Shown here: positions 1 through 64,000 of the stretch, piece by piece
Position numbering within the stretch: the stretch's first letter is position 1
Layout: the number at the start of each line of letters is the position of its first letter
Source: Simplicispira suum
GTDB taxonomy: Bacteria > Pseudomonadota > Gammaproteobacteria > Burkholderiales > Burkholderiaceae_C
Length of the DNA: 64,000 nt
Reading direction: 5' to 3'
Assembly (NCBI RefSeq): GCF_003008595.1
Contig: NZ_CP027669.1
Location: 1,612,001 to 1,676,000, forward strand
The notes under the pieces: model-generated
Seen by the model: only the letters and a program-made list of their open reading frames with translations
What the model was told of the DNA's origin: nothing
The model's database searches: none
Translations under genes and position numbers: made by a program

Positions 1-2
1 TG

Positions 3-2984
3 GCGTGGGACGTGCACGGCGCGGCATCGCTGCGCCAGGCACGGGACGCCCTGGCCCTGCGCCTCTTCGATGTGGCCTTGGTTTCCTACCGGCTCGCCGA
101 TGGCGCTGCCTACGATGCCTTGAAAGATCTTCGCGCCACGCCGGCGCTGATCCTGGTGCCGGCGGGCCGTGAATCGCAAGCAGCGCATGCGCTGCGCCAT
201 GGCTTTGCCGATTTCGTGATGCAGGACGTGGCGGGGCAATACCTGCTTTCGCTTCCTGCGCAGATCGAGGCAGTCCTGGAGCGCGCACGCGCAGCGCAAT
301 CGCGCGAAGCGGCAGAACAGCTGCTGGCGCGCCAACACCGCCTGCTGCAAGCGATCTTTCGGGCGCAAGCCTTGTTCATCGACAGCGCTCCGGCGCGTCA
401 AACCTTTGAGACCTTGCTCAATGAGCTTCTGGCACTGACCGAAAGCGAATGGGGCTTCCTCGGTCAGGTGGAAACTGCCGCCGCAGGCACACGGTTGCTC
501 CGCATCCACGCAATCACCGACATCGCCTGGGACGCTGCCTCGCGCGCTCAGTTGGCCAGGCTCGATTCGGGGGGGCTGGTTTTTGACAACCCGCGCACCC
601 TGATCGGCCAGGCGCTCCAAAGCACCACGCCGCTGATCAGCAACCATCCGGCGGACGATCCCCGCGCCGGTGGGCTGCCCCCCGGACATCCGCCGCTGCT
701 TTCTTTCATGGCACTGCCCATCGTCGCAGGAGGCGAGGTGGTCGCCATGGTCGGCATCGCCAACCGTGCGGGAGGCTACTCGACGGCCGACGTGAGCTTT
801 TTGCAGCCCCTGCTCAACACCGTCGGCCAGTTGGAGCTGGCGCGCCGCAGCGATGCACAGCGCCGCAGCATGGAGTTGGAGCTGGAGCGCACCAGCGCCG
901 CGCTGGAAGAGAAAACGCGTGCGCTCGAACTCACGCTGGCCAGTGTTTCTCAGGGAATGGCCAACGTTGACGAAAATGGATTTATCCGTGTCTACAACCA
1001 GCGCTACCTTGAACTGCTGGATCTGCCGCGTGAGCTGCTGGACCGCCAACCGCACATGAGCGAAGTGGTGCGGTTTCAGGTGGCACGCGGCGATTTTGGG
1101 CCGGGATTGGTCAATATCGACGCGGCTGCACGCCCTTACGTGGCCGCCGAATCTGCAGCGCTGGCACGTTTTGGAGATACGCCTGAGTACTACCTGCGAA
1201 AGACCACGCAAGGCCGCTACCTGGAGGTGCGTACCCGATTGTTGCCCGGCGGAGGCCGGGTGCGCACCTTCGCCGATGTCACCGACTACCTTGCCGCGCA
1301 ACTCGCTCTTGCCCGCAGCGAGGCGCGCTGGCGCAGTCTTACGCAGTTGTCGTCCGACTGGTACTGGGAGCAGGACACGCAAAACCGTTTGGTGCGCCTG
1401 GAAGGCAATATGCGTGCAGATGGCGGCATCTCCGAAGAGCAGTTGCGCGGCCGCTCGCTCTGGGATGCGCCGGAAGGCCGCGTGGACAGCGCCGCCCTGG
1501 CAGCGCACCGTGCGTGCATTGATGCGCAGGAAGTTTTTCACGATTTCGAAGTGCTGCGCACCACACCGTCGGGTGAACTGTTGTGGTTGGGGCTTAGCGG
1601 CGAGCCGATCTTTGACGAGGACGGGGCTTTCACCGGCTACCGCGGCGTCGCACGCGATATCACTGAGCGCAAGCGGGCGGCGGCCGAAATCGAGCGACTC
1701 GCTTTTTACGACGACCTGACCGCTCTGCCCAACCGGCGTCTGCTTCTTGACCGGCTGCATCAGGTCATGGCGCAATGCGCAAGGTTCGGGACGCACGGCG
1801 CGCTGTTGTTTCTGGATCTGGACAACTTCAAGGATATCAACGACACCCTCGGACACGAGTGGGGAGACCGATTGCTCCGTGAAGTGGGCCAGCGCCTGAC
1901 CGAAGGGCTTCGCGCCACCGATACGGTGGCGCGGCTGGGGGGCGACGAGTTTGTGGTTGTTCTCCAAGGTTTGGGCGGTAGCCAGATGCAAGCTGCGCAG
2001 GAAGTCGAAACGGTCGCCTTGAAAATTCTGGCGCGGCTCAATCAACCGTACGAGATCGAAGAGCGCTCGATACATAGCACGCCGAGCATTGGCATCACGC
2101 TGTTCGAGGGCGATCCCTGCAGTTCCCAGGAACTGCTCCAGCGTGCCGACATCGCGATGTATGAGGCCAAGGCACAAGGGCGCAACACGGTGTGTTTCTT
2201 CGACCCCGAGATGCAAGCTGCGGCTTCGGCGCGTTCGCTGCTTGAGGCGGATATGCGTCAGGCGCTGGTAGAGTCGGAGTTTTTTGTGCAGTATCAGCGC
2301 GTCGTCGACCCTGGCGGCAGTCTTCTTGGTGCAGAAGCCTTGGTGCGCTGGCAGCATCCCCAGCGCGGTCTGGTTCTGCCGGGGACATTCATCAGCGTGG
2401 CGGAACAAACCGGGCTCATTCTGCCGCTGGGACGGTTTGTGCTGCGAAGCGCCTGCGAGCAACTGGCTGCCTGGGCGCAAACAAGTCGAAGTGCCGCCTG
2501 GACGGTATCGGTCAATGTCAGTGCGCAGGAGTTTCGGCACCCGGAATTCGTCGCCCAGACCCTTGCCATCCTGGAAGAAACCGGTGTGAACCCTGCGGCA
2601 CTCAAGCTCGAACTTACCGAAAGCCTGTTGCTACACGACGTGGAAGACTGTATCGCCAAGATGCAGGCACTGCGCAGCCGGGGCGTGGGTTTTTCGCTGG
2701 ACGACTTCGGCACCGGGTATTCGAGCCTGGCCTACCTCAAACGTCTGCCGCTGGACCAGCTCAAGATCGACCAAAGTTTTGTTCGCGACGTTCTGACGGA
2801 CCCCAACGACGCAGCCATTGCCTGCACCATCATTGCGCTGGCCCAGAGTCTGGGGCTGGATGTGGTGGCAGAAGGCGTGGAAACCGAAGGGCAGCGCCAG
2901 TTTTTGCTGAACAACGGCTGTCGCCGCTTCCAGGGGTATCTGTTTGGGCGCCCCGGTCCTCCTGAAGCCTTGTTTGGCCGCTGA
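3..2984 (+). CDS. Cyclic-di-GMP signalling protein, pseudo-receiver/GAF/PAS/GGDEF/EAL (5' end outside window)
   Basis: Predicted dual diguanylate cyclase/phosphodiesterase. The reading frame is open to the window edge, so the true start lies upstream; GTG at 12 is only the first start codon visible. Order: receiver-like domain (about residues 1-95), GAF (120-280), PAS (310-440, GMANVDENG), a second PAS (455-570), GGDEF (575-740) with intact RLGGDEF near residue 640, then EAL (755-990) with EALVRW, LELTES, DDFGTGYSSL and KID. Both catalytic domains look intact by motif. The receiver-like domain has VALVSYRL where DxxLxDxxLP is expected, so the phospho-acceptor Asp appears to be Ser and classical phosphorylation is unlikely. 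The next gene is convergent. Confidence 0.9.
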   Translation, partial: AWDVHGAASLRQARDALALRLFDVALVSYRLADGAAYDALKDLRATPALILVPAGRESQAAHALRHGFADFVMQDVAGQYLLSLPAQIEAVLERARAAQSREAAEQLLARQHRLLQAIFRAQALFIDSAPARQTFETLLNELLALTESEWGFLGQVETAAAGTRLLRIHAITDIAWDAASRAQLARLDSGGLVFDNPRTLIGQALQSTTPLISNHPADDPRAGGLPPGHPPLLSFMALPIVAGGEVVAMVGIANRAGGYSTADVSFLQPLLNTVGQLELARRSDAQRRSMELELERTSAALEEKTRALELTLASVSQGMANVDENGFIRVYNQRYLELLDLPRELLDRQPHMSEVVRFQVARGDFGPGLVNIDAAARPYVAAESAALARFGDTPEYYLRKTTQGRYLEVRTRLLPGGGRVRTFADVTDYLAAQLALARSEARWRSLTQLSSDWYWEQDTQNRLVRLEGNMRADGGISEEQLRGRSLWDAPEGRVDSAALAAHRACIDAQEVFHDFEVLRTTPSGELLWLGLSGEPIFDEDGAFTGYRGVARDITERKRAAAEIERLAFYDDLTALPNRRLLLDRLHQVMAQCARFGTHGALLFLDLDNFKDINDTLGHEWGDRLLREVGQRLTEGLRATDTVARLGGDEFVVVLQGLGGSQMQAAQEVETVALKILARLNQPYEIEERSIHSTPSIGITLFEGDPCSSQELLQRADIAMYEAKAQGRNTVCFFDPEMQAAASARSLLEADMRQALVESEFFVQYQRVVDPGGSLLGAEALVRWQHPQRGLVLPGTFISVAEQTGLILPLGRFVLRSACEQLAAWAQTSRSAAWTVSVNVSAQEFRHPEFVAQTLAILEETGVNPAALKLELTESLLLHDVEDCIAKMQALRSRGVGFSLDDFGTGYSSLAYLKRLPLDQLKIDQSFVRDVLTDPNDAAIACTIIALAQSLGLDVVAEGVETEGQRQFLLNNGCRRFQGYLFGRPGPPEALFGR

Positions 2985-3038
2985 GTTCTCCCGGCTCGGC
3001 GTCCGCGTCTTGCGGCTCCCAAGCCCTCACCGCCAGGA

Positions 3039-5027
3039 TCAGCCGCGCAGCAGCCGCTCTTCTGCCAGCGCCAGCGCAGGGGGAGCGCCCGAGAGCACCA
3101 GCGTATCGCCCTCGGCCAGCACCGACGCGTCGTTGGCTGTCAGCGCGTGACCCAGGCCGTCGCGCAGATTCACCACGCTTACGCCCATTTCGGGCAAACC
3201 GAGTTGCCCCAAGGCCTGCCCCAAAGTCGCTGCGCCGGCGGGAAGGGTCAGGGTGACCAGGCGGGCCTGTTCGCGTTCGGCGGCAGTGTCGTCGTCGGCA
3301 CCGTGAAAATAGCCGCGCAGCAGCTGATAGCGGGCGTCGCGCTGGTCTTGCACTGAGCGGATCACGCGCCGCATTGGCACCCCCACCAGTGCGAGCGCAT
3401 GGCTTGCCAGCATCAGCGAGCCTTCGATCGCCTCGGGCACCACTTCGGTCGCACCGGCCTCGCGCAGGCGCTCCAGGTGCAAGTCGTCCTGCGTGCGCAC
3501 CACGACCGGCACGTGCGGTGCATGCGCGCGCGCGTTCGCCAGTACCTTGAGGGCGGCTGGCAGCTCCAGGTAAGTAACGGCCACAGCACTGGCACGCACC
3601 AGACCTGCTGCCATCAGGGCCTGCAGACGTGTCGCGTCGCCATACACCACCTTGTCCCCAGCAGCAGCGGCCTGGCGGACGCGGTCAGGATCCAGATCGA
3701 GCGCGAGATAGGGAATCGATTCGCGCTCGAGCATGCGCGCCAGGTTTTGTCCGCAGCGGCCATAGCCGCAGATGATGACGTGACCGCTGGTGTCGATCGT
3801 CTTTCGGGCAATCTGGGTCATTTGCAACGACTGCAGCAGCCAGTCACTGGCCACCAGGCGCATGACGATGCGGTTGCTGTAGAGAATCAGAAAGGGCGTA
3901 GCCACCATGGAAAGCACCATGGCCGCGAGAATGGGGTTCATCAATGCCGGCCGCAGCAGGCCGTTCTGCAAGGTCAATGACAGCAGCACGAAGCCGAATT
4001 CACCCGCTTGCGCCAGATACAGGCCGGTGCGCAGCGCCACGCCGGTGCTCGCGCCGGTGAGGCGCGCCAGCACCAGAATGATCAGCAGCTTCAGCAGCAA
4101 CGGGACCACCAGCAGCCCGATCACCAGCCACCATTGCTCCAGCAGGATGTGCCAGTCCAGCATCATGCCGATGGTGATGAAAAAAAGCCCCAGCAGCACA
4201 TCGTGAAATGGACGGATATCGGTGCCCACCTGGTGACGGTATTCGGTTTCCGATACAAGAACACCGGCGATGAAGGCGCCCAGCGCCAGGCTCAGGCCGG
4301 CGAGATCCGTGAGCCAGGCCAGCCCCAGCGTGATCAGCAGCAGGTTGAGCATGAAAAGCTCATCGCTCTTGCGGCGCGCCACCAGCGTGAGCCACCAGCG
4401 CATCACACCCTGTCCTCCTGTGAGTAGCACAGTGACCAGCACTGTGGCCTTGAGCAGCGCCAGGCCGAGAGCCCCCAGCAAGAGCTCAGGCGATGAGCCC
4501 AGGGCTGGCACCATCACCAGAAGCGGCACGACGGCGAGGTCCTGGAACAGCAGGATGCCCATCACGTTGCGCCCGTGCTCGCTCTCGATCTCCGCGCGTT
4601 CGGACATCAGCTTCACGACGATGGCTGTGCTGCTCATGGCCAACACACCGGCGAGCGCCAGGGCGGTCTGCCACCCCACGTCCCACACACCGCCCAGCCA
4701 CTGCGCCAGCAGCAGCGTGCCGCCGAAACCGACGGCCATCGTCAATGCCACCTGCAGCAGTCCGAGTCCAAACACCTGGGCACGCATGGCGCGCAGCTTG
4801 GGCAGGCTGAACTCAAGGCCAATGGCAAACATCAGAAAGACCACGCCGAATTCGCCCAGGTGGCGCACGCTCTCCGAGTTGCGGGCCAGGGCGAGCGCGT
4901 TGGGTCCAATCAGCACACCCGCGATCAGATAGCCCAGCATGGGAGGCATGCGCAGGCTGCGGCACGCAACAACGCCCAAGACCGCAGCCAGCAGGTACAA
5001 AAGCGTGAGAGCGAGGCTGGACATCAT
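3039..5027 (-). CDS. Kef-type K+/H+ antiporter with RCK domains (CPA2 family)
   Basis: Inner-membrane monovalent cation:proton antiporter, 662 residues, the usual size for KefB/KefC/YbaL proteins. The first ~385 residues form about 12 hydrophobic segments (start MMSSLALTLLYLLAAVLG; motif GFGGTLLLAQWLGG). After these comes an RCK_N/TrkA-N Rossmann domain (HVIICGYGRCGQNLARML, GxGxxG, residues ~415-530) and a C-terminal RCK_C-like region. The family exchanges K+ for H+ and is gated by nucleotide or glutathione adducts; which ligand acts here cannot be read from sequence. Divergently oriented to kdsD across a 114-base gap. Specific symbol withheld because kefB, kefC and ybaL cannot be separated by eye. 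Confidence 0.9.
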   Translation of the reverse strand: MMSSLALTLLYLLAAVLGVVACRSLRMPPMLGYLIAGVLIGPNALALARNSESVRHLGEFGVVFLMFAIGLEFSLPKLRAMRAQVFGLGLLQVALTMAVGFGGTLLLAQWLGGVWDVGWQTALALAGVLAMSSTAIVVKLMSERAEIESEHGRNVMGILLFQDLAVVPLLVMVPALGSSPELLLGALGLALLKATVLVTVLLTGGQGVMRWWLTLVARRKSDELFMLNLLLITLGLAWLTDLAGLSLALGAFIAGVLVSETEYRHQVGTDIRPFHDVLLGLFFITIGMMLDWHILLEQWWLVIGLLVVPLLLKLLIILVLARLTGASTGVALRTGLYLAQAGEFGFVLLSLTLQNGLLRPALMNPILAAMVLSMVATPFLILYSNRIVMRLVASDWLLQSLQMTQIARKTIDTSGHVIICGYGRCGQNLARMLERESIPYLALDLDPDRVRQAAAAGDKVVYGDATRLQALMAAGLVRASAVAVTYLELPAALKVLANARAHAPHVPVVVRTQDDLHLERLREAGATEVVPEAIEGSLMLASHALALVGVPMRRVIRSVQDQRDARYQLLRGYFHGADDDTAAEREQARLVTLTLPAGAATLGQALGQLGLPEMGVSVVNLRDGLGHALTANDASVLAEGDTLVLSGAPPALALAEERLLRG

Positions 5028-5129
5028 CCAATGCTAGCTTGTGCGGGTCCGTTGCACGGAGAAACTTGATCCCTGTCTTCAATCTTCCTGAGTGGTTCGG
5101 AGGCCGTAAACAGATTTTTGGCCCGCCGA

Positions 5130-5135
5130 TAGAAT
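5130..5135 (+). promoter_or_regulatory. Predicted -10 element of kdsD (TAGAAT)
   Basis: TAGAAT lies only 6 bases before the kdsD ATG and no Shine-Dalgarno sequence is visible. If used, transcription would start at or within a few bases of the start codon, giving a leaderless mRNA. No convincing -35 element is seen. Confidence 0.4.
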
Positions 5136-5141
5136 CGCTCC

Positions 5142-6143
5142 ATGCATGTCGCTACCCTTTCCACGCGTCCGTTCGACCCAGAGCGAGCATTGCGTCTGGG
5201 GCGCGAAACATTCGAAATTGAAGCGGCAGCGCTGAATCAATTGGCGGGCGCCTTGGGCACGCCCTTTTGCGATGCCGTCCACGCCATCCTGCTAGCTTCA
5301 GGACGCGTTGTGGTCATGGGCATGGGCAAGAGCGGCCATGTGGGCCGAAAAATTGCTGCGACGCTCGCCTCCACGGGCACGCCTGCCCTGTTTGTGCACC
5401 CCGCCGAGGCCAGTCACGGCGATCTGGGCATGGTGACTTCGGGCGATCTGGTGCTCGCCATTTCCAACAGCGGCGAAAGCGCTGAGCTGACGGCCATCCT
5501 GCCCGTGCTGCGTCGGCTGGGCACGCCACTGGTAGCCATCACCGGGCGGCCCGGCTCCACCCTGGGGCAGCATGCCGACACCGTGCTCGACAGCAGTGTG
5601 GAACGCGAGGCCTGCCCCCTGAATCTGGCGCCCACCACCAGCACCACAGCGCAACTGGCCATGGGCGACGCGCTGGCTGTGGCCTTGCTTGATGCGCGCG
5701 GCTTTCGCGCTGAAGATTTCGCCCGCTCCCATCCTGGCGGCGCGCTGGGACGCAAATTGCTCACCCACGTCAGCGACGTCATGCGCAGCGGCGACGAGCT
5801 GCCTCGGGTAGGCCCCGAGGCCGGCTTTATCGAGCTCATGCGCGAGATGAGCGCCAAGGGTCTGGGCGCCGCCGCCGTGGTCGACGAAGCCGGCCGCATC
5901 CTGGGCATCTTCACCGACGGCGACCTGCGCCGGCGCATCGAGAGCGGTACCGATCTGCGCCCTGCAAGCGCCGCCGAGCTCATGCACATCCACCCTCGCA
6001 CCATTCGCGCAGATGCCTTGGCCGTTGACGCGGCAGCGCTGATGGAAACGCATGGCATCACCAGCGTCTTGGTGGTCGCCGACGGCGACATTCTCCAAGG
6101 CGTGGTCCACATTCGCGACCTGCTGCGCGCCAAGGTGATCTGA
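5142..6143 (+). CDS. kdsD: Arabinose-5-phosphate isomerase (KpsF/GutQ family)
   Basis: Interconverts D-ribulose 5-phosphate and D-arabinose 5-phosphate, the first committed step toward Kdo for lipopolysaccharide; cytoplasmic. 333 residues as expected. An N-terminal SIS sugar-isomerase domain (about 35-170: GMGKSGHVGRKIAATLAS, HPAEASHGDLGM, SNSGESAE) is followed by a CBS pair (about 205-333; GIFTDGDLRRRIE, VVHIRDLLRAKVI). It is followed by kdsC and lptC on the same strand, the usual Kdo/LPS-transport grouping in betaproteobacteria, although a palindromic repeat occupies the kdsD-kdsC gap. The start is the ATG right after a TAGAAT box. Confidence 0.95.
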   Translation: MHVATLSTRPFDPERALRLGRETFEIEAAALNQLAGALGTPFCDAVHAILLASGRVVVMGMGKSGHVGRKIAATLASTGTPALFVHPAEASHGDLGMVTSGDLVLAISNSGESAELTAILPVLRRLGTPLVAITGRPGSTLGQHADTVLDSSVEREACPLNLAPTTSTTAQLAMGDALAVALLDARGFRAEDFARSHPGGALGRKLLTHVSDVMRSGDELPRVGPEAGFIELMREMSAKGLGAAAVVDEAGRILGIFTDGDLRRRIESGTDLRPASAAELMHIHPRTIRADALAVDAAALMETHGITSVLVVADGDILQGVVHIRDLLRAKVI

Positions 6144-6151
6144 GGTGTTGC

Positions 6152-6262
6152 GACAACCCCCTGTGCGGCTGCGCCGCATCCCCCTTCTCTCGCTTCGCTG
6201 CGCGATGCGGGAAGGGGGGCGCCGCCAGGGCGGCGGGGCGGCCCCTGGGCGGCGGCTGCTGG
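6152..6262. repeat. GC-rich palindromic intergenic repeat
   Basis: The whole kdsD-kdsC gap is filled by a low-complexity, partly palindromic segment (CCCCCTGTGCGGCTGCGCCG, later GGGAAGGGGGGCGCCGCC and CGGCGGGGCGGCCCC). I recognise it as similar to intergenic palindromes common in Comamonadaceae; no full second copy is in this window. It may be a REP-like element or a processing/attenuation hairpin between kdsD and kdsC. Confidence 0.5.
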
Positions 6263-6292
6263 GCTGTGCGGTGCCTTGTTCATGCGCGGTGT

Positions 6293-6874
6293 ATGAAGCG
6301 AATGATCACTGAAATGCTTCGGTCCGGAACTCTGCCCGCACTGGGCTTCGCGCCGGAACTGCTCCTGGCTGCACAGGACGTGCGTGTGGCTTTCTTCGAC
6401 GTCGACGGCGTGCTGACCGACGGAGGCATCTATTTCAGCGAGGCGGGTGAGACGCTCAAGCGCTTCCATACACTCGACGGCCATGGGCTCAAGCTTTTGC
6501 AGAAGGCCGGCATCGTGCCGGCCATCATCACCGGGCGCGACTCTGCGCCGCTGCGGCTGCGGCTTTCGGCGCTGGGCGTCGAGCACGCGGTGTTTGGCAC
6601 AGAAGACAAAGCCCCGGCCGCGCAGCGTTTGCTGGACCAATTGGGCCTGGCCTGGAACCAGGCCGCAGCCATCGGCGACGACTGGCCAGACCTGCCGATG
6701 ATGCGGCGCGCGCGCTTTGCCTGCGCGCCACCCGACGCCCATGTCGAAGTGCGCTCCCGTGCCCACCATGTGACCGCAGCGCGCGCTGGAGTGGGCGCTG
6801 CGCGCGAGTTTTGCGACCTCTTGCTGATGGCGAATGGCGCCTACGCTCGCCTGCTGGCTGAACATTGCACATGA
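6293..6874 (+). CDS. kdsC: 3-deoxy-D-manno-octulosonate-8-phosphate phosphatase
   Basis: Removes phosphate from Kdo 8-phosphate to give Kdo; a cytoplasmic HAD-family enzyme. HAD motif I is FFDVDGVLTDGGIYFSE, motif II lies at ITGR and the acidic motif is GDDWPDLPMM, in a small, capless protein of KdsC size. The start is uncertain: in-frame ATGs occur at 6266, 6293, 6302 and 6314, all upstream of the conserved core, and none has a clear Shine-Dalgarno. 6293 is chosen because 6266 reaches into the GC-rich repeat. The stop overlaps the lptC start (ATGA), so the two are translationally coupled. Confidence 0.92.
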   Translation: MKRMITEMLRSGTLPALGFAPELLLAAQDVRVAFFDVDGVLTDGGIYFSEAGETLKRFHTLDGHGLKLLQKAGIVPAIITGRDSAPLRLRLSALGVEHAVFGTEDKAPAAQRLLDQLGLAWNQAAAIGDDWPDLPMMRRARFACAPPDAHVEVRSRAHHVTAARAGVGAAREFCDLLLMANGAYARLLAEHCT

Positions 6875-7500
6875 GGAGCCGCACGCAACGTGCCTGGGAC
6901 CGCATCGCGGTGTACCTGCCCGTTTTGCTCATGGGCCTGCTGGCGCTGGGAAGCTGGTGGCTGGTGCGCAACGCCCCTTCGGTGCCGTCGGACGCCCAGG
7001 AGGCGCCGCGCGGTCACGAACCCGATTACTTCATGCAGAATTTTTCGGTGAAGAATTTTGGTGCCGACGGCACGCTGCTCAGCGAAGTGCGGGGCGACAT
7101 GGGGCGCCACTATCCCGACACCGACACGCTGGAAATTGACCGCATGCGATTGCGCTCTGTCGACGCCGCTGGTCGCCTGACGCATGCCTCCTCAGAACGG
7201 GCTGTGAGCAACGCCGACGGCTCGGAAGTGCAGCTCTTTGGCAATGCCCGCGTGGTGCGAGACGCGGCAACCGGCGCGCGCGCGCCGACCCAGCCACAGC
7301 TGTCCTTTGAAGGTGAATACCTGCACGTCTGGCCGCAACTTGAACGGGTGCGTTCCAATCTTCCCGTTACGCTCACGCGCGGCAAAGACCAGTTTACGGC
7401 CGATGGACTGGAATACGACAATCTGGCGCAGGTACTGAAGATGCAGGGCAACGTGCGCGGCACCTTGTCAGCAAAAAATGCAGATAAAAAAAGCCGCTAG
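6871..7500 (+). CDS. lptC: LPS export ABC transporter periplasmic protein LptC
   Basis: Single-pass inner-membrane protein whose periplasmic domain passes LPS from LptB2FG to LptA. The N-terminus has a basic start (MRSRTQRAWDR) and one transmembrane helix (YLPVLLMGLLALGSWWLV), followed by a beta-rich LptC fold (FMQNFSVKNFGADG, FEGEYLHVWPQ, KDQFTADGLEYDN). The ATG at 6871 makes a 4-base overlap with the kdsC stop, preferred over the TTG six bases earlier. lptA and lptB, which normally follow in betaproteobacteria, are absent here: the next feature is a terminator and the gene beyond is on the opposite strand. Confidence 0.9.
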   Translation: MRSRTQRAWDRIAVYLPVLLMGLLALGSWWLVRNAPSVPSDAQEAPRGHEPDYFMQNFSVKNFGADGTLLSEVRGDMGRHYPDTDTLEIDRMRLRSVDAAGRLTHASSERAVSNADGSEVQLFGNARVVRDAATGARAPTQPQLSFEGEYLHVWPQLERVRSNLPVTLTRGKDQFTADGLEYDNLAQVLKMQGNVRGTLSAKNADKKSR

Positions 7501-7520
7501 CGCACGTTTATAAAGGGTTG

Positions 7521-7550
7521 CAAGCTATTTATTCAATAGCAATTTTGAAT
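7521..7550. repeat. Partial copy of dispersed AGCTAT-type repeat
   Basis: GCTATTTATTCAATAGC forms a small palindrome and resembles the first hairpin of the dispersed repeat seen in full at 16.66, 26.24 and 36.04 kb. The second, AGCGCTT, hairpin is missing, so this is at best a partial copy. Confidence 0.35.
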
Positions 7551-7553
7551 ATG

Positions 7554-7578
7554 AAAAAAGCCTCCGAAGAGGCCTTTT
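7554..7578 (-). terminator. Intrinsic terminator of the first RRM gene (UUCG tetraloop)
   Basis: On the minus strand GCCTC-TTCG-GAGGC is followed by six T, a textbook tetraloop terminator about 20 bases after the stop of the RRM gene at 7598. On the plus strand the same hairpin is followed by CTTTT, so it may also end lptC transcription. Confidence 0.8.
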
Positions 7579-7597
7579 AGGGGGCTACTGGGGGCGA

Positions 7598-8122
7598 TCA
7601 ATATCCGCCGCCGTAATCTCCGCCACGGCCGCCGCCACCGCTATTGCCGCCGCCGCGTGGGCCCGAGCCGTAGGGGCTGCGGAACCCGCCTTCGCTGCGG
7701 CCACCGCCGCCGTAGCCACCGCCCTCGCGCCCGCCACCACCATAGCCGCCGCCTCCGCCTTCGCGGCCGCCGCCATAACCGCCACCGCCGCCGCCGCTGC
7801 GCCCGCCACCGTAGCCGCCACCGCCACCGTACCCGCCACCACCGCCAAATCCACCGGAGCGGGGCGGACGGGGTTCCATTGGACGGGCTTCGTTCACCAC
7901 AATGGCGCGACCGCCAAGCGACTGGCCGTTCATCCCCTGGATTGCCGCCTGGGCTTCCGCGTCGCTGCCCATTTCAACGAAGCCGAAGCCTTTGGAGCGG
8001 CCGGTATCGCGCTCCATCATGACTTTGGCACTGGTGACCGCGCCGAATTCGCCAAAGGCCTGCTCCAGATCGTTGTCACGCACACCATAGGGCAGGTTGC
8101 CCACATACAGTTTGTTGCCCAT
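7598..8122 (-). CDS. Glycine-rich RNA-binding protein, single RRM (paralogue 1)
   Basis: 174 residues. The N-terminal RRM (about 1-80) has RNP2 LYVGNLPY and RNP1 SKGFGFVEM; an Arg/Gly-rich tail follows, with many GGYGGG repeats and isolated R, E and Y. Such proteins bind single-stranded RNA, and cold-induced relatives exist in cyanobacteria and betaproteobacteria. The RRM is almost identical to that of the upstream paralogue (8396-8797), but the tail is longer, so this is a tandem duplication. Shine-Dalgarno GAGGAG lies 8 bases before ATG and is held in a conserved inverted repeat. It has its own terminator. Confidence 0.9.
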   Translation of the reverse strand: MGNKLYVGNLPYGVRDNDLEQAFGEFGAVTSAKVMMERDTGRSKGFGFVEMGSDAEAQAAIQGMNGQSLGGRAIVVNEARPMEPRPPRSGGFGGGGGYGGGGGYGGGRSGGGGGGYGGGREGGGGGYGGGGREGGGYGGGGRSEGGFRSPYGSGPRGGGNSGGGGRGGDYGGGY

Positions 8123-8126
8123 GCTT

Positions 8127-8166
8127 GGGACTCCTCAAGAACACAAAGAAAAAGCGATGGAGTCCC
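8127..8166 (-). promoter_or_regulatory. Shine-Dalgarno-sequestering hairpin before RRM paralogue 1
   Basis: A perfect 8-base inverted repeat: in the mRNA, GGGACTCC is followed by a 24-base loop and GGAGTCCC, which contains the GGAG of the ribosome-binding site. An equivalent 7-base stem lies at the same place before paralogue 2, and the sequence after the first arm (ATCGC) is also shared. Suggests translational control, by temperature or by autoregulation. Inference from sequence only. Confidence 0.6.
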
Positions 8167-8328
8167 GAAACGCAAGCAGATCATCGCAACGACACCAACT
8201 GCGTGAACCCGACGCATCACCGCAAACCTTGCGTGCGCGTTCCTGCTGAAACGCCCGCTCGCGCATTATGAATCCGCTTTTTCAGCGAAATGCAAGCGGT
8301 TTGATGGATTTTTTGCGCGCACGGACAA

Positions 8329-8353
8329 CAAAAAAGGAACCCGAGGGTTCCTT
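8329..8353 (-). terminator. Intrinsic terminator of RRM paralogue 2
   Basis: Minus-strand AAGGAACC-CTCG-GGTTCCTT followed by a run of T, about 40 bases after the stop of the RRM gene at 8396. It separates the two paralogues into independent transcription units. Confidence 0.85.
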
Positions 8354-8395
8354 AGTCTGCCTGCCGAAACAAGTTCGGCAATGGCAAGGGACAGA

Positions 8396-8797
8396 TCAGT
8401 AGCCGCCGCGGCCACCGCCGTAGCCACCACCGCCACCACCACCGCTGCGGCTACCGCCGCCGCCACCATAGCCGCCGCCACCACCACCGCCGTAACCGCC
8501 GCCACCACCAGCGCCGCCGCCGAAGCCGCCGCTGCGCGGAGCGCGGGGCTCCATTGGACGGGCTTCGTTGACCACAAGGTCACGGCCGCCAAAGTTTTGG
8601 CCATGCACGCCTTGGATGGCGGCCTGTGCCTCGGCATCGCTGCCCATTTCGACAAAACCGAAACCCTTGGAACGACCGGTGTCGCGCTCCATCATGACCT
8701 TGGCGCTGGAAACGGCACCGTACTGGCCGAAGGTTTGCTCGAGGTCGCTGTCGCGGAAAGAATAGGGCAGGTTGCCCACGTAAAGTTTGTTGCCCAT
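8396..8797 (-). CDS. Glycine-rich RNA-binding protein, single RRM (paralogue 2)
   Basis: 133 residues: an RRM with RNP2 (LYVGNLPY) and RNP1 (SKGFGFVEM), then a shorter Gly/Arg tail of GGYGGGG repeats. The start is the ATG at 8797, which has AGGAG 6-7 bases upstream and matches paralogue 1 exactly (MGNKLYVGNLPY). Earlier in-frame ATGs lie inside the hairpin leader and are not preferred. The sequences differ mainly at RRM positions 12-30 (SFRDSDLEQTFGQYG versus GVRDNDLEQAFGEFG) and in tail length. Likely an RNA chaperone or post-transcriptional regulator; targets unknown. Confidence 0.88.
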   Translation of the reverse strand: MGNKLYVGNLPYSFRDSDLEQTFGQYGAVSSAKVMMERDTGRSKGFGFVEMGSDAEAQAAIQGVHGQNFGGRDLVVNEARPMEPRAPRSGGFGGGAGGGGGYGGGGGGGYGGGGGSRSGGGGGGGYGGGRGGY

Positions 8798-8800
8798 GAA

Positions 8801-8835
8801 GGACTCCTGAAGAAACATAAAACGCGATGGAGTCC
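8801..8835 (-). promoter_or_regulatory. Shine-Dalgarno-sequestering hairpin before RRM paralogue 2
   Basis: In the mRNA, GGACTCC is followed by 21 bases and then GGAGTCC, a perfect 7-base stem that pairs the AGGAG ribosome-binding site 6-7 bases before ATG. Same arms and position as at 8127-8166. Confidence 0.6.
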
Positions 8836-9030
8836 GACGCAATCAACAAACCTGTGACGACTTCAAAGACGCGAAACTGACCAGACACCGCTCATACACT
8901 GCTTTTTCGACATGCGAAAAAACGAGACCATTATCTGCCAATTTGCCAGGATGATCGCTTTTATTTGCCTTTTCTTCTGATTTGTGCCCTGGCGCAACGC
9001 CCGTATCGCGCGCATGGGCACCTACCGCTT

Positions 9031-9039
9031 TGCTATAGT
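9031..9039 (+). promoter_or_regulatory. Extended -10 promoter of metX leader
   Basis: TGCTATAGT is a TGn extended -10 box ten bases before the SAM-II aptamer. Transcription would start near 9046, just ahead of aptamer stem P1. The -35 region is poor, as often in extended -10 promoters. Confidence 0.6.
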
Positions 9040-9048
9040 TGCCGCCAC

Positions 9049-9099
9049 GCGCCGATTTGCCACAGCTTGCGGGCGCTCTACAAATACTGCTAAAGACCG
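9049..9099 (+). promoter_or_regulatory. SAM-II riboswitch aptamer upstream of metX
   Basis: Matches the SAM-II consensus in order: stem P1 5' arm GCGCC (9049-9053), invariant GATTTGCC (9054-9061), AGCTTGC (9064-9070), P1 3' arm GGCGC (9072-9076), an A-rich linker with AAATAC, then GCTAAAG (9089-9095), the conserved 3' pseudoknot segment. SAM-II is an H-type pseudoknot that binds S-adenosylmethionine and is best known ahead of metA/metX/metC in alphaproteobacteria. Here it precedes metX with a terminator between them, consistent with repression when SAM is high. Confidence 0.85.
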
Positions 9100-9109
9100 T
9101 CTCCGAGCC

Positions 9110-9144
9110 CCCCGGTACCGTTTTTAGCGTTGCCGGGTTTTTTT
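9110..9144 (+). terminator. Attenuator terminator of the metX riboswitch
   Basis: CCCGG pairs with CCGGG (9111-9115 with 9133-9137), extended by U-G, A-U, C-G and G-C pairs around one mismatch, and is followed by seven T (9138-9144) that run straight into the metX ATG at 9145. Termination would release RNA exactly at the start codon. The stem also covers the only G-rich candidate ribosome-binding segment (CCGGG), so translation could be affected too. Confidence 0.75.
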
Positions 9145-10323
9145 ATGCCGCTGCTCGCCACGCCCCAGTTTCAGCATTTTTCCGAACCACTCGCCTTGCA
9201 GAGTGGCGCGGTCATCGCCGGCTACACGCTGGCATTCGAAACCTACGGCACGCTCAACGCTGAGCGCTCCAATGCCGTGGTGGTATGCCACGCGCTCAAT
9301 GCATCGCACCATGTTGCGGGTGTGTACGCGGGTGAGGACAAAAGCGAAGGTTGGTGGGACAACATGATCGGTCCCGGCAAACCGGTGGACAGCAACCGCT
9401 TCTTCGTCATCGGCATCAACAACCTGGGCTCGTGCTTTGGCTCGACCGGCCCGATGCATGAGAACCCTGCCACGGGCCAAGTCTATGGCGCCGACTTTCC
9501 CGTAGTCACGGTGGAAGACTGGGTCCACGCCCAGGCGCGGCTGCTCGATGTGCTGGGCATCGCGCAACTGGCCGCCGTGCTCGGCGGCAGCCTGGGGGGC
9601 ATGCAGGCGCTGTCGTGGGCGCTGCAGTACCCCGAGCGCGTGCGCAACGCCGTCGTCGTGGCGAGTGCGCCCAACCTCACGGCCGAGAACATCGCCTTCA
9701 ACGAGGTCGCGCGCCGCGCCATCGTGACCGACCCCGATTTCCACGGCGGCAACTTCTATCGCCACGGCGTCATTCCAAAACGCGGACTGCGCATCGCCCG
9801 CATGATCGGCCACATCACCTACCTGAGCGACGATGTGATGAACGAGAAGTTCGGCCGCAGCCTCAGGCCGCCAGACCTGCTGGCCGGCCAGGCGCCGCCT
9901 TCGGACGACCCTGCGACCTTGCTGCGCGACTACCACTACAGCACCCAGGACATCGAATTCCAGATAGAGAGCTACCTGCGCTACCAGGGCGACAAGTTCA
10001 GCGAGTATTTCGACGCCAACACCTATTTGCTGATCACCCGTGCGCTCGACTACTTTGACCCTGCGCGCGCCTTTGGCGGCAACCTGACGCGTGCGCTGGC
10101 GCGCGCTACCGCCAAATTCCTGCTGGTGAGCTTCACTACCGACTGGCGCTTTGCGCCCGCGCGCTCACGCGAAATCGTCAAGGCGCTGCTGGAGAACCGG
10201 CGCGACGTGAGCTATGCCGAAATCGACGCGCCGCACGGGCACGACGCCTTTTTGCTCGACGATGCGCGCTACCTCGGCGTCGTGGGCGCGTATTTCGATC
10301 GCATTGCCAAGGAGCTGGCATGA
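9145..10323 (+). CDS. metX: Homoserine O-acyltransferase (MetX)
   Basis: Acylates L-homoserine in methionine biosynthesis; cytoplasmic alpha/beta-hydrolase fold enzyme. Nucleophile elbow [12 protein letters not shown] has its Ser near residue 149, the acyl-enzyme site, and the C-terminal [10 protein letters not shown] supplies the catalytic His. 392 residues from the ATG at 9145, which directly follows the attenuator T-run; an in-frame TTG at 9130 lies inside the terminator and is rejected. MetX proteins in proteobacteria may use acetyl- or succinyl-CoA, and the donor cannot be assigned by eye. Followed by metW with a 4-base overlap. Confidence 0.95.
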
Positions 10324-10907
10324 CCGAAAAAGCCACCATGCAGGCGCTGGCCGCGCTGGTCCCCCAGGGCTCGCGCGTGCTCGATCTGGGCTGCGGCGGC
10401 GGCGCCATGCTCGACTACCTGCAGCGTGAGCGCGGCTGCAGCGGCTACGGCGTCGAGATTGACGACGCCAACGTGCTGGCCTGCGTGCGCCGCGGGGTCA
10501 ACGTGGTGCAGCTCAACCTCGAAGAAGGCCTGGCCATCTTCGAGGACAACTCGTTTGACGTGGTGCTACAGATCGACACCCTGCCCCATTTGCGCAACGC
10601 CGAAATCATGCTGCGTGAAACCGCGCGTGTCGGGCGCGCGGGTATCGTCGCCTTTCCCAACTTCGCCCATTGGCCCAACCGCCTCTCGGTGCTGCGCGGG
10701 CGCATGCCCGTGACGCGGCGCCTGCCCTACCAGTGGTACGACACACCCAATATTCGCGTTGGCACATTCAAGGACTTTGAGGTCCTCGCGCACAAGAACC
10801 AGCTGCGCATCCTGGATGCCTTTGGTTTGCAGGAGGGAGAAGTTGTGCGCTGGCTGCCGAACGCGCGTGCCGGGACGGCGGTGTTTCATTTTGAGCGGGC
10901 TGTTTAA
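10320..10907 (+). CDS. metW: Methionine biosynthesis protein MetW
   Basis: 195-residue Rossmann methyltransferase-like protein with SAM-binding motif [16 protein letters not shown], acidic motif GVEIDD and [12 protein letters not shown]. MetW is encoded next to metX in many proteobacteria and is needed for or enhances MetX activity; whether it methylates anything is unclear. The ATGA overlap with metX indicates translational coupling, and both should respond to the SAM-II riboswitch. Confidence 0.95.
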
Positions 10908-10910
10908 GCA

Positions 10911-11183
10911 ATGCGCGCAGCAGTGAACGTACGAGAGCGGCGCATGGTGGGTGCCTTCCTGTTTTTGTTCGGTTTGTTTGCTTTACCTTTTGGCGTTTCA
11001 GTCTTGGTGTTGGGCGTATCACCTGCCACGACGGGGCTCAGTTGCCAGGCCATCTGTGGTTTGGCCATGTTGGCGACGGATTTTTTTGGGCCGCTGGCGG
11101 GGAGGATTTTGAGCGGTGGTTTCTACGTTTTTGCTGGGTTCGCTTTTTTATTCGTGGGACGTGCGGTGTACAACGGCCGATAG
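10911..11183 (+). CDS. Small membrane protein of unknown function
   Basis: 90 residues with two or three hydrophobic segments (MVGAFLFLFGLFALPFGVSV; GGFYVFAGFAFLFVGRAVY) separated by a short loop with two Cys (SCQAIC). It starts 3 bases after metW stops, so it could be the last gene of the met operon. ATG at 10944, before the first helix, is an alternative start. I do not recognise a family. Weaker nucleotide bias than neighbours, so it could be spurious. Confidence 0.55.
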   Translation: MRAAVNVRERRMVGAFLFLFGLFALPFGVSVLVLGVSPATTGLSCQAICGLAMLATDFFGPLAGRILSGGFYVFAGFAFLFVGRAVYNGR

Positions 11184-11220
11184 GCGCACTGCCCCCGGCT
11201 GGTTCTGTCGCCCTCGCTCC

Positions 11221-11226
11221 TAAAAT
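11221..11226 (+). promoter_or_regulatory. Predicted -10 element of pyrF (TAAAAT)
   Basis: TAAAAT ends 6 bases before the pyrF ATG and no Shine-Dalgarno is present, so a leaderless or near-leaderless transcript is likely if it is used. Confidence 0.45.
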
Positions 11227-11232
11227 CCCCGC

Positions 11233-12060
11233 ATGGACTTCCTCGACATGCTGCGCGCCGCTTCGGCGCAGAACGCCTCGATGCTCTGCGTCGGCCTGGA
11301 CCCCGAGCCCACGCGCTTGCCTGCTTGTTTGCACGAGGGCCCCAACCGTCTCTACGACTTCTGCGCCGCCATCGTCGACGCCACCTGCGACCTGGTCTGC
11401 GCTTTCAAGCCGCAGATTGCCTACTTCGCCGCGCACGGCGCCGAGGACCAGCTTGAGCGGCTGATGCAGCACATGCGGGCCAATGCGCCACAGGTGCCGA
11501 TCATTCTGGACGCCAAGCGCGGCGACATCGGTTCGACCGCCGAGCAGTACGCCAAGGAGGCGTTCGAGCGCTACGGTGCCGACGCGGTGACGCTCTCGCC
11601 CTTCATGGGTTTTGATTCCGTTGCGCCGTACCTGCAGTACCCCGGCAAGGGCGCATTCCTGTTGTGTCGCACGTCCAACCCTGGCGGTGACGACCTGCAA
11701 AACCAGCGCCTGGCCGATGTGGAAGGCCAGCCGCGCCTGTACGAGCACATCGCCCGCCTGGCACAGGGGCCGTGGAACCGCAACGGCCAGCTCGGGCTGG
11801 TGGTGGGTGCCACCTACCCGGCCGAGATCGAGCGCGTGCGCGCGCTGGCGCCCACGGTGCCGCTGCTCATTCCTGGCGTGGGCGCGCAAGGGGGCGACGC
11901 CGCAGCCACGGTGCGCGCCGGTTGGCGGCCAGACGGCCCGATCATCGTCAACTCGTCCCGCGCGATTTTGTACGCCAGCAGCGGCAAGGACTTTGCCCAG
12001 GCTGCGCGGAGCGAAGCCGAGCGCACACGGGCGATGTTGCAAGCCGCCTTGCCTGCATGA
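11233..12060 (+). CDS. pyrF: Orotidine 5'-phosphate decarboxylase (long, type 2)
   Basis: Decarboxylates OMP to UMP, the last step of de novo pyrimidine synthesis; cytoplasmic TIM barrel. The catalytic signature [15 protein letters not shown] is intact (Lys-Asp network), phosphate-binding loops follow ([17 protein letters not shown]), and 275 residues fits the long proteobacterial/mycobacterial subtype. Stands alone after the small membrane protein and ends at a dispersed repeat. Confidence 0.95.
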
Positions 12061-12061
12061 G

Positions 12062-12118
12062 CGCTATCTAATAAAGAGCTACCAACGCTTGTGCATCAAG
12101 CGCTGGAGGCCAATTTCA
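12062..12118 (+). repeat. Dispersed repeat, copy 1 (diverged)
   Basis: Contains AACGCTTGTGCATCAAGCGC followed by TGGAGGCCAATTT, matching the second hairpin and tail of the dispersed repeat at 16661, 26239 and 36036; the upstream AGCTA hairpin is degenerate. It lies between the convergent pyrF and FAD-oxidoreductase stops. Confidence 0.65.
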
Positions 12119-12120
12119 CC

Positions 12121-13254
12121 TCAAATTGAACGCAAGCGACCGGGCGCCATGGCGGCAGCGTCCACGCCTTGCGCTGTCAGGCGCTCGTCCAGCGCCTCAC
12201 CCAGCAGAAGGTTGCGCGCCAGCAATGCGTAGGCTGGGGCGCTCTGGATGCCGTAGCCGCCCTGGGCGGCCAGCCAGAACAGGCCGTCCACGGCGCCATC
12301 CCAGCCAATCACCATCTCGCCGTCTGGCACAAACGAGCGCAGCCCCGCCCAGGTGTGCGAGGGCCGACGAATGCTGAAGTGCGTCATCTGCTCGATGTGA
12401 AAGATGCCCGTGGCCACATCGATCTCTTCGGGCGCGACGTCGTGCGGATGCATCGGGTCGGCGTTGGCGGGCGATCCCAGCAACTGGCGCGCGTCGGGCT
12501 TGATGTAGAAGCTCTCATCCACGGCAATGATGGCCGGCATGCGCGCCAGATCCAGGCCGTCTGGCGCCGGGAAGGTGAAGGCCGTGCGCCGGCACGGCGT
12601 GAGACCTATCGGGGCTGCGCCCGCCATTTCGCCCAGCACGTCGGCCCAGGCGCCCGCCGCGTTGATCAGGGTGCGCGCCTGCACGTGGCTGCCGTCGGCC
12701 AGCGTGATATCCCACAGGCCATCGCTGCGCTTTGCCGCCATGACCTCGGCGTCGGTGCGCAGCACGCCGCCGCGCTGGCGCAGCCCACGCAGATAGCCCT
12801 GGTGCAAGCTGTGCACGTCGATATCGGCGGCCCCGGCTTCCTGCAGACCGCCGCCCAGGGCGTCCCGGCGCAGGAAAGGCAGCCGCGCCGCAAGTGCGTC
12901 AGCGGACAAACGCTCCAGGCCCGGCGCGTGGGGGCGCAGTTCGGCTTCGGTGGCGTCGAGCAGTTCCATCTGGTCCGGTCCGGCGATGTAGACCACGCCG
13001 CGCGGCGAGAGGATGGCGCTCTCGCAGAAGCCGGCGGGCGGTGTCTGCAGAAACGACCGGCTGGCGCGCGTCATGGCGCGAATGGCCGGCGTGCCGTAGG
13101 TTTCAAGAAACAAGGCCGCCGAGCGGCCGGTGGTGTGGTAGCCGGGCAGGCCTTCACGCTCCAGCAGCAGCACGCTGCCGCGCGTCGCCAGTTCCCAACC
13201 CAGGCTGGCGCCTGCAATGCCGGCGCCGACAATGGCGAAATCAATGCTTGTCAT
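12121..13254 (-). CDS. FAD-dependent oxidoreductase (DadA/glycine-oxidase-like)
   Basis: 377 residues. An N-terminal Rossmann FAD-binding motif ([19 protein letters not shown], GxGxxG), [12 protein letters not shown], and a DAO-family C-terminus ([36 protein letters not shown]) place it among D-amino-acid or related amine oxidases/dehydrogenases. The start at 13254 has AGGGAGAG upstream. It overlaps the end of dsdA by 14 bases in the same operon, suggesting D-amino-acid catabolism, but the substrate is not shown by sequence. Confidence 0.85.
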
Positions 13255-14608
13255 GGGGCTCTCCCTGGGCTTGGCGGTGAATGACCGCCTCGCCGCGTTC
13301 AAGAAATTGGGCAAATTCGGCATCGGGCAGCAAAGCACCGCCCGTCGTCCAGGCCAGGTGGGTCGCCTGCGGCAGTTGGCTGAGCAGGCCTTGCTCTGCC
13401 AGCCAGGCGCGGCCCGCCGCACTGCGCACCAGGCGCAGCGGGCCAGCAAGGCCGGCTGCGGCCGAAGGCTCCAGCCGCAGACCCTCGGCGGCATGGGCGC
13501 GCGCCAGGTGGGCGAACAGCGCGTCATCGGTCACGGTGTACACGCCGGCCAGGCGCTCGCGCATCAGGGCCGCCGCCAGAAGTGATGCGCGCGGTACGGC
13601 CAGGCCATCGGCTTCGGTGCGGTTGTTCAGGCCGAAATCGTAGACCGACGGATGCTGCGCCATACCGGCGCGCAGCTGCACCAGCATGCAGGGCGACTGC
13701 ACCGGCTCGACAAAAAAGCAGTGCACATGCGCGCCCAAGCGCTCGCGCAGACCCAGCGCAATGCCGCCCGGCGCGCCACCCACGCCGCAGGGCAGATAGA
13801 CGAACAGCGGATGCGCGGCGTCCACCCGAACCCCTGCCTGGTGCAACTGCGTTTGCAAATCGGCCGCCGCCGCGCTGTAGCCCAGCAGCAGCGAGCGCGA
13901 CTGCTCGTCGTCGACAAAATGGCAGGCGGGGTCGCGCGCCGCCGCTTCGCGCCCAGCGTGCACGGCGCGTTCGTAGTCGCCCTCATGCTCCACCACCTGC
14001 ACGCCATGGGCCCGCAGGCGCGCTTTCTTCCAGGCCTTGGCGTCTTGCGACATATGCACCCGGGCCCGAAAACCCAGTGCCGTGGCAATCAGCCCAACGC
14101 CCATGCCCAGATTGCCGGTAGAGCCGACGACGATTTCATGCTGCGCAAACAGGGCGCGTGCCGGGGCATCGGCCAGGGGTGCCAGATCGCTGTGGGCGTC
14201 GATGAGGCCGTGCGCAACGGCCAGGCCTTCGGCAAATTCCAGCACTTCGTGCATGGCACCGCGTGCCTTGACCGATCCGGCCACCGGCAGCAGGTGGTCG
14301 CATTGGGTCCAGAGCTGTCCTTCGTCCTCGTTCAGACCCAGCGCCTGCTGCAAGGCGCTGGCCCGCAGCAGGGGTGAGGCAATGCGGCCGCCGGTTTCAC
14401 GCAGCGCAGGGAACACCTGCTGCAGCAGGTTCTGCGCGCGGGCAAAGCGCTGCACGGCGGCGTCGATCTGAAGCGCGGTCACCGCGCCAGCTTCAGGAGT
14501 GGCGGTGCAGGCAGGATTGATCCACAGGCAGGGCTCGGCGCGGCGAATCTGTGCCTCCAGCGCGCTGTCGCCGGGGCTTGGGGAGTCGGGAGCCAGAAAG
14601 GAAGTCAT
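13241..14608 (-). CDS. dsdA: D-serine ammonia-lyase (D-serine dehydratase)
   Basis: PLP enzyme converting D-serine to pyruvate and ammonia; 455 residues (E. coli DsdA is about 440). The Schiff-base lysine motif [17 protein letters not shown] is visible, as are [11 protein letters not shown] for PLP phosphate binding and the DsdA-type N-terminus (CLWINPACT). First gene of a two-gene operon with the overlapping FAD oxidoreductase. No dsdC-type regulator is adjacent. Confidence 0.93.
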
Positions 14609-14839
14609 GGCGGCATTGTGCCCACGGTCGGCAAGAACGTCTGAAAGGAACTCCAGTTGATAGTTGCTAAAACTGGAACAGTCAGTTCGTGACTTGGTAG
14701 TTTTTCTATGACTTCATAGTGCGTACAGTTCAACCCATCGATGAGTCGCACACAGAACACGACTCACCGAAACCGCCCCCAGGGACCCGATGGCTCCCCG
14801 GATCAGCGGATTCACTCAGTACATTGAAAGGAAACCATC
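14609..14839. other. Divergent intergenic region dsdA / DUF4148 gene
   Basis: 231 bases between divergent genes. It has a moderately AT-rich stretch (14655-14720) with the tandem-like elements AGTTGATAGTTGC and AAAACTGGAAC, probably promoters for both directions. No clear operator or hairpin is recognised. Confidence 0.3.
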
Positions 14840-15136
14840 ATGAACACCGCACGCATTCTCTCTATCGCCGCTGTTGCTGCTTTTGCCTCTGTCGGCGCCC
14901 AAGCTGCCCAGACCGCTGGCGATCTGTACGGCACCGACTTTGAAGTCGGCTTCACGCCCAGCCGCACCCGCGCTGAAGTGATGGCCGAGGCAGTGCAAGC
15001 CGCCCCCAACTTCAAGAATTTCTATGTGGCTCCCGCCGCCGCCCAACCCGCCACCGTGCTGACCCGCGCCGCCGTGCGCGAAGAAGCCCGCGTTGCCATC
15101 CGCGCGCACGAAATCGCCACCGGCAACTTCAGCTGA
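14840..15136 (+). CDS. DUF4148 small exported protein (copy 1)
   Basis: 98 residues. A signal peptide (MNTARILSIAAVAAFASVGAQA-A) is followed by the DUF4148 pattern LYGTDFEVGFTPSRTRAEVMAEAVQA ... VLTRAAVREEARVAIRAHE. DUF4148 proteins are abundant, poorly understood periplasmic proteins of Burkholderiales. AAAGGAAACCATC precedes ATG. A diverged relative is encoded at 35461-35793. Function unknown. Confidence 0.85.
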   Translation: MNTARILSIAAVAAFASVGAQAAQTAGDLYGTDFEVGFTPSRTRAEVMAEAVQAAPNFKNFYVAPAAAQPATVLTRAAVREEARVAIRAHEIATGNFS

Positions 15137-15217
15137 TCGCGGGCAGGCCTTACGCCTGCCTCCTGCAGCCCAAGCCATTTCCAAGCCCGCATTGGTGCAA
15201 GCCCTGCGGGCTTTGTC

Positions 15218-16129
15218 CTATCTGCGCTGCGCCCAGTGCCCGCCCAGCACCACGCAGACCAGCGCCGCCACCACAAACGCCGTGCCGGCCCACTGCCAGG
15301 GCGTGACCACTTCGCCCAGCACCAGCATGCCGGCTGCCAGGCCCACCACCGGCACACCCAGGCTGAAGGGCGCCACGCGGTTCGCGGGGTGGCGTGTCAA
15401 GAGTCGCGTCCACAAGCCGTAGCCAAGAATGGTGGCCATCCAGCCGAGGTAGGCCACCGAGCCCCAGGCCACCGCCGGCAGTGCAGCCCAGGTGCTGGCG
15501 TCGAGCCAGCGCCCGGCAGCCGGCTCGGTGATGGCCACCAGCGCCACAAAGGCAAGAATAGGCGCGGGGCAAGACCACACGACGAAGGCCAGCGGGTCGT
15601 ACCCCGGTGCGGCGCGCTGTGCCATCCGCGCGACGATGTTGGAAACCGACCACGATGCGGCGGCGCACAGCGTGAGCGCAATGCCGATCAGCGTCGCACC
15701 GCCCGCGCTCCCCGCCTCGGGCCCGATAAAGTTCATGCCAAAACACACGAGACCCACACCGGCCAGCGCCATGCCGATCAGCAGCGGCCGGCTCGGGCGC
15801 TCGCCCAGCGCAATGAAGCCAAAGAGGGCCGTGAAGAACACCTGCGTCTGCATCAGCACGCTGGCCAGTGCGGCGGTCATGCCCAGCTTGAGTGCGAAGA
15901 AACCAAAACTGAACTGTGCCACGCCCTGGAACATGCCAAAGCCCACCACCCAGCGCCAGCCAATGCGCGGCGGGCGAATCAGAAACACCATGGGGAGCGC
16001 CGCCGCCATGTAGCGCACAGCGCCAAGCTCAAAGGGGGTGAAACTCTCCAAGCCCCACTTCATGGCAATGAAGTTGAGCCCCCAGATAATCACCACCGCC
16101 AGCGCACCCAGCAAATCCAGCGCGCCCAT
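15218..16129 (-). CDS. EamA/DMT-family transporter
   Basis: 303 residues with about ten hydrophobic segments in two EamA repeats ([44 protein letters not shown]). The family exports amino acids or other metabolites such as O-acetylserine/cysteine pathway compounds. The ATG at 16129 is chosen: the frame remains open upstream to 16954, but that extension only reads through the thioesterase region and the uvrA fragment in the wrong context. It starts 29 bases after the thioesterase stop and is probably co-transcribed with it. Confidence 0.88.
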
Positions 16130-16158
16130 GGCGCCCGGATCCTGCCGGGCGGCAGCGT

Positions 16159-16599
16159 TCACTGCACCGCCTGCGCGGCGGCAATCTGCGCCTGAACCCG
16201 CTGCGCGAGCGCCATATCGCCAGGCGTTTCCGGACTGAAACGATCCACCGCGCGCGGCGCGCCGGCCGCATCCAGCGCCACATAGACGGCCGCGCAGTGC
16301 AGCACCATGTGCAGCTCGCTGCTGGCCAGCGCGCCGGTGTGCACTTCGATGGCCAGGCTCATGCTGGTTTCGCCGGTGAAGGCCAGGTGCGCACGCACCT
16401 CGACCAGATCGCCCGCGTGCACCGGCCGCAAAAAGTGCGCGTTGCCGACAAAGGCTGTAACGCAGTCGCCGCGCGCCCAGGCCGAGGCGCAGGCAAAGCC
16501 CGCTTCGTCCACCCAGCCAAGAACGCTGCCGCCGGAGATGCGGGCGCCAGTGTGGGACGTATTGCGTGGTGCCAGAAAGCGCAGGGTGATGGAGTGCAT
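16159..16599 (-). CDS. Acyl-CoA thioesterase, single hotdog domain
   Basis: 146 residues, YciA/BACH-like hotdog fold: [28 protein letters not shown] with the catalytic-region Asp in WVDEAG, then [17 protein letters not shown] and SMSLAIEV. Hydrolyses acyl-CoA to free acid and CoA; chain-length preference unknown. Upstream of it lies the dispersed repeat and then the uvrA fragment, so its promoter region is at the boundary of the inserted island. Confidence 0.85.
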
Positions 16600-16660
16600 G
16601 GGCGGGCGTGGATTGGCGCGGTGGAGAGCACATTATTCCCGAGAGCGCTTCCCCAGGAAT

Positions 16661-16724
16661 ACTATTGAATAGATAGCTGTTGACGCTTACCCAATAAGCG
16701 CTAGAGCCCAATTTGACCAGATAT
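16661..16724 (+). repeat. Dispersed repeat, copy 2
   Basis: CTATTGAATAGATAGCTG then ACGCTTACCCAATAAGCGCT and AGAGCCCAATTT: two palindromes in tandem. The right part is shared with the uvrA-flanking copy at 26.24 kb and runs directly into the uvrA fragment, so the duplicated block includes part of the repeat. Confidence 0.7.
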
Positions 16725-16928
16725 TTCCGTAGGTAGTGCCCCGTATGGCTCGCCGGGTTGTCTGCGAGCTGCTCCGGCGTTCCCATGCCCACCACGGTGC
16801 CACCGCCGGCGCCGCCCTCGGGCCCCATGTCGATGATCCAGTCGGCCGTCTTGATCACGTCCAGGTTGTGCTCGATGACGACGATGGTGTTGCCGGCGTC
16901 GCGCAGTTGGTGCAGCTTTTGGAGCAGC
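16692..16928 (-). pseudogene. Duplicated 3' fragment of uvrA (left boundary of island)
   Basis: These 237 bases align without gaps to 26258-26494, the 3' end of intact uvrA plus flanking repeat, with about 20 mismatches by hand count (roughly 91-92% identity) and a central stretch of about 80 identical bases. The minus strand encodes the UvrA C-terminus ([20 protein letters not shown] ... GHYLRKYL). The uvrA stop codon is lost here (TGA to TGG). It is not functional; it marks a direct repeat flanking the 9.5 kb accessory region. Confidence 0.9.
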
Positions 16929-16971
16929 TTACGCGGGCACAATGATCCCATCAACCCGAAAGCGCTCAGGC

Positions 16972-19900
16972 ATGTCCCGTATTTTCGACAACATTGAACT
17001 CGATCTGCTCGACGCCCTCAAGGCGAGCTTAGAAGTGGCGCACCGCGCTGACTTTTGCATCGGGTACATGAACCTGCGTGGCTGGCAGGCTCTCGACGAA
17101 ACCATCAACCACTGGGCACCAGACGCCGGTCAGGTCTGCCGCGTGTTGGTGGGCATGCAGCGGCCACCGTACGAAGAGATCAGGGAAATCTACCGGCAAA
17201 CCGGTGAAGTCGGCTTGATCGACAACGCGACCGCCAGCCGCCTGAAAACCCAGTTTGCAGCCCACCTGCGGGAGCAGATCACGCTGGGCATCCCCACCGG
17301 ACAAGACGAAGCCGGGCTGCGCAGACTGGCCCGGCAACTGCGCGCGGGGCAGGTCGTGGTGAAGTTGTTTTTGCCCTACCCCTTGCATGCCAAGCTCTAT
17401 TTGCTGTTTCGTGACGATGTCAACAACCCGATCACCGGTTTTGTGGGCAGCAGCAACCTCACGCTGGCCGGGCTGGCCAAGCAAGGTGAACTGAACGTGG
17501 ACGTGCTGGACCACCTCGGCACACAAAAGCTCTCGGCGTGGTTCAACGCCCGATGGGAAGAGCGTTGGGCACTAGATATTTCGGGCGATTTGGCCGCCAT
17601 CATCGAAGCCAGTTGGGCGCGCGAAGAAGCCATTGCGCCGTACCACATCTATCTGAACATGGCGTACCACCTCAGCACCGAGGCGCGGGCTGGGCTAAGC
17701 CAGTTTCGGCTGCCAGTGCGTTTTGAGCAAGACCTGTTCGAGTTTCAGAAAAGTGCGGTGAAGATCGCTGCCCGCCACCTGCACCGCCGTGGCGGCGTGA
17801 TGATTGGCGACGTAGTGGGCCTGGGCAAAACCATGATGGCCACCGCGCTGGCACGCATGTTTGAGGACGATTTGGGCTACGAGACGCTCATCATCTGCCC
17901 GAAGAACCTCGAACCCATGTGGGAGCAATACCGAACCGAATACGGCCTGCGCGGCATGGTGTTGCCGGTCTCGCAAGTCACCAAAAAACTACCGAATCTC
18001 AAGCGCTACCGCTTGGTGCTGATCGATGAAAGCCACAACCTGCGCAACCGTGAAGGCCGGCGCTACAAGGCCATCGCCGAATACATCAAAAGCTGCGATG
18101 CCAAGGTGATCCTGCTTACGGCTACGCCGTACAACAAAACCAAACACGACCTATCAGCACAACTGCGTTTGTTCATCGACGAGCGGGCCAACATCGGCAT
18201 CCGGCCCGAGCGGCACATGCGCAAACACGGCATCAGCGAGGCCGACTTTGAGCGCAGGCACCAATGCCGGGTGCATTCCATTCTAGCCATCGAGAAGAGT
18301 GATGAATTTGACGACTGGCGCGAGCTGATTCGTCTCTACATGGTGCGCCGCACCCGCAGCTTCATCATTCAGCACTACACCGAAGCCGACAAGCAAGGCC
18401 GCCGCTACATCGCTGGCAGCGACGGTGAAAAGCGCTACTTTCCCGTGCGCAAGCCCTTGTCGGTCACCTTCGCGGTCGATGAGGCTGACCCGGCCGACCG
18501 GTACGCACGCCTCTACTCCGTTGGCGTGGTGGAGCAGATCAACGCCCTGCATGTGCCGCGCTACGGTTTGGGCCTGTACGTTGATCCGGCGGAAGAAAAG
18601 CAGGCAACGCCCGCTGAGCGCAAGCTCATCGAAAACCTGGGGCGCGCGGGTAAGCGCCTCATGGGGTTCTGTCGCACCAACCTGTTCAAGCGGCTGGAAT
18701 CCAGCGGCTTTTCATTCTTGCAGTCCATCGACCGCCATGTGCTGCGCAACCAGATCTACCTGTACGCGATTGAGAATGGGCTGGACCTCCCCGTGGGGGT
18801 GCTGGACGCGGGCTTGCTGGACTTGGAGCGCGTCGACGAAGACGCCGAGGGCGTCGAGGGAGACCCGGAAGACTTGCTCGATGGCTTGGTAGACGCCGTC
18901 GCCGACGAAGACGGATTGCCAGACGGCATGGCCCGCGCGAAGGCGGTGTATGACCAATACGCCAGCGTCTACAAAAAGCGCTTCAAGTGGATTCGCCCCA
19001 ACCTGTTCAGAGCCAAGCTCGCGCAAGCCTTGGCAGAGGACACGCAAACGCTCACCGAGCTGATGAACAGCCAGGGCCCGTGGTCTGCCGAGCTGGACCA
19101 CAAATGGCAAGCCCTGCGCCGCATGCTCACAAGGGCACACGGCAAAGACAAAGTGCTGGTCTTCACCCAATTTGCCGACACCGCGCGCTACCTGGAGCGT
19201 GAGGCGCGCAAGGCCGGCATCACCCAGGTAGCGGTAGCCACTGGCGCCAGTGCCGACCCTTATGCATTGGCCTGCCGTTTCAGTCCCAAATCGAATGGCA
19301 AAACAGTGGCCAAGGCCGACGAAGTGCGCGTGCTCATCTGTACCGACGTGCTCTCAGAAGGCCAGAACCTGCAAGACAGCAGCGTCGTCGTCAACTTCGA
19401 CCTGCCCTGGGCCATCATCCGCCTCATCCAGCGTGCGGGCCGGGTGGACCGCATTGGCCAGCAGGCAGAAGAAATTCATTGCTATTCGTTCCTGCCGGCC
19501 GATGGTGTGGAGCAGCTCATTCAACTGCGCTCGCGCATCCGCCAGCGCCTGCAAGAAAACGCCGAAGTGGTGGGTACTGACGAAGCCTTCTTCGAAGACG
19601 ACGAAGCCAGCACCATCCGCGACCTGTACACGGAAAAGCAAGGCGTGCTCGACGATAGCGACGACGAGGTAGACCTTGCCTCTTACGCCTGGCAAATATG
19701 GAAGCAGGCTACGCAGGGAAACCCCGACCTCGCCCGCGCCGTCGAATCGCTCCCGCCCGTGGTGTATTCGGCCAAGGCCTTTGCGCTGGACGAAAGCCGG
19801 TTTCCGCCATTGGGGGCTGACGCCGGCAAAGGCGGCGCGCTTGTTTACGTCAAATCGCCCGAGGGCAACGACCACCTCGCCTGGGTGGGCGCCAACGGCA

Positions 19901-20364
19901 AGACCGTGACCGAATCGCAGTTCACCGTACTGCGCGCTGCGGAGTGCGGGCCGGGCACCCCTGCCGTGCAACGCCTTGCCGCCCACCATGAGTTGGTCGC
20001 CCAAGGATTGCAACTGGCGGTGAGCCAGGACAAAGCAGTGGGTGGCGGCCTGGGCCGCCCCAGCAGCCCGCGCCGTCGGGCTTACGAGCGCCTCAAGCCT
20101 TACGCCACCGAGCAAATGCAAACCCTGTTTCGCGACGACGAGCTGGAGCGCGCCCTCGACGACATCTACCAGCGCCCCCTGCTGGAAACCGCCGCTGATT
20201 TGCTCAACCGCCTCATGCGCAGCGGCGTGAACGACGAAGAGCTGGCTGAAGCGGTGAAATCACTGCGCGAAGAAGGGCGGCTGACCTATGCCGAAGACGA
20301 TGCAACGTTGCGAGAACCGCGCGTGGTGTGCTCCATGGGGCTTGTGGCAAAAGAGGGGGCTTGA
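16972..20364 (+). CDS. SF2 (SNF2-like) helicase with N-terminal PLD-type nuclease domain
   Basis: 1130 residues. The N-terminal PLD-superfamily module has HAKLYLL near residue 138 and [10 protein letters not shown] near 159. The SF2 motor has Walker [15 protein letters not shown] (~281), motif [10 protein letters not shown] (~351), [10 protein letters not shown], motif V/VI region [20 protein letters not shown] and [11 protein letters not shown] (~820). Related helicases occur next to large adenine methyltransferases in restriction and defence loci. ATG 16972 (MSRIFDNIE) matches the family N-terminus; ATG 16942 is an alternative. It starts 44 bases after the uvrA fragment ends, with no promoter I can identify. 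Role inferred: DNA translocation coupled to cleavage. Confidence 0.85.
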
Positions 20365-20369
20365 AGCCA

Positions 20370-20538
20370 TGCGCAACCGCAACACGCTGGAGTTTTTGGG
20401 CCTTTGGGAGCAACTGCAAACCCTGCGTTTAACAGTAGCGAAATCGAGACCTTTAAAACACAGGCTGGGCTCGACAGCCTTCACATCTCCCCCAAAAAAC
20501 GGATTGATTCCCGCCTGACTAGTCACCGCAAACTTTGA
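20370..20538 (+). pseudogene. Frameshifted, truncated KilA-N domain gene remnant
   Basis: Translation from ATG 20370 gives MRNRNTLEFLGLWEQL, a typical start of KilA-N domain proteins. About 50 bases on, the frame must shift (one base apparently missing near 20417) to continue with NPAFNSSEIETFKTQAGLDS and ISPKKRIDS, again KilA-N-like, ending at TGA 20536-20538. Intact proteins of this kind are several times longer. A decayed gene between the helicase and methyltransferase genes; it may have been an accessory or regulatory DNA-binding protein of the locus. Confidence 0.55.
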
Positions 20539-20572
20539 GCGCGCGCTACGGGCTTGATTCCGAAAGATAGAA

Positions 20573-23500
20573 ATGCAGGCTTTCAACCAAGAACACCTCA
20601 AAAACTACCGGTTCAAACACCTGTTCAACGAACTCGGCTGGGACGCGCCCGCCCAGCAACAGCCCTACAGCGTGACCGTGGGTGAAGCCACTTGGTTGTT
20701 AGACGTGGTGGCGCTCAAAAAAGGCGTGCAGGTGTTGCACTGCCAGCCCGGCGCACAAGGGCAGATGCCCGATTACGCCACGCGGCAAAAAATCGAACGC
20801 AAGGTCACGCCCGATGTGCGCGAACATCTCATCGTGTTCAGCAACGGCGCCAAAACCATTCAAGTCTGGCAATGGGTAACCCGCCAAACCGGCAAGCCCG
20901 CGCAATACCGCGAAGTATTTTTCCGCCAAGGCGAAGCGCCCGAGCTGCTGACGCAAAAGCTCAGCCGCCTGCACTTTGCGTTGGACGAAGAAGAGCTGCT
21001 CACCGTGCTGGGTGTCACCGCCCGGTTGGACGACGCCGCGCCGCGCGACAAGGTCACGAAGAAGTTTTACACAGCGTTCGAGGCACAGCGCAAAGCCTTT
21101 GCCGCCTTCATCGACGGCATTCCAAACGATAGCGAAGACCAGCGCTGGTACACCGCCGTGGTGATTGACCGGCTCATGTTTTTGTGGTTTTTGCAGGAAA
21201 AAAGCTTTCTGAACGGCCAAACCGAATACCTGCAACTGCGCCTGCAAGCCCATCTGGACGGTAACCACGGGCAGAGCTTCTACAAGCGCTTCCTCTCGCC
21301 GCTGTTTTTCAAAGGATTCGCGCAAGAGCGTACGCCAGAGACTGCCGCCGCCATCCATGCTGAGTTCGGCAACGTGCCCTACTTGAACGGTGGCCTGTTT
21401 GCCCAGCACGAGCTGGAACAGCGCTACGGCGAAGCGCTGGATATTGCCGACAGCGCCTTTCAAAAGCTCTTTGCCTTCTTCGACGAATGGGAGTGGCACC
21501 TGGACGAGCGCCCGCTCAAGAGCGGCAGAGAAATCAACCCTGATGTGCTGGGCTACATCTTTGAAAAGTTCGTCAACCAGAAGCAAATGGGGGCGTACTA
21601 CACCAAAGAAGACATCACCGAATATATCGGCAAGAACACCATCATCCCAGCCCTGCTGGGCAAAGTGCGCGCCGAACACCCCGCCGCGTTTGATGCGCTG
21701 GCCTGGCCGCTGCTGCAGCAAAGCGGCGACGCCTACCTTTACCCCGCCATGCTCAAAGGCGTGGACATGGCCTATCCGCCAGAGGTCGAAAATGGACTGG
21801 ATACCCAGATGCCCAATCTCCTGGCCCGCCGCAAACCCTGGAACAAGCGCGCCGATGAGGCGGTGAGCCTGCCCACCGAAATCTGGCGCGAAACCATTGC
21901 CCGCCACCAGCGCACGCGCGAGGTTCGGGCCAAGCTCGCAGCGGGGGAGTTGACCGAGGTGGGCGACCTCATCACCTACAACCTCAACATCCGCCAGTTT
22001 GCGCAAGACCTCATCGAGGGCTGCACCGACGTAGCCCTGCTCAAAAGCTTCTGGTTCAACCTGGCCGGCCGCATGCCGCGCCAGAGCAACGAGAAATTTC
22101 GCCACGGCCTGAGCGTGTTGGACCCCACCTGTGGCTCCGGCGCCTTCCTATTTTCCGCGCTGGGCATCTTGAAGCCGCTGTACGACGCCACCCTGCGCAC
22201 CCTGCAAGCCGTGCGCAGCGACGCGCTGATTGCGGGCGAGAAAAGTAGCCCTGAAAAATGGGCCGAGGTGGACGAGCTGCTGGCCCGCTTTGCCGCCACT
22301 GGCTCAGAGCGCGCACAAGACTACGCCGTCATCAAACACATCATCGTCCACAACCTCTACGGGGTGGACATTGAGAAACAGGCCACTGAAATCGCCAAGC
22401 TGCGCTTGTTCTTGAAGCTGGTGGCCCTGCTGGAACCGGACGATGCCATTGAACCGCTGCCCGATATCGACTTCAACATCCGCCATGGCAACACCTTGGT
22501 GGGCTACGCCACGGCCGATGAAACCGAGAAGGCGGTGAAGGGTGCTACCCAAGGGAATCTGTTCAGCGACGCGTGGGAAGACATTCGCATCCGCCTCACT
22601 GCCGTGGAGCAGCAGTACAACAACTTTCAGATTCAGCAAGTGCAGCGCGGCGGGCATGTTTCCGCTGCCGACAAACAGGCACTGGTGCACACGCTGGGTG
22701 AGTTGGAGGAAATGTTGAACTTCCACTTGGCGCGGGAGTACGGCGTCAACACCACGAATACCAAGGATTTTGAAATTTGGAAGAAGTCGCATCAGCCATT
22801 TCATTGGTATGTGGACTTTTATCCGTTGATGGCTGGTGGTGGATTTGCCTGTGTTGTTGGGAATCCGCCGTTTGTAGAAATCAGGCCTTCTAATGTGAGT
22901 TATATTTTGCGAGGCTACGAGACAATTGGATGTGGAAACTTATATGCACCAATAGTAGAAAGGTGCACTGTATTAGCTTGTGCTGGATGGCTTGGACTGG
23001 TTACTCCGATGAGTCTTTTGTGTACCGATAGAACGGTATCTCTGAGGGGGCTAATGTCCTCGCAGAACAATTGGATATCCTCGTATGATATGCGACCAAG
23101 CAGTTTGTTTGAGGGAGTGGCTCAACGACTGTGTCTTCTGATTTCATCGCATGCAGATGAAAGTGGTTCCACGGCGTCAGGAGGATATCGCCGTTGGAGT
23201 AGCGAAGAGAGAACGGCGTTGTTGGATACGACTTGGTTTGCTCGGCTCTCAATAGATCACTTTCAAGGCGCTACTCCTTGGCCCAAAATTTCCCATGAGG
23301 TTGAAAAAACCATATTAGGGAGTCTTGTGGGCGGAGGCGTTGTTGCACATTTATCAAAAAATTCGCCGCCTATTTATGTTCATCGTATCGTTCGATACTT
23401 CGTCAAAGCATTGAATAAAGCACCGTTATTTGTTGATGCCCAAGGAGTGAATGGAAAATCGGATGACTACAAAGCTTTGAGTGTTGATCCTCAATTTTCA

Positions 23501-23884
23501 GATGTGATTTTGGCATGTTTGAATTCTTCCATTTTTTATTGGTACTGGCGATTGACCTCAGACGGTTTTCATTGCGGCTATGGGGATATCTACAGATTTC
23601 CATTTGATGGAAGCTCATTGCTTTCGTACGATACTGAAATATCCGAGCTTGTAAAATTGCTGATGGTTAGTTTCGAGGAAGGCTCGGTCAAAAAGTCGAT
23701 CGCAACGAAGGCGGGGAGAATTTTCTACCAAGAATTTAGCCCCAAGGGTGCCAAATCGATCTTGGATGAAATTGATGGAATTATTGCTACTTCATGGGGT
23801 CTTAATCCTGAAATGGTGGACCACATAATTAACTACGATATCAAGTACCGCATGGGTTTCGTTGGAGATGCGGGCGATGATTGA
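20573..23884 (+). CDS. Large N6-adenine DNA methyltransferase (Eco57I/PglX-like) with C-terminal specificity region
   Basis: 1103 residues. SAM motif I LDPTCGSGAFLFSALG lies near residue 517, and catalytic motif IV NPPF (VVGNPPFVEIRPS) near 763, giving m6A specificity. The N-terminal ~150 residues (FNELGWDAPAQQQPYSV ... IVFSNGAKTIQVWQW) may be a nuclease-like or adaptor domain; no PD-(D/E)XK motif is certain. The last ~340 residues, the presumed target recognition domain, are encoded by clearly AT-richer DNA. Partner of the upstream PLD-helicase. It resembles a type ISP/DrmMI/PglX enzyme but without fused helicase. Overlaps the next gene. Confidence 0.85.
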   Translation: MQAFNQEHLKNYRFKHLFNELGWDAPAQQQPYSVTVGEATWLLDVVALKKGVQVLHCQPGAQGQMPDYATRQKIERKVTPDVREHLIVFSNGAKTIQVWQWVTRQTGKPAQYREVFFRQGEAPELLTQKLSRLHFALDEEELLTVLGVTARLDDAAPRDKVTKKFYTAFEAQRKAFAAFIDGIPNDSEDQRWYTAVVIDRLMFLWFLQEKSFLNGQTEYLQLRLQAHLDGNHGQSFYKRFLSPLFFKGFAQERTPETAAAIHAEFGNVPYLNGGLFAQHELEQRYGEALDIADSAFQKLFAFFDEWEWHLDERPLKSGREINPDVLGYIFEKFVNQKQMGAYYTKEDITEYIGKNTIIPALLGKVRAEHPAAFDALAWPLLQQSGDAYLYPAMLKGVDMAYPPEVENGLDTQMPNLLARRKPWNKRADEAVSLPTEIWRETIARHQRTREVRAKLAAGELTEVGDLITYNLNIRQFAQDLIEGCTDVALLKSFWFNLAGRMPRQSNEKFRHGLSVLDPTCGSGAFLFSALGILKPLYDATLRTLQAVRSDALIAGEKSSPEKWAEVDELLARFAATGSERAQDYAVIKHIIVHNLYGVDIEKQATEIAKLRLFLKLVALLEPDDAIEPLPDIDFNIRHGNTLVGYATADETEKAVKGATQGNLFSDAWEDIRIRLTAVEQQYNNFQIQQVQRGGHVSAADKQALVHTLGELEEMLNFHLAREYGVNTTNTKDFEIWKKSHQPFHWYVDFYPLMAGGGFACVVGNPPFVEIRPSNVSYILRGYETIGCGNLYAPIVERCTVLACAGWLGLVTPMSLLCTDRTVSLRGLMSSQNNWISSYDMRPSSLFEGVAQRLCLLISSHADESGSTASGGYRRWSSEERTALLDTTWFARLSIDHFQGATPWPKISHEVEKTILGSLVGGGVVAHLSKNSPPIYVHRIVRYFVKALNKAPLFVDAQGVNGKSDDYKALSVDPQFSDVILACLNSSIFYWYWRLTSDGFHCGYGDIYRFPFDGSSLLSYDTEISELVKLLMVSFEEGSVKKSIATKAGRIFYQEFSPKGAKSILDEIDGIIATSWGLNPEMVDHIINYDIKYRMGFVGDAGDD

Positions 23885-25379
23885 CCTTTCCCCAGCCCAA
23901 GCCGCTGACCGCATCGCCGCGCTACTGGCCGCCTCCGAAAGCCGCACGCTTGATTTCAAACGCATCAGCAACAAACAAAGCCGTATGTACGAGGCGGTCT
24001 GCGCCTTTGCCAATTCCGAGGGCGGCTTGCTGGTGATCGGCATGGGCGACGCCAAAGCCATGAAACCGGGCGACAAGGCGCAAAGCCGCGTGTTTGGTAC
24101 CGAAGAAAACCCAGAGGGCTTTGACGACTTTCGGCGCGGGTTGCTTAACCGCTTCACCCCGCCCATCAACAAGTTGCACTGGTTACGGCTGCCCTGCACG
24201 CTGCACAACGGCCAGCCTGGCCATGTGGTGATACTGCGGGTGGAGAAGAGCGAACAGGTGCATTCGATCGTGGGCAATGGGACCTGGGCGCGCATGGACG
24301 CGAGCAACCGCGAGCTGAGCGCGGTGGAGATTGCCGACCTGGCCTACCAGCGCGGTGTGAAGAGTGCCGAGACGCTGCCCATGCCGGTGGCGCTGGATCT
24401 TCTCAACACGGATGCCTGGCGCAGTTACTGCGCCACGCGGGGCCTGGCCGATACGGATTTGGCGGTGCGCCTGCCCCGGCTGGGGCTGGCGGTGCCTGTG
24501 GACGGTGTGCTGCAACCCTTGTTGGCTGCGCTGCTGCTGTTTGCCGATGAGCCGGGGGCTTTGCTGGCCGGGCAGGGTATGCGGGCAGACATTCGCGTTT
24601 TTCACTACAAGGGCCGCACGGTGCAGCGCGGCGAGGTACCCAACCTGTTGTTACCGGTGAAAACCATTGCTGGCCCGGTGGTGGAGCAGATCGCCAAAGC
24701 GCAGGCTTACGTGTTGGAGCGCTTGGCCGTGGGGCTGACGATGGAGGGCTCGGGTTTCAAGGCGCGATACCGGTTCCCTGAGCGTGTGGTGAAAGAGGCG
24801 ATCACCAACGCGGTGATCCACCGCGACTACCGGCTCAACCGCGATATTCAGATTCGTATTTTTGACGACCGGGTCGAGGTGGAAAGCCCAGGCCGCTTGC
24901 CGGGCAACCTGACGCCAGCCACGATCGACAAGACGGGCTCGGTACCCCGCAACAGCCTGCTGGCGCGGCATTTGCGCGAGTTCCCCAACCCGCCCAACGT
25001 GGACGCGGGCGAGGGCGTGCCCATGATGTTTGCGCAGATGGAGCAGGCGAGGCTGTACGAGCCGCTGTACCGCGAACAGCTGGAAACAGCAGTGCCCACG
25101 CTGCTGGTGACCTTGTTGAATGAAGAGCGCCCACCGCTGTGGGTGCAGGTGAGCGACTGGATTGACCGACACGGGCCCATCACCAACAGCAAGTTGCGTG
25201 AGATGTCGGGGCTGGACACGCTCGCCGCCTCTAAGCAACTCAAGCAGTGGGTGGGCCAGGGGGTGTTGGTGGCTTTGCCGGCGCCATCGCGCCAGCAGGC
25301 GAGCTACACCAAGCCGGAGTTGGCGGGGCTGGCCGATCTGTCTGGTTCATTATCTTTGGGCTTGGATAATGAAATGTGA
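23877..25379 (+). CDS. AlbA_2 (Schlafen-like) ATP-binding protein with C-terminal winged helix
   Basis: About 500 residues. The N-terminal AlbA_2/Schlafen-type module has ESRTLDFKRIS and YEAVCAFANSEGGLLVIGM. The central GHKL-like ATPase region has RFPERVVKEAITNAVIHRDY and FDDRVEVESPGRLPGNLT. The C-terminus looks like a helix-turn-helix (GPITNSKLREMSGLDTLAASKQL). Such proteins occur in defence islands and as putative regulators; biochemical role unknown. ATG 23877 overlaps the methyltransferase stop by 8 bases (ATGs at 23868 and a GTG at 23862 are alternatives), so the genes are coupled. Its last codons lie in a TTCATTATC palindrome. Confidence 0.8.
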   Translation: MIDLSPAQAADRIAALLAASESRTLDFKRISNKQSRMYEAVCAFANSEGGLLVIGMGDAKAMKPGDKAQSRVFGTEENPEGFDDFRRGLLNRFTPPINKLHWLRLPCTLHNGQPGHVVILRVEKSEQVHSIVGNGTWARMDASNRELSAVEIADLAYQRGVKSAETLPMPVALDLLNTDAWRSYCATRGLADTDLAVRLPRLGLAVPVDGVLQPLLAALLLFADEPGALLAGQGMRADIRVFHYKGRTVQRGEVPNLLLPVKTIAGPVVEQIAKAQAYVLERLAVGLTMEGSGFKARYRFPERVVKEAITNAVIHRDYRLNRDIQIRIFDDRVEVESPGRLPGNLTPATIDKTGSVPRNSLLARHLREFPNPPNVDAGEGVPMMFAQMEQARLYEPLYREQLETAVPTLLVTLLNEERPPLWVQVSDWIDRHGPITNSKLREMSGLDTLAASKQLKQWVGQGVLVALPAPSRQQASYTKPELAGLADLSGSLSLGLDNEM

Positions 25380-25442
25380 AGACGACAAAAACCTTTGTGA
25401 ATCAAATGCATAGGCAATTCTTCATTATCTTTTGCTGTGTTT
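25346..25442. repeat. TTCATTATC palindrome plus half-site, copy 1
   Basis: Perfect 9-base inverted repeat TTCATTATC (25346-25354) and GATAATGAA (25365-25373) with a 10-base centre, encoding the last residues of the AlbA_2 protein. A lone half-site TTCATTATCTTT follows at 25431-25442, just before the DprA-like gene. A second palindrome/half-site pair lies at 26001-26087. Confidence 0.75.
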
Positions 25443-25448
25443 TTGTCC

Positions 25449-26024
25449 ATGCAAATCTGGCAGATCACCCAGCATGAGAGGGCATGGATGGGCCAGGGCA
25501 GCCAGGCACTGCTGGATACGGCGTTAACGGCATTTTTTGCCTCTCGCCAATGCCCCGGCACCGCCATTCGCGCCGCGATGGACTGGGCGCTGGAGCAGGC
25601 TCGCGCCAAACATGCCGTGGTCAGCGGGTTTCATTCGCCACTGGAGCAGTCGGTGCTCAAGGTGTTGCTGGCGGCTGGCAGCCCTGCGGTTCTGGTGCTG
25701 GCCCGCCCGGTGGCGGGTGCCAAGCTGCCGCCCGAATGGCGTGATGCTGTGGAAAAAGGGCATTTGGCCGTGGTCAGCGATGCGTCCCCACCAGCAGGGG
25801 CCGCCCGCCGCCTGACCCAGCAGCTTGCCACCGAGCGCAACACGCTGGTTGTGCAGTGGGCGCAAAGCTTGGTGGTGGCGTATGCAAGCCCGGGCGGCTC
25901 ATTGGCTGCGCAAGTGGCGCTGTGGCACCACGCGGGCGGGAAGTACAGGTGCTTGTGCCGACCGCCATTCAGCGCTGATCTACGCTGGCTGGAACGTGAT
26001 TTCATTATCTTTCGCCCAAGATAA
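25449..26024 (+). CDS. DprA/SLOG-like nucleotide- or DNA-binding protein
   Basis: 191 residues from ATG 25449. The pattern ASRQCPGTAIRAAMDWALEQ, KHAVVSGFHSPLEQSVLKVL, SPAVLVLARPV and later ATERNTLVVQWAQSLVVAYA with SPGGSLA follows the Rossmann core of DprA/Smf (SLOG superfamily), without DprA's flanking SAM and winged-helix domains. DprA binds single-stranded DNA and loads RecA; SLOG domains also sense nucleotide signals in defence systems. The assignment is by pattern, not alignment. Last gene of the island; its stop lies in the second TTCATTATC palindrome. Confidence 0.55.
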   Translation: MQIWQITQHERAWMGQGSQALLDTALTAFFASRQCPGTAIRAAMDWALEQARAKHAVVSGFHSPLEQSVLKVLLAAGSPAVLVLARPVAGAKLPPEWRDAVEKGHLAVVSDASPPAGAARRLTQQLATERNTLVVQWAQSLVVAYASPGGSLAAQVALWHHAGGKYRCLCRPPFSADLRWLERDFIIFRPR

Positions 26025-26087
26025 TGAGCTGGGGTTTTGCAATAAACTGTTAAATTTCAATGACTTAGCGTGGAGTTCATTATCTTT
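26001..26087. repeat. TTCATTATC palindrome plus half-site, copy 2
   Basis: TTCATTATC (26001-26009) and GATAATGAG (26020-26028), an 8/9 inverted repeat with 10-base centre covering the end of the DprA-like gene, then a half-site TTCATTATCTTT at 26076-26087. Same layout as copy 1: palindrome at a gene end and half-site about 75-85 bases on. The DNA between the half-sites differs, so this is not a simple duplication. Confidence 0.75.
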
Positions 26088-26107
26088 TTGGGGGTTCAGA
26101 GGTCTTT

Positions 26108-26190
26108 TGGGGGCTGGGTGGGGCTGTGGGATCGGCAGTGCGCCTTGTGCTGTCGACCAAGCCCCCATCCCAGCCTTCTCCCCGAGGGGG
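26108..26190. repeat. Imperfect long inverted repeat (GGCTGGGTGGGGCT / AGCCCCCATCCCAGCC)
   Basis: Two roughly 15-base arms, separated by about 45 bases, could form a stable stem between the island and uvrA. Its T-poor flanks argue against an intrinsic terminator. The right part (CCCATCCCAGCCTTCTCCCC) resembles an intergenic repeat common in Comamonadaceae. Confidence 0.4.
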
Positions 26191-26238
26191 AAGGGGAAAA
26201 ACTGGCAAGGCAGATAGTGTACAAATGCTTCGTTTTTC

Positions 26239-26290
26239 ATAGCTTCCAGCGCTTTATCAATAAGCGCTAGAGGCCGATTTGGCCAAATAT
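26239..26290 (+). repeat. Dispersed repeat, copy 3, covering the uvrA stop codon
   Basis: CATAGCTTCCAGCGCTTTAT then CAATAAGCGCTAGAGGCCGA. Its minus strand encodes the last residues of UvrA and the stop codon, so the UvrA C-terminus (KSASSAY) is repeat-derived. Confidence 0.7.
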
Positions 26291-29200
26291 TTACGCAGGT
26301 AGTGCCCGGTATGGCTCGCCGGGTTCGCCGCGAGCTGTTCTGGCGTGCCCGTGCCCACCACGGTGCCACCGCCGGCGCCGCCCTCGGGCCCCATGTCGAT
26401 GATCCAGTCGGCCGTCTTGATGACGTCCAGGTTGTGCTCGATGACGACGATGGTGTTGCCGGCGTCGCGCAGCTGGTGCAGCACCTTGAGCAGCAAATCG
26501 ATGTCGGCAAAGTGCAGGCCGGTGGTGGGCTCGTCCAGGATGTAGAGCGTGCGGCCGGTGTCGCGTTTGCTGAGTTCTTGCGCCAGCTTGACGCGCTGCG
26601 CCTCGCCGCCCGAGAGCGTCGTCGCGCTTTGCCCCAGGCGCAGGTACGACAGGCCCACGTCCAGCAGGGTCTGCAGTTTGCGCGCGATGGTGGGTACGTC
26701 CTTGAAGAAGGCGTAGGCGTCCTCCACCGTCAGCTCCAGGATGGCCGCGATGTTGCGGCCCTTCCACTGCACTTCCAGCGTTTCGCGGTTGTAGCGCTGG
26801 CCGTGGCAGATGTCGCAGGGCACGTAGACATCGGGCAGAAAGTGCATTTCCACCTTCACCACGCCGTCGCCCTGGCAGGCTTCGCAGCGCCCGCCGGCCA
26901 CGTTGAAGGAAAAGCGCCCAGGGCCGTAGCCGCGTTCCTTGGCCAGATTCGTCTCGGCCATCAGCTCGCGGATCGGCGTGAACAGACCGGTGTAGGTGGC
27001 GGGGTTGCTGCGCGGTGTGCGGCCAATGGGGCTCTGGTCGACGTTGATGACCTTGTCGAAGTACTCGATGCCCTCAATGGCTGCGTGCGCCGCCGGCTCG
27101 TCGTGCGCGCGGTAAAGCTGGTGCGCCACCGCCTTGTGCAGTGTGTCGTTGACCAGCGTGCTCTTGCCCGAACCCGATACGCCCGTGACGCAGGTGAACA
27201 GCCCCACGGGGAAATCCACACTCACGCCCTGCAGGTTGTTGCCGGTGGCGCCCACCACGCGCAGCGCCTGCAGCGCGCCCTGGCGGGCCACATGCTCGGC
27301 CATGCGGGCAGCGCGACGTTCCCCGGCTTCGGTGATCGGAAAGCGCGACTTGCCTTTGGCCAGCGCGGGTGCGGCCTGCGCCAGCACGGGCAACCAGGGT
27401 GTGCGCCGAGCGGGCACGGCAATGCGGCGCGTACCCGCCAGGTACTGGCCGGTGAGCGAATCGGGATTGGCGCGCACCTGGTCGTACGTTCCCTGGGCCA
27501 TCACGCGCCCGCCGTGCACGCCCGCGCCGGGGCCCATGTCGACGACCTGGTCGGCGGCCCGCATCATGTCTTCGTCGTGCTCGACCACGATGACGCTGTT
27601 GCCGATGTCGCGCAGGTGTTTGAGCGTGGCAATCAGCCGGTCGTTGTCGCGCTGGTGCAGGCCGATGCTGGGCTCGTCGAGCACGTACATCACGCCGGTG
27701 AGGCCCGAGCCAATCTGGCTGGCCAGGCGAATGCGCTGCGCTTCGCCGCCGCTCAGGCTCTCGGCGCTGCGGTCCAGGCTCAAATAGCTCAGTCCAACGT
27801 CGTTCAGGAACTGCAGGCGCGTGGCGATCTCGCGCACCACCTTGTCGGCAATGTCGGCCTTGGCGCCTTGCATCTGCAGCTCGGCAAACCACTGGTGCGC
27901 GGTGGACAGCGTGGCGTGGCTCACCTCCCAAATGGCGCGGGCCTGCGCGCCCTCGCCAACCTTCACAAAGCGCGCCTCGCGGCGCAGGCGCGTTCCGTGG
28001 CAGGCCGGGCAGGGCTGCGACTGGCGGTAGCGGGCCAGGTCGTCGCGCACCACGCTGGAGTCGGTCTCGCGGTAGCGCCGCTCCATGTTGGGCAGGATGC
28101 CTTCGAAGGCGTGCGTACGCAGCACCGGCTTGCCCTTGCTGGCGCCGCTGTCGATCACGTACTGGAAGGCAATTTGCGCTTCGCCCGAGCCTTGCAGCAC
28201 CACCTGCCGCACGTCCGCAGGCAGTTCCTCGAACGGGGTTTCCACGTCAAAGCCGTAGTGCGCGGCCAAGCTTTGCAGCATGGCGAAGTAGTAGGCGTTG
28301 CGCTTGTCCCAGCCTTTGATGGCGCCGCTCGCCAGGCTGAGCGTGGGGAAGGCCACCACGCGCGCCGGGTCGAACACCTCGCTGTGGCCCAGGCCGTCGC
28401 AGGTGGGGCAGGCGCCCATGGGCGAATTGAATGAGAAAAGGCGGGGTTCCAGCTCGGGCAGCGAGTAATTGCATACCGGGCAGGAGAATTTCGAGCTGAA
28501 GGCATGCTCGGCGCCGCCGTCCATCTCCAGCGCCAGCACGCGGCCATGGCTCTCGCCCGCGCTGGCGCCCACGCGCAGCGCCGCTTCGATGCTCTCGGCC
28601 AGGCGCTGCTGGGCGTCCGGGCGCACTTTGAGCCGGTCGATCACCACATCGATGTCGTGTTTTTCGGTTTTTTTGAGCTGGGGCAGGTTTTCTGCTTCCA
28701 ATACCTGGCCGTCGACGCGAAAACGCACGTAGCCCAGGGCCTGCATCTGCGCGAACAAATCGGCAAATTCGCCCTTCTTCTCGCGCGCTACCGGGGCCAG
28801 CACCATCAGGCGCGTTTCGGCCGGCAGCGCCAAAACGGCGTCAACCATCTGGCTCACCGTCTGCGACTGCAGCGGGACGCCGTGCTCCGGGCAGTAGGGC
28901 GTGCCGGCGCGGGCGTAGAGCAGGCGCAGGTAGTCGTGAATTTCGGTGACCGTGCCCACGGTGGAGCGTGGGTTGTGGCTGGTGGCCTTTTGCTCGATGG
29001 CGATGGCGGGCGACAGGCCCTCGATCAGGTCGACGTCGGGCTTGTCGAGGCGCCCCAAAAACTGGCGCGCATAGGCCGACAGGCTCTCCACATAGCGCCG
29101 CTGGCCCTCGGCGTACAGCGTGTCAAACGCCAGGCTGGATTTGCCCGAGCCCGACAAACCGGTGATCACGACCAGCTGGTTGCGTGGCAGATCCAGGTCG

Positions 29201-29388
29201 ATATTTTTCAGATTGTGCGTGCGCGCGCCGCGAATGGAGATGCGGCCTTGCGCGCGCAGCACCTGGGCCAACGGGCGCCCTGCGTCGGCTTCCAGCGGGC
29301 GGTCGGGCGCGGTGGCCGGAGCGAGGGGTTCAATGGGGTTCACGGTGGGCGCGCGGGATGGGCGCGCAGGCTCGGAAAAACTCTCCAT
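26257..29388 (-). CDS. uvrA: UvrABC excinuclease subunit A
   Basis: Damage-sensing ABC ATPase of nucleotide excision repair. Two nucleotide-binding halves: Walker [21 protein letters not shown] and [15 protein letters not shown], signatures [11 protein letters not shown] and [11 protein letters not shown]. Zinc-binding Cys pairs CPVC...CPTC and CEAC...CDIC are intact. About 1043 residues, roughly 100 longer than E. coli UvrA, mainly from an N-terminal linker of about 50 residues and internal insertions. Start MESFSEP at 29388; a longer frame to 29436 adds unlikely sequence. The C-terminus lies in a dispersed repeat. A 237-base copy of its 3' end occurs at 16692-16928. Divergent from the MFS gene. 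Confidence 0.96.
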
Positions 29389-29597
29389 GATAAAGAAAGC
29401 CCACTTCGCACGCACAGCCAGTCCAGGTTTGACCACCCGACCCCACCCAGGGTTTGCCCCAGGGCTTGGGCGCCATCGCGCACAATCGCAGCTTTCCAGC
29501 CTTCGCCGGCCATCTCAGCGCCGGCCTGCTTCGCGTGCCCGACACCACCGCTTCCGCCTCGGCCTCCCACAGCCCGCGCGCCGATCTTGCGCACCGC

Positions 29598-30782
29598 ATG
29601 ACGCCCCTTGAGCGGCGCTCCAGCATCAGCCTGGCGCTGATTTTCGCGCTGCGCATGCTGGGCCTGTTCCTGGTGCTTCCGGTGTTTGCGCTGGAGGCGC
29701 GCAAGTATCCGGGCGGCGACGACCCGGCGCTGGTGGGTCTGGCCATGGGTATTTACGGCCTGACGCAGGCGTTTCTGCAATTGCCGCTGGGGCTGGCTTC
29801 AGACCGGCTGGGGCGCAAGCGCGTCATCGTCGCAGGGCTCCTGGTGTTTGCCGCAGGCAGCCTGGCGGCGGCGCTGGCCGATTCCATCACCGGGCTGCTG
29901 GTGGGCCGTGCGCTGCAGGGCGCGGGCGCGGTGTCGGCGGCGGTGACAGCCCTGCTCGCCGACCAGACGCGCGACGGCGTGCGTACCAAGGCGATGGCGC
30001 TGGTGGGCGGCAGCATTGGCCTGATGTTTGCCGTGGCGCTGGTGGCTGCGCCCCCCTTGGCTGCAAGCATTGGTTTGGGCGGCTTGTTTGGCCTGACTTG
30101 CGCACTTGCGGTCGCCGGCATTGCGGTCGTCTTGTGGTGGGTGCCGGCTGAGTCGGCACAGCACAAAAATGCGCCGCGCGGACGGCTGCTGGATGTGTGG
30201 AAACACGCCGACCTGCTGCGCCTGAACCTCGGCGTGTTTGTGCTGCACACGGTCCAGTTGGCCATGTGGGTGGCGGTGCCGGCCATGCTGCTGCAAGCCG
30301 GCCTGCCCAAGGCCGAGCATTGGCACATCTACCTGCCGGCCGTGGTGCTGTCGTTCGTGGCGATGGGCGGCCTGTTCGCGCTGGAGCGGCGCGGCCATTT
30401 GCGCGCCGTGCTGCTGGTGGCCATCGGGCTGGTGCTGCTGGTGCAGGTGGGCCTGGGCCTGCTTGCGGCGACCGAGACCGCGCCGACGATCTGGGTGCTG
30501 GGTGTCGTGCTGTTTGTGTTCTTTTGCGGCTTCAACGCACTGGAAGCGAGCCAGCCGAGCCTGGTTTCGCGCATGGCGCCTGCGACGCTGCGCGGCGCGG
30601 CGCTGGGCACCTACAACACGCTGCAGTCGCTCGGCCTGTTTGCCGGCGGCGCTTTGGGCGGCGCCATGGTGAAGTGGGCTGGCGTACCGGCGCTGTTTGG
30701 CGCTACGGCGACGCTGTGCGCCTTGTGGCTGGCGCTCGGTTGGGGGCTGCAGCCGGTAGGGCGCAGCAGCGGCGGGCACTGA
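29598..30782 (+). CDS. MFS transporter (YajR-like)
   Basis: 394 residues, 12 predicted helices, MFS motif A LGLASDRLGRKRVIVAGLL and a drug/proton antiporter-like GRALQGAGAVSAAVTALLAD in helix 4. Substrate not predictable. The start at 29598 (MTPLERRSSISLAL) begins just before helix 1; the earlier in-frame sequence is a low-complexity read-through. The 209-base gap to uvrA holds both promoters. Confidence 0.9.
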   Translation: MTPLERRSSISLALIFALRMLGLFLVLPVFALEARKYPGGDDPALVGLAMGIYGLTQAFLQLPLGLASDRLGRKRVIVAGLLVFAAGSLAAALADSITGLLVGRALQGAGAVSAAVTALLADQTRDGVRTKAMALVGGSIGLMFAVALVAAPPLAASIGLGGLFGLTCALAVAGIAVVLWWVPAESAQHKNAPRGRLLDVWKHADLLRLNLGVFVLHTVQLAMWVAVPAMLLQAGLPKAEHWHIYLPAVVLSFVAMGGLFALERRGHLRAVLLVAIGLVLLVQVGLGLLAATETAPTIWVLGVVLFVFFCGFNALEASQPSLVSRMAPATLRGAALGTYNTLQSLGLFAGGALGGAMVKWAGVPALFGATATLCALWLALGWGLQPVGRSSGGH

Positions 30783-30796
30783 CGGCCGTCAGGCGC

Positions 30797-32179
30797 CTAA
30801 GGCGCCGTGGGCGGGGCCGGTTTCTCGGCTTCGACAGGCGCGGCTGGGGACGAAGGAGCGGGTGCGGCCTTTAGCACCGCCACCATGTGCAGCGCCAGGG
30901 TTTCGTACAGCGGCCGCGCAATCAAGCGCGAGATCAGGCTGGCCAACATGGCAGCCGCCATCAGGCTGAGCACCAGCGCGTGGCCGTCAATCATTTCCAT
31001 CACGATGATGAAGGCCGTCAGCGGCGCCTGCGTCACCGCCGCCAGGAAGGCGGCCATGCCAATGGCAATCAGCGCGGGGGCGATGTCTGCGCCCATGAAC
31101 AACGAGACGTTGTGGCCCACACCCGCGCCAATCGACAGCGAAGGCGCAAAGATGCCGCCCGGCACGCCACACCAGGCGGTCAGCCAGGTGGCCATGAACT
31201 TGAGCGTGACGTACATCGACGGCACATCGGCCTCGCCCTTGAGCATGTGCTGCACGGTCTCGGAGCCAGCGCCAAACGTCGCGCCGCCAGTCGACAGGCC
31301 CATCACGGCAATCATCAGGCCACCCGCAGCAGCAAAGCGGATCGGAAAGCGTGCGCGCAGCAGGTTCAGCCTTTCGGGGGCGCCGGTGAGCGAGGCCGCC
31401 ATCACCTTGGCAAACAGCCCGCCGAGCGCACCGCAGGCCAGCACTACCAGCAGACCGGGCACCAGCGCGTTCCAGTTCAGCTCGGGCACGACGATGACGC
31501 CGTAGTAGCTGCGGTTGCCAAAGAAGGACACGCCGATCAGGCCGGCCAGCACGATGCCGGTGATGATCAGCCCGCTGCTGCGCGATTCCAGCCGGCGGGA
31601 GAGCTCCTCGATGGCGAACAGCACGCCTGCCAATGGCGCGTTGAAGGCGGCGGCAATGCCGGCTGCACCGCCCGCCACCAGCAGCGCGTGGTCGCTGATG
31701 CCCGACTGCGGCCCGAGCCAGCGCCGCGCGTGCTGCATCACACCGGCGGCAATCTGCACGGAAGGGCCCTCGCGTCCCACCGAGAGGCCGGCGAAGAAGC
31801 TGGCCGCCCCGAGCACCAGCTTGGCCACCGTCAGGCGCAGCGACACAAAAACCGACCGCTCTTGCTCGCTGACTGCGGGGTCCAGCGCCGCAATCACCTG
31901 CGGGATGCCGGAGCCCGCCGTGGTCGGCGCAAAGCGGCGCGTCGCCCAGACGATGGCTGCCGTCCAGGCCGGCACCCACAAGAGCACTGCCCAGCCGCCC
32001 TGCCAGTGATAGACGCGCTCGAAATAGGCAAACGCGAGGTTGGTCAGAAAGGTGAACGACACCACGCTCAGACCGGCGATGGCAGCATAGGCCAGCACCA
32101 CCGTGCGGTCCAGCCACATGCGCCCGTTGGAGAGCTCGTGGCGCAGGTTCTGCAGGATGTCGGGTTGAGGGCGGTGCAT
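30797..32179 (-). CDS. ClC-family chloride channel/antiporter
   Basis: About 460 residues with the ClC selectivity motifs GSGIPQVIAAL, GREGPSVQIAAG (gating Glu) and GIFAPSLSIGAGVG. The proton-pathway Glu is present in VLFAIEEL, so H+/Cl- exchange like E. coli ClcA is plausible. No C-terminal CBS domains. The start is uncertain between 32179 (MHRPQPD) and 32236 (MKSETWL); neither has a good ribosome-binding site. Convergent with the MFS gene, divergent from ssb. Confidence 0.9.
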   Translation of the reverse strand: MHRPQPDILQNLRHELSNGRMWLDRTVVLAYAAIAGLSVVSFTFLTNLAFAYFERVYHWQGGWAVLLWVPAWTAAIVWATRRFAPTTAGSGIPQVIAALDPAVSEQERSVFVSLRLTVAKLVLGAASFFAGLSVGREGPSVQIAAGVMQHARRWLGPQSGISDHALLVAGGAAGIAAAFNAPLAGVLFAIEELSRRLESRSSGLIITGIVLAGLIGVSFFGNRSYYGVIVVPELNWNALVPGLLVVLACGALGGLFAKVMAASLTGAPERLNLLRARFPIRFAAAGGLMIAVMGLSTGGATFGAGSETVQHMLKGEADVPSMYVTLKFMATWLTAWCGVPGGIFAPSLSIGAGVGHNVSLFMGADIAPALIAIGMAAFLAAVTQAPLTAFIIVMEMIDGHALVLSLMAAAMLASLISRLIARPLYETLALHMVAVLKAAPAPSSPAAPVEAEKPAPPTAP

Positions 32180-32340
32180 GGGAGGGGTGGCGAGCTTGCC
32201 TGCGGCTGCGATGCTGAGCCACGTTTCTGATTTCATTGTGGCATGCATGCCTTTGCGTAGCCGCTTGCGGCACAATGTCCGGCTCGATTGCGCTGGGCGC
32301 AGCGCGCCATTTCCAACCCCCCCTTCCTGCAGGCCCCACC

Positions 32341-32871
32341 ATGGCATCCGTGAACAAAGTCATCATCGTCGGCAACCTGGGCCGCGACCCCGAAATGCGC
32401 ACCTTCCCCAATGGCGACAAGGTGGCCAACGTCACCATCGCCACCACCGACAAGTGGAAAGACAAACAGTCGGGCGAGATGCGCGAAGCGACCGAATGGC
32501 ACCGCGTGGTGTTCAACTTCCGGCTGGCAGAAATCGTCGAGCAGTACCTGCGCAAGGGCTCACAGGTCTATGTGGAAGGGAGCCTGCGTACGCGCAAGTG
32601 GACCGACCAGGCCGGCGTTGAAAAGTACACCACCGAGATCCGCGCCGACAGCATGCAGATGCTGGGCAGCCGTGCCGGGTCTGGTGGCGGGCAAGGCGGC
32701 GGCTACGAGGATGGCGGGCACGGCGCACAAGGAGGCGACGGTGGTGGCTACGAAGCCCCGCGCCGCGCCGCGCCGCCCGCGTCGCGCGCTCCTGCTGCCC
32801 GTCCCGCCCCGGCGCCAGCGCCGCGTGCGGCGTCGGGCTTTGACGACATGGACGACGACATCCCGTTCTAG
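32341..32871 (+). CDS. ssb: Single-stranded DNA-binding protein
   Basis: 176 residues: OB fold ([42 protein letters not shown]), a Gly-rich then Pro/Ala-rich linker, and the acidic tail DDMDDDIPF that recruits replication and repair partners. Essential for replication, recombination and repair. An intrinsic terminator follows within 30 bases. Confidence 0.96.
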
Positions 32872-32899
32872 AAGCTACTTTTTATGATTCGTTCACAAC

Positions 32900-32932
32900 G
32901 GGCCCAAAACCACTGTGTTTTGGGCCCTTTTT
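32900..32932 (+). terminator. Intrinsic terminator of ssb
   Basis: GGGCCCAAAA (32900-32909), 8-base loop, TTTTGGGCCC (32918-32927), followed by five T. Perfect 10-base stem. Confidence 0.92.
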
Positions 32933-33244
32933 CTTGTCGACGCGGCTTCTCGCCGCTCGGGGCAAGCAAGAGTCATGGATGTCCTGCACAACGCCACATG
33001 CGAGGGTGTCGTGCGAATCGGGATGGGATGACAGGCGCGTTGTGCCGCCAATAGGCGTAGCTATTGGATTTTCTGCCGAGTTCGTGGCGAAGCAGGCGGC
33101 GGTTTTCTCAGCCAATGATCACATCGCAAAACCGATGCTGGCAATGAACATGGCGCTTGCCTCTTTTCGTCGTATGAAAGACTCCATCGGGCGGGGAACG
33201 TTGCATTTCCCGCCCTTTTCAGATGTTCAGATGAAGCCTGTCTC
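32933..33244. other. Gene-poor gap with a plus-strand terminator-like hairpin
   Basis: About 310 bases with no convincing gene; an open frame spanning 32934-33299 has no domain, no ribosome-binding site and runs into the next gene's antisense. A hairpin GGGCGGG (33189-33195) with CCCGCCC (33209-33215) followed by TTTT points rightward, although no plus-strand gene precedes it after the ssb terminator. It could end an unrecognised small RNA or act on the opposing transcript. Confidence 0.4.
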
Positions 33245-33724
33245 TCAGTGCGGCATCTTGATGGCTTTCCAGCCAGCATGGTCGAAGTGCTTGCCGTAGG
33301 CGTTGGCTGCCTGGGCCACCTTGACCACGCCGGACGCGCGCTGCTTCTCGCCTTCCTTGCCCTCGGCTGCTTCCACGCCGCTCATGAGGTCGGCCACGAT
33401 GATGTGAAGCTGCTCGTCGGCCGCAGGCTCGAGCTTGCAGTTCTCCACGATGTAGGCGACCTGCGCCGCAATGCCCTTGCTGAAGGCCTCGTAATCGGCG
33501 ACCTTGGCTTTGCCCGAATGGGCCTTGGGCAGCGTCTGTGAGACGGATGCGTGGATGGTCGACATGGCCTGGCGCAGCGCATCGTCGGTGCCCCACTTCT
33601 TGCCTGCATTGAGTTCGAGCTTGTGGGGGCTGGACTTGCCATGGTCATGGGCGTCGGCGGCGGCCAGCGCAGCGAATGGGGAAGAAAGAGCCACAGCCAG
33701 CAGCAGAGCGAGGGGTGATTTCAT
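33245..33724 (-). CDS. Exported His-rich protein, predicted ECF-sigma target
   Basis: 159 residues. Signal peptide MKSPLALLLAVALSSPFAALA, then a mature N-terminus with DAHDHGKSSPHK, a possible metal-binding patch, and a helical, Lys/Ala-rich body (KWGTDDALRQAMSTIHASV ... AYGKHFDHAGWKAIKMPH). I do not recognise a named family. The promoter matches the GGAAC-N16-CGTTGA motif also seen before the sigma gene and the DUF4148 gene, and the leader just before ATG shares CCTTTAACTACCGGA with the latter. Probably a periplasmic metal- or stress-response protein. Confidence 0.75.
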   Translation of the reverse strand: MKSPLALLLAVALSSPFAALAAADAHDHGKSSPHKLELNAGKKWGTDDALRQAMSTIHASVSQTLPKAHSGKAKVADYEAFSKGIAAQVAYIVENCKLEPAADEQLHIIVADLMSGVEAAEGKEGEKQRASGVVKVAQAANAYGKHFDHAGWKAIKMPH

Positions 33725-33783
33725 GATCAGACTCCGGTAGTTAAAGGACTTTGGGGCACCCTGTTGCGGGGGCCTTGCTGTCT

Positions 33784-33810
33784 TCAACGAACCTGGCATC
33801 GGAATGTTCC
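33784..33810 (-). promoter_or_regulatory. Predicted ECF promoter of exported protein gene
   Basis: Reading on the minus strand: GGAAC (33810-33806), 16 bases, CGTTGA (33789-33784). Identical elements and spacing at 35374-35348 and 35877-35851. Confidence 0.7.
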
Positions 33811-33841
33811 CTTTATTTTTGGGCTTTTCCTGCCAGGCAGA

Positions 33842-34315
33842 TCAATCGCGATGCAGCAGTTCTTCCTCCGTGCTTTCCTGGGAATAGCGGTGCAGCAGCA
33901 GGTCCATCAGGCGCTTGCGCTGCTCTTCGTCCAGCACGCTGCGCTCGGCCAGCAGCTGCGCGATGACGCGCTGCTGCTGCGCCTCCTGCAACGCCGCAAT
34001 CGCGGCCTGTTCGGCATCGATGGCTTTGCGGTCCGGTGCAGCAGCAAAAATGTGCCGCACAAGGGTCTCGCGGTGCTGGCGGATGTCCTGCCAGTTGGCG
34101 GCCAGTTCCTGCAAAAAGGCTGGCTCCAGCGCCTGCCATTGGGTGCGCTGATCGGGGGTCAGTTTCAGGTAGTCCTGCAAATTCAGGTGCTGGGGCTGCG
34201 CCGCGATGTCTACCGGTCGAGGAGGAGAAGGGCGGATGACGAGGGCAACGACAATTCCCAGATTCAGGGCCAGGGAGGCGGCCAGCAGGTAGCGGGTCCA
34301 GGCGGGGCGGTTCAT
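33842..34315 (-). CDS. Periplasmic heavy-metal sensor-like protein (Spy/CnrX type)
   Basis: 157 residues: one N-terminal transmembrane segment (YLLAASLALNLGIVVALVI) then a helical periplasmic domain with LTPDQRTQWQALEPAFLQEL and a C-terminal helical hairpin rich in Gln/Glu (AEQAAIAALQEAQQQRVIAQ). This is the pattern of the periplasmic heavy-metal sensor family, which in CnrX/NccX restrains a sigma factor through a membrane anti-sigma. It overlaps the anti-sigma gene by 4 bases and is the third gene of the sigma operon. No HxxxH metal ligand set is certain. Confidence 0.75.
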   Translation of the reverse strand: MNRPAWTRYLLAASLALNLGIVVALVIRPSPPRPVDIAAQPQHLNLQDYLKLTPDQRTQWQALEPAFLQELAANWQDIRQHRETLVRHIFAAAPDRKAIDAEQAAIAALQEAQQQRVIAQLLAERSVLDEEQRKRLMDLLLHRYSQESTEEELLHRD

Positions 34316-34764
34316 GGCATTCCTTTCGACAGGCGGCAAAGCTCTGCGGCAGCGCACAGTCCGCCCGGAGGCACCGGGTCGAACACGCGCGCGATAGAGA
34401 CGGGGGTCGCGACACTCGCGCTGCCTCCCCCGAGCAGCAGACCACCGAGCCAGACACCCGAGGCCAGCGCGATGCCAGCAGTCAAACCGGCGGGCATCCA
34501 GCCGGACGCACCCCACAGCGCAGGCCATGGCCGCTGGCGACGCTGCGGCTGGCGTTGCAGGCGGCCCTCCAGACGGGATGCGAGGTCGAAGCCCAGGGTT
34601 GGGGACGGCAAGGCGTGCAGGGCTTGCTGCAATGCCTGCACATCTTCCAGTTGCTGCTGACAGATGGGGCAGACCTCCAAGTGCTGGCGGAAACGGGCGC
34701 ACTCGGCTGGCTTCATCATGTGGTCTGCGTAGGCAGACAGTTCTTCGTGTCGGGGGCAAGTCAT
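34312..34764 (-). CDS. Zinc-finger-type membrane anti-sigma factor
   Basis: 150 residues. The N-terminal anti-sigma domain has MTCPRHEELSAYADHMM and the HxxxCxxC motif (HLEVCPIC); a transmembrane helix follows (GWMPAGLTAGIALASGVWLG) and a short periplasmic tail. It would hold the ECF sigma factor encoded 14 bases upstream, with the sensor gene overlapping downstream. Confidence 0.85.
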   Translation of the reverse strand: MTCPRHEELSAYADHMMKPAECARFRQHLEVCPICQQQLEDVQALQQALHALPSPTLGFDLASRLEGRLQRQPQRRQRPWPALWGASGWMPAGLTAGIALASGVWLGGLLLGGGSASVATPVSIARVFDPVPPGGLCAAAELCRLSKGMP

Positions 34765-34778
34765 GCTATTTCCTCCTG

Positions 34779-35333
34779 TCAGCGCGGCATTTTGTCCAGC
34801 AACCCGGTGCGGGCGCGGGCGATGCGTGATTTCACGGTCCCCAGGCTGATGTCCAGGATCTCAGCGATATCCTCGTACGACATCTCCTCGATTTCCCGCA
34901 GCAGCAGGATTTCTCGGTGTTCCGTGGGCAGTCGGGCCAGCGCACGTTCGAGTCCATGGAAGCGCTGCACCGTCTCCAGCACCGCATCGGGGGTGGGCGC
35001 AGGGTCAGGGATACCGAGATCCTGCTCATCTTCCAGCGCTACGAACTCAACCAGCTTTCTGCGTCTCAGCCAGTCAAAAGCCTGGTTGCGCGCAATGCGG
35101 AACAACCAGGTGGTAAAGCGCGCATCGGGCCGCCAGCGCGCCAGTGCCTGGTAGGCGCTCAGAAAGGTTTCCTGGGTCAATTCCCTGGCATCGTCCGGCG
35201 AGCGCGTGAGGCGTACAAGAAAGCGGTAGATGCGATCCTGGTAGCGCGCCACCAGCTCTGAAAACGCCGCCGCATCGCCCCGCTGCGCACGGGCGATGCA
35301 GGCTTCGTCGTCGAGGTGGCTGAGGGCTCTCAT
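34779..35333 (-). CDS. ECF-family RNA polymerase sigma factor
   Basis: 184 residues with sigma2 (FSELVARYQDRIYRFLVRLT, DARELTQETFLSAYQALARW, ARFTTWLFRIARNQAFDWLR) and sigma4 (LPTEHREILLLREIEEMSYE, DIAEILDISLGTVKSRIARA). First gene of a sigma/anti-sigma/sensor operon. Start ATG 35333 directly precedes sigma2; upstream frame extension has no domain. Its own predicted promoter leaves a leader of only about 8 bases, so translation may be near-leaderless. Likely autoregulated, responding to a periplasmic signal, perhaps a metal. Confidence 0.93.
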   Translation of the reverse strand: MRALSHLDDEACIARAQRGDAAAFSELVARYQDRIYRFLVRLTRSPDDARELTQETFLSAYQALARWRPDARFTTWLFRIARNQAFDWLRRRKLVEFVALEDEQDLGIPDPAPTPDAVLETVQRFHGLERALARLPTEHREILLLREIEEMSYEDIAEILDISLGTVKSRIARARTGLLDKMPR

Positions 35334-35347
35334 GGTTGTTGCCAGTG

Positions 35348-35374
35348 TCAACGAACGGGGCGGACAAAGGTTCC
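35348..35374 (-). promoter_or_regulatory. Predicted autoregulated ECF promoter of the sigma operon
   Basis: Minus strand: GGAAC (35374-35370), 16 bases, CGTTGA (35353-35348), 15 bases before the sigma-factor ATG. Same motif and spacing as two flanking genes. Confidence 0.7.
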
Positions 35375-35425
35375 ATGGTTTTTTCCGCCAGGGAAATGGG
35401 CCGATCGCGCTGAGCGATCCGGACC

Positions 35426-35455
35426 ATCTGCAGGGCGTGGTTCCACCCTGCAGAT
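35426..35455. terminator. Strong hairpin after DUF4148 copy 2
   Basis: ATCTGCAGGG (35426-35435) and CCCTGCAGAT (35446-35455), a perfect 10-base stem with 10-base loop, five bases after the DUF4148 stop on the minus strand. There is no T-run, so it may be a processing or Rho-related hairpin rather than a classical terminator. A second small hairpin GATCGC/GCGATC lies next to it at 35402-35419. Confidence 0.5.
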
Positions 35456-35460
35456 CGGCG

Positions 35461-35793
35461 CTAGCCCAGGTTGCCGATCGCAATCCGGCTGGCGTGCTGG
35501 GCTGCGGCTGCGTCAGCGCGGACCGATTCGCGGCTGACGACGGACACGGTACCGGTCGCCGGTGAGACGCTGTAGTCCTTGAAGTGGGGGGCCGCAAGAA
35601 TGGCTTCTGCACGAACCGTATCCCGGTCGCGGTGCGATGTGAGTCTGGCTTCGAAATCCAGGCCGTAGAGGTCACCTTGGGACACGGCTTGGGGTACTGC
35701 CGCGGCCATTGCCTGTACGTTCGAAGTTGCTGCAAGCGAAGCCAGGGGTGCGGAGGCAGCGGCTGCCAGCAGAAGGAGGCGGAGAGATGGCAT
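35461..35793 (-). CDS. DUF4148 exported protein (copy 2), predicted ECF-sigma target
   Basis: 110 residues. Signal peptide (MPSLRLLLLAAAASAPLASLA) and DUF4148 core LYGLDFEARLTSHRDRDTVR and AEAILAAPHFKDYSVSP, with VSRESVRADAAAAQHASRIA, clearly related to the protein at 14840-15136 but with a longer N-terminal spacer. It lies immediately upstream of the sigma operon on the same strand and carries the same GGAAC-N16-CGTTGA promoter, so it is probably part of that regulon. Function unknown. Confidence 0.82.
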   Translation of the reverse strand: MPSLRLLLLAAAASAPLASLAATSNVQAMAAAVPQAVSQGDLYGLDFEARLTSHRDRDTVRAEAILAAPHFKDYSVSPATGTVSVVSRESVRADAAAAQHASRIAIGNLG

Positions 35794-35850
35794 GGTTATT
35801 TCCGGTAGTTAAAGGGTCTGGGGTCAGGCATGTGCCCGGCCCTGTTTGCT

Positions 35851-35877
35851 TCAACGGTTTCCCGCCAAGATGGTTCC
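35851..35877 (-). promoter_or_regulatory. Predicted ECF promoter of DUF4148 copy 2
   Basis: Minus strand: GGAAC (35877-35873), 16 bases, CGTTGA (35856-35851). Followed 36 bases on by CCTTTAACTACCGG, the leader segment shared with the gene starting at 33724. Confidence 0.7.
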
Positions 35878-36035
35878 CACGCTGGCGACATGATTCGCAT
35901 GCGGCCTGCCGACTGACGACATCTACTGAAGGGTAGACGCCGTGTCCGCACTGCAATCGCAGGCCGCTTGAGCGGTCTAAAAAAAGAAAGGCACCTGAAC
36001 CTGAGCACGCATCAACTGCGTTTACATCAGAGTGC
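35878..36035. other. Intergenic DNA upstream of DUF4148 copy 2
   Basis: No gene recognised between the ECF promoter and the dispersed repeat. Nothing further seen apart from a short A-rich run near 35980. Confidence 0.3.
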
Positions 36036-36100
36036 AGTAGCTATAAAACGAATAGCAGCTAACGCTTTATGGATAAGCGCTAGAGGCTATTTTCATCAAA
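36036..36100 (+). repeat. Dispersed repeat, copy 4
   Basis: GTAGCTATAAAACGAATAGC (first palindrome) then AACGCTTTATGGATAAGCGC and TAGAGGCTATTTTCATCAAA. Best-preserved copy with both hairpins, lying just downstream of mnmA. Confidence 0.75.
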
Positions 36101-36115
36101 TATTCTGCTGCACCG

Positions 36116-37249
36116 TCACGCCGTGGTGCCAGCAATCACGCCGCCACCCAGGCAAACCTCGCCGTCGTACAGCACGGCGCTCTGGCCCGGAGTCACCGCC
36201 CATTGGGGCTCGGCAAAGCGCAGTGCGACGCCGCCAACGTCCACACTTTCGAGCGTGCAATCCGCGTCCAGCTGGCGGTAGCGAGTCTTGGCGGCGTAGG
36301 GACCAGGGGCGGGGGCGTGGCCCGCGCACCAGCTCAAGTCTTGCGCCACGAGTTGGTGCGACAGCAGCCAGGGGTGATCGTGCCCCTGCACCACGCGCAG
36401 GGTGTTGCTCTCCAGCTCCTTGCGTGCCACGAACCAGGGAGCATGCTCGCCGGCGCCGCGCTGGGCGCCCTTTTCTTTTACGCCACCAATGCCCAGGCCC
36501 TGACGCTGGCCCAGCGTGTAGAACGACAGCCCCACATGCTTGCCCAGTGTGCGGCCCCGTTCGTCCTGGATGGGTCCAGGGGCATGGCTGATGTAGCGGT
36601 TCAGGAATTCGCGGAATGGCCGTTCGCCAATGAAGCAGATGCCTGTGGAATCCTTCTTTTTCGCGTTCGGCAGGCCGATCTCCTGCGCAATGCGGCGCAC
36701 CATGGTTTTTTGCAACTCGCCCACTGGGAACAATGTCTTGGCGAGCTGGGCCTGGGTCAGGCGGTGCAAAAAGTAGCTCTGGTCTTTGCTGACGTCCAGA
36801 CCCTTGAGCAGCTCGAACAGGCCGGTCTCGCTGCTCGGGCGCACCCGTGCGTAGTGGCCCGTGGCAATCTTCTCTGCGCCCAGGCGCATGGCATGGTCCA
36901 GGAAAGCCTTGAATTTGATCTCGGCATTGCAGAGCACGTCAGGGTTCGGGGTGCGACCCGCCTCGTACTCGCGAAGGAACTCGGCGAACACGCGGTCTTT
37001 GTACTCGGCGGCGAAATTGACATGCTCGATCTCAATACCAATGACATCCGCCACGGCGGCAGCATCGACGAAGTCGACATTGGACGAGCAGTACTCGCTG
37101 TCGTCGTCATCTTCCCAGTTCTTCATGAAGATGCCGACCACCTCGTGGCCTTGTTGCTTCAGCAGATACGCAGTGACAGCCGAATCGACCCCGCCCGAGA
37201 GGCCAACGACGATGCGCTGGCGCGGACCTGCGACTTTAGACAGCGACAT
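36116..37249 (-). CDS. mnmA: tRNA-specific 2-thiouridylase
   Basis: Forms s2U34 in Lys, Glu and Gln tRNAs; cytoplasmic. 377 residues: N-type ATP pyrophosphatase P-loop [15 protein letters not shown], catalytic Cys in [12 protein letters not shown] and [20 protein letters not shown]. Its start lies inside the 3' end of the NUDIX gene (14-base overlap), so the two are one operon, a common pairing in betaproteobacteria. Confidence 0.96.
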
Positions 37250-37724
37250 GGGTCAGTACGCTGGCGTCGGTGTGTACCAATTCCAGTGCATAGCGTTTGC
37301 CGGCCAGGTAGTCCTCAATGCACTGCAGCACCAGCGGGCTGCGGTGGCGCTCCTGAGTGGCACGCAGCTCGTTCGGCGTGAGCCAGACGGTGCGCACGAT
37401 GCCGTCGTCTAGGGGACGCCAGGCGTGGTGCGCGCCCAGCGTGCCGGTGAAGGCGAAGCGCAGGTAGGTAATGTCGTCGCCAGTGCGCGTGCGCGTGAAG
37501 CGGTTGAGGTAGATGCCAACCAGGAAAGTGGGCGCGAAATCGTGCGCGGTTTCCTCCAGCACCTCGCGCGCGCAGGCGTCCACGGGCGACTCGCCGGGGT
37601 CGAGGTGCCCGGCCGGGTTGTTGAGCCGCAGGCCGTCGGTAGTTTCTTCTTCGACCAGCATGAAGCGACCGTCTTGCTCGATGATGGCAGCGACGGTGAC
37701 GTTGGGTTTCCAGCGATTGGGCAT
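37236..37724 (-). CDS. NUDIX hydrolase (NudJ/phosphatase-type)
   Basis: 162 residues. The NUDIX box runs through [20 protein letters not shown] then TA, matching GX5EX7REUXEEXGU except for the final position. Hydrolyses nucleoside or thiamine pyrophosphate-type substrates; NudJ relatives are encoded next to mnmA in many proteobacteria. Start [14 protein letters not shown] at 37724; upstream frame extension is not supported. Confidence 0.9.
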
Positions 37725-37832
37725 GGCGGGGATTATCGTGAACTGGCTTGGCTGCTGCTTGGTGTGAGCCAGCGCAGGGCTTTCTATACTTGGGCCACGC
37801 GTCCATTTGAAGGGCGTGGCAGGAGGTGACGC

Positions 37833-38444
37833 ATGGCTTGGCATACGTGGTTGATCTATCTGGTCGCGGCGGTGGGCCTCTCGCTCACGCCCGGCCCCAA
37901 CAGTTTGCTGGCGCTGACCAACGGCGCGCTGCACGGCCACCGTCGCACGCTTTGGACGGTGGCGGGTGGGGCTTTGGGCTTTGTGGCGGTGATTGCGCTG
38001 TCGATGCTGGGTATTGGCGCACTGCTCCAGGCGTCCGCCAGCGCGCTGCTGGTGCTCAAGTGGGTGGGTGGCGCCTACCTGGTGTGGCTGGGCATTCAGC
38101 TTTGGCGCGCGCCGCCGCTGCAGCTCAAACCCAGCGCGGACGCACCCTTTCCGCGCCGCAGCCAGCTGTTTCGCCAGGGGCTGTTTGCTGCGGTATCCAA
38201 CCCCAAGGCGCTGCTCTTTTATGGCGCCTTCTTGCCCCAGTTTCTCGACCCGGCGCGCAGCCTGTTGCTGCAGTTCGCGGTCATGGCGGCCACGTTTGCG
38301 GTGATCGAGTGCGTGGTCGAAATGCTGCTGGCTCGCATGGCGCACCGCATCCGCCCAGCGCTGGAGCGCTATGGCAAGCGCTTCAACCGCGTCTGTGGTG
38401 GTGCGTTTGCTGCCATGGGGGTGGCACTGCCGATGACGCGCTGA
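37833..38444 (+). CDS. LysE/RhtB-family amino-acid exporter
   Basis: 203 residues, six predicted helices, signature LSLTPGPNSLLALTNGALHG at the N-terminus and VSNPKALLFYGAFLPQFLD in the centre. Exports amino acids or homoserine-lactone-like molecules. RBS-like GGAGG lies before ATG, and a -10-like TATACT is at about 37786. Its stop touches the stop of the convergent GNAT gene with no spacer. Confidence 0.9.
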   Translation: MAWHTWLIYLVAAVGLSLTPGPNSLLALTNGALHGHRRTLWTVAGGALGFVAVIALSMLGIGALLQASASALLVLKWVGGAYLVWLGIQLWRAPPLQLKPSADAPFPRRSQLFRQGLFAAVSNPKALLFYGAFLPQFLDPARSLLLQFAVMAATFAVIECVVEMLLARMAHRIRPALERYGKRFNRVCGGAFAAMGVALPMTR

Positions 38445-38948
38445 TCACGCCAGCGTGCGCAGCATGTACGCCGCGTCGTTGCCATAGGCCGCCAGGCGCT
38501 GTTGCTGCATTTCGTCGCGCAGAGCGTGCACGCGATAGCCGTGGCGCTCCCAATACCGTTTTGATCCCTGCACTGCCACCAGCGCCGAGCGCGTGAGGCC
38601 GCGCGCCACCGCGTCGCGCCAGACCGGCGCCAGCAGTGCCTGCGCCAGACCCTGCCCGGCCAGCGCGGGCAGCACGGCCAGGTCGTGCAGGTACAGCGTG
38701 TCGGGTGCGTCCGACGCCTCGAAGTCGCCGTGCAGCGGCGTGACATGGTCCGCGACCGAGTCGTAGGCTGCCAGATAGGCGCAGGGTTGGCCTGCGCGCT
38801 CCAGCACCAGTGAGCATTGGGCTGGGCTGGCCGCGCGGCGCGCCACCACCGCCGCGCTTTCGATGTACGCCTCGCCATAGCAGGCGCGCTGCACGGCAAG
38901 CAGGCCAGGCAGGTCCGTGGCGATGAGCGGTCGCACGAGGTGGCGCAT
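38445..38948 (-). CDS. GNAT-family N-acetyltransferase
   Basis: 167 residues with the acetyl-CoA fold: N-terminal IRPL-like start (RPLIATDLPGLLAVQRACY), motif A LYLHDLAVLPALAGQGLAQALL (Q/RxxGxG/A) and C-terminal SKRYWERHGYRV. Substrate unknown. Divergent from glgP. Confidence 0.85.
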   Translation of the reverse strand: MRHLVRPLIATDLPGLLAVQRACYGEAYIESAAVVARRAASPAQCSLVLERAGQPCAYLAAYDSVADHVTPLHGDFEASDAPDTLYLHDLAVLPALAGQGLAQALLAPVWRDAVARGLTRSALVAVQGSKRYWERHGYRVHALRDEMQQQRLAAYGNDAAYMLRTLA

Positions 38949-39153
38949 GGGCGATAGGCGCGTGGCAGGATGCAGTTCTTATGCCGTATGCAGCAAAAGG
39001 AGCCGCAAGGCTTGCAGCGCGCCGCGAGCCTATCATTTTGCCCCTGCCGACCAGGCCCTGCGCCATGCTCGGGCAGTCGGTCCGCGCTGGCGGGCGCCGG
39101 GCGCGGAACTCTTGGGCCGCGCTGCCCTTCCCACGGTTCAAAGGAGCGTATCC

Positions 39154-41613
39154 ATGAACAAACCCCTTGACCTCCCCGAACTCGACCATCCCGCTCCCGG
39201 CGCGGTCGCCATCCGGCGCGCGCTTCTCAACCATTTGATCTACACCGTCGGCAAAGACCCGCTGACCGCCACCGACCGGGATTGGTTTTTCGCCTCCGCC
39301 GCGGTCTTGCGCGAGCGCATGATCGAGCGCTGGATGGAGACCATGCGCAGCTACTACGTGCAGGACCGCAAGCGCGTGTACTACCTGTCGATGGAATTCC
39401 TGATGGGCCGCAGCATGATGAACAGCATGCTCAACATCTGCTGCGAAAAGGAGTTTCAAGACGCTCTGGACGACCTGGCCGACGCGGGCCTCAAGCCGGA
39501 GAGACTGCGCGAGATGGAGCACGACGCGGCGCTCGGCAATGGCGGGCTTGGCCGCCTGGCCGCGTGCTTTCTCGATTCCATGGCCACGCTGGGGGTCGCG
39601 GGCTACGGCTACGGCATTCGCTACGAATACGGCATGTTCCACCAAAGTATCGAGGGCGGCCAGCAGGTCGAGCACCCGGACAACTGGCTGCGCTATGGCA
39701 ACCCGTGGGAGTTTCCGCGTCCCGAGGTGCTCTATCCCGTGCAGTTCCATGGCAGGGTGGTCGACTATGTCGACAACCACGGGCGCAGGCACAGCCAATG
39801 GGTGGACACGTCCGAAGTCATGGCCATGGCCTACGACACGCCCATACCCGGCTACGCCACGGGCACCGTGAACAACATGCGCCTTTGGGCAGCGAAATCG
39901 AGTCGCGACTTCGACCTGAACTATTTCAACGAAGGCAATTACATTCGGGCGGTTCAGGACAAAAACGAGTCCGAGAACCTCTCCAAGGTGCTCTACCCCA
40001 GCGACTCGACAGAAATGGGGCGCGAGCTGCGCCTCAAGCAGCAATATTTCTTTGTCTCTGCCTCGCTGCAGGACATGCTGTACCGCTTTGCAAAATCGAA
40101 CCTGCCGCTCGCGCAACTCCCGCAGAAGGTGGCGATTCAGCTCAACGACACGCACCCGTCGATAGGCATCGCGGAACTGATGCGCATCCTGCTCGACCTG
40201 CAACAGCTCGACTGGGAGCGCGCCTGGGGCATCACCGTGCGCACCTTTGCGTATACCAACCATACCTTGATGCCCGAGGCCCTGGAGACTTGGCCGGTCG
40301 CGCTGTTCGAGCGCGTGCTTCCGCGCCACCTGCAGATCATTTATGAAATCAACCACCGCTTCCTGAAGGACGTGATGCACCGCTACCCGGACGATCCGTC
40401 CCTGTGGCGGCGCGTGTCGCTGATCGAGGAAGGCAGCGAAAAGCGTGTGCGCATGGCGCATCTGGCCGTGGTGGGCAGCCACAGGGTCAATGGCGTGGCG
40501 CAGATCCACACGCGCTTGATGAAAGAGACGATCTTTGCGGATTTCCACCGTCTGTGGCCGGACAAAATCGTGAACATGACCAACGGCGTCACGCAGCGGC
40601 GCTGGCTCCACCAGGCCAATCCAGCGCTCTCCGACCTGCTCAGCAGCCGCATTGGCAAGGGCTGGCTCAAAGATCTGTCCAAGTTGCGCGAACTCACGCC
40701 GCTTGCGCAGGACGCGCCATTTAGGGCCGCGTTCGCCCAGGTCAAGCTTGCCAACAAGTCCCGCCTTGCGCAGTTGATCCTGCAGCGCCAGGGCCTGGAG
40801 GTGGACCCGCGCTCGATGTTCGATGTGCAGGTCAAACGCATCCACGAATACAAGCGGCAATTGCTCAACGTGCTGCACGTCATCACCCTCTACAACCGCA
40901 TTCGCGAGGGCGCCGACGTCCCTGCGCGCACCGTGATTTTTGCCGGCAAGGCTGCCCCGGCCTACCACATGGCCAAGCTCGTGATCCGGCTCATCAACGA
41001 CGTGGCCGACGTGGTCAACAGCGATGTGCAGGTGCGCGGCCTGCTCAAGGTCGTGTTCATTCCGAATTACGACGTTTCGACAGCAGAAGTGATCATTCCC
41101 GCTGCCGATCTCTCCGAGCAGATATCCACCGCAGGCACGGAAGCGTCTGGCACGGGCAACATGAAGCTGGCACTCAACGGCGCGCTGACCATCGGCACGC
41201 TCGACGGCGCCAATGTCGAAATGCGCGAGGAAATCGGCGCAGAGAACTTTTTCATTTTTGGCTTGACTGCGGACGAGGTCGCTGCGCAGCGCGCGGCGGG
41301 CTACAACCCGTGGCTCCATTACGACAACGACGCGCAGTTGCAGCAGGTGCTCCACATGCTGCGCGACGGTTATTTCAGCCCCGACGAGCCGGGCCGCTAC
41401 AAGGCCGTGTTCGACGCCCTGACCTACGGGGGCGACCGCTTCATGCTGCTGGCCGACTACGCTTTGTACGTGGCGTGCCAGGAAGCGGTCAGCGCCTTGT
41501 ACCGCGACCCCGAAGCCTGGACCACGCGTGCCATCCTCAACGTCGCAGGCATGGGAAAGTTTTCGTCCGACCGCGCGATTGCCCAGTACGCCAAGGGCAT
41601 TTGGAACGTCTAG
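39154..41613 (+). CDS. glgP: Glycogen/maltodextrin phosphorylase
   Basis: Releases glucose 1-phosphate from alpha-1,4-glucans. 819 residues, the usual length. PLP-lysine signature EASGTGNMKLALNGALTIGT near residue 665, N-terminal YYLSMEFLMGRSM and NDTHPSIGIAELMRILLD, and VFIPNYDVSTAEVIIPAADL also present. Start ATG 39154 with AAAGGAG 9 bases upstream. It stands alone; no other glycogen genes are nearby. Its stop overlaps the convergent sensor-kinase stop by 4 bases. Confidence 0.96.
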   Translation: MNKPLDLPELDHPAPGAVAIRRALLNHLIYTVGKDPLTATDRDWFFASAAVLRERMIERWMETMRSYYVQDRKRVYYLSMEFLMGRSMMNSMLNICCEKEFQDALDDLADAGLKPERLREMEHDAALGNGGLGRLAACFLDSMATLGVAGYGYGIRYEYGMFHQSIEGGQQVEHPDNWLRYGNPWEFPRPEVLYPVQFHGRVVDYVDNHGRRHSQWVDTSEVMAMAYDTPIPGYATGTVNNMRLWAAKSSRDFDLNYFNEGNYIRAVQDKNESENLSKVLYPSDSTEMGRELRLKQQYFFVSASLQDMLYRFAKSNLPLAQLPQKVAIQLNDTHPSIGIAELMRILLDLQQLDWERAWGITVRTFAYTNHTLMPEALETWPVALFERVLPRHLQIIYEINHRFLKDVMHRYPDDPSLWRRVSLIEEGSEKRVRMAHLAVVGSHRVNGVAQIHTRLMKETIFADFHRLWPDKIVNMTNGVTQRRWLHQANPALSDLLSSRIGKGWLKDLSKLRELTPLAQDAPFRAAFAQVKLANKSRLAQLILQRQGLEVDPRSMFDVQVKRIHEYKRQLLNVLHVITLYNRIREGADVPARTVIFAGKAAPAYHMAKLVIRLINDVADVVNSDVQVRGLLKVVFIPNYDVSTAEVIIPAADLSEQISTAGTEASGTGNMKLALNGALTIGTLDGANVEMREEIGAENFFIFGLTADEVAAQRAAGYNPWLHYDNDAQLQQVLHMLRDGYFSPDEPGRYKAVFDALTYGGDRFMLLADYALYVACQEAVSALYRDPEAWTTRAILNVAGMGKFSSDRAIAQYAKGIWNV

Positions 41614-42983
41614 AGAGGGGCATCGGCCATCGGCAGGCACAGCCGCAGGCGCGCACCGCCCAGGGGCGAGGCCAGGGCCTGCACGCTGCCGCCGTAGGTC
41701 TCGGCCAGTGCGCGCACGATGTCCAGGCCCAGGCCGGAGCCGGGGCGCTGCTCGTCGAGCTGCACGCCGCGCTCGAACATGTGCTCGCGCTCTGCCTCGG
41801 GAATGCCGAGGCCATCGTCGTCGACGGTGAAACATAACTGGCCATCCACACACTGCACATCAACCACGACGCGCTGGCGCGCCGATTTGCCGGCGTTGTC
41901 GATCAGGTTGCCCAGCAGCTCGTACAGATCTTGCTCTTCGCCGCGGAAAGCCACGGCCTGCGCCTCGGGTGCGAGTTCAAACGACAAATGGCGCTCGGCA
42001 TACAGGCGCTGCATGGTGCGCAGCAGCGCGCGCACCGGCGGGAGTACCGGCGTACTGAGGCCCGTGGCGCGCACGGCAGCGGCGGCGCGGGCACGTGCCA
42101 GGTGGTAGTCCACTTGGCGGCGCGCGGTCGCCACCTGGTCCTGCACCAGCAGCGCCAGTGGGCCGTACTCCTGCGCGGCCGCATTGGCCAGGATGGACAG
42201 CGGCGTGTGCACGGCATGGGCCAGGTTGCCGGCCTGGGTGCGGGCGCGCTGCACCATGTCGGCGTTCTCGCGCAGCACGTGGTTGAACTCATTGACCAGT
42301 GGCTGCAGCTCTTGGGGAAAGCGGCCTTCAAGTTGCCCGGCGGCGCCGCTGCGCACGGCAGCCAAGCGCGCGCGCAGCAGCTGGAGCGGCCGCAGCGCCA
42401 GTTGCAACTGCACCGCCACCGCCAGCGCCAGGCCCAACGCCAGCAGGCCCAGCGCGATCAGCAGCATGTGGGTAAAGCGCTGCAGGGGTTCGGCCAGCAG
42501 GGCTTTGTCGCCCGCCACCACCAGGCGCAGCTGCGGCGCATCGTCTTCGGGCAGTTGCAGGGTGCGTGCCACGGCCAGCAGTTCATGGCCCTGCGCGTCC
42601 TGCAGTGGCAGCACGCTGAACCCGCTGGCAGGGTAGGAATTTGGAGCGTCAGGCAAGCGCAGCACCTGGTCCCACAGCGAGCGCGAGCGCGCCACGCCCG
42701 CCTGGGGCGTCGCACCCAGCTGGTCAATCTGCCAGTACAGACCCGACAAGGGGTGTGCCAGGCGCGGGTCTGCCGCCATGGGGCTGACGCTGACGCTGCC
42801 GGGTGGGTTCCAGTCGACCGAAGCACTCAGATGGTCGAGCTGCATGACCAGCTGCGCCTGCAATTGCTGTGTGACGTGGTCCTGAAACAGGGCGCGCAGG
42901 CCCCAGCCGACCAAGGCAATGGCCAGCAGCATCCAGGCCAGCGTGCCGGCCAGCAGGCGCAGGCGCAGCGACCTCGCTTTCAC
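41610..42983 (-). CDS. Two-component sensor histidine kinase (PhoQ/QseC-like)
   Basis: 457 residues. Two transmembrane segments (LAGTLAWMLLAIALVGWGLR near residue 15; LLIALGLLALGLALAVAVQL near 185) flank a periplasmic sensor. HAMP-like region; H-box NLAHAVHTPLSILANAAAQ with the phospho-accepting His in LAHAVHTPL as in PhoQ-type kinases; N-box NLIDNAGKSA; G boxes DDGLGIPEAE and GSGLGLDIVRALAETYGG. Overlaps the response regulator by 4 bases. The signal is unknown; the neighbouring redox genes suggest a metal or redox cue. Confidence 0.93.
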   Translation of the reverse strand: MKARSLRLRLLAGTLAWMLLAIALVGWGLRALFQDHVTQQLQAQLVMQLDHLSASVDWNPPGSVSVSPMAADPRLAHPLSGLYWQIDQLGATPQAGVARSRSLWDQVLRLPDAPNSYPASGFSVLPLQDAQGHELLAVARTLQLPEDDAPQLRLVVAGDKALLAEPLQRFTHMLLIALGLLALGLALAVAVQLQLALRPLQLLRARLAAVRSGAAGQLEGRFPQELQPLVNEFNHVLRENADMVQRARTQAGNLAHAVHTPLSILANAAAQEYGPLALLVQDQVATARRQVDYHLARARAAAAVRATGLSTPVLPPVRALLRTMQRLYAERHLSFELAPEAQAVAFRGEEQDLYELLGNLIDNAGKSARQRVVVDVQCVDGQLCFTVDDDGLGIPEAEREHMFERGVQLDEQRPGSGLGLDIVRALAETYGGSVQALASPLGGARLRLCLPMADAPL

Positions 42984-43651
42984 ACCGCGAGGCCCACGTC
43001 GATGAGCCGGTAGCCCAGGCCTCGCACGGTCTCGATGCTGCCGGCAGGCAGCTTTTTGCGCAGCCGGCCGACGAAGACTTCAATGGTGTTGGAATCGCGG
43101 TCGCTGTCTTGCGGGTACAAGTGCTCGGACAGCTCGGTGCGGGACAGCACTTCGCCCTTGCGCTGCATCAGCTGCGACAGCAGCTTGAACTCGTGGCTGG
43201 TCAGTTGCAGCGGCAGGCCGTCCACCAGCACGCGGGCCTGGCGGGTGTCGAGCCAAATGGCCCCGCATTGCCATTGCGCGCTGCTGTGTTCACCCACGCG
43301 CCGAAGCAACGCGCGCAGGCGCGCCAGCAACTCTTCCATGTGAAAGGGTTTGGCCAGGTAGTCGTCGGCACCGGCGTCGATACCGGCCACTTTTTCATGC
43401 CAGGCGCTGCGCGCGGTGAGGATGAGCACCGGCATGGTGCGCCCCGCCGCGCGCCAGCGGCGCAGCACCGACAGGCCATCGAGTGCGGGCAGGCCCAGGT
43501 CGAGCACCACGGCGTCGAAGTCCTCGACCTCGCCCATGTAGTGCGCGTTGACGCCGTCGCTGGCGCTTTCCACCGTGTGCCCGGCGGCCGTGATGGCGCG
43601 CACCAGCTGGTCGCACAGCATGGGTTCGTCTTCAACGACGAGGATGCGCAT
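42980..43651 (-). CDS. OmpR/PhoP-family response regulator
   Basis: 223 residues. Receiver domain MRILVVEDEPMLCDQL, phospho-Asp in VVLDLGLPALDG, TARSAWHEKVAGIDAG, Lys in DDYLAKPF; winged-helix output TSHEFKLLSQLMQRKGEVLS, DRDSNTIEVFVGRLRKKL. Start at 43651 (MRILVVEDEP) overlaps the PepSY gene end by 20 bases. With the kinase it probably controls the divergent redox operon at 44106. Confidence 0.95.
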   Translation of the reverse strand: MRILVVEDEPMLCDQLVRAITAAGHTVESASDGVNAHYMGEVEDFDAVVLDLGLPALDGLSVLRRWRAAGRTMPVLILTARSAWHEKVAGIDAGADDYLAKPFHMEELLARLRALLRRVGEHSSAQWQCGAIWLDTRQARVLVDGLPLQLTSHEFKLLSQLMQRKGEVLSRTELSEHLYPQDSDRDSNTIEVFVGRLRKKLPAGSIETVRGLGYRLIDVGLAV

Positions 43652-43997
43652 CCTTGTCCCCTCCGCGTTCCTTGCGCTTGATTTCCAGCACCTTGCCGTC
43701 GACGGCATCGACCTTGAGTTTCACCATGCGGCCGTCGCTCTGCAGCAATCGAATCTTGTAGAGGAAGCGCCCATCGTCCTGCTCGAACTCCACCTTGAGT
43801 GCTTGCCCCTGGTAGTCGCGTTCCACTTTTTCCAGCACGGTACGCAGCGGCAGCACCCGGCCCTGTTCGAGCGCCTGGCGTGCCAGTTCATGAGACCCGT
43901 GGTCGTCGGCGCGCAGCACAGGGCTTGCGCCAAGCAACAGCAGCGCCAGGCACGTGAGGGCCAGGCGGCGAAGGAAGTGTGCAGTGCAAATGACCAT
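43632..43997 (-). CDS. Exported PepSY-domain protein (first gene of two-component operon)
   Basis: 121 residues. Signal peptide (LALTCLALLLLGASPVLRA) and a PepSY core: LPLRTVLEKVERDYQGQALK, VEFEQDDGRFLYKIRLL, VDAVDGKVLEIKRK. PepSY proteins are periplasmic inhibitors or redox-associated modules. Overlaps and is co-transcribed with the response regulator and kinase genes, divergent from the ferric-reductase operon, which also encodes PepSY domains. Confidence 0.88.
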   Translation of the reverse strand: MVICTAHFLRRLALTCLALLLLGASPVLRADDHGSHELARQALEQGRVLPLRTVLEKVERDYQGQALKVEFEQDDGRFLYKIRLLQSDGRMVKLKVDAVDGKVLEIKRKERGGDKDAHPRR

Positions 43998-44021
43998 AGG
44001 CCAGCTTTGTACGCCAGAGGC

Positions 44022-44038
44022 GATGAACAGAGGATGAA
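44022..44038. promoter_or_regulatory. Direct repeat GATGAA-N5-GATGAA, candidate response-regulator box
   Basis: Two exact GATGAA hexamers with 5-base spacing (11-base period; TTCATC-N5-TTCATC on the other strand) in the divergent intergenic region between the PepSY/two-component operon and the ferric-reductase operon. This is the geometry of PhoP/PmrA-type boxes. Inference only. Confidence 0.45.
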
Positions 44039-44105
44039 TGCGCCTTTCAGCTTGGGTTCAAACGGCATTTTCCACAATGCCCTGAACCGAAAAAGGAAGG
44101 ACCTC

Positions 44106-45488
44106 ATGCGTAGCAAAGTGGCACTGGGAATCTGGTTGCTGGGCATCAGCCTGGCATGGATGGCGGTCGCGCCGGCCAATTTGGGGGTGTCGCCCCTGGT
44201 CGATGCGCAAGGCGCCGCCGTGGGCTGGTGGCAGCTGCGCCAGCATGTGATTTACGTGAGCGGGCTATGGAGCATCGGCCTGATGGCGCTGGTCATGCTG
44301 CTGGCCTTGCGCCTGCCGCTGTTTGACCGCCTGCTGGGCGGCATGGACCAGGTCTATCGCCTGCACAAATGGGCGGGCATCGGCGCCGCCCTCACTGCCA
44401 TCGTGCACTGGGGCGCCAAGGAATCGAGTGGTTGGATGAAAGCCCTGTGGGGCCGCGCTGGCAGGCCTGAGCACGACGCCGTGCTGCCCTGGTTGACCGA
44501 TGCCCGCGGCTTTGCCAAAGACCTGGGCGAGTGGGCCTTCTACCTGCTGCTGGCCATGGTGGTCCTCACGCTGATTTCACGCTTGCTGCCCTACAAGCAC
44601 TGGCGCATCCTGCACCGCGCCATGCCGGTGCTGTTCCTCGCGCTGGTGCTCCATACGGTGGCCTTGATGCCGCTCACCTTCTGGGCGCTGCCTCTGGGAC
44701 TGCTGATGGGTTCTCTGCTGGCGCTGGGCAGCCTGGCCGCTGTCTGGTCGCTGGCGGGTTGGGTGGGGCGCTCGCGCAGCCATGCGGCGCGCATTCAGGC
44801 AGTCACCGTGCTGGGCGATGCGCCTACGGGCGCGCCCGTCGAGGTGATCTGCGCCATGCCACCGAGCTGGCCGGGGCATCGCGCGGGACAGTTCGTCTTT
44901 GTGCGCTTTGACGCTGCGGAAGGCGCCCACCCCTTCACCATTGCCAGTGCACCGCACGCGCTGGGCAACACCCCCGAGGGCGAGCCGCTGCTGCGCCTGG
45001 TGATCAAACCGCTGGGCGACTACACCCGCACCGTGCACCGGCGCCTGCACGCCGGACAGCGCGTGGACATCGAAGGGCCGTACGGCCGCTTTCATGGCAA
45101 GGGCTCGCGCCGCCGCCAGCAGGTGTGGGTGGCGGCGGGCGTGGGCGTGACACCCTTCTTTGCGCTGCTGGAGGCCCGCCAACCCGGCAGGTCCAGCAAG
45201 GGCCGTGACCCCGCCGCCGTGCACATGCACTACTGCACACGCGACGCCCGGCGCGACCCGCTGCTGCCGCGCCTGCAAGCCTTGTGTGCGCAGGCCCAAC
45301 CGCCGGTGCCGCTCACGGTGCACAACGAGGCCGAGGGCCAGCGCCTCACGCCAAGGGACTTGCAAGCCGAACCCGGTCCCATGGATATCTGGTTCTGCGG
45401 CCCCCAGGGCCTGGGCGACGCCCTGCACCAGCACGCACGCGGCCCCAGCCGCTGGCGCCTGCACCGTGAATCGTTTGCCATGCGTTAA
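44106..45488 (+). CDS. Ferric reductase-like transmembrane flavocytochrome
   Basis: 460 residues. Six to seven transmembrane helices with heme-ligand His positions (RLHKWAGIGAALTAIVHWGA; HWRILHRAMPVLFLALVLHT), then an FAD-binding domain (HPFTIASAP, RTVHRRLHAGQRVDIEGPYG) and an NAD(P)-binding domain (AAGVGVTPFFALLE, IWFCGPQGLG). Family transfers electrons from NAD(P)H through FAD and hemes across the inner membrane. First gene of the operon, AAGGAAGG before ATG. The electron acceptor may be the predicted flavinylated DUF2271 protein or a metal; not shown directly. Confidence 0.9.
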   Translation: MRSKVALGIWLLGISLAWMAVAPANLGVSPLVDAQGAAVGWWQLRQHVIYVSGLWSIGLMALVMLLALRLPLFDRLLGGMDQVYRLHKWAGIGAALTAIVHWGAKESSGWMKALWGRAGRPEHDAVLPWLTDARGFAKDLGEWAFYLLLAMVVLTLISRLLPYKHWRILHRAMPVLFLALVLHTVALMPLTFWALPLGLLMGSLLALGSLAAVWSLAGWVGRSRSHAARIQAVTVLGDAPTGAPVEVICAMPPSWPGHRAGQFVFVRFDAAEGAHPFTIASAPHALGNTPEGEPLLRLVIKPLGDYTRTVHRRLHAGQRVDIEGPYGRFHGKGSRRRQQVWVAAGVGVTPFFALLEARQPGRSSKGRDPAAVHMHYCTRDARRDPLLPRLQALCAQAQPPVPLTVHNEAEGQRLTPRDLQAEPGPMDIWFCGPQGLGDALHQHARGPSRWRLHRESFAMR

Positions 45489-45508
45489 CTTGTTGAAAAG
45501 GAGCCCCC

Positions 45509-45907
45509 ATGAAACACCATCCCTTCCTGCGCAGTGGCTTGCTGGCACTGTCACTGGGCCTGGTAGCCCTGCCGACATTTGCCGATGACGACTGCGATGC
45601 GCCGGTAGAGCGCTGGCAATCCCGCGAAGCGGTACGCCAGATGGCGGACCGGAAAGGCTGGCAGATCCAGCGGCTGAAGATCGACGACGGCTGCTACGAG
45701 ATTCGCGGCACCGACCGCCAGGGCCGCAGCTTCAAGGCCAAGATCGACCCGGAAACTCTGAAGGTGTTGAAGCTCAAGCAACGGGACCGCAAGCGCGACC
45801 GGGAGCGCGGCCGTGACCGTGAGCACGCCGAGCCGCAACCGGGCGGCGCTGCCGCCCCATCGCCCCTGTTCGCCCCTGGCACCGCGCCGCGCGGCCAGAT
45901 CGAGTAA
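45509..45907 (+). CDS. Exported PepSY-domain protein with basic tail
   Basis: 132 residues. Signal peptide (LLALSLGLVALPTFA-D), then WQSREAVRQMADRKGWQIQR, LKIDDGCYEIRGTDRQGR and IDPETLKVLKL of a PepSY domain, with two Cys (DDDCDAP, DDGCYE) that could form a disulfide. The C-terminus is a low-complexity Arg/Lys/Asp stretch (RDRKRDRERGRDREHAE) then Ala/Pro. Located 20 bases after the flavocytochrome gene; AAAGGAGCCCCC precedes ATG. Likely a periplasmic part of the same redox system. Confidence 0.85.
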   Translation: MKHHPFLRSGLLALSLGLVALPTFADDDCDAPVERWQSREAVRQMADRKGWQIQRLKIDDGCYEIRGTDRQGRSFKAKIDPETLKVLKLKQRDRKRDRERGRDREHAEPQPGGAAAPSPLFAPGTAPRGQIE

Positions 45908-45932
45908 ACCCTTTTTTAATCGGAGCAACCCT

Positions 45933-46409
45933 ATGTCCAAACCTCTTTTGACCGTTTTGGCCGCCGCCTGTGCGCTGGCCGTGCCCGCCCTGGCGCACAG
46001 CCGCCAGGTCACGCTGACGACCCAGCTCAAAAACTATGGCGGCGACGGCGCCTACCTGGCCGTGTACCTGGCCGATGCCAAGGGCGCCTATGCCGGCACG
46101 CTGTGGGTGGCCGGCGGCAAGGCCAAGTACTACAAGCACCTGTCCGACTGGAGCCGCCTCTCGGCCGGTGACGCCAAGCGCCTCAATGGCGTGACCGGTG
46201 CCAGTGTGGGCGCGGGGCGCACGCTCAAGGTGACGGCCGACCTGGCCGATGCACTGATGGATGCGGGCTACGAAATCCGCATTGACGCCGCCGCAGAAGA
46301 CATGCGCGACAGCCCGTCGGAAGTGCGCGTACCGCTGACCACCGGCAACGCCGGCAAACCGCAGGCCGGCAAGCAGTACATCCAGTCCTTGACCTTCCAA
46401 CTTCAGTAA
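45933..46409 (+). CDS. DUF2271 periplasmic protein with ApbE-type flavinylation motif
   Basis: 158 residues. Signal peptide (LLTVLAAACALAVPALA-H), then the DUF2271 fold (LTTQLKNYGGDGAYLAVYLA, GTLWVAGGKAKYYKHLSDWS, YEIRIDAAAEDMRDSPSEV). Residues 85-91 are NGVTGAS, close to the D-G-x-S/T-G-A-S/T consensus at which ApbE attaches FMN; the expected final Thr is Ser91 here and Asp is Asn. With apbE two genes downstream, covalent FMN loading is plausible. DUF2271 proteins were reported in flavinylation gene clusters. ATG 45933 follows CGGAGCAACCCT. Confidence 0.85.
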   Translation: MSKPLLTVLAAACALAVPALAHSRQVTLTTQLKNYGGDGAYLAVYLADAKGAYAGTLWVAGGKAKYYKHLSDWSRLSAGDAKRLNGVTGASVGAGRTLKVTADLADALMDAGYEIRIDAAAEDMRDSPSEVRVPLTTGNAGKPQAGKQYIQSLTFQLQ

Positions 46410-48610
46410 TGGCGCGCGTGGGCTGGAAGGCCATCCACCGCTGGCTGGGTCTGACGGCAGGCGCCCTGGCCCTGGTGCTGGGCCTCACCGGCGCCATCCT
46501 GGCGTTCGACCCGGTGCAGCAATCGTGGCAGGCGCCTGCGGCGCCCGGCGATCTGTCGGTGGCCACGCTGGTGGAGCGCGTGGCGGGTACGGTGCCGGGG
46601 ATTGAGGAAATCCGCCATCTGCCCTCCGGCGCCATCGTGGTGTTCAGCTTTAGCGGCGACCAGGCGCAGGCGCATTACGTGGACCCGGCCGATGGTCGGG
46701 TGCTGGGCGCCTGGCAGCCTTCGGCGCTGCCGCGTTGGGTGAAAAGCCTGCACCGCTCGCTGCTGCTGGGCGACGCCGGGCGCTGGGGTGCGGCGGGTAT
46801 TGCGCTGGCTATGGGCTTGATATGCATCTCGGCCCTGGTTCTGCTGCTGCGCCGCATGGGTGGCTGGCGGCGCCTGGGCGCGCGGGTGCGGGGCTCGCTG
46901 GCACAGCGCATCCACGTCGTCACCGGTCGGGTGGTGCTCGCGGTGCTGTGCCTGACATCCCTCACCGCGCTCACTATGAGCGCCTCGACCCTGGGGCTGG
47001 TGACTTTGGACGCCGGGACCGAGCCCGATGTGGTCTCTGTGGTCACTGGCCAGACCGCCCTGCCTGGGGCGCAGCTCTCTGCGCTGCAAAACCTCGCCGT
47101 CCGGGACTTGCGCAAGCTGAATTTCCCCGACGCTTCCGACCCCGAAGACATCTGGAGCGTCGCCACTCTTCAGGGTGAAGGCTGGGTGGATCGCTACTCC
47201 GGGAACATGCTGGCCTGGCAAGACGCCACCTTTGCACAGCGCATCTACGACTGGGCTTTGGTGCTGCACACCGGTGAGTCGGCTTGGCCCTGGGCCGTGG
47301 TGCTCGGGCTCGTGGGGGCCAGCGTGCTGCTGTTCTGGCTGTCGGGCGTGGTCATCTGGTGGCAAGTACGCAGCCAGACACTGCAGATCACCGGCAACAG
47401 CCCGCTGGCACAGGCTGACGTGCTTATCTTTGTCGCCAGTGAAGGCGGCAGCACCTGGGGTTTTGCCCAGGCGCTGCAGGATGCGCTGATCCACAGCGGG
47501 CACCGCGTGCATACCGGCGCCCTGGAGCATTTCCAGACCGCGCCCGCCACGCGGCAGGTGTTCGTGCTCGCCGCCACCTATGGCGAAGGCCAGGCCCCGG
47601 CGCACGCCAAAGACGCACTCGAGCGCATCGCAAAATTGACCACCAGCGCCGTGCCGGTGACGGTGCTGGGCTTTGGCGACCGGCAGTACCCGGCCTTCTG
47701 CGCCTTTGCCGAGGCACTGGAGCAGACCCTGCGCGCGCGCGGCTGGCCTGCGCTGCTGCCGCTCGAATGCATCCACCAGCAATCGAGCCAGCAGTTCACC
47801 CGCTGGGGCCAGGCACTGGCGCAGGCACTGGGCGAACCCCTGGTGCTCGACTATGTGCCGCGCGTTCCGTCCACCACCGCGCTCACGCTTGTAGCGCGCC
47901 AGGGCTACCGAGAGCACAGCGACGAGCCCACGGCCATCCTGCGCTTTGCCTGGCCCGCGCAGGGCGGCGGCGCCCGCCTGGGGCACTTTGCGGCGGGCGA
48001 TTTGGTGGGCATCCTGGCGCCTGGCTCGGCCGTGCCGCGTTATTACTCGCTGGCGTCGGGCTCGCAGGATGGGTTTCTGGAAATCTGCGTGCGCCTGTTG
48101 CCGGGTGGCCTGTGCTCTACGCATTTGCTGGGCCTGCAACCGGGGGACAGCATTGCCGCTTTCATCCGCTCTAATCCCGGTTTTGCACTGCCGCGTACAC
48201 GCCGCCCGGTGCTGCTGATCGGGGCGGGCACGGGCGTGGCGCCGCTGGCCGGTTTCATCCGTCGCAACGATCGGCACACACCCATGCACCTGTATTTTGG
48301 GGGGCGCGATCCGGCGCAGGACTTTTACTTTGGCCCCGAAATCCAGCGCTGGTTGGGCGAAGGGCGGCTGGCAAGTGTACAGACGGTGTTCTCGCGCATC
48401 CCCGAAGGCGGTGGTTATGTGCAGGATGCCCTGCGCCGCGACGCCGAGCGCGTACGCGCACTGCTGGCCCAGGGTGCCCTGGTGCGCGTCTGCGGCAGCC
48501 GCGCCATGGCCAAGGGCGTGGCCGAGGCGTTGGACGCCATCCTTGCGCCGCTGCACTTGAGCGTGGCGCAGCTCAAAGCAAAAGAGCGCTATGCCGAAGA
48601 TGTCTTCTGA
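46409..48610 (+). CDS. PepSY transmembrane / flavodoxin / FNR fusion reductase
   Basis: 733 residues. The N-terminal PepSY_TM part (about 1-330) has helices at residues ~12-32, 130-150, 165-185 and 295-320. A flavodoxin-like FMN domain (about 330-480: VLIFVASEGGSTWGFAQALQ, AATYGEGQAPAHA, GFGDRQYPAFCAFAEAL) and a ferredoxin-NADP reductase/CysJ-like domain (about 500-733: PRYYSLASGS for FAD, GAGTGVAPLAGFIRR and GGRDPAQDFYFGP for NADPH) follow. It would carry electrons from NADPH via FAD and FMN to the membrane PepSY region. Starts at the last base of the DUF2271 stop and overlaps apbE by 20 bases. Confidence 0.9.
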   Translation: MARVGWKAIHRWLGLTAGALALVLGLTGAILAFDPVQQSWQAPAAPGDLSVATLVERVAGTVPGIEEIRHLPSGAIVVFSFSGDQAQAHYVDPADGRVLGAWQPSALPRWVKSLHRSLLLGDAGRWGAAGIALAMGLICISALVLLLRRMGGWRRLGARVRGSLAQRIHVVTGRVVLAVLCLTSLTALTMSASTLGLVTLDAGTEPDVVSVVTGQTALPGAQLSALQNLAVRDLRKLNFPDASDPEDIWSVATLQGEGWVDRYSGNMLAWQDATFAQRIYDWALVLHTGESAWPWAVVLGLVGASVLLFWLSGVVIWWQVRSQTLQITGNSPLAQADVLIFVASEGGSTWGFAQALQDALIHSGHRVHTGALEHFQTAPATRQVFVLAATYGEGQAPAHAKDALERIAKLTTSAVPVTVLGFGDRQYPAFCAFAEALEQTLRARGWPALLPLECIHQQSSQQFTRWGQALAQALGEPLVLDYVPRVPSTTALTLVARQGYREHSDEPTAILRFAWPAQGGGARLGHFAAGDLVGILAPGSAVPRYYSLASGSQDGFLEICVRLLPGGLCSTHLLGLQPGDSIAAFIRSNPGFALPRTRRPVLLIGAGTGVAPLAGFIRRNDRHTPMHLYFGGRDPAQDFYFGPEIQRWLGEGRLASVQTVFSRIPEGGGYVQDALRRDAERVRALLAQGALVRVCGSRAMAKGVAEALDAILAPLHLSVAQLKAKERYAEDVF

Positions 48611-49580
48611 CGCTGCCGCGCCCTGCCAGCGCGCCACCCTGCACGGCCCGACCATGGGCACGCGCTGGTCTGCCAGCGTGGACTGTGACGCCGCTCTGGA
48701 CCTGGACGCCCTGCGCCAGAACCTTGCTGCGGCGGTGCAGCAGGTGGACGCGCAGATGTCCCCCTGGAAGCCGGAGAGCGACCTGGTGCGCCTGAACCGC
48801 GCACCCGTGGACGCCTGGGTGGACCTGCCGCCTGAAATTCTGGAAGTGCTGACCTGCGCCATGGACATTCACCGCCAAAGCGCAGGCGCGTTTGACCCCT
48901 GCGTCGGGGCGCTGGTCGATGCCTGGGGTTTTGGTGCGGTGCGCGATGCACCCGACGCCGCAGCGATCCACACCGTGCGCCAGGCTGCGCCGTGCCCGAT
49001 GCGCGAGAGCCTGGAGATCGACCCTGCAGCAGGCCGCGCCCGCAAGCGTGCTCCCGTGCAGCTCGATCTGTGCGGCATTGCCAAGGGCTATGCGGTGGAC
49101 CGCATGGCTGCCGTGCTGCAACAGCACGGAGTGCGCCATGCGCTGGCGGCGCTCGATGGGGAATTGCGCGCCGTGGGCCACCAGGCCAGCGGTGCGCCCT
49201 GGGCGGTGGCGCTCGAATCGCCCGAGGCCGGGCGCCGCGCGGTACGGGGTGTGATCGAGCTGCAGGACCTGGCCGTGGCCACCTCGGGCGACTACCGGCA
49301 CTACATGGAGGTGGGCGATGCGCGCCTTGCGCACACCATGGACGCGCGCCGCGCTGCGCCGGTGAACAACGCCGTCGCCTCGGTCACCGTGCTGGCGCAC
49401 ACCTGCATGGAGGCGGACGCCTGGGCCACCGCCCTGCTGGTGGCCGGCCCCGGCGAGGGCCTTGCCCTGGCGCAGCGCAGAGGGCTGGAAGCGCTGTTTC
49501 TGCTGCGCCGCCCCGAAGGGCTGGTGGAGATGGGGCTGGGGCGGTTCGGCGCATGCGGCGCACGGCCAAGCCTTGCATGA
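48591..49580 (+). CDS. apbE: FAD:protein FMN transferase
   Basis: 329 residues. ApbE signatures: GPTMGTRWSASV, QMSPWKPESDLVRLNRAP, LDLCGIAKGYAVDRMA, SGDYRHYMEVG, and the Mg-binding C-terminal segment HTCMEADAWATALLV. Transfers FMN from FAD to Thr/Ser of target proteins. Export is expected for the family, but the N-terminus (MPKMSSDAAAPC) shows no clear signal peptide; the Cys at residue 12 without a hydrophobic stretch argues against a lipoprotein. The function may therefore be cytoplasmic, or the start may be wrong. Last gene of the redox operon. Confidence 0.92.
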   Translation: MPKMSSDAAAPCQRATLHGPTMGTRWSASVDCDAALDLDALRQNLAAAVQQVDAQMSPWKPESDLVRLNRAPVDAWVDLPPEILEVLTCAMDIHRQSAGAFDPCVGALVDAWGFGAVRDAPDAAAIHTVRQAAPCPMRESLEIDPAAGRARKRAPVQLDLCGIAKGYAVDRMAAVLQQHGVRHALAALDGELRAVGHQASGAPWAVALESPEAGRRAVRGVIELQDLAVATSGDYRHYMEVGDARLAHTMDARRAAPVNNAVASVTVLAHTCMEADAWATALLVAGPGEGLALAQRRGLEALFLLRRPEGLVEMGLGRFGACGARPSLA

Positions 49581-49679
49581 ACGACAGTGCAACATGCCGT
49601 TCAGCAGCGATTCATCAGCGCAAGCGCAAACTGTGCACACAGTCGCCAAGGACTGCATACCTACGCAAAGGAGATCACC

Positions 49680-49985
49680 ATGCAACCGACCGCACTTCTC
49701 GCCTCCATCGCCCTACTGGCAGCGGCCATCAGCGCCCCTGTGCTAGCAGGTGATCGCGACAAACGAAGCGACCGCCAGCACGCGTCAGAGACGCGCGCTG
49801 CAGATACCGGGTTTGACCATCGGATGAAGGTGGTAGCCAACGACGCTGCTCCTGATTCACCCGCCTATGGCTGGCGCTATTTCACCGATCCAACAGATCC
49901 TCGTGCGGTTGTGATCAGTCCGCAAGGCGACTACTACTACAGCCGGGGCAAGGGCCTGCGCTGGATCGCGGCAGAACAAAGCTGA
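49680..49985 (+). CDS. Small exported protein of unknown function
   Basis: 101 residues with a signal peptide (LLASIALLAAAISAPVLAG), a charged linker (DRDKRSDRQHASETRAAD) and a C-terminal YGWRYFTDPTDPRAVVISPQ then GDYYYSRGKGLRWIAAE, Tyr/Trp-rich. AAAGGAGATCACC before ATG is a strong ribosome-binding site. 100 bases after apbE; it could belong to the same operon. No family recognised. Confidence 0.7.
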   Translation: MQPTALLASIALLAAAISAPVLAGDRDKRSDRQHASETRAADTGFDHRMKVVANDAAPDSPAYGWRYFTDPTDPRAVVISPQGDYYYSRGKGLRWIAAEQS

Positions 49986-49992
49986 GCGCTGC

Positions 49993-50991
49993 TCAGCGCG
50001 TCACGTCAATCACCACGCGCCCGCGCACCTGCCCCGCCAGAATGGCGCCTGCCAGTTCCGGCAGGCGGCTCATGGGCTCTACGGTGGTGATGGCTTCCAG
50101 GTGCGCCGGGTCCAGATCGCGTGCCAGGCGCTGCCACGCGGCGTGGCGTGCAGGCATCGGCGCCATCACCGAATCCACTCCCAGCAGCGCCACGCTGCGC
50201 AGAATGTGCGGCAGCACGGTGGCAGGCAGGTCCATGCCACTGGCCAGGCCGCAGGCTGCAGCACCCGCGCCGTATTCCATTTGCGCCAGCACGTTGGCAA
50301 GGGTGGTGCTTCCTACCGAATCCACGGCGCCCGCCCAAGTCTCACGTTGTAGCGGACGCACCGGACCTTGCAGAGTGGCGCGGTCAATAAATGCACTGGC
50401 GCCCAAACCCCGCAGATAGTCGTGGGTTTCGGGCCGGCCAGTGGAGGCCGTGACGTGGTAGCCGCACTTGGCGAGCAGGCTGATCGCGACCGAGCCCACG
50501 CCGCCCGCAGCGCCGGTCACCAGCACCTGGCCCCTGCCCGGCTGTGCGTGGCCCCAGCGCTCCAGTACATCGACGCACAGCGCGGCGGTGTAGCCGGCGG
50601 TACCAATGGCCATGGCCTGCAGGGGTGTGAAGGCATCGGGCAAACGCAGCAGCCATTCGGCTTTGACCCGCTGGTACCGCGTAAAGCTTCCCCAGTGCGT
50701 TTCTGACAGGCCAAAACCGTTGAGCACCACCGGATCGCCCGCTTTCCACAGCGGCGAACGCGACTCGATCACCGTCCCCGCGAGGTCCACGCCTGCCACC
50801 ATGGGCAGGCTGCGCGCCACCTTGTTGCGGTTGCCTGAAAGCGCCAATCCGTCCTTGTAGTTCAGGGCCGAGTACTGCACCTCAACCAGCACATCGTCGT
50901 CCGGCAGGTCGGCCAGGCGGAGTTGCCTGAAGACGCTGCGCGCCTTGCCCTCGTGCTCTTCAATGACCAGGGCGGTGAAGGTATCGGACAT
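49993..50991 (-). CDS. acuI: Acrylyl-CoA reductase-like MDR oxidoreductase (AcuI/YhdH)
   Basis: 332 residues, medium-chain dehydrogenase/reductase of the quinone oxidoreductase branch: SALNYKDGLALSGNRNKVAR, GVDLAGTVIE, NADPH-binding VLVTGAAGGVGSVAISLL, GTAGYTAALCV. AcuI reduces acrylyl-CoA to propionyl-CoA; YhdH homologues detoxify acrylyl-CoA. No catalytic zinc ligands are expected in this branch. Convergent with the small exported gene. Symbol given on family resemblance. Confidence 0.85.
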   Translation of the reverse strand: MSDTFTALVIEEHEGKARSVFRQLRLADLPDDDVLVEVQYSALNYKDGLALSGNRNKVARSLPMVAGVDLAGTVIESRSPLWKAGDPVVLNGFGLSETHWGSFTRYQRVKAEWLLRLPDAFTPLQAMAIGTAGYTAALCVDVLERWGHAQPGRGQVLVTGAAGGVGSVAISLLAKCGYHVTASTGRPETHDYLRGLGASAFIDRATLQGPVRPLQRETWAGAVDSVGSTTLANVLAQMEYGAGAAACGLASGMDLPATVLPHILRSVALLGVDSVMAPMPARHAAWQRLARDLDPAHLEAITTVEPMSRLPELAGAILAGQVRGRVVIDVTR

Positions 50992-51107
50992 AGAAGGTTC
51001 TCCTTCGCAAAACGGTCATGCTACCTGCGCTGTGCATCGGATGCAGCGGCGGTGACGGTGGCTGACTGATACGGTGGGAGCGCCCAGGGCTTGTTAAGCT
51101 CGCTCCA

Positions 51108-51374
51108 ATGCACTGGACCACCGTTGCTGTGCTCGTGATCGGATGCCTGCTCTTTCTGGCCGGCTATCTGCGCCTGATCACCGACGACAAGGGCCACGTC
51201 CATCTCAACAACTACCGCCTCACCGGTGGCCTCGGCAAGGTCCTCACCGGTTTCGGCATCGGCCTGCGCGAGTTGCTGGCGCGTGAATGGACGGATGAGT
51301 CCTTGTCCGCCGCCCTGATGCTCGGCGGTGGTTTTTTTGCCGCACTAGACATCATGGTCGCCGCCAGAAGGTAG
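51108..51374 (+). CDS. Small membrane-anchored protein of unknown function
   Basis: 88 residues, one N-terminal transmembrane helix (TVAVLVIGCLLFLAGYLRLI) and a possible second C-terminal one (ALMLGGGFFAALDIMVAA) around a polar part (DDKGHVHLNNYRLTGGLGKV). Not recognised. It is followed within a few bases by the IS110 element. A 21-base segment (51244-51264) is repeated exactly at 52878-52898 beyond the IS. Confidence 0.6.
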   Translation: MHWTTVAVLVIGCLLFLAGYLRLITDDKGHVHLNNYRLTGGLGKVLTGFGIGLRELLAREWTDESLSAALMLGGGFFAALDIMVAARR

Positions 51375-51379
51375 GCGGC

Positions 51380-51460
51380 CGGTCTCCACCATCGTAGATT
51401 GCGTCCAAGGACGTAGCGCTACATGCTGTGACTTGCGTCGTCAGCAACACAAGGAGACCG
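51380..51460 (+). promoter_or_regulatory. Inverted repeat across the IS110 transposase leader
   Basis: CGGTCTCC (51380-51387) pairs with GGAGACCG (51453-51460), whose GGAG is the transposase ribosome-binding site (AAGGAG 7 bases before ATG). A 65-base loop separates the arms. Read-through mRNA from the upstream gene would hide the start; IS elements often use this to limit transposase made from outside promoters. Confidence 0.45.
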
Positions 51461-51463
51461 ACC

Positions 51464-52582
51464 ATGAAAGAGCGTAGCAAGATTCATGTGGGCTTGGACG
51501 TCCACAAGGACAGCATCAGCATCGCAGCGGCCGAGTCCGGCCGAATGCCTGGGCGACTAATAGGCAAGGTCACGCACGATGTGAACAAGCTGCTCAAAGT
51601 GCTGGCCAAGGTCGGCAACGCCGATCAATTGCACATCGTGTACGAGGCCGGGCCTACCGGCTTTGGCCTTCAGCGTGCCTTGCACAGCAGGGGCTACCTG
51701 TGCGAGATCATCGCCCCCTCGCAGATCCCGCGACGTCCAGGCGATCGAGTCAAGACCGACGGGCGTGACAGCGTTCAATTGGCCGAGTGCTCTCGAGCTG
51801 GCCAGCTGAGCGCCGTATGGATTCCCGAACCAGAAGACGAAGCGATCCGTGACCTCTCACGGGCACGCGAAGACGCGGTCAACAGCCGCGTCCAGGCCCG
51901 CCACCAACTCAAGGGCTTTCTCCTGCGTCACGACGTGCGCTACACCGGCAAGACCTCGTGGTGCGGCGCCTACTACCGCTGGCTAGGGACGCTGAACTTT
52001 GGCGTTGGTGCCGCGCAGACAGCGTTCACTGAATACTGGCAAGCCGTCACCGCTGCAGATGATCGCGTTGAGCGCTTGACCAAGGCGTTGGAGAGCTCAA
52101 TCACTGGCTGGCGCTTTGAGCCGGTGGTTGGTGCGCTGCAGGCACTGCGCGGTGTCGCCGCGATCACGGCGATTGGCCTGGTGGCAGAGATTGGAGACCT
52201 GGGGCGCTTTGCCCATCCACGCAAGCTCATGGGCTATCTTGGACTGACTCCGTCAGAACATTCCAGTGGCGAGCGCACAAGCCGCGGCAGCATCACCAAG
52301 ACGGGCAACGCGCATGCACGCCGGCTGCTTACCGAAGCTGCCTGGAACTACCGTTTCAAGGCGCGCATCGGCAAACAAGCGCAGATTCGACAACAAGCGC
52401 TGTCCGAGCCGATACGAAGAATGGCCTGGACGGCGCAGTTGCGGCTGACACAGCGCTTTGCTGCGTTGAATGCGCGTGGCTTGCAGGTCAACAAAGCCTG
52501 CATAGCAGTTGCAAGGGAGCTGGCAGGCTTCATCTGGGCCATCGGCATGCAGGCGCAGCGCGAGCATGGTCAGGCAAACTGA
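51464..52582 (+). CDS. IS110-family transposase
   Basis: 372 residues. The N-terminal DEDD RuvC-like domain begins KIHVGLDVHKDSISIAAAES, with IVYEAGPTGFGLQRAL and KTDGRDSVQLAECSRAGQLS. The C-terminal transposase_20 domain has LRGVAAITAIGLVAEIGDLG, LMGYLGLTPSEHSSGERTSR and GSITKTGNAHARRLL, including the serine-containing segment thought to be the nucleophile. Full length, no frameshift seen, so probably active. IS110 elements move with little or no terminal inverted repeat and are guided by a structured bridge RNA from the element's non-coding end. Confidence 0.93.
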   Translation: MKERSKIHVGLDVHKDSISIAAAESGRMPGRLIGKVTHDVNKLLKVLAKVGNADQLHIVYEAGPTGFGLQRALHSRGYLCEIIAPSQIPRRPGDRVKTDGRDSVQLAECSRAGQLSAVWIPEPEDEAIRDLSRAREDAVNSRVQARHQLKGFLLRHDVRYTGKTSWCGAYYRWLGTLNFGVGAAQTAFTEYWQAVTAADDRVERLTKALESSITGWRFEPVVGALQALRGVAAITAIGLVAEIGDLGRFAHPRKLMGYLGLTPSEHSSGERTSRGSITKTGNAHARRLLTEAAWNYRFKARIGKQAQIRQQALSEPIRRMAWTAQLRLTQRFAALNARGLQVNKACIAVARELAGFIWAIGMQAQREHGQAN

Positions 52583-52599
52583 AAGGACATAACACGCAA

Positions 52600-52799
52600 C
52601 AGGATCGATCTGGCGATGCGATACGAGCAACGATAGGGCAACCCTCGGAACTCCTATAAGGGCACCGCAAGGCAGATCCCCGACCCTAGAGCGAGGCAGG
52701 CCCGCGACGAATCGATGAAGTGCTGGTAACCAATCCGCGGATATGAGTCTGATTCATCGTCGCTGCAAACGCTCGTGTCGTATCACCTGATCGATCCTG
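52600..52799 (+). ncRNA. Candidate IS110 bridge RNA region
   Basis: The 3' non-coding part is bounded by an exact 11-base inverted repeat, CAGGATCGATC (52600-52610) and GATCGATCCTG (52789-52799), enclosing about 180 bases. Bridge RNAs of IS110/IS1111 elements are of this size and come from one non-coding end. No fold could be computed, so this rests on position, size and the closing stem. Confidence 0.35.
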
Positions 52800-52862
52800 A
52801 GATCACACCCAGAACCAGACACTGCCAGTATTGACAATGGCGACCATATGAGGTGTCTGGTT

Positions 52863-53224
52863 GTCTTGAGATAGCGGTCACCGGTTTCGGCATCGGCCCA
52901 CTCAGGTCACGCCGCCGCCCACAAGCCCCATGCTGTCCCGACGGGCAAACGCCAGGCGGGTGTTCGTGGGCATGGGAAGCGCGCGTTGACACTCTCAGTT
53001 GGATGGCTTCATGCGCCTGCCGATGGCGCGCTGCGTCCTATCTATCGAACGGCCCTTTTCGCTTTGCCAAAAACGCCATGTCCTAGCGCAAACTCGGTCC
53101 GTTTTCATGAGGACAGCGTGCGTCGAATGCCCGATTGCTTGGGGTTTTACCCTCTCACGCAGGCGCAAGAAACAGCGCGACCATCGCATGACTTCCCGTT
53201 CCCCGCCTTCCGGAGAGATGCCCC
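52863..53224. other. Gap between IS110 element and FecR-TPR gene
   Basis: No convincing gene. Short open frames across 52995-53396 on the minus strand and 52986-53322 on the plus strand have no recognisable domain. Holds the second copy of the 21-base repeat (52878-52898) and presumably the promoter of the gene at 53225; no promoter box is certain. Confidence 0.35.
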
Positions 53225-56200
53225 ATGCCTCCACGACCCACCCAAGTGGCCCTGACCGCATTGCTGGCCTGTGCCATTTCCCTTCCCGGTCTGGCGGCGG
53301 TGCCCGCAGGCGCGGCCGCTGAAATCGTGAGCCTGCAGGGCCAGGGCGACCAACGCGCCGCCAGTACGCCTGAATGGCACCCCGCTCGACCCGCACAGGT
53401 GCTGTCGGCCGGAGACTTTGTGCGCACCCGCGAGGCCGCCCGCATGGCGCTGCTGTTTGCCGACGAAACTCAGTTGCGCCTGCACCAGAACACGGTGCTG
53501 CAGGTCAAGACCATCGCCACGGCGGGCCAGCCGGTCACCACGCTGCGCCTGGACGCAGGCCGCGCCTGGACACAGACGCGCCGCCCCACGGGCAGCTCCC
53601 TGCAAATGGAAACCCCGGCTGCCACCGCTGCCATCCGGGGAACCGACTGGGACATCCGTGTAGAACCCGATGGCCGCACCCTGCTCACGGTGCTCTCGGG
53701 CACGGTGGATTTCGGCAACGAGCAGGGGCGCATCGCCGTTGGCGCCAACGAGGCCGCTTACGCCGAAGTGGGCAAGGCCCCTATCAAGCTGGTGCTGGGC
53801 CAGCCACGGGACCGCGTGCAATGGGTCAACGCCCTGCAGGCCGACCCTTTGCCGCACCTGGCCGCCACGCCACTGCCTGCGGCGCTAGAGCCCGTGCGCG
53901 CTGCGCTCGCTGCCCACGACCTGGACGCCGCGCGCACCGCACTGGCGCGGGCACGCGCAAGCGCCCCACCCCAGTGGACCGCCGCGATGGAAGCGGCCAT
54001 TGCATTGCAAGCCGGGGACTGGCGCAGTGCCCGCGACCTGCTGGCACGCCAGTTGCAGGGCCAAGCGCCACTGCCGGTCTGGCTCATGCAATCCGACCTG
54101 CTGCTCATCGACGGCGAAGGCGCGGACGCCATCCGCACGCTTGAGCGCGCCTTGCAGCAATGGCCCGCGCACCCGGCCCTGCTGGCGCAGCTGGCGCGTG
54201 CCCAATTGCTGACCGACCGCGTGCCCGATGCAGAGGCCACCTTGGCTACGGCGCAGGGTGTGGCCAACCCCGAGCTGGCCCTTGCCCGCGCCGCGCTGGC
54301 GCGTCGGCAGGGCGACGCACCGGCCACACTGGCTGCCTACGCCGATGCGACGGCGCTGGCGCCACAAGACGCGCGCGGCTGGCTGGGCCTGGGCAGCGTG
54401 TACACCGAGCGCGAAAACACCGGCCCGGCTCGCAAGAATTTGCAGCAGGCTCTGGCGCTGGACCCGCATGTGGTGGGTGCGCAGGGCGAGCGCGGCACGC
54501 TGGAAACGTTTTCCAATCGTTTCGCCGAGGCCGAATCCGCCTTTGCCAGCGCGCTGGACGATCAGCCCGCCGACTACGTCGCGCTCACCGGCCTGGGGCT
54601 GCTGCGCCTCAAGCAAGGGCAACCGCAGGCTGCTCTCGAGGCCTTCCTGCGCGCCGGGGTGATGGAGCCGCGCTACGCCCGCGCCCGCACCTGGACTGCC
54701 GTCGCCTACTACCAACTGGACCGCCACCAGGACGCCATCAGCACGCTGCGGCAGGCCAGCGTGTTGGATGACAAGGACCCTGTCCCCTACATGCTGCTGG
54801 CGCAGATTTACACCGACCTGTTCCAGCCCGGTGAGGCCGTGCAGGCGGCCCGCTCGGCGGTCACGCGCATGCCCTATTTGAAATCACTCAACCAGCTTGC
54901 CAACGACCAAAAGGGCAGTGCCAACCTGGGCGCATCGCTCGCCTTCTTCGGTATGGAAGATTGGGCCCTGGAGCTGGCGCAGCAGAGCTTTTCGCCTTAC
55001 TGGGGCGCGAGCCATTTGTTTCTGGCCGACCGCTATCGGGGTGAATTCAATAAAAACTCCGAGTTGTTCCAGGGCTTTCTTACTGACCCGATGGCGTTTG
55101 GCGCCAGCCCGCGCTATTCGTCCTTGTTGCAAAAGCCCGGTGCCCATGGAACCGTGGACCTGTTGCATGAGCAGGAGTTTTATAAGCTCAGTGCGCCCTC
55201 GGTCACCTTCAACGGCATGGACAACCGGCAGCGGCCCATTGCGTGGTTCTTGAAGGCGCAGAAGGCGAAAGGCGGCCACTTTCCGATTGATGTCGGCGTC
55301 ACCAACCAACCGGCGGCGTACGACCCGAGCGGCACGGCCGATGCAGATGCTGATGTGCTCACCATTGGACTGGGCATGCAGCCGAATGAGCAGCTCAACC
55401 TGTTCGCCTATGCCAACCACACGGGCATCAAGTTGCGGGCCCACAACCTGTCTGCCACCGAGGTGGACAAAACCGCGCAGCAGGGCGTGCTGGGGCTGTC
55501 CTATCGCTGGAGCCCGACCGAGCAGACCTGGCTCAAGCTGGGGCGTGGCCTGGAAAACATGCGCATTGCGAGCTTTCCGACCCTCTTCGAGTTGGGACCG
55601 CTTGCGGGCGTTGCCGGCGTGTCTGCAAATCCCCGAAAAACTCTGAGCGACCTGCAACTGCGCCACAGCGTCGATCTGGAACCGGGTACGCGCTGGAGCC
55701 TGGCGCTGGAGCATGTGGAAGAAAACCAGGCCAGCGAAACCTTGGGTGCAGGCATTTTGAGCACGGTCGAAGGGGGGCAGACGTTCTCGGACGTCGTGTA
55801 TTTCGGCGGCTTGAACGCCATTGACCGTCGCTACACCGGTTTCACGCTGGACGGGCAGAAGCAACTGACCCCGGCGCTGAAGATCGACGGCGCGGTAGCG
55901 CTGCAACAGATTCACCAACGCGTGAACGGCGCCAGCGGCCTGCGCTTGGCGACCTCCGGATTCGAGAATATTGAGACTGCCCAGCGCAAGGACACCGAGC
56001 GAGCCCTCACACCGCGCCTGGGCGTCGTCATGCAGCCAGCACCCGGCGCGACGCTGCGCCTGGCGTACCAGGACTGGTTGCGCCCCCTGAGCGTCTCCAC
56101 CCTGACCCGCGTGGAGACCGCTGGCATCGCGGTAGAAGACCGGCTGGTGGAAGCCGGCGGAAGACACAAACGCCTGGTGGCGCAGTGGAGCCAGGAGCTG

Positions 56201-56788
56201 GGCGCCAATACCTTTGTGAGCGCCCGCGCCGACCACCTGCAGCTGCGCAACCCCGACACGCTGGGCGTGGACCTGCGCACGCCCAGCCTGCCGTTTCTGG
56301 AAGAGATGCGCAACGCCCAGCTCGTCAACCTCTCCAGCACCGACCTGCTGGAAGACACCCCCAGCTTCCACCACGGCACGCTGAATGCGCTTGCCGCAGG
56401 CGTCAACCACATGGTGAATCGCCAATGGTCGGTCTACGGAAAATACCAATACCAGCACAGCGAAACCGACTACTTTTCCGAGACAGCCAATCTCGTAGCC
56501 AACACCCGATTTATCCCGTACATCCCCCGCCACACCCTGGCACTGGGCAGCACCTGGGCCAGCAGCAAGCGCCTGTACGTAAGCGGCCGCGCCGTGTACC
56601 GATCCGAGCGCTTTGAGGACGCGAGCAACCTCACGCGCCGTCCCCCTGGCTGGAGCCTGGACCTGGTCGGTTTCTGGGAATCGAGCGACAAACACTGGCT
56701 CGTCGGTGTGGGTGCGCTCAACCTGTTCGGTCCCAAATCGGCTCGCCAGAAGGCCCGCTACGTGCTCGATGCGCGCTATCGGTTTTAA
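53225..56788 (+). CDS. FecR-domain / TPR / outer-membrane beta-barrel protein
   Basis: 1187 residues. Signal peptide (QVALTALLACAISLPGLAAV). FecR domain about residues 35-190 (VLSAGDFVRTREAARMALLF, RLHQNTVLQVKTIA, PAATAAIRGTDWDI). TPR array about 225-560 (ALAHNxxxW-type repeats such as APQDARGWLGLGSVYTEREN, PADYVALTGLGLLRLKQGQP). C-terminal ~530 residues are beta-rich with alternating aromatic strands and a terminal Phe (VLDARYRF), typical of an outer-membrane barrel. A periplasmic sensor fused to a barrel is unusual. ATG 53225 has GGAGAG upstream. Overlaps the CHASE2 cyclase by 20 bases. Confidence 0.8.
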   Translation: MPPRPTQVALTALLACAISLPGLAAVPAGAAAEIVSLQGQGDQRAASTPEWHPARPAQVLSAGDFVRTREAARMALLFADETQLRLHQNTVLQVKTIATAGQPVTTLRLDAGRAWTQTRRPTGSSLQMETPAATAAIRGTDWDIRVEPDGRTLLTVLSGTVDFGNEQGRIAVGANEAAYAEVGKAPIKLVLGQPRDRVQWVNALQADPLPHLAATPLPAALEPVRAALAAHDLDAARTALARARASAPPQWTAAMEAAIALQAGDWRSARDLLARQLQGQAPLPVWLMQSDLLLIDGEGADAIRTLERALQQWPAHPALLAQLARAQLLTDRVPDAEATLATAQGVANPELALARAALARRQGDAPATLAAYADATALAPQDARGWLGLGSVYTERENTGPARKNLQQALALDPHVVGAQGERGTLETFSNRFAEAESAFASALDDQPADYVALTGLGLLRLKQGQPQAALEAFLRAGVMEPRYARARTWTAVAYYQLDRHQDAISTLRQASVLDDKDPVPYMLLAQIYTDLFQPGEAVQAARSAVTRMPYLKSLNQLANDQKGSANLGASLAFFGMEDWALELAQQSFSPYWGASHLFLADRYRGEFNKNSELFQGFLTDPMAFGASPRYSSLLQKPGAHGTVDLLHEQEFYKLSAPSVTFNGMDNRQRPIAWFLKAQKAKGGHFPIDVGVTNQPAAYDPSGTADADADVLTIGLGMQPNEQLNLFAYANHTGIKLRAHNLSATEVDKTAQQGVLGLSYRWSPTEQTWLKLGRGLENMRIASFPTLFELGPLAGVAGVSANPRKTLSDLQLRHSVDLEPGTRWSLALEHVEENQASETLGAGILSTVEGGQTFSDVVYFGGLNAIDRRYTGFTLDGQKQLTPALKIDGAVALQQIHQRVNGASGLRLATSGFENIETAQRKDTERALTPRLGVVMQPAPGATLRLAYQDWLRPLSVSTLTRVETAGIAVEDRLVEAGGRHKRLVAQWSQELGANTFVSARADHLQLRNPDTLGVDLRTPSLPFLEEMRNAQLVNLSSTDLLEDTPSFHHGTLNALAAGVNHMVNRQWSVYGKYQYQHSETDYFSETANLVANTRFIPYIPRHTLALGSTWASSKRLYVSGRAVYRSERFEDASNLTRRPPGWSLDLVGFWESSDKHWLVGVGALNLFGPKSARQKARYVLDARYRF

Positions 56789-58745
56789 GCGCCTTGCGCT
56801 CTTGCTCGGCGCGGCCTTGCTGGCGCTGCTGCTGGTCGGCGCGGCCTCGCTCAGCCGCCCATGGCACGCGCTGGAGTTCAAAACCTTCGACCTCTGGACC
56901 TCGCTGGCCGCGCCGCACCGCAGCACCTTGCCAGTGGTGCTGCTCGCCATCGACGAACCGACGTTCCAGGAGGTGCAGCAACGCTGGCCGTTCCCGCGCA
57001 GCCTGCACGCGCGCCTGCTCGATCGCCTGCGCGAGGACGGCGCCACTGCTGTGGGCTTTGACGTGGTCTTTGCCGACCCGAGCGCCCCCGAGCAGGATGC
57101 CGCGTTTGCCCATTCGTTGGCAGCGGCTGCGGCAGCGGGCCTGCCGGTCGTGCTGGCTGCAACGCGCGAAAAGGTCGAGAGCGCCAGCGCGACGCTCTGG
57201 ACCGACGTGCTGCCACTGCCAGCCTTCGTCGCAGCCGGTGCACAGTACGGAAACGCCGAGGTGCAACCTGACGACGATTTCGTGGTGCGCCGCATGCCGC
57301 AAAGTGAGGGAAGCTTCTCTGCAGCGCTCGCCCGCGCTGCAACGCGGCATGCAGTCCCTGCGTCGTCCGCTAACCTCATTGCCTACCGAGGTCCGCGCGG
57401 CACCTTCGACACGCGCTCGTACTACCAGGCGCTGGAACCGGGGCTGCTGCCCGAAGGTTTTTTTCGTGGCAAGGTGGTGCTGATCGGCCGCTCTGCGCTG
57501 ACGGCCAGCGAGCTGCAGCACAGCCAGGCCGACCTCTTCAATTCGCCGTTTGCGGCCCTGGGTGGCGAGCGCCTGTTCCCCGGCGTGGAACTTCAGGCCA
57601 CGCTGCTCGATAACCGGGCCGTTGGTGATGGTCTGCGCCTCGTGCCCGAGGCGTGGTCGCTGGCGCTGGTGCTGCTTGCACTCACCGTGCTGTTGCCCGC
57701 CACTCTGCGCTGGCACCCTGGCGCAGTGGCCTTGCTGACGGCAGGCCTTGTCGGCGGCATGGCGCTGCTGTCCTGGCTGCTGTTTCTTCAATTCGGGCGC
57801 TGGCTTGCGCCGCTGTTCCCCATGGCTGCGACCGCCAGTATCTATGGCGCAAGCGCGCTGACGGCATACGCGCAGACGCGCCAGAGGGCGCGCCAAACCC
57901 GCGCCATGTTTTCGCAGTACGTTCCTGCGGCGGTGGTATCGCGACTTGTTGCAGAGCCCGAGCTGCTGCGCCTGGGCGGTGAGGCGCGCGAAGTCACCCT
58001 GTTGTTCACCGACTTGGCGGGATTCACCACGCTTTCAGAACAACTCAGCGCCGAGCAGACGGTGGAGCTGCTCGGCCTGTACTTTGGCGCCATGGCTCCC
58101 ATCGTGCACGCCAGTGGCGGCACCATCGACAAATACATTGGCGATGCGCTGATGGCTTTCTGGGGTGCGCCCCTTGACGATGTGGACCACGCCGAGCACG
58201 CAGTGCGTGCTGCCGTTGCCATGCAGGAGGCCATGGGCAATCTGTGCGATGCGCTGGAGCGCCGCGGGCTGCCGCGCATTGCCATGCGCATTGGCGTGCA
58301 CTCGGGGCGGGTGGTGGTGGGCAATGTGGGCTCAGCAGAGCGCTTTTCGTACACCGCGATTGGCGACGCGGTGAACCTGGCGGCGCGGCTGGAAGGCGCG
58401 AACAAGGCGTTTGGCACCGGCATCCTGCTCTCGGGCGACACGGCGGCGCTGCTGCCCGCAAACATGCTGCTGCGTGTGCTGGATGAGGTCATCGTGAAAG
58501 GGAAAAGCCAGGCGATCCGGGTGTACACGCCCTGTGCCGACGCTGCGCTGTGCCGCCTTTGCGCCGATACGCTGGACGCCTTTGCGCACCGTGAGTGGGC
58601 GCACGCCAGAGCAGGGCTCGAAGCGCTGCAGCGGGCATTGCCAGGGGACTTGGCCACACTGCGCCTGCTGGAGCGCTTGAATGCGGCCTGTAATCTGGCC
58701 GAGGATGCGAATTGGTCGGCGGCCCAAGCACTCGACAAGCTGTAG
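56769..58745 (+). CDS. CHASE2-domain class III nucleotide cyclase
   Basis: 658 residues. N-terminal helix (LALLLGAALLALLLVGAASL), CHASE2 periplasmic sensor (about 40-300: FKTFDLWTSLAAPHR, VGFDVVFADPSAPEQDAAFA), three helices (about 305-370), then a class III cyclase domain (from about 400): LLFTDLAGFTTLSEQL with metal Asp, DKYIGDALMAFWGAP with second metal Asp and adenine-type Lys, TAIGDAVNLAARLEGANK. The residues fit an adenylate cyclase. The start at 56769 lies inside the 3' end of the FecR-TPR gene, so both form one signalling operon. Confidence 0.9.
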   Translation: MRAIGFKRLALLLGAALLALLLVGAASLSRPWHALEFKTFDLWTSLAAPHRSTLPVVLLAIDEPTFQEVQQRWPFPRSLHARLLDRLREDGATAVGFDVVFADPSAPEQDAAFAHSLAAAAAAGLPVVLAATREKVESASATLWTDVLPLPAFVAAGAQYGNAEVQPDDDFVVRRMPQSEGSFSAALARAATRHAVPASSANLIAYRGPRGTFDTRSYYQALEPGLLPEGFFRGKVVLIGRSALTASELQHSQADLFNSPFAALGGERLFPGVELQATLLDNRAVGDGLRLVPEAWSLALVLLALTVLLPATLRWHPGAVALLTAGLVGGMALLSWLLFLQFGRWLAPLFPMAATASIYGASALTAYAQTRQRARQTRAMFSQYVPAAVVSRLVAEPELLRLGGEAREVTLLFTDLAGFTTLSEQLSAEQTVELLGLYFGAMAPIVHASGGTIDKYIGDALMAFWGAPLDDVDHAEHAVRAAVAMQEAMGNLCDALERRGLPRIAMRIGVHSGRVVVGNVGSAERFSYTAIGDAVNLAARLEGANKAFGTGILLSGDTAALLPANMLLRVLDEVIVKGKSQAIRVYTPCADAALCRLCADTLDAFAHREWAHARAGLEALQRALPGDLATLRLLERLNAACNLAEDANWSAAQALDKL

Positions 58746-58772
58746 CAAGTCAGCACATTCATAGGGATTTTT

Positions 58773-58828
58773 CATGCTATTTTGATAGCTAACAATGCAT
58801 ATGGATAGAGCGATAGAGGTACTTTTTA
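58773..58828 (+). repeat. Dispersed repeat, copy 5 (diverged)
   Basis: CATGCTATTTTGATAGCTAA forms the first palindrome; the second part (GCATATGGATAGAGCGATAG) is degenerate but keeps ATAGAGG-like spacing. Lies between the convergent cyclase and gapA genes. Confidence 0.55.
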
Positions 58829-58947
58829 TCCATATTTCATTCGGGTAGACGGCCCATCCACCGCTTTCTCACCGCCTGCATTCTTCGCCGGTGGGCCCCC
58901 TTGCCCGGCCGCCTTCGCAGCGCGGTGTGGGCCAAAGCCGACAGGCA

Positions 58948-58975
58948 CAAAAAAGCCCGCGCGCGGCGGGCTTTT
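58948..58975 (-). terminator. Intrinsic terminator of gapA
   Basis: Minus strand: AAAAGCCCGC, 5-base loop, GCGGGCTTTT and further T. Ten-base stem (58951-58960 with 58966-58975), 17 bases after the gapA stop. Confidence 0.9.
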
Positions 58976-58991
58976 GCAGGAAGCGAAGCGC

Positions 58992-59996
<1,005 letters not shown>

Positions 59997-60026
59997 TCAG
60001 TCTCTCCAGGGTGGGATTGCCAAAAA

Positions 60027-62087
60027 TTACTTGCGTTTGAGGGCTGCCAGCACGGTGGCAGCAACGTTCTCTTCGGTGAAACCAAAGTGCTTGAACAACA
60101 CCGGTGCCGGGGCCGATTCGCCAAAGGTATCGATGCCGACGACCGCCGCGCAGCCGTACTTCCACCAACCGCTGGTGACGCCCATTTCCACGGCAATGCG
60201 GGGCACGCCCGTAGGCAACACGGCCTTTTTGTACTTCACGTCCTCGCTGTCGAAGGTGGTGGTACTGGGCATGGAGACCACGCGCACGGCGATCTTCTTG
60301 GCGGCCAGCAGGCGCTGGGCCTTGAGCGCCAGTTGCACTTCAGAGCCGGTGGCGATGATGACGGCCTGGGCTTTCTTCTTCAGGCCCACGTCGGCGGGCT
60401 CGGACAGCACATAGGCGCCGCGAGAGATGTTGCCCAGATCGCGCTTGGGGGCGTACGGAAGGTTCTGGCGGCTCAGCAGCAACGCAGTCGGCTTGTTGCG
60501 GTTCGAGAGCGCCACGCCCCAGGCCACGGTGGTTTCCGCCGTATCGGCCGGGCGCCACACATCCAGGTTGGGAATGAGACGCAGGCTGGCCGCATGCTCG
60601 ATCGACTGGTGCGTCGGGCCGTCTTCGCCCAGACCAATCGAGTCGTGGGTGAACACATGGATCACGCGCCGCTTCATCAGCGCCGCCATGCGAATCGCGT
60701 TGCGGCTGTAGTCGCTAAACGTCAGGAAGGTGCCGCCGTACGGAATGAAACCGCCGTGCAGCGCAATGCCGTTCATCACCGCCGCCATGCCGAACTCGCG
60801 CACGCCGTAGTTGATGTGGCGACCAATGTGGCCGTCTTCGCTCTTTACGACCGCGCCCTTGGCGTCCATGCGCAGCGGCGCTGTGGATTGGGTGTTGGTC
60901 AGGTTGGAGCCGGTCAGGTCGGCGCTGCCGCCCAGCATTTCGGGCAGCTTGGCGGTAAAGGCTTCCAGCGCCAGTTGGCTCGCCTTGCGGCTGGCCACGG
61001 TTTCGCCCTTGGTGTGCGCGTCGACCACGGCGTCGACCGCGGTCTGTGCGAAATGCTTGGGCAGGTCGCCCGCCATGCGGCGTTCGAATTCGGCCGCCAG
61101 CTCGGGAAAGGCGGCGCGGTAGGCGGCAAAGCGCTGGTTCCATTCGGCCTGGGCCTGGGCGCCTGCCTCCTTGGCGTTCCAGTCGGCATAGACCTCAGCT
61201 GGAACCTCGAACGGCGCATAGGGCCAGCCAATGGCCGCGCGGGTCAGAGCAATTTCTTCGGCGCCCAATGGCTCGCCGTGCGCCTTGGCGGTGTTGGCGC
61301 GGTTGGGTGAGCCCTGGCCAATGCGCGTCTTGCAGACGATAAGCGTGGGCTTGCCGTTTGGTGCGCGGGCCTTGGCAATGGCCTTGTCCACGGCGTCGGC
61401 GTTGTTTCCGTCGATGGGGCCCATCACGTTCCAGCCGCAGGCTTCAAAGCGCTTGGGCGTGTTGTCGATGAACCAGGGTGCCACCTGGCCGTCAATCGAA
61501 ATGCCGTTGTCGTCGTACAGCGCAATCAGCTTGCCGAGTTTCCACGCGCCGGCCAGTGCCACGGCTTCGTGGCTGATGCCTTCCATCAGGCAGCCGTCGC
61601 CCAGCATCACGTAGGTGTGGTGGTCCACCACGGTGTGGCCGGCCCGGTTGAATTCGGCTGCCAGCAGCTTTTCGGCCAGCGCCATGCCGACCGCGTTGGT
61701 CAGGCCCTGGCCCAGCGGGCCGGTGGTCGTTTCCACGCCGGGCGTCACGTCCACTTCGGGGTGGCCGGCGGTCTTGCTGTGCAGTTGGCGGAAGTTCTTG
61801 AGTTCCTGGATCGGCAGCTCGTAGCCCGTCAGGTGCAGCACCGCGTAGAGCAGCATGGATGCGTGGCCGTTGGAGAGCACGAAGCGGTCACGGTCGGCCC
61901 AGTGCGGGTCCAGCGGGTTGTGGCGCAGGTGCCGTCCCCACAGCGCAACCGCCATGTCGGCCATGCCCATGGGCGCACCGGGGTGGCCGGAATTGGCTTG
62001 TTGCACAGCATCCATTGCGAGTGCGCGGATCGCATTCGCCATTTGTTCAGAGTTGGCCATCGGGGCGGGTCCGGTCAGGACGGTCAT
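60027..62087 (-). CDS. tkt: Transketolase
   Basis: 686 residues; transfers two-carbon units in the pentose phosphate and Calvin cycles using thiamine diphosphate. [22 protein letters not shown] motif [20 protein letters not shown] with DDN, and the second-domain [19 protein letters not shown] are all present. Start ATG 62087; MANSEQM at 62060 is an equally good alternative. Upstream of gapA (33-base gap), divergent from murU. Confidence 0.96.
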
Positions 62088-62164
62088 GAGGGGAAACCCC
62101 AGATTTTAACGGTGTGCCTTGAACCGCTTCTCCACAGCGGCATCGGCACCGCCGCACGATGCAC

Positions 62165-62170
62165 TAGAGT
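62165..62170 (+). promoter_or_regulatory. Predicted -10 element of murU (TAGAGT)
   Basis: TAGAGT lies 7 bases before the GTG start of murU, with no Shine-Dalgarno, again the arrangement expected for a leaderless mRNA. Confidence 0.4.
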
Positions 62171-62177
62171 GCCAAGC

Positions 62178-63008
62178 GTGACCCTCCCTGTGCCCCCCTC
62201 AAGTCCCCTCCCTGCTGGTTCGGCGGCTTCGCGCCACCAAGACGCAGAGCAGGCCCCCGCACTGCTGCTGGCCGCCGGCCGTGGGGAGCGCATGCGGCCG
62301 CTGACCGACCACACGCCCAAGCCCCTGCTGCAAGTGCACGGCCGCCCGTTGCTGGCCTGGCATTTGCACGCGCTGGCGCACGCCGGCGTGCCGCGCGTGG
62401 TGATCAACACCGCCTGGCTGGGCGAGCAGATTACCGAGCATTTTGGAAGCTTTTTTGGCCTCCAGCGCACGACTGATAAGCGCGAGCAGCTATCAATTTC
62501 ATACTCCAACGAAGGCCTCGACTTTGGCGGCGCGCTGGAGACAGCGGGCGGCATTGCACGCGCCCTGCCGCTGCTGGACTCGGACGTGTTCTGGCTGGCG
62601 GCGGGCGATGTGTTCATGCCGGCTTTTGGCTTCGCCGCGGCAGCCGTGCGCGCCTTTCGCCACAGCGGCGCGCTGGCGCGCCTGTGGCTGGTGCCCAACC
62701 CGCCGCAGCACCCGCGCGGCGATTTTGGCCTCTCGGACGCCGGCCTGGCGCTGAACCTGCAGGAGGCCGACCCACGGCCCCGCTACACCTACAGCACCGT
62801 CGCCCTGCTGCACCGCGATCTGTTTGCCCCGCCCTGGTGCGATATTGCGCCCGGCAACCCGCAAGGGGTACGCGCGGCACTGGCACCGCTGCTGCGCCGG
62901 GCGATGGACAATGGCCGCGTGCAGGCCGAACTTCACACTGGCCGCTGGGTCGATGTGGGTACGCCGCAGCGCCTGGTCGACCTCAACGCCGAAACCTTGT
63001 CACCATGA
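62178..63008 (+). CDS. murU: N-acetylmuramate 1-phosphate uridylyltransferase-type nucleotidyltransferase
   Basis: 276 residues from GTG 62178. Sugar-nucleotide transferase N-terminus APALLLAAGRGERMRPLTDH then PKPLLQV, plus GDFGLSDAG and TGRWVDVGTPQRL. MurU makes UDP-MurNAc in peptidoglycan recycling; the neighbouring pepP (overlap ATGA) is a common partner. A dispersed repeat (62451-62499) lies inside the gene in frame and adds about 15 residues (around FFGLQRTTDKREQL) that other MurU proteins lack, without breaking the frame. No earlier ATG is possible before the conserved GRGERMRP motif. Confidence 0.88.
   Translation: MTLPVPPSSPLPAGSAASRHQDAEQAPALLLAAGRGERMRPLTDHTPKPLLQVHGRPLLAWHLHALAHAGVPRVVINTAWLGEQITEHFGSFFGLQRTTDKREQLSISYSNEGLDFGGALETAGGIARALPLLDSDVFWLAAGDVFMPAFGFAAAAVRAFRHSGALARLWLVPNPPQHPRGDFGLSDAGLALNLQEADPRPRYTYSTVALLHRDLFAPPWCDIAPGNPQGVRAALAPLLRRAMDNGRVQAELHTGRWVDVGTPQRLVDLNAETLSP
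62451..62499 (-). repeat. Dispersed repeat, copy 6, inserted in murU
   Basis: On the minus strand: ATTGATAGCTGCTCGCGCTT then GTGCGCTGGAGGCCAAAAAA, matching the two-hairpin repeat in reverse orientation. It is read through in frame by murU. Confidence 0.65.
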
Positions 63009-64000
63009 CCCTCACCCCGCCCCTCTCTTTGTATGCCGAGCGCCGCGCGCGCCTGGCGGCCCAGCTTGGCCCTGGCGGCATCGCCATCGTGCCGACCGCA
63101 CCCGAACGCCAGCGCAACCGCGACAGCGACTTCCCGTACCGGCACGACAGCTACTTCTATTACCTCACGGGCTTTGCCGAACCCCATGCCTGGCTGGTGC
63201 TGACCGCTGAGGGCCAGAGCACCCTGCTGTGCCAGCCCAAGGATCTGGAGCGCGAAATCTGGGACGGCTACCGCCTGGGCCCCGACGCCGCCGTGGCCGC
63301 ACTGGGGGTCGACGCGGCGCTGCCCGTGGGCGAGCTCGACGCGCGCCTGCCCCGCTTGCTGGAAAACCGCGAACGCGTCTGGTTCCCCTTTGCCACGCAC
63401 GACGGCCTGGCCGCGCGCGTCGAAGGCTGGCTGGCCAAGGTGCGCGAGCGCGTGCGCTACGGCGCGCTGTGCCCGCAGCAGCAAGGCGACCTGTGCGCGC
63501 TGCTGGACGAAATGCGCTTGGTGAAGGACGCGCACGAAATCGCCCTGATGCGGGGCGCCGGCGCCATCAGCGCACGTGCCCATATTCGCGCCATGCAGCG
63601 CTCGGCACGCATGCTGGCGGCGGGCGAAGACCTGCGCGAATTCCACCTCGAAGCCGAACTGCTGCACGAGTTCCGCCAAAGCGGCGCCGAAGCACCCGCC
63701 TATGGCTCCATCGTCGCCGCCGGCGCCAACGCCTGCGTGCTGCACTACCGCGCCGACCGCGCGCAGGTGCGCAGCGGCGACCTGGTGCTGATCGACGCGG
63801 CCTGCGAACTGCACGGCTATGCGAGCGACATCACACGCACCTTCCCCGCCAACGGCAAGTTCACTGGTCCCCAGCGCGCGCTCTACGACGTGGTGCTGGC
63901 CAGCCAGGAAGCCGCCATTGCCGCCACCCGGCCCGGCGCGCGCTTTACCGACCCGCACGACGCGGCGGTGTTGGTGCTGGCGCAGGGCCTGCTCGACCTG
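63005..64000 (+). CDS. pepP: Xaa-Pro aminopeptidase (M24B), 3' end outside window
   Basis: First 332 residues of a protein usually about 450 long. N-terminal AMP_N domain (ERRARLAAQLGPGGIAIVPT, NRDSDFPYRHDSYFYYLTGF) then the start of the creatinase-like metallopeptidase domain (DEMRLVKDAHEIALMRGAGA, YGSIVAAGANACVLHYRADR, LVLIDAACELHGYASDITRT with the first metal-binding Asp residues). Removes N-terminal residues before proline. Start ATG 63005 overlaps the murU stop by 4 bases. Reading frame is open to the window end. Confidence 0.95.
   Translation, partial: MTLTPPLSLYAERRARLAAQLGPGGIAIVPTAPERQRNRDSDFPYRHDSYFYYLTGFAEPHAWLVLTAEGQSTLLCQPKDLEREIWDGYRLGPDAAVAALGVDAALPVGELDARLPRLLENRERVWFPFATHDGLAARVEGWLAKVRERVRYGALCPQQQGDLCALLDEMRLVKDAHEIALMRGAGAISARAHIRAMQRSARMLAAGEDLREFHLEAELLHEFRQSGAEAPAYGSIVAAGANACVLHYRADRAQVRSGDLVLIDAACELHGYASDITRTFPANGKFTGPQRALYDVVLASQEAAIAATRPGARFTDPHDAAVLVLAQGLLDL

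Follow-up and report, generated by a model that had tools for sequence, protein, structure and literature searches.

Four same-strand genes at positions 16972-26024 of a 64,000-nucleotide stretch of Simplicispira suum DNA (the window) encode a PLD-SNF2 nuclease-translocase (gene 1), an Eco57I/PglX-like adenine methyltransferase (gene 2), a Schlafen-HATPase protein (gene 3), and a DprA-like SLOG protein (gene 4). With a probability of roughly two in three, genes 1 and 2 constitute a two-chain, Type III/ISP-style ATP-dependent restriction-modification system, to which genes 3 and 4 would add a backup effector and its sensor. The cassette looks like a widespread, unnamed defence against foreign DNA, with parts often exchanged between strains. 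All four gene positions of the original prediction were confirmed in the window sequence, and its proposal of a restriction or defence system, with the nuclease-translocase split from the methyltransferase and two accessory genes, is supported by co-occurrence and conserved motifs.

Cassette layout and borders

The cassette lies at the 3′ end of uvrA, beside a duplicated uvrA fragment (Table 1), and this left-border copy belongs to the 256-bp repeat family D1 (89% identity; 245-256 bp and 89-91% overall). The original prediction did not include the uvrA duplication, nor three features described below: the wide spread of the core pair, the repeat sites on its flanks, and the frame change at the end of gene 4. 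The end of the fragment is followed, after 7 nt, by the promoter-like GGCACAAT, taken as a putative promoter of gene 1; in a comparison with 15 other loci, the same 8 bases lay 30-34 nt upstream of the start in 7 and CACAAT was present in 9, with the start taken for one locus (L011) off by about 14 nt.

Table 1. Positions of the cassette genes, borders, and sites in the window. Gene starts are the likely ones from comparison with relatives, those of genes 3 and 4 (about 23877 and about 25449) being approximate.
Feature	Position	Strand	Basis or remark
Duplicated uvrA 3′-end fragment	16684..16928	-	Left border of the cassette; 90.6% identity to 26250-26494 over 245 bp
Promoter-like GGCACAAT	16936..16943	+	28 nt upstream of gene 1 start codon; predicted promoter
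Gene 1, PLD nuclease and SWI2/SNF2 translocase, 1130 aa	16972..20364	+	Pfam, conservation, fold matches
Gene 2, adenine-specific DNA methyltransferase with own recognition region, 1103 aa	20573..23884	+	Pfam, PADLOC, fold matches
Target-recognition region of gene 2, residues about 800-1075	22970..23800	+	Identity drop and GC shift
Gene 3, Schlafen (AlbA_2) and HATPase_c_4 protein	23877..25379	+	Pfam, 12-sequence alignment; start overlaps end of gene 2
Composite site 1	25346..25432	+	28-bp palindrome ending 3 nt before gene 3 stop codon; half-site TTCATTATCTTT at +75
Gene 4, DprA-like SLOG protein	25449..26024	+	Pfam, alignment
Composite site 2	26001..26087	+	Layout as site 1, 655 bp downstream; overlaps gene 4 stop codon
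Full-length uvrA	26257..29436	-	Right-hand neighbour of the cassette; translation and uvrA matches in same-genus genomes

Nuclease-translocase

Gene 1 has the Pfam domains PLDc_2, SNF2-rel_dom, and Helicase_C, in agreement with the PLD-type nuclease fused to an SF2 translocase that had been predicted, and carries a single HKD-type motif. In alignments restricted to relatives that reach 75% or more of the query length, the PLD residues H149, K151, S170, N172, and E183 were kept in 43 of 44 sequences, and the Walker A motif (G293-K296) and D362-H365 (DESH) in all 44. A disrupted PLD or helicase site had been named as evidence against the original prediction; by residue conservation the PLD site of gene 1 appears intact, and the structural half of that check fell short, the models being too poor to confirm the PLD site. 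The low-confidence model of gene 1 (pLDDT 63.9) gave RapA/SNF2 fold matches, and its best PADLOC 2023 model was C3a139 'HKD+Snf2' (154 bits). The translocase family is very large, with at least 8000 homologues (8000 of 8000 candidates scored homologous), and a search of 50,697 phage records with gene 1 gave no match at E 1e-30.

Methyltransferase and its recognition region

Gene 2 has the Pfam domains Eco57I and MmeI_Mtase, and its DP..GSG and NPP motifs were kept in all 37 relatives that passed the same length limit (75% of the query). Identity to class A relatives was 83-95% over residues 301-600, and fell over residues 801-1100 to 23-32% (per 100 residues) for five of six, the sixth (L003) staying at 64-73%; GC content was 0.59 before residue 760 and 0.44 after. 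Judged by these alignments, the recognition region is replaced among relatives. The protein fits the predicted separate m6A methyltransferase with its own specificity region. The N-terminal ~365 residues remained recognisable even across both methyltransferase classes. On the translocase tree the methyltransferase type changes seven times, at least five of these changes being forced by starred branches, so that by phylogeny the methyltransferase is swapped between types.

It is unlikely that gene 2 forms a whole Type IIG enzyme by itself, with gene 1 as a helper or as a defence protein in its own right, even though the best PADLOC 2023 model for gene 2 was REase_MTase_IIG (793 bits over the full length) and its first ~120 residues are predicted to be alpha/beta and could be a degenerate or unusual nuclease, a second cutter. 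A Type IIG enzyme holds nuclease and methyltransferase sites in one chain, whereas gene 2 has the methyltransferase motifs and an alignment of 43 methyltransferases showed no conserved D...ExK up to residue 120, which makes the PLD domain the likely cutter. Methyltransferases (BrxX/PglX, CamA, M.BseCI) were also the best fold matches among the top 50 of 398, for a mediocre model (pLDDT 69.6, best TM-score 0.23), and translocase and methyltransferase adjoin from either search start.

Co-occurrence and the accessory slot

The methyltransferase lies downstream of the translocase in 31 of the 39 loci found with gene 1; of the other eight, six lie on contigs that break off no more than 529 bp from the translocase match, and in two the genes are truncated. 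When the search was run instead from gene 2, across 399 genomes of the same order with that of the window among them, five had gene 2 and all five had the translocase beside it. The 24 plasmid records included six that were examined, from three phyla, all with a methyltransferase next to or near the translocase, and the one neighbouring it on a Rhodococcus plasmid (L133) had no BLAST match to gene 2. The core pair itself is already widespread. All four genes stand in order in six of nine loci with the methyltransferase type of the window; the original prediction would have been undone by four homologues that never co-occur, and they recur together.

The accessory slot was compared among the 31 loci, in overlapping sets. 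Schlafen and SLOG genes of the window type fill it in 6, AAA and DUF4276 genes in 13, a large AAA protein in 2, and Argonaute with SIR2 in 1, and another Schlafen-HATPase gene stands between the core genes in 8. In a sister locus (L004) an AriA/HEC-01A-like ATPase and DUF4276 gene follow the methyltransferase, and 12 more loci match by tblastn; this AriA-like ATPase with DUF4276, and the Argonaute, are putative other backup effectors. Several loci have no further core gene behind the pair, and at one (L029), which has the pair, 7.1 kb of sequence contained no accessory gene of the kinds sought.

The loci that end with the pair also bear on a BREX/DISARM-like reading, in which phage DNA replication would be blocked without site cutting and the PLD domain would act only on DNA ends or processed DNA. 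The methyltransferase does resemble BrxX/PglX and DrmMI, and the translocase DrmD and BrxH, but the NCBIfam scores fall far under the family cut-offs (DrmD, 123 bits against 610; PglX, 60 bits against 500), and DUF499 (PF04465) was not found in the single genome of the window, the positive control being found in 1 of 14 genomes; we regard this reading as quite improbable. Scarcely credible is a Type IV (modification-dependent) gene 1 with the methyltransferase as an unrelated neighbour, on the model of SauUSI, for which the available text of PMC12707154 gives the order PLD, ATPase, reader domain, since the methyltransferase recurs beside the translocase in the loci and plasmids counted above and gene 1 has no reader domain by Pfam.

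Schlafen and SLOG genes

Gene 3 has the Pfam domains SLFN_AlbA_2 (46.3 bits, cut-off 25.3) and HATPase_c_4, and a C-terminal MarR-like winged helix scored 13.8 bits (cut-off 24.6). Residues E26, K33, and D63 were present in 12 of 12 relatives and D31 in 11; the acidic ones (E26, D31, D63) we take to be the Schlafen RNase residues. The DNA_processg_A match of gene 4 (27.7 bits) lies under the cut-off of 29.6, relatives in two other loci (L123 and L129) lying above it (37.4 and 46.6 bits), and SGFHSP and E70 of the SLOG domain were kept in 14 of 14 relatives. Gene 3 fits its predicted description, an AlbA_2/Schlafen-like ATP-binding protein coupled by overlap to gene 2, and gene 4 is probably the DprA/SLOG-like protein that was predicted. 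The last ~28 residues of the window SLOG protein are in a different frame from three of four relatives compared, and none of 72,556 plasmid records matched gene 4 at E 1e-8. Among 12 genomes with a gene 3 match, four have the translocase, one a translocase remnant, and six no core gene within the stretch inspected (11 of the 12 were looked at). Schlafen and SLOG are therefore not tied to the core pair; since they can be missing, give way to other genes, or occur away from the core, they may well be the accessory parts that had been suggested.

Composite sites flanking the SLOG gene

A composite site of about 100 bp lies on both sides of the SLOG gene. Accessory genes (Schlafen, SLOG, DUF4276) end in such a site, made up of a 28-bp palindrome and a half-site that in most cases stands at exactly +75. 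Two observations speak against a tie of the site to these genes: for 11 of 25 palindromes, no half-site with 3 or fewer mismatches lay between +40 and +97, and one palindrome (G029, L110) had no related gene nearby. Eleven matching stretches in viral contigs were treated as chance: one had a half-site at +75 (L105), with no core or accessory gene recognised there, and those in L096 are meaningless, as the contig ends there. By RNA folding of four sites, the right arm can pair with either the left arm or the half-site; the site may be an RNA switch, protein binding fitting equally well, and it is possibly an operator for gene 3 or gene 4. No integron attC boxes were seen by eye in the consensus. 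A distinct, unnamed class of ATP-dependent restriction, in which a conserved PLD-SNF2 motor is re-partnered with divergent methyltransferases, DNA is cut only once colliding translocation has joined two half-active PLD domains, the effectors are interchangeable and stop translation, and the accessories are gene-plus-site cassettes gained and lost by site-specific recombination outside integrons, is a rather doubtful extension.

Proposed mechanism

A candidate motif was reached through the Synechocystis plasmid pSYSX, which encodes a translocase 49.7% identical to gene 1 and, two small genes further, a methyltransferase 39.8% identical to gene 2. According to the accessible parts of the sources, pSYSX encodes M.Ssp6803IV and V (PMC6604393), of which V corresponds to slr6095 in the type I cluster (PMC6560206, PMC7296061); in the incomplete pSYSX gene table, the one other DNA methyltransferase is in that cluster. 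This leaves IV, so that by elimination the gene 2 homologue, 40% identical, is M.Ssp6803IV. Its motif is GA(m6A)GGC, methylated at 1446 of 1451 sites (PMC7296061), and since the complement GCCTTC is without A, only one strand can carry the mark. One-strand methylation logic is described for Type III enzymes, with BREX named as alike, in the available text of PMC12707154. By analogy, the one-strand motif of the pSYSX homologue suggests Type III/ISP-like restriction, in which two translocating units would run into each other and cut by pairing their PLD domains, each with a single motif. M.Ssp6803IV and the 'helicase-related protein' of pSYSX are of the same two families in the same order as in the window; the plasmid differs in the two small genes between the pair, one annotated VapC, and in having no Schlafen or SLOG gene listed behind.

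In the mechanism proposed here, gene 2 would recognise an asymmetric motif, place m6A on one strand, and double as the restriction specificity factor, on which gene 1 would dock, probably at the N-terminal ~365 residues. At an unmarked site, gene 1 would translocate along the DNA. PLD nucleases of this single-HKD kind act as dimers, so that cutting should need an encounter of two copies. Translocation that converges from two unmodified sites would unite the PLD domains, and half-modified daughter DNA after replication would escape cutting. Gene 3, as a backup effector, would be a Schlafen-type RNase gated by its own ATPase part, halting translation once a phage blocks the restriction core, and gene 4 may set the effector threshold in response to a bound signal, a nucleotide or a DNA end. 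If true, this would supply a mechanism and, via M.Ssp6803IV, a measured motif for the many genes whose only annotation is 'helicase-related protein' or 'NgoFVII family restriction endonuclease'. It would also provide a natural series in which one motor serves several specificity proteins, and would clearly illustrate how putative guard effectors are exchanged while the restriction core stays constant.

Comparison with known systems

PADLOC 2023 models match parts of the set only; a known model covering all of it would have spoken against the original prediction. No name or description of a two-gene PLD-SNF2 and methyltransferase system was found in the titles, abstracts, and text passages covered by a literature search that reached subscription papers thinly. 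Gene 4 matches the PsyrA model of PsyrTA (57 bits, PADLOC); the partner of PsyrA is a RecQ-type toxin, and no such gene lies beside gene 4. The ATPase and DUF4276 pair of the sister locus resembles PARIS/HEC-01; in the window, Schlafen and SLOG fill its place. Class 1 DISARM shares an SNF2 translocase and a DrmMI-like methyltransferase, but no separate DrmA, DrmB, or DrmC is among the four genes.

Type-2 BREX-related (BR) systems, in the available text of PMC12839542, combine an HKD nuclease-SNF2 helicase fusion with an N6-methyltransferase, have Schlafen-kinase-wHTH proteins among their backup effectors, are centred on DUF499, and carry DUF3780. The cassette is like them in the fusion, the methyltransferase, and the Schlafen-type accessory, and differs in that Pfam finds neither DUF499 nor DUF3780 in the four proteins. 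The Hma system, suggested by the pattern of helicase, methylase, and ATPase, was rejected, as HmaC is a DUF499 ATPase (PMC12839542, same text) and the genome has none; the HmaA match (73 bits) has its best stretch over residues 716-848 only.

Type ISP and Type III enzymes have the translocase in common with the cassette, which may also share their one-strand asymmetric m6A motif and their need for two sites. Type ISP enzymes are one chain with an Mrr-type nuclease, and the Type III nuclease is not known to be of the PLD type. The single polypeptide of Type ISP is here two separate genes, in the window and in related loci, and what distinguishes the cassette from both types is a PLD-SNF2 protein with a separate methyltransferase that has its recognition region built in.

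Gene set and domain assignments

The four-gene cassette was found to be real, and its original reading as a restriction or defence system holds. Its core, a PLD-SNF2 translocase (gene 1) and an adenine methyltransferase (gene 2), is widespread and probably a two-chain PLD-translocase restriction system that apparently has no name; of this, the cassette, carrying in addition a Schlafen-HATPase (gene 3) and a DprA-like SLOG protein (gene 4), is a recurrent version. The window covers 64 kb of a 4.15-Mb genome, and its genes have their nearest named relatives in Comamonadaceae. Pfam assignments for all four genes agreed with the domains of the original prediction, gene 4 scoring just short of the DprA cut-off. 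Against PADLOC 2023, gene 2 gave a full-length match to a Type IIG model (793 bits). Gene 1 scored 154 bits with a candidate 'HKD+Snf2' model and had weaker matches to many SNF2 defence helicases; gene 3 resembled parts of models for Argonaute systems (47 bits), and gene 4 the PsyrA model (57 bits). An NCBIfam search gave no match above family cut-offs for any of the four proteins. Outside the window (G000 C1, the same genome), four matches to the type I specificity subunit (PF01420) were located near 3.21, 3.33 and 3.74 Mb, and by these matches at three places other restriction systems appear to be present.

Features of the locus, in window positions
Feature	Position	Strand	Remark
uvrA 3' end, left copy	16684-16928		245 bp, left border
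PLD-SNF2 translocase (gene 1)	16972-20364	+	
Adenine methyltransferase (gene 2)	20573-23884	+	
Schlafen-HATPase (gene 3)	about 23877-25379	+	overlaps end of gene 2
Composite site 1	25346-25432		28-bp palindrome, half-site at exactly +75
SLOG/DprA-like (gene 4)	about 25449-26024	+	flanked by the composite sites
Gene 4, 3' end	about 25935-26024		frame differs from 3 of 4 relatives compared; conserved core intact
Composite site 2	26001-26087		28-bp palindrome, half-site at exactly +75
uvrA 3' end, intact copy	26250-26494		

Conservation across loci

Scanning the species-genome collection with gene 1 produced 39 loci, and the predicted grouping recurs among them, a methyltransferase lying downstream of the translocase in 31; in the other 8, the contig ends at most 529 bp from the translocase match (6 loci) or the translocase gene is truncated (2 loci). 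Nine methyltransferases were closer to class A, the window's type (64-88% identity to gene 2, except L032 at 37%), and 22 to class B (about 30% identity overall). Accessory domain names were based on L004, L010, L015 and L032, those at other loci being tblastn matches to these. For class A, Schlafen and SLOG follow in the same order in six of nine loci, the contig ends inside the methyltransferase in two, and L032 has an Argonaute and a SIR2 protein where the others have Schlafen and SLOG. In detail, the proteins behind the translocase-methyltransferase pair at L032 13411-19757 are a class II Argonaute and a SIR2-domain protein.

In class B, 13 of 22 loci have matches to the AriA/HEC-01A-like ATPase as well as to the DUF4276 protein of L004. 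A different Schlafen-HATPase gene stands between translocase and methyltransferase in 8, a large AAA protein is present in 2, and a piece of window-type Schlafen with SLOG behind it remains in 4; L012 has only the Schlafen piece, L023 only the SLOG piece, and at L029 none of these accessory genes was found within 7.1 kb. In L004 itself, the ATPase and DUF4276 genes (18888-20761) lie behind the class B methyltransferase, and the Schlafen-HATPase between translocase and methyltransferase (13357-15060) has an AlkZ-like C-terminal match. An Anabaena plasmid (L158, 7503-9301) has an annotated ATP-binding protein and a DUF4276 protein in the same position behind the methyltransferase.

Counting the window's own genome, gene 1 was present in 10 of 399 same-family genomes, gene 2 in 5 of 399 same-order genomes (translocase adjoining in 5 of 5), gene 3 in 12 of 369 same-family genomes, and gene 4 in 4 of 399 same-order genomes. 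Eleven of the 12 gene 3 genomes were examined: four have a translocase, one (G251) a translocase remnant, and six (L108, L109, L154-L157) showed no core gene within the 14-16 kb fetched. Of the four gene 4 copies, two (those of the window and L123) lie behind the methyltransferase, one (L127) lies behind a solo Schlafen, and one (L128) is with neither. A more distant clade has SLOG behind the methyltransferase, either with no Schlafen (L123) or ahead of a TPR-bearing Schlafen (L129), and neither was seen at L125 and L130. From these frequencies and contexts, genes 1 and 2 are the core, and genes 3 and 4 are portable.

Exchange of methyltransferase and recognition region

A translocase tree of 37 sequences, 30 with a class label, was built by a quick method, with long branches among the far rows, and required 7 changes of methyltransferase class, at least 5 of them forced by starred branches. 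Shuffled labels gave 8.6 changes on average, with 70-74 of 500 shuffles as low as observed, so methyltransferase class is hardly clustered on this tree. Within class A, identity of six relatives to the window, per 100 residues, was 68-98% over residues 1-700 and 23-32% over residues 801-1100 in five of the six (64-73% in L003), and the GC content of gene 2 is 0.59 up to residue 760 and 0.44 from there on, the picture given by a recognition domain that has been replaced.

Active sites and structure models

Active-site residues were counted in relatives that reach 75% of the query length or more, shorter sequences being excluded, and gene 1 was numbered as in P0001, whose first residue lies 10 ahead of the likely start. 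Pfam gave one PLD stretch in gene 1. Of 44 translocases, 43 keep the PLD residues H149, K151, S170, N172 and E183, and all 44 keep the helicase motifs. Methyltransferase motifs DP..GSG and NPP are invariant (37 relatives), as are Schlafen E26, K33 and D63 (12 of 12; D31 in 11) and SLOG SGFHSP and E70 (14 proteins); no conserved nuclease signature was found in the methyltransferase N-terminus among 43 relatives. The methyltransferase model was mediocre (pLDDT 69.6), with BrxX/PglX best among the fold matches listed, followed by CamA, M.BseCI and M.TaqI, at TM-scores of about 0.2 by query length; the translocase model was poor (63.9) and matched RapA and SNF2 remodellers.

Composite sites around the SLOG gene

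The 12-base half-site TTCATTATCTTT occurs four times genome-wide (reversed control, 0), all at this locus: two copies form the left arm of the palindrome at the 3' end of gene 3 and of gene 4, and the other two lie 75 bp further on. Across related loci and the window, 16 half-sites follow palindromes (one locus being counted twice under two ids), 14 of them at exactly +75 and the other two at +76 and +55; at the same stringency none was found for 11 of 25 listed palindromes. Allowing at most one mismatch, a search of 399 same-family genomes located the palindrome in 7, at 10 places in all. Nine of these places adjoin Schlafen or SLOG; the reversed control matched one genome. A sequence model built on 23 sites found two full-length sites in the own genome, both at this locus. 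Its remaining matches in that genome were partial: two on the reverse strand, lying within the full-length sites, and a weak one elsewhere (E 0.055). In related loci it found further sites, mostly at 3' ends of Schlafen, SLOG or DUF4276 genes, including weak ones (17-19 bits) at the four most distant solo Schlafens. Composite sites occur without SLOG in L004 and L039, and doubled without SLOG in between in L109 and L127. Possible roles of the composite site are those of an operator, an RNA element or a recombination site.

Probable insertion at uvrA

The left uvrA copy is 91% identical to the intact one and stops 7 nt ahead of a promoter-like GGCACAAT; among 15 other loci compared, 7 have the identical 8 bases ahead of the translocase and 9 have CACAAT there. 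Of 26 same-genus genomes, the window's own being counted, six have the left flank no more than about 110 bp from the uvrA end and hence an empty site; in the remaining ones the left flank was not matched within the stretch fetched. L005, a Burkholderiaceae MAG, has the cassette between the same neighbours, and a duplicated uvrA end was looked for there and not found. The intact right copy is nearer to congeners than the left (e.g. 94.2% vs 89.7% to L054), which fits a cassette transfer in which recombination at uvrA duplicated the end of the gene and the left copy either drifted afterwards or was brought in from a donor.

Plasmid homologues and modification motif

Gene 1 matched 24 plasmid records, including Cyanobacteria, Actinomycetota and Desulfuromonadales, and in all six opened a methyltransferase was next to or near the homologue; in L160 an insertion sequence separates two methyltransferase pieces, and the neighbouring methyltransferase of L133 gave no BLAST match to gene 2. 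The Synechocystis pSYSX methyltransferase and gene 2 share 39.8% identity in an alignment of 1121 columns. According to published work, pSYSX encodes M.Ssp6803IV and V, the latter being slr6095 of a type I cluster (PMC6604393, PMC6560206, PMC7296061). Since the one other DNA methyltransferase in the pSYSX gene table (incomplete per its makers) sits inside the type I cluster, to which V belongs, the gene 2 homologue is by elimination M.Ssp6803IV. The original paper reportedly tied this enzyme to slr6050 and found it essential. M.Ssp6803IV methylates GA(m6A)GGC, at 1446 of 1451 sites (PMC6604393, PMC6560206, PMC7296061); the other strand of this motif cannot carry m6A.

Proposed mechanism and comparison with known systems

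One-strand marking is the situation described for Type III and BREX enzymes (PMC12707154). After replication it would leave one daughter duplex without a mark, so that single-site cutting would kill the host. A translocase nuclease active only as a pair would spare it: from the parts and the logic of known enzymes, we infer that two units setting out from sites in opposite orientation may form one PLD active site between them when they meet. Gene 3 may act as a guard effector, with SLOG likely its nucleotide-sensing partner, the weakest step of the mechanism. Gene 3 is read in this way because the core is accompanied, depending on the locus, by Schlafen, AriA-like ATPase and DUF4276, large AAA proteins or Argonaute, because AriB of PARIS is described as a tRNA cutter (PMC12409363), and because the backup effectors listed beside BREX and BREX-related systems include Schlafen proteins that carry a kinase-like domain and wHTH (PMC12839542).
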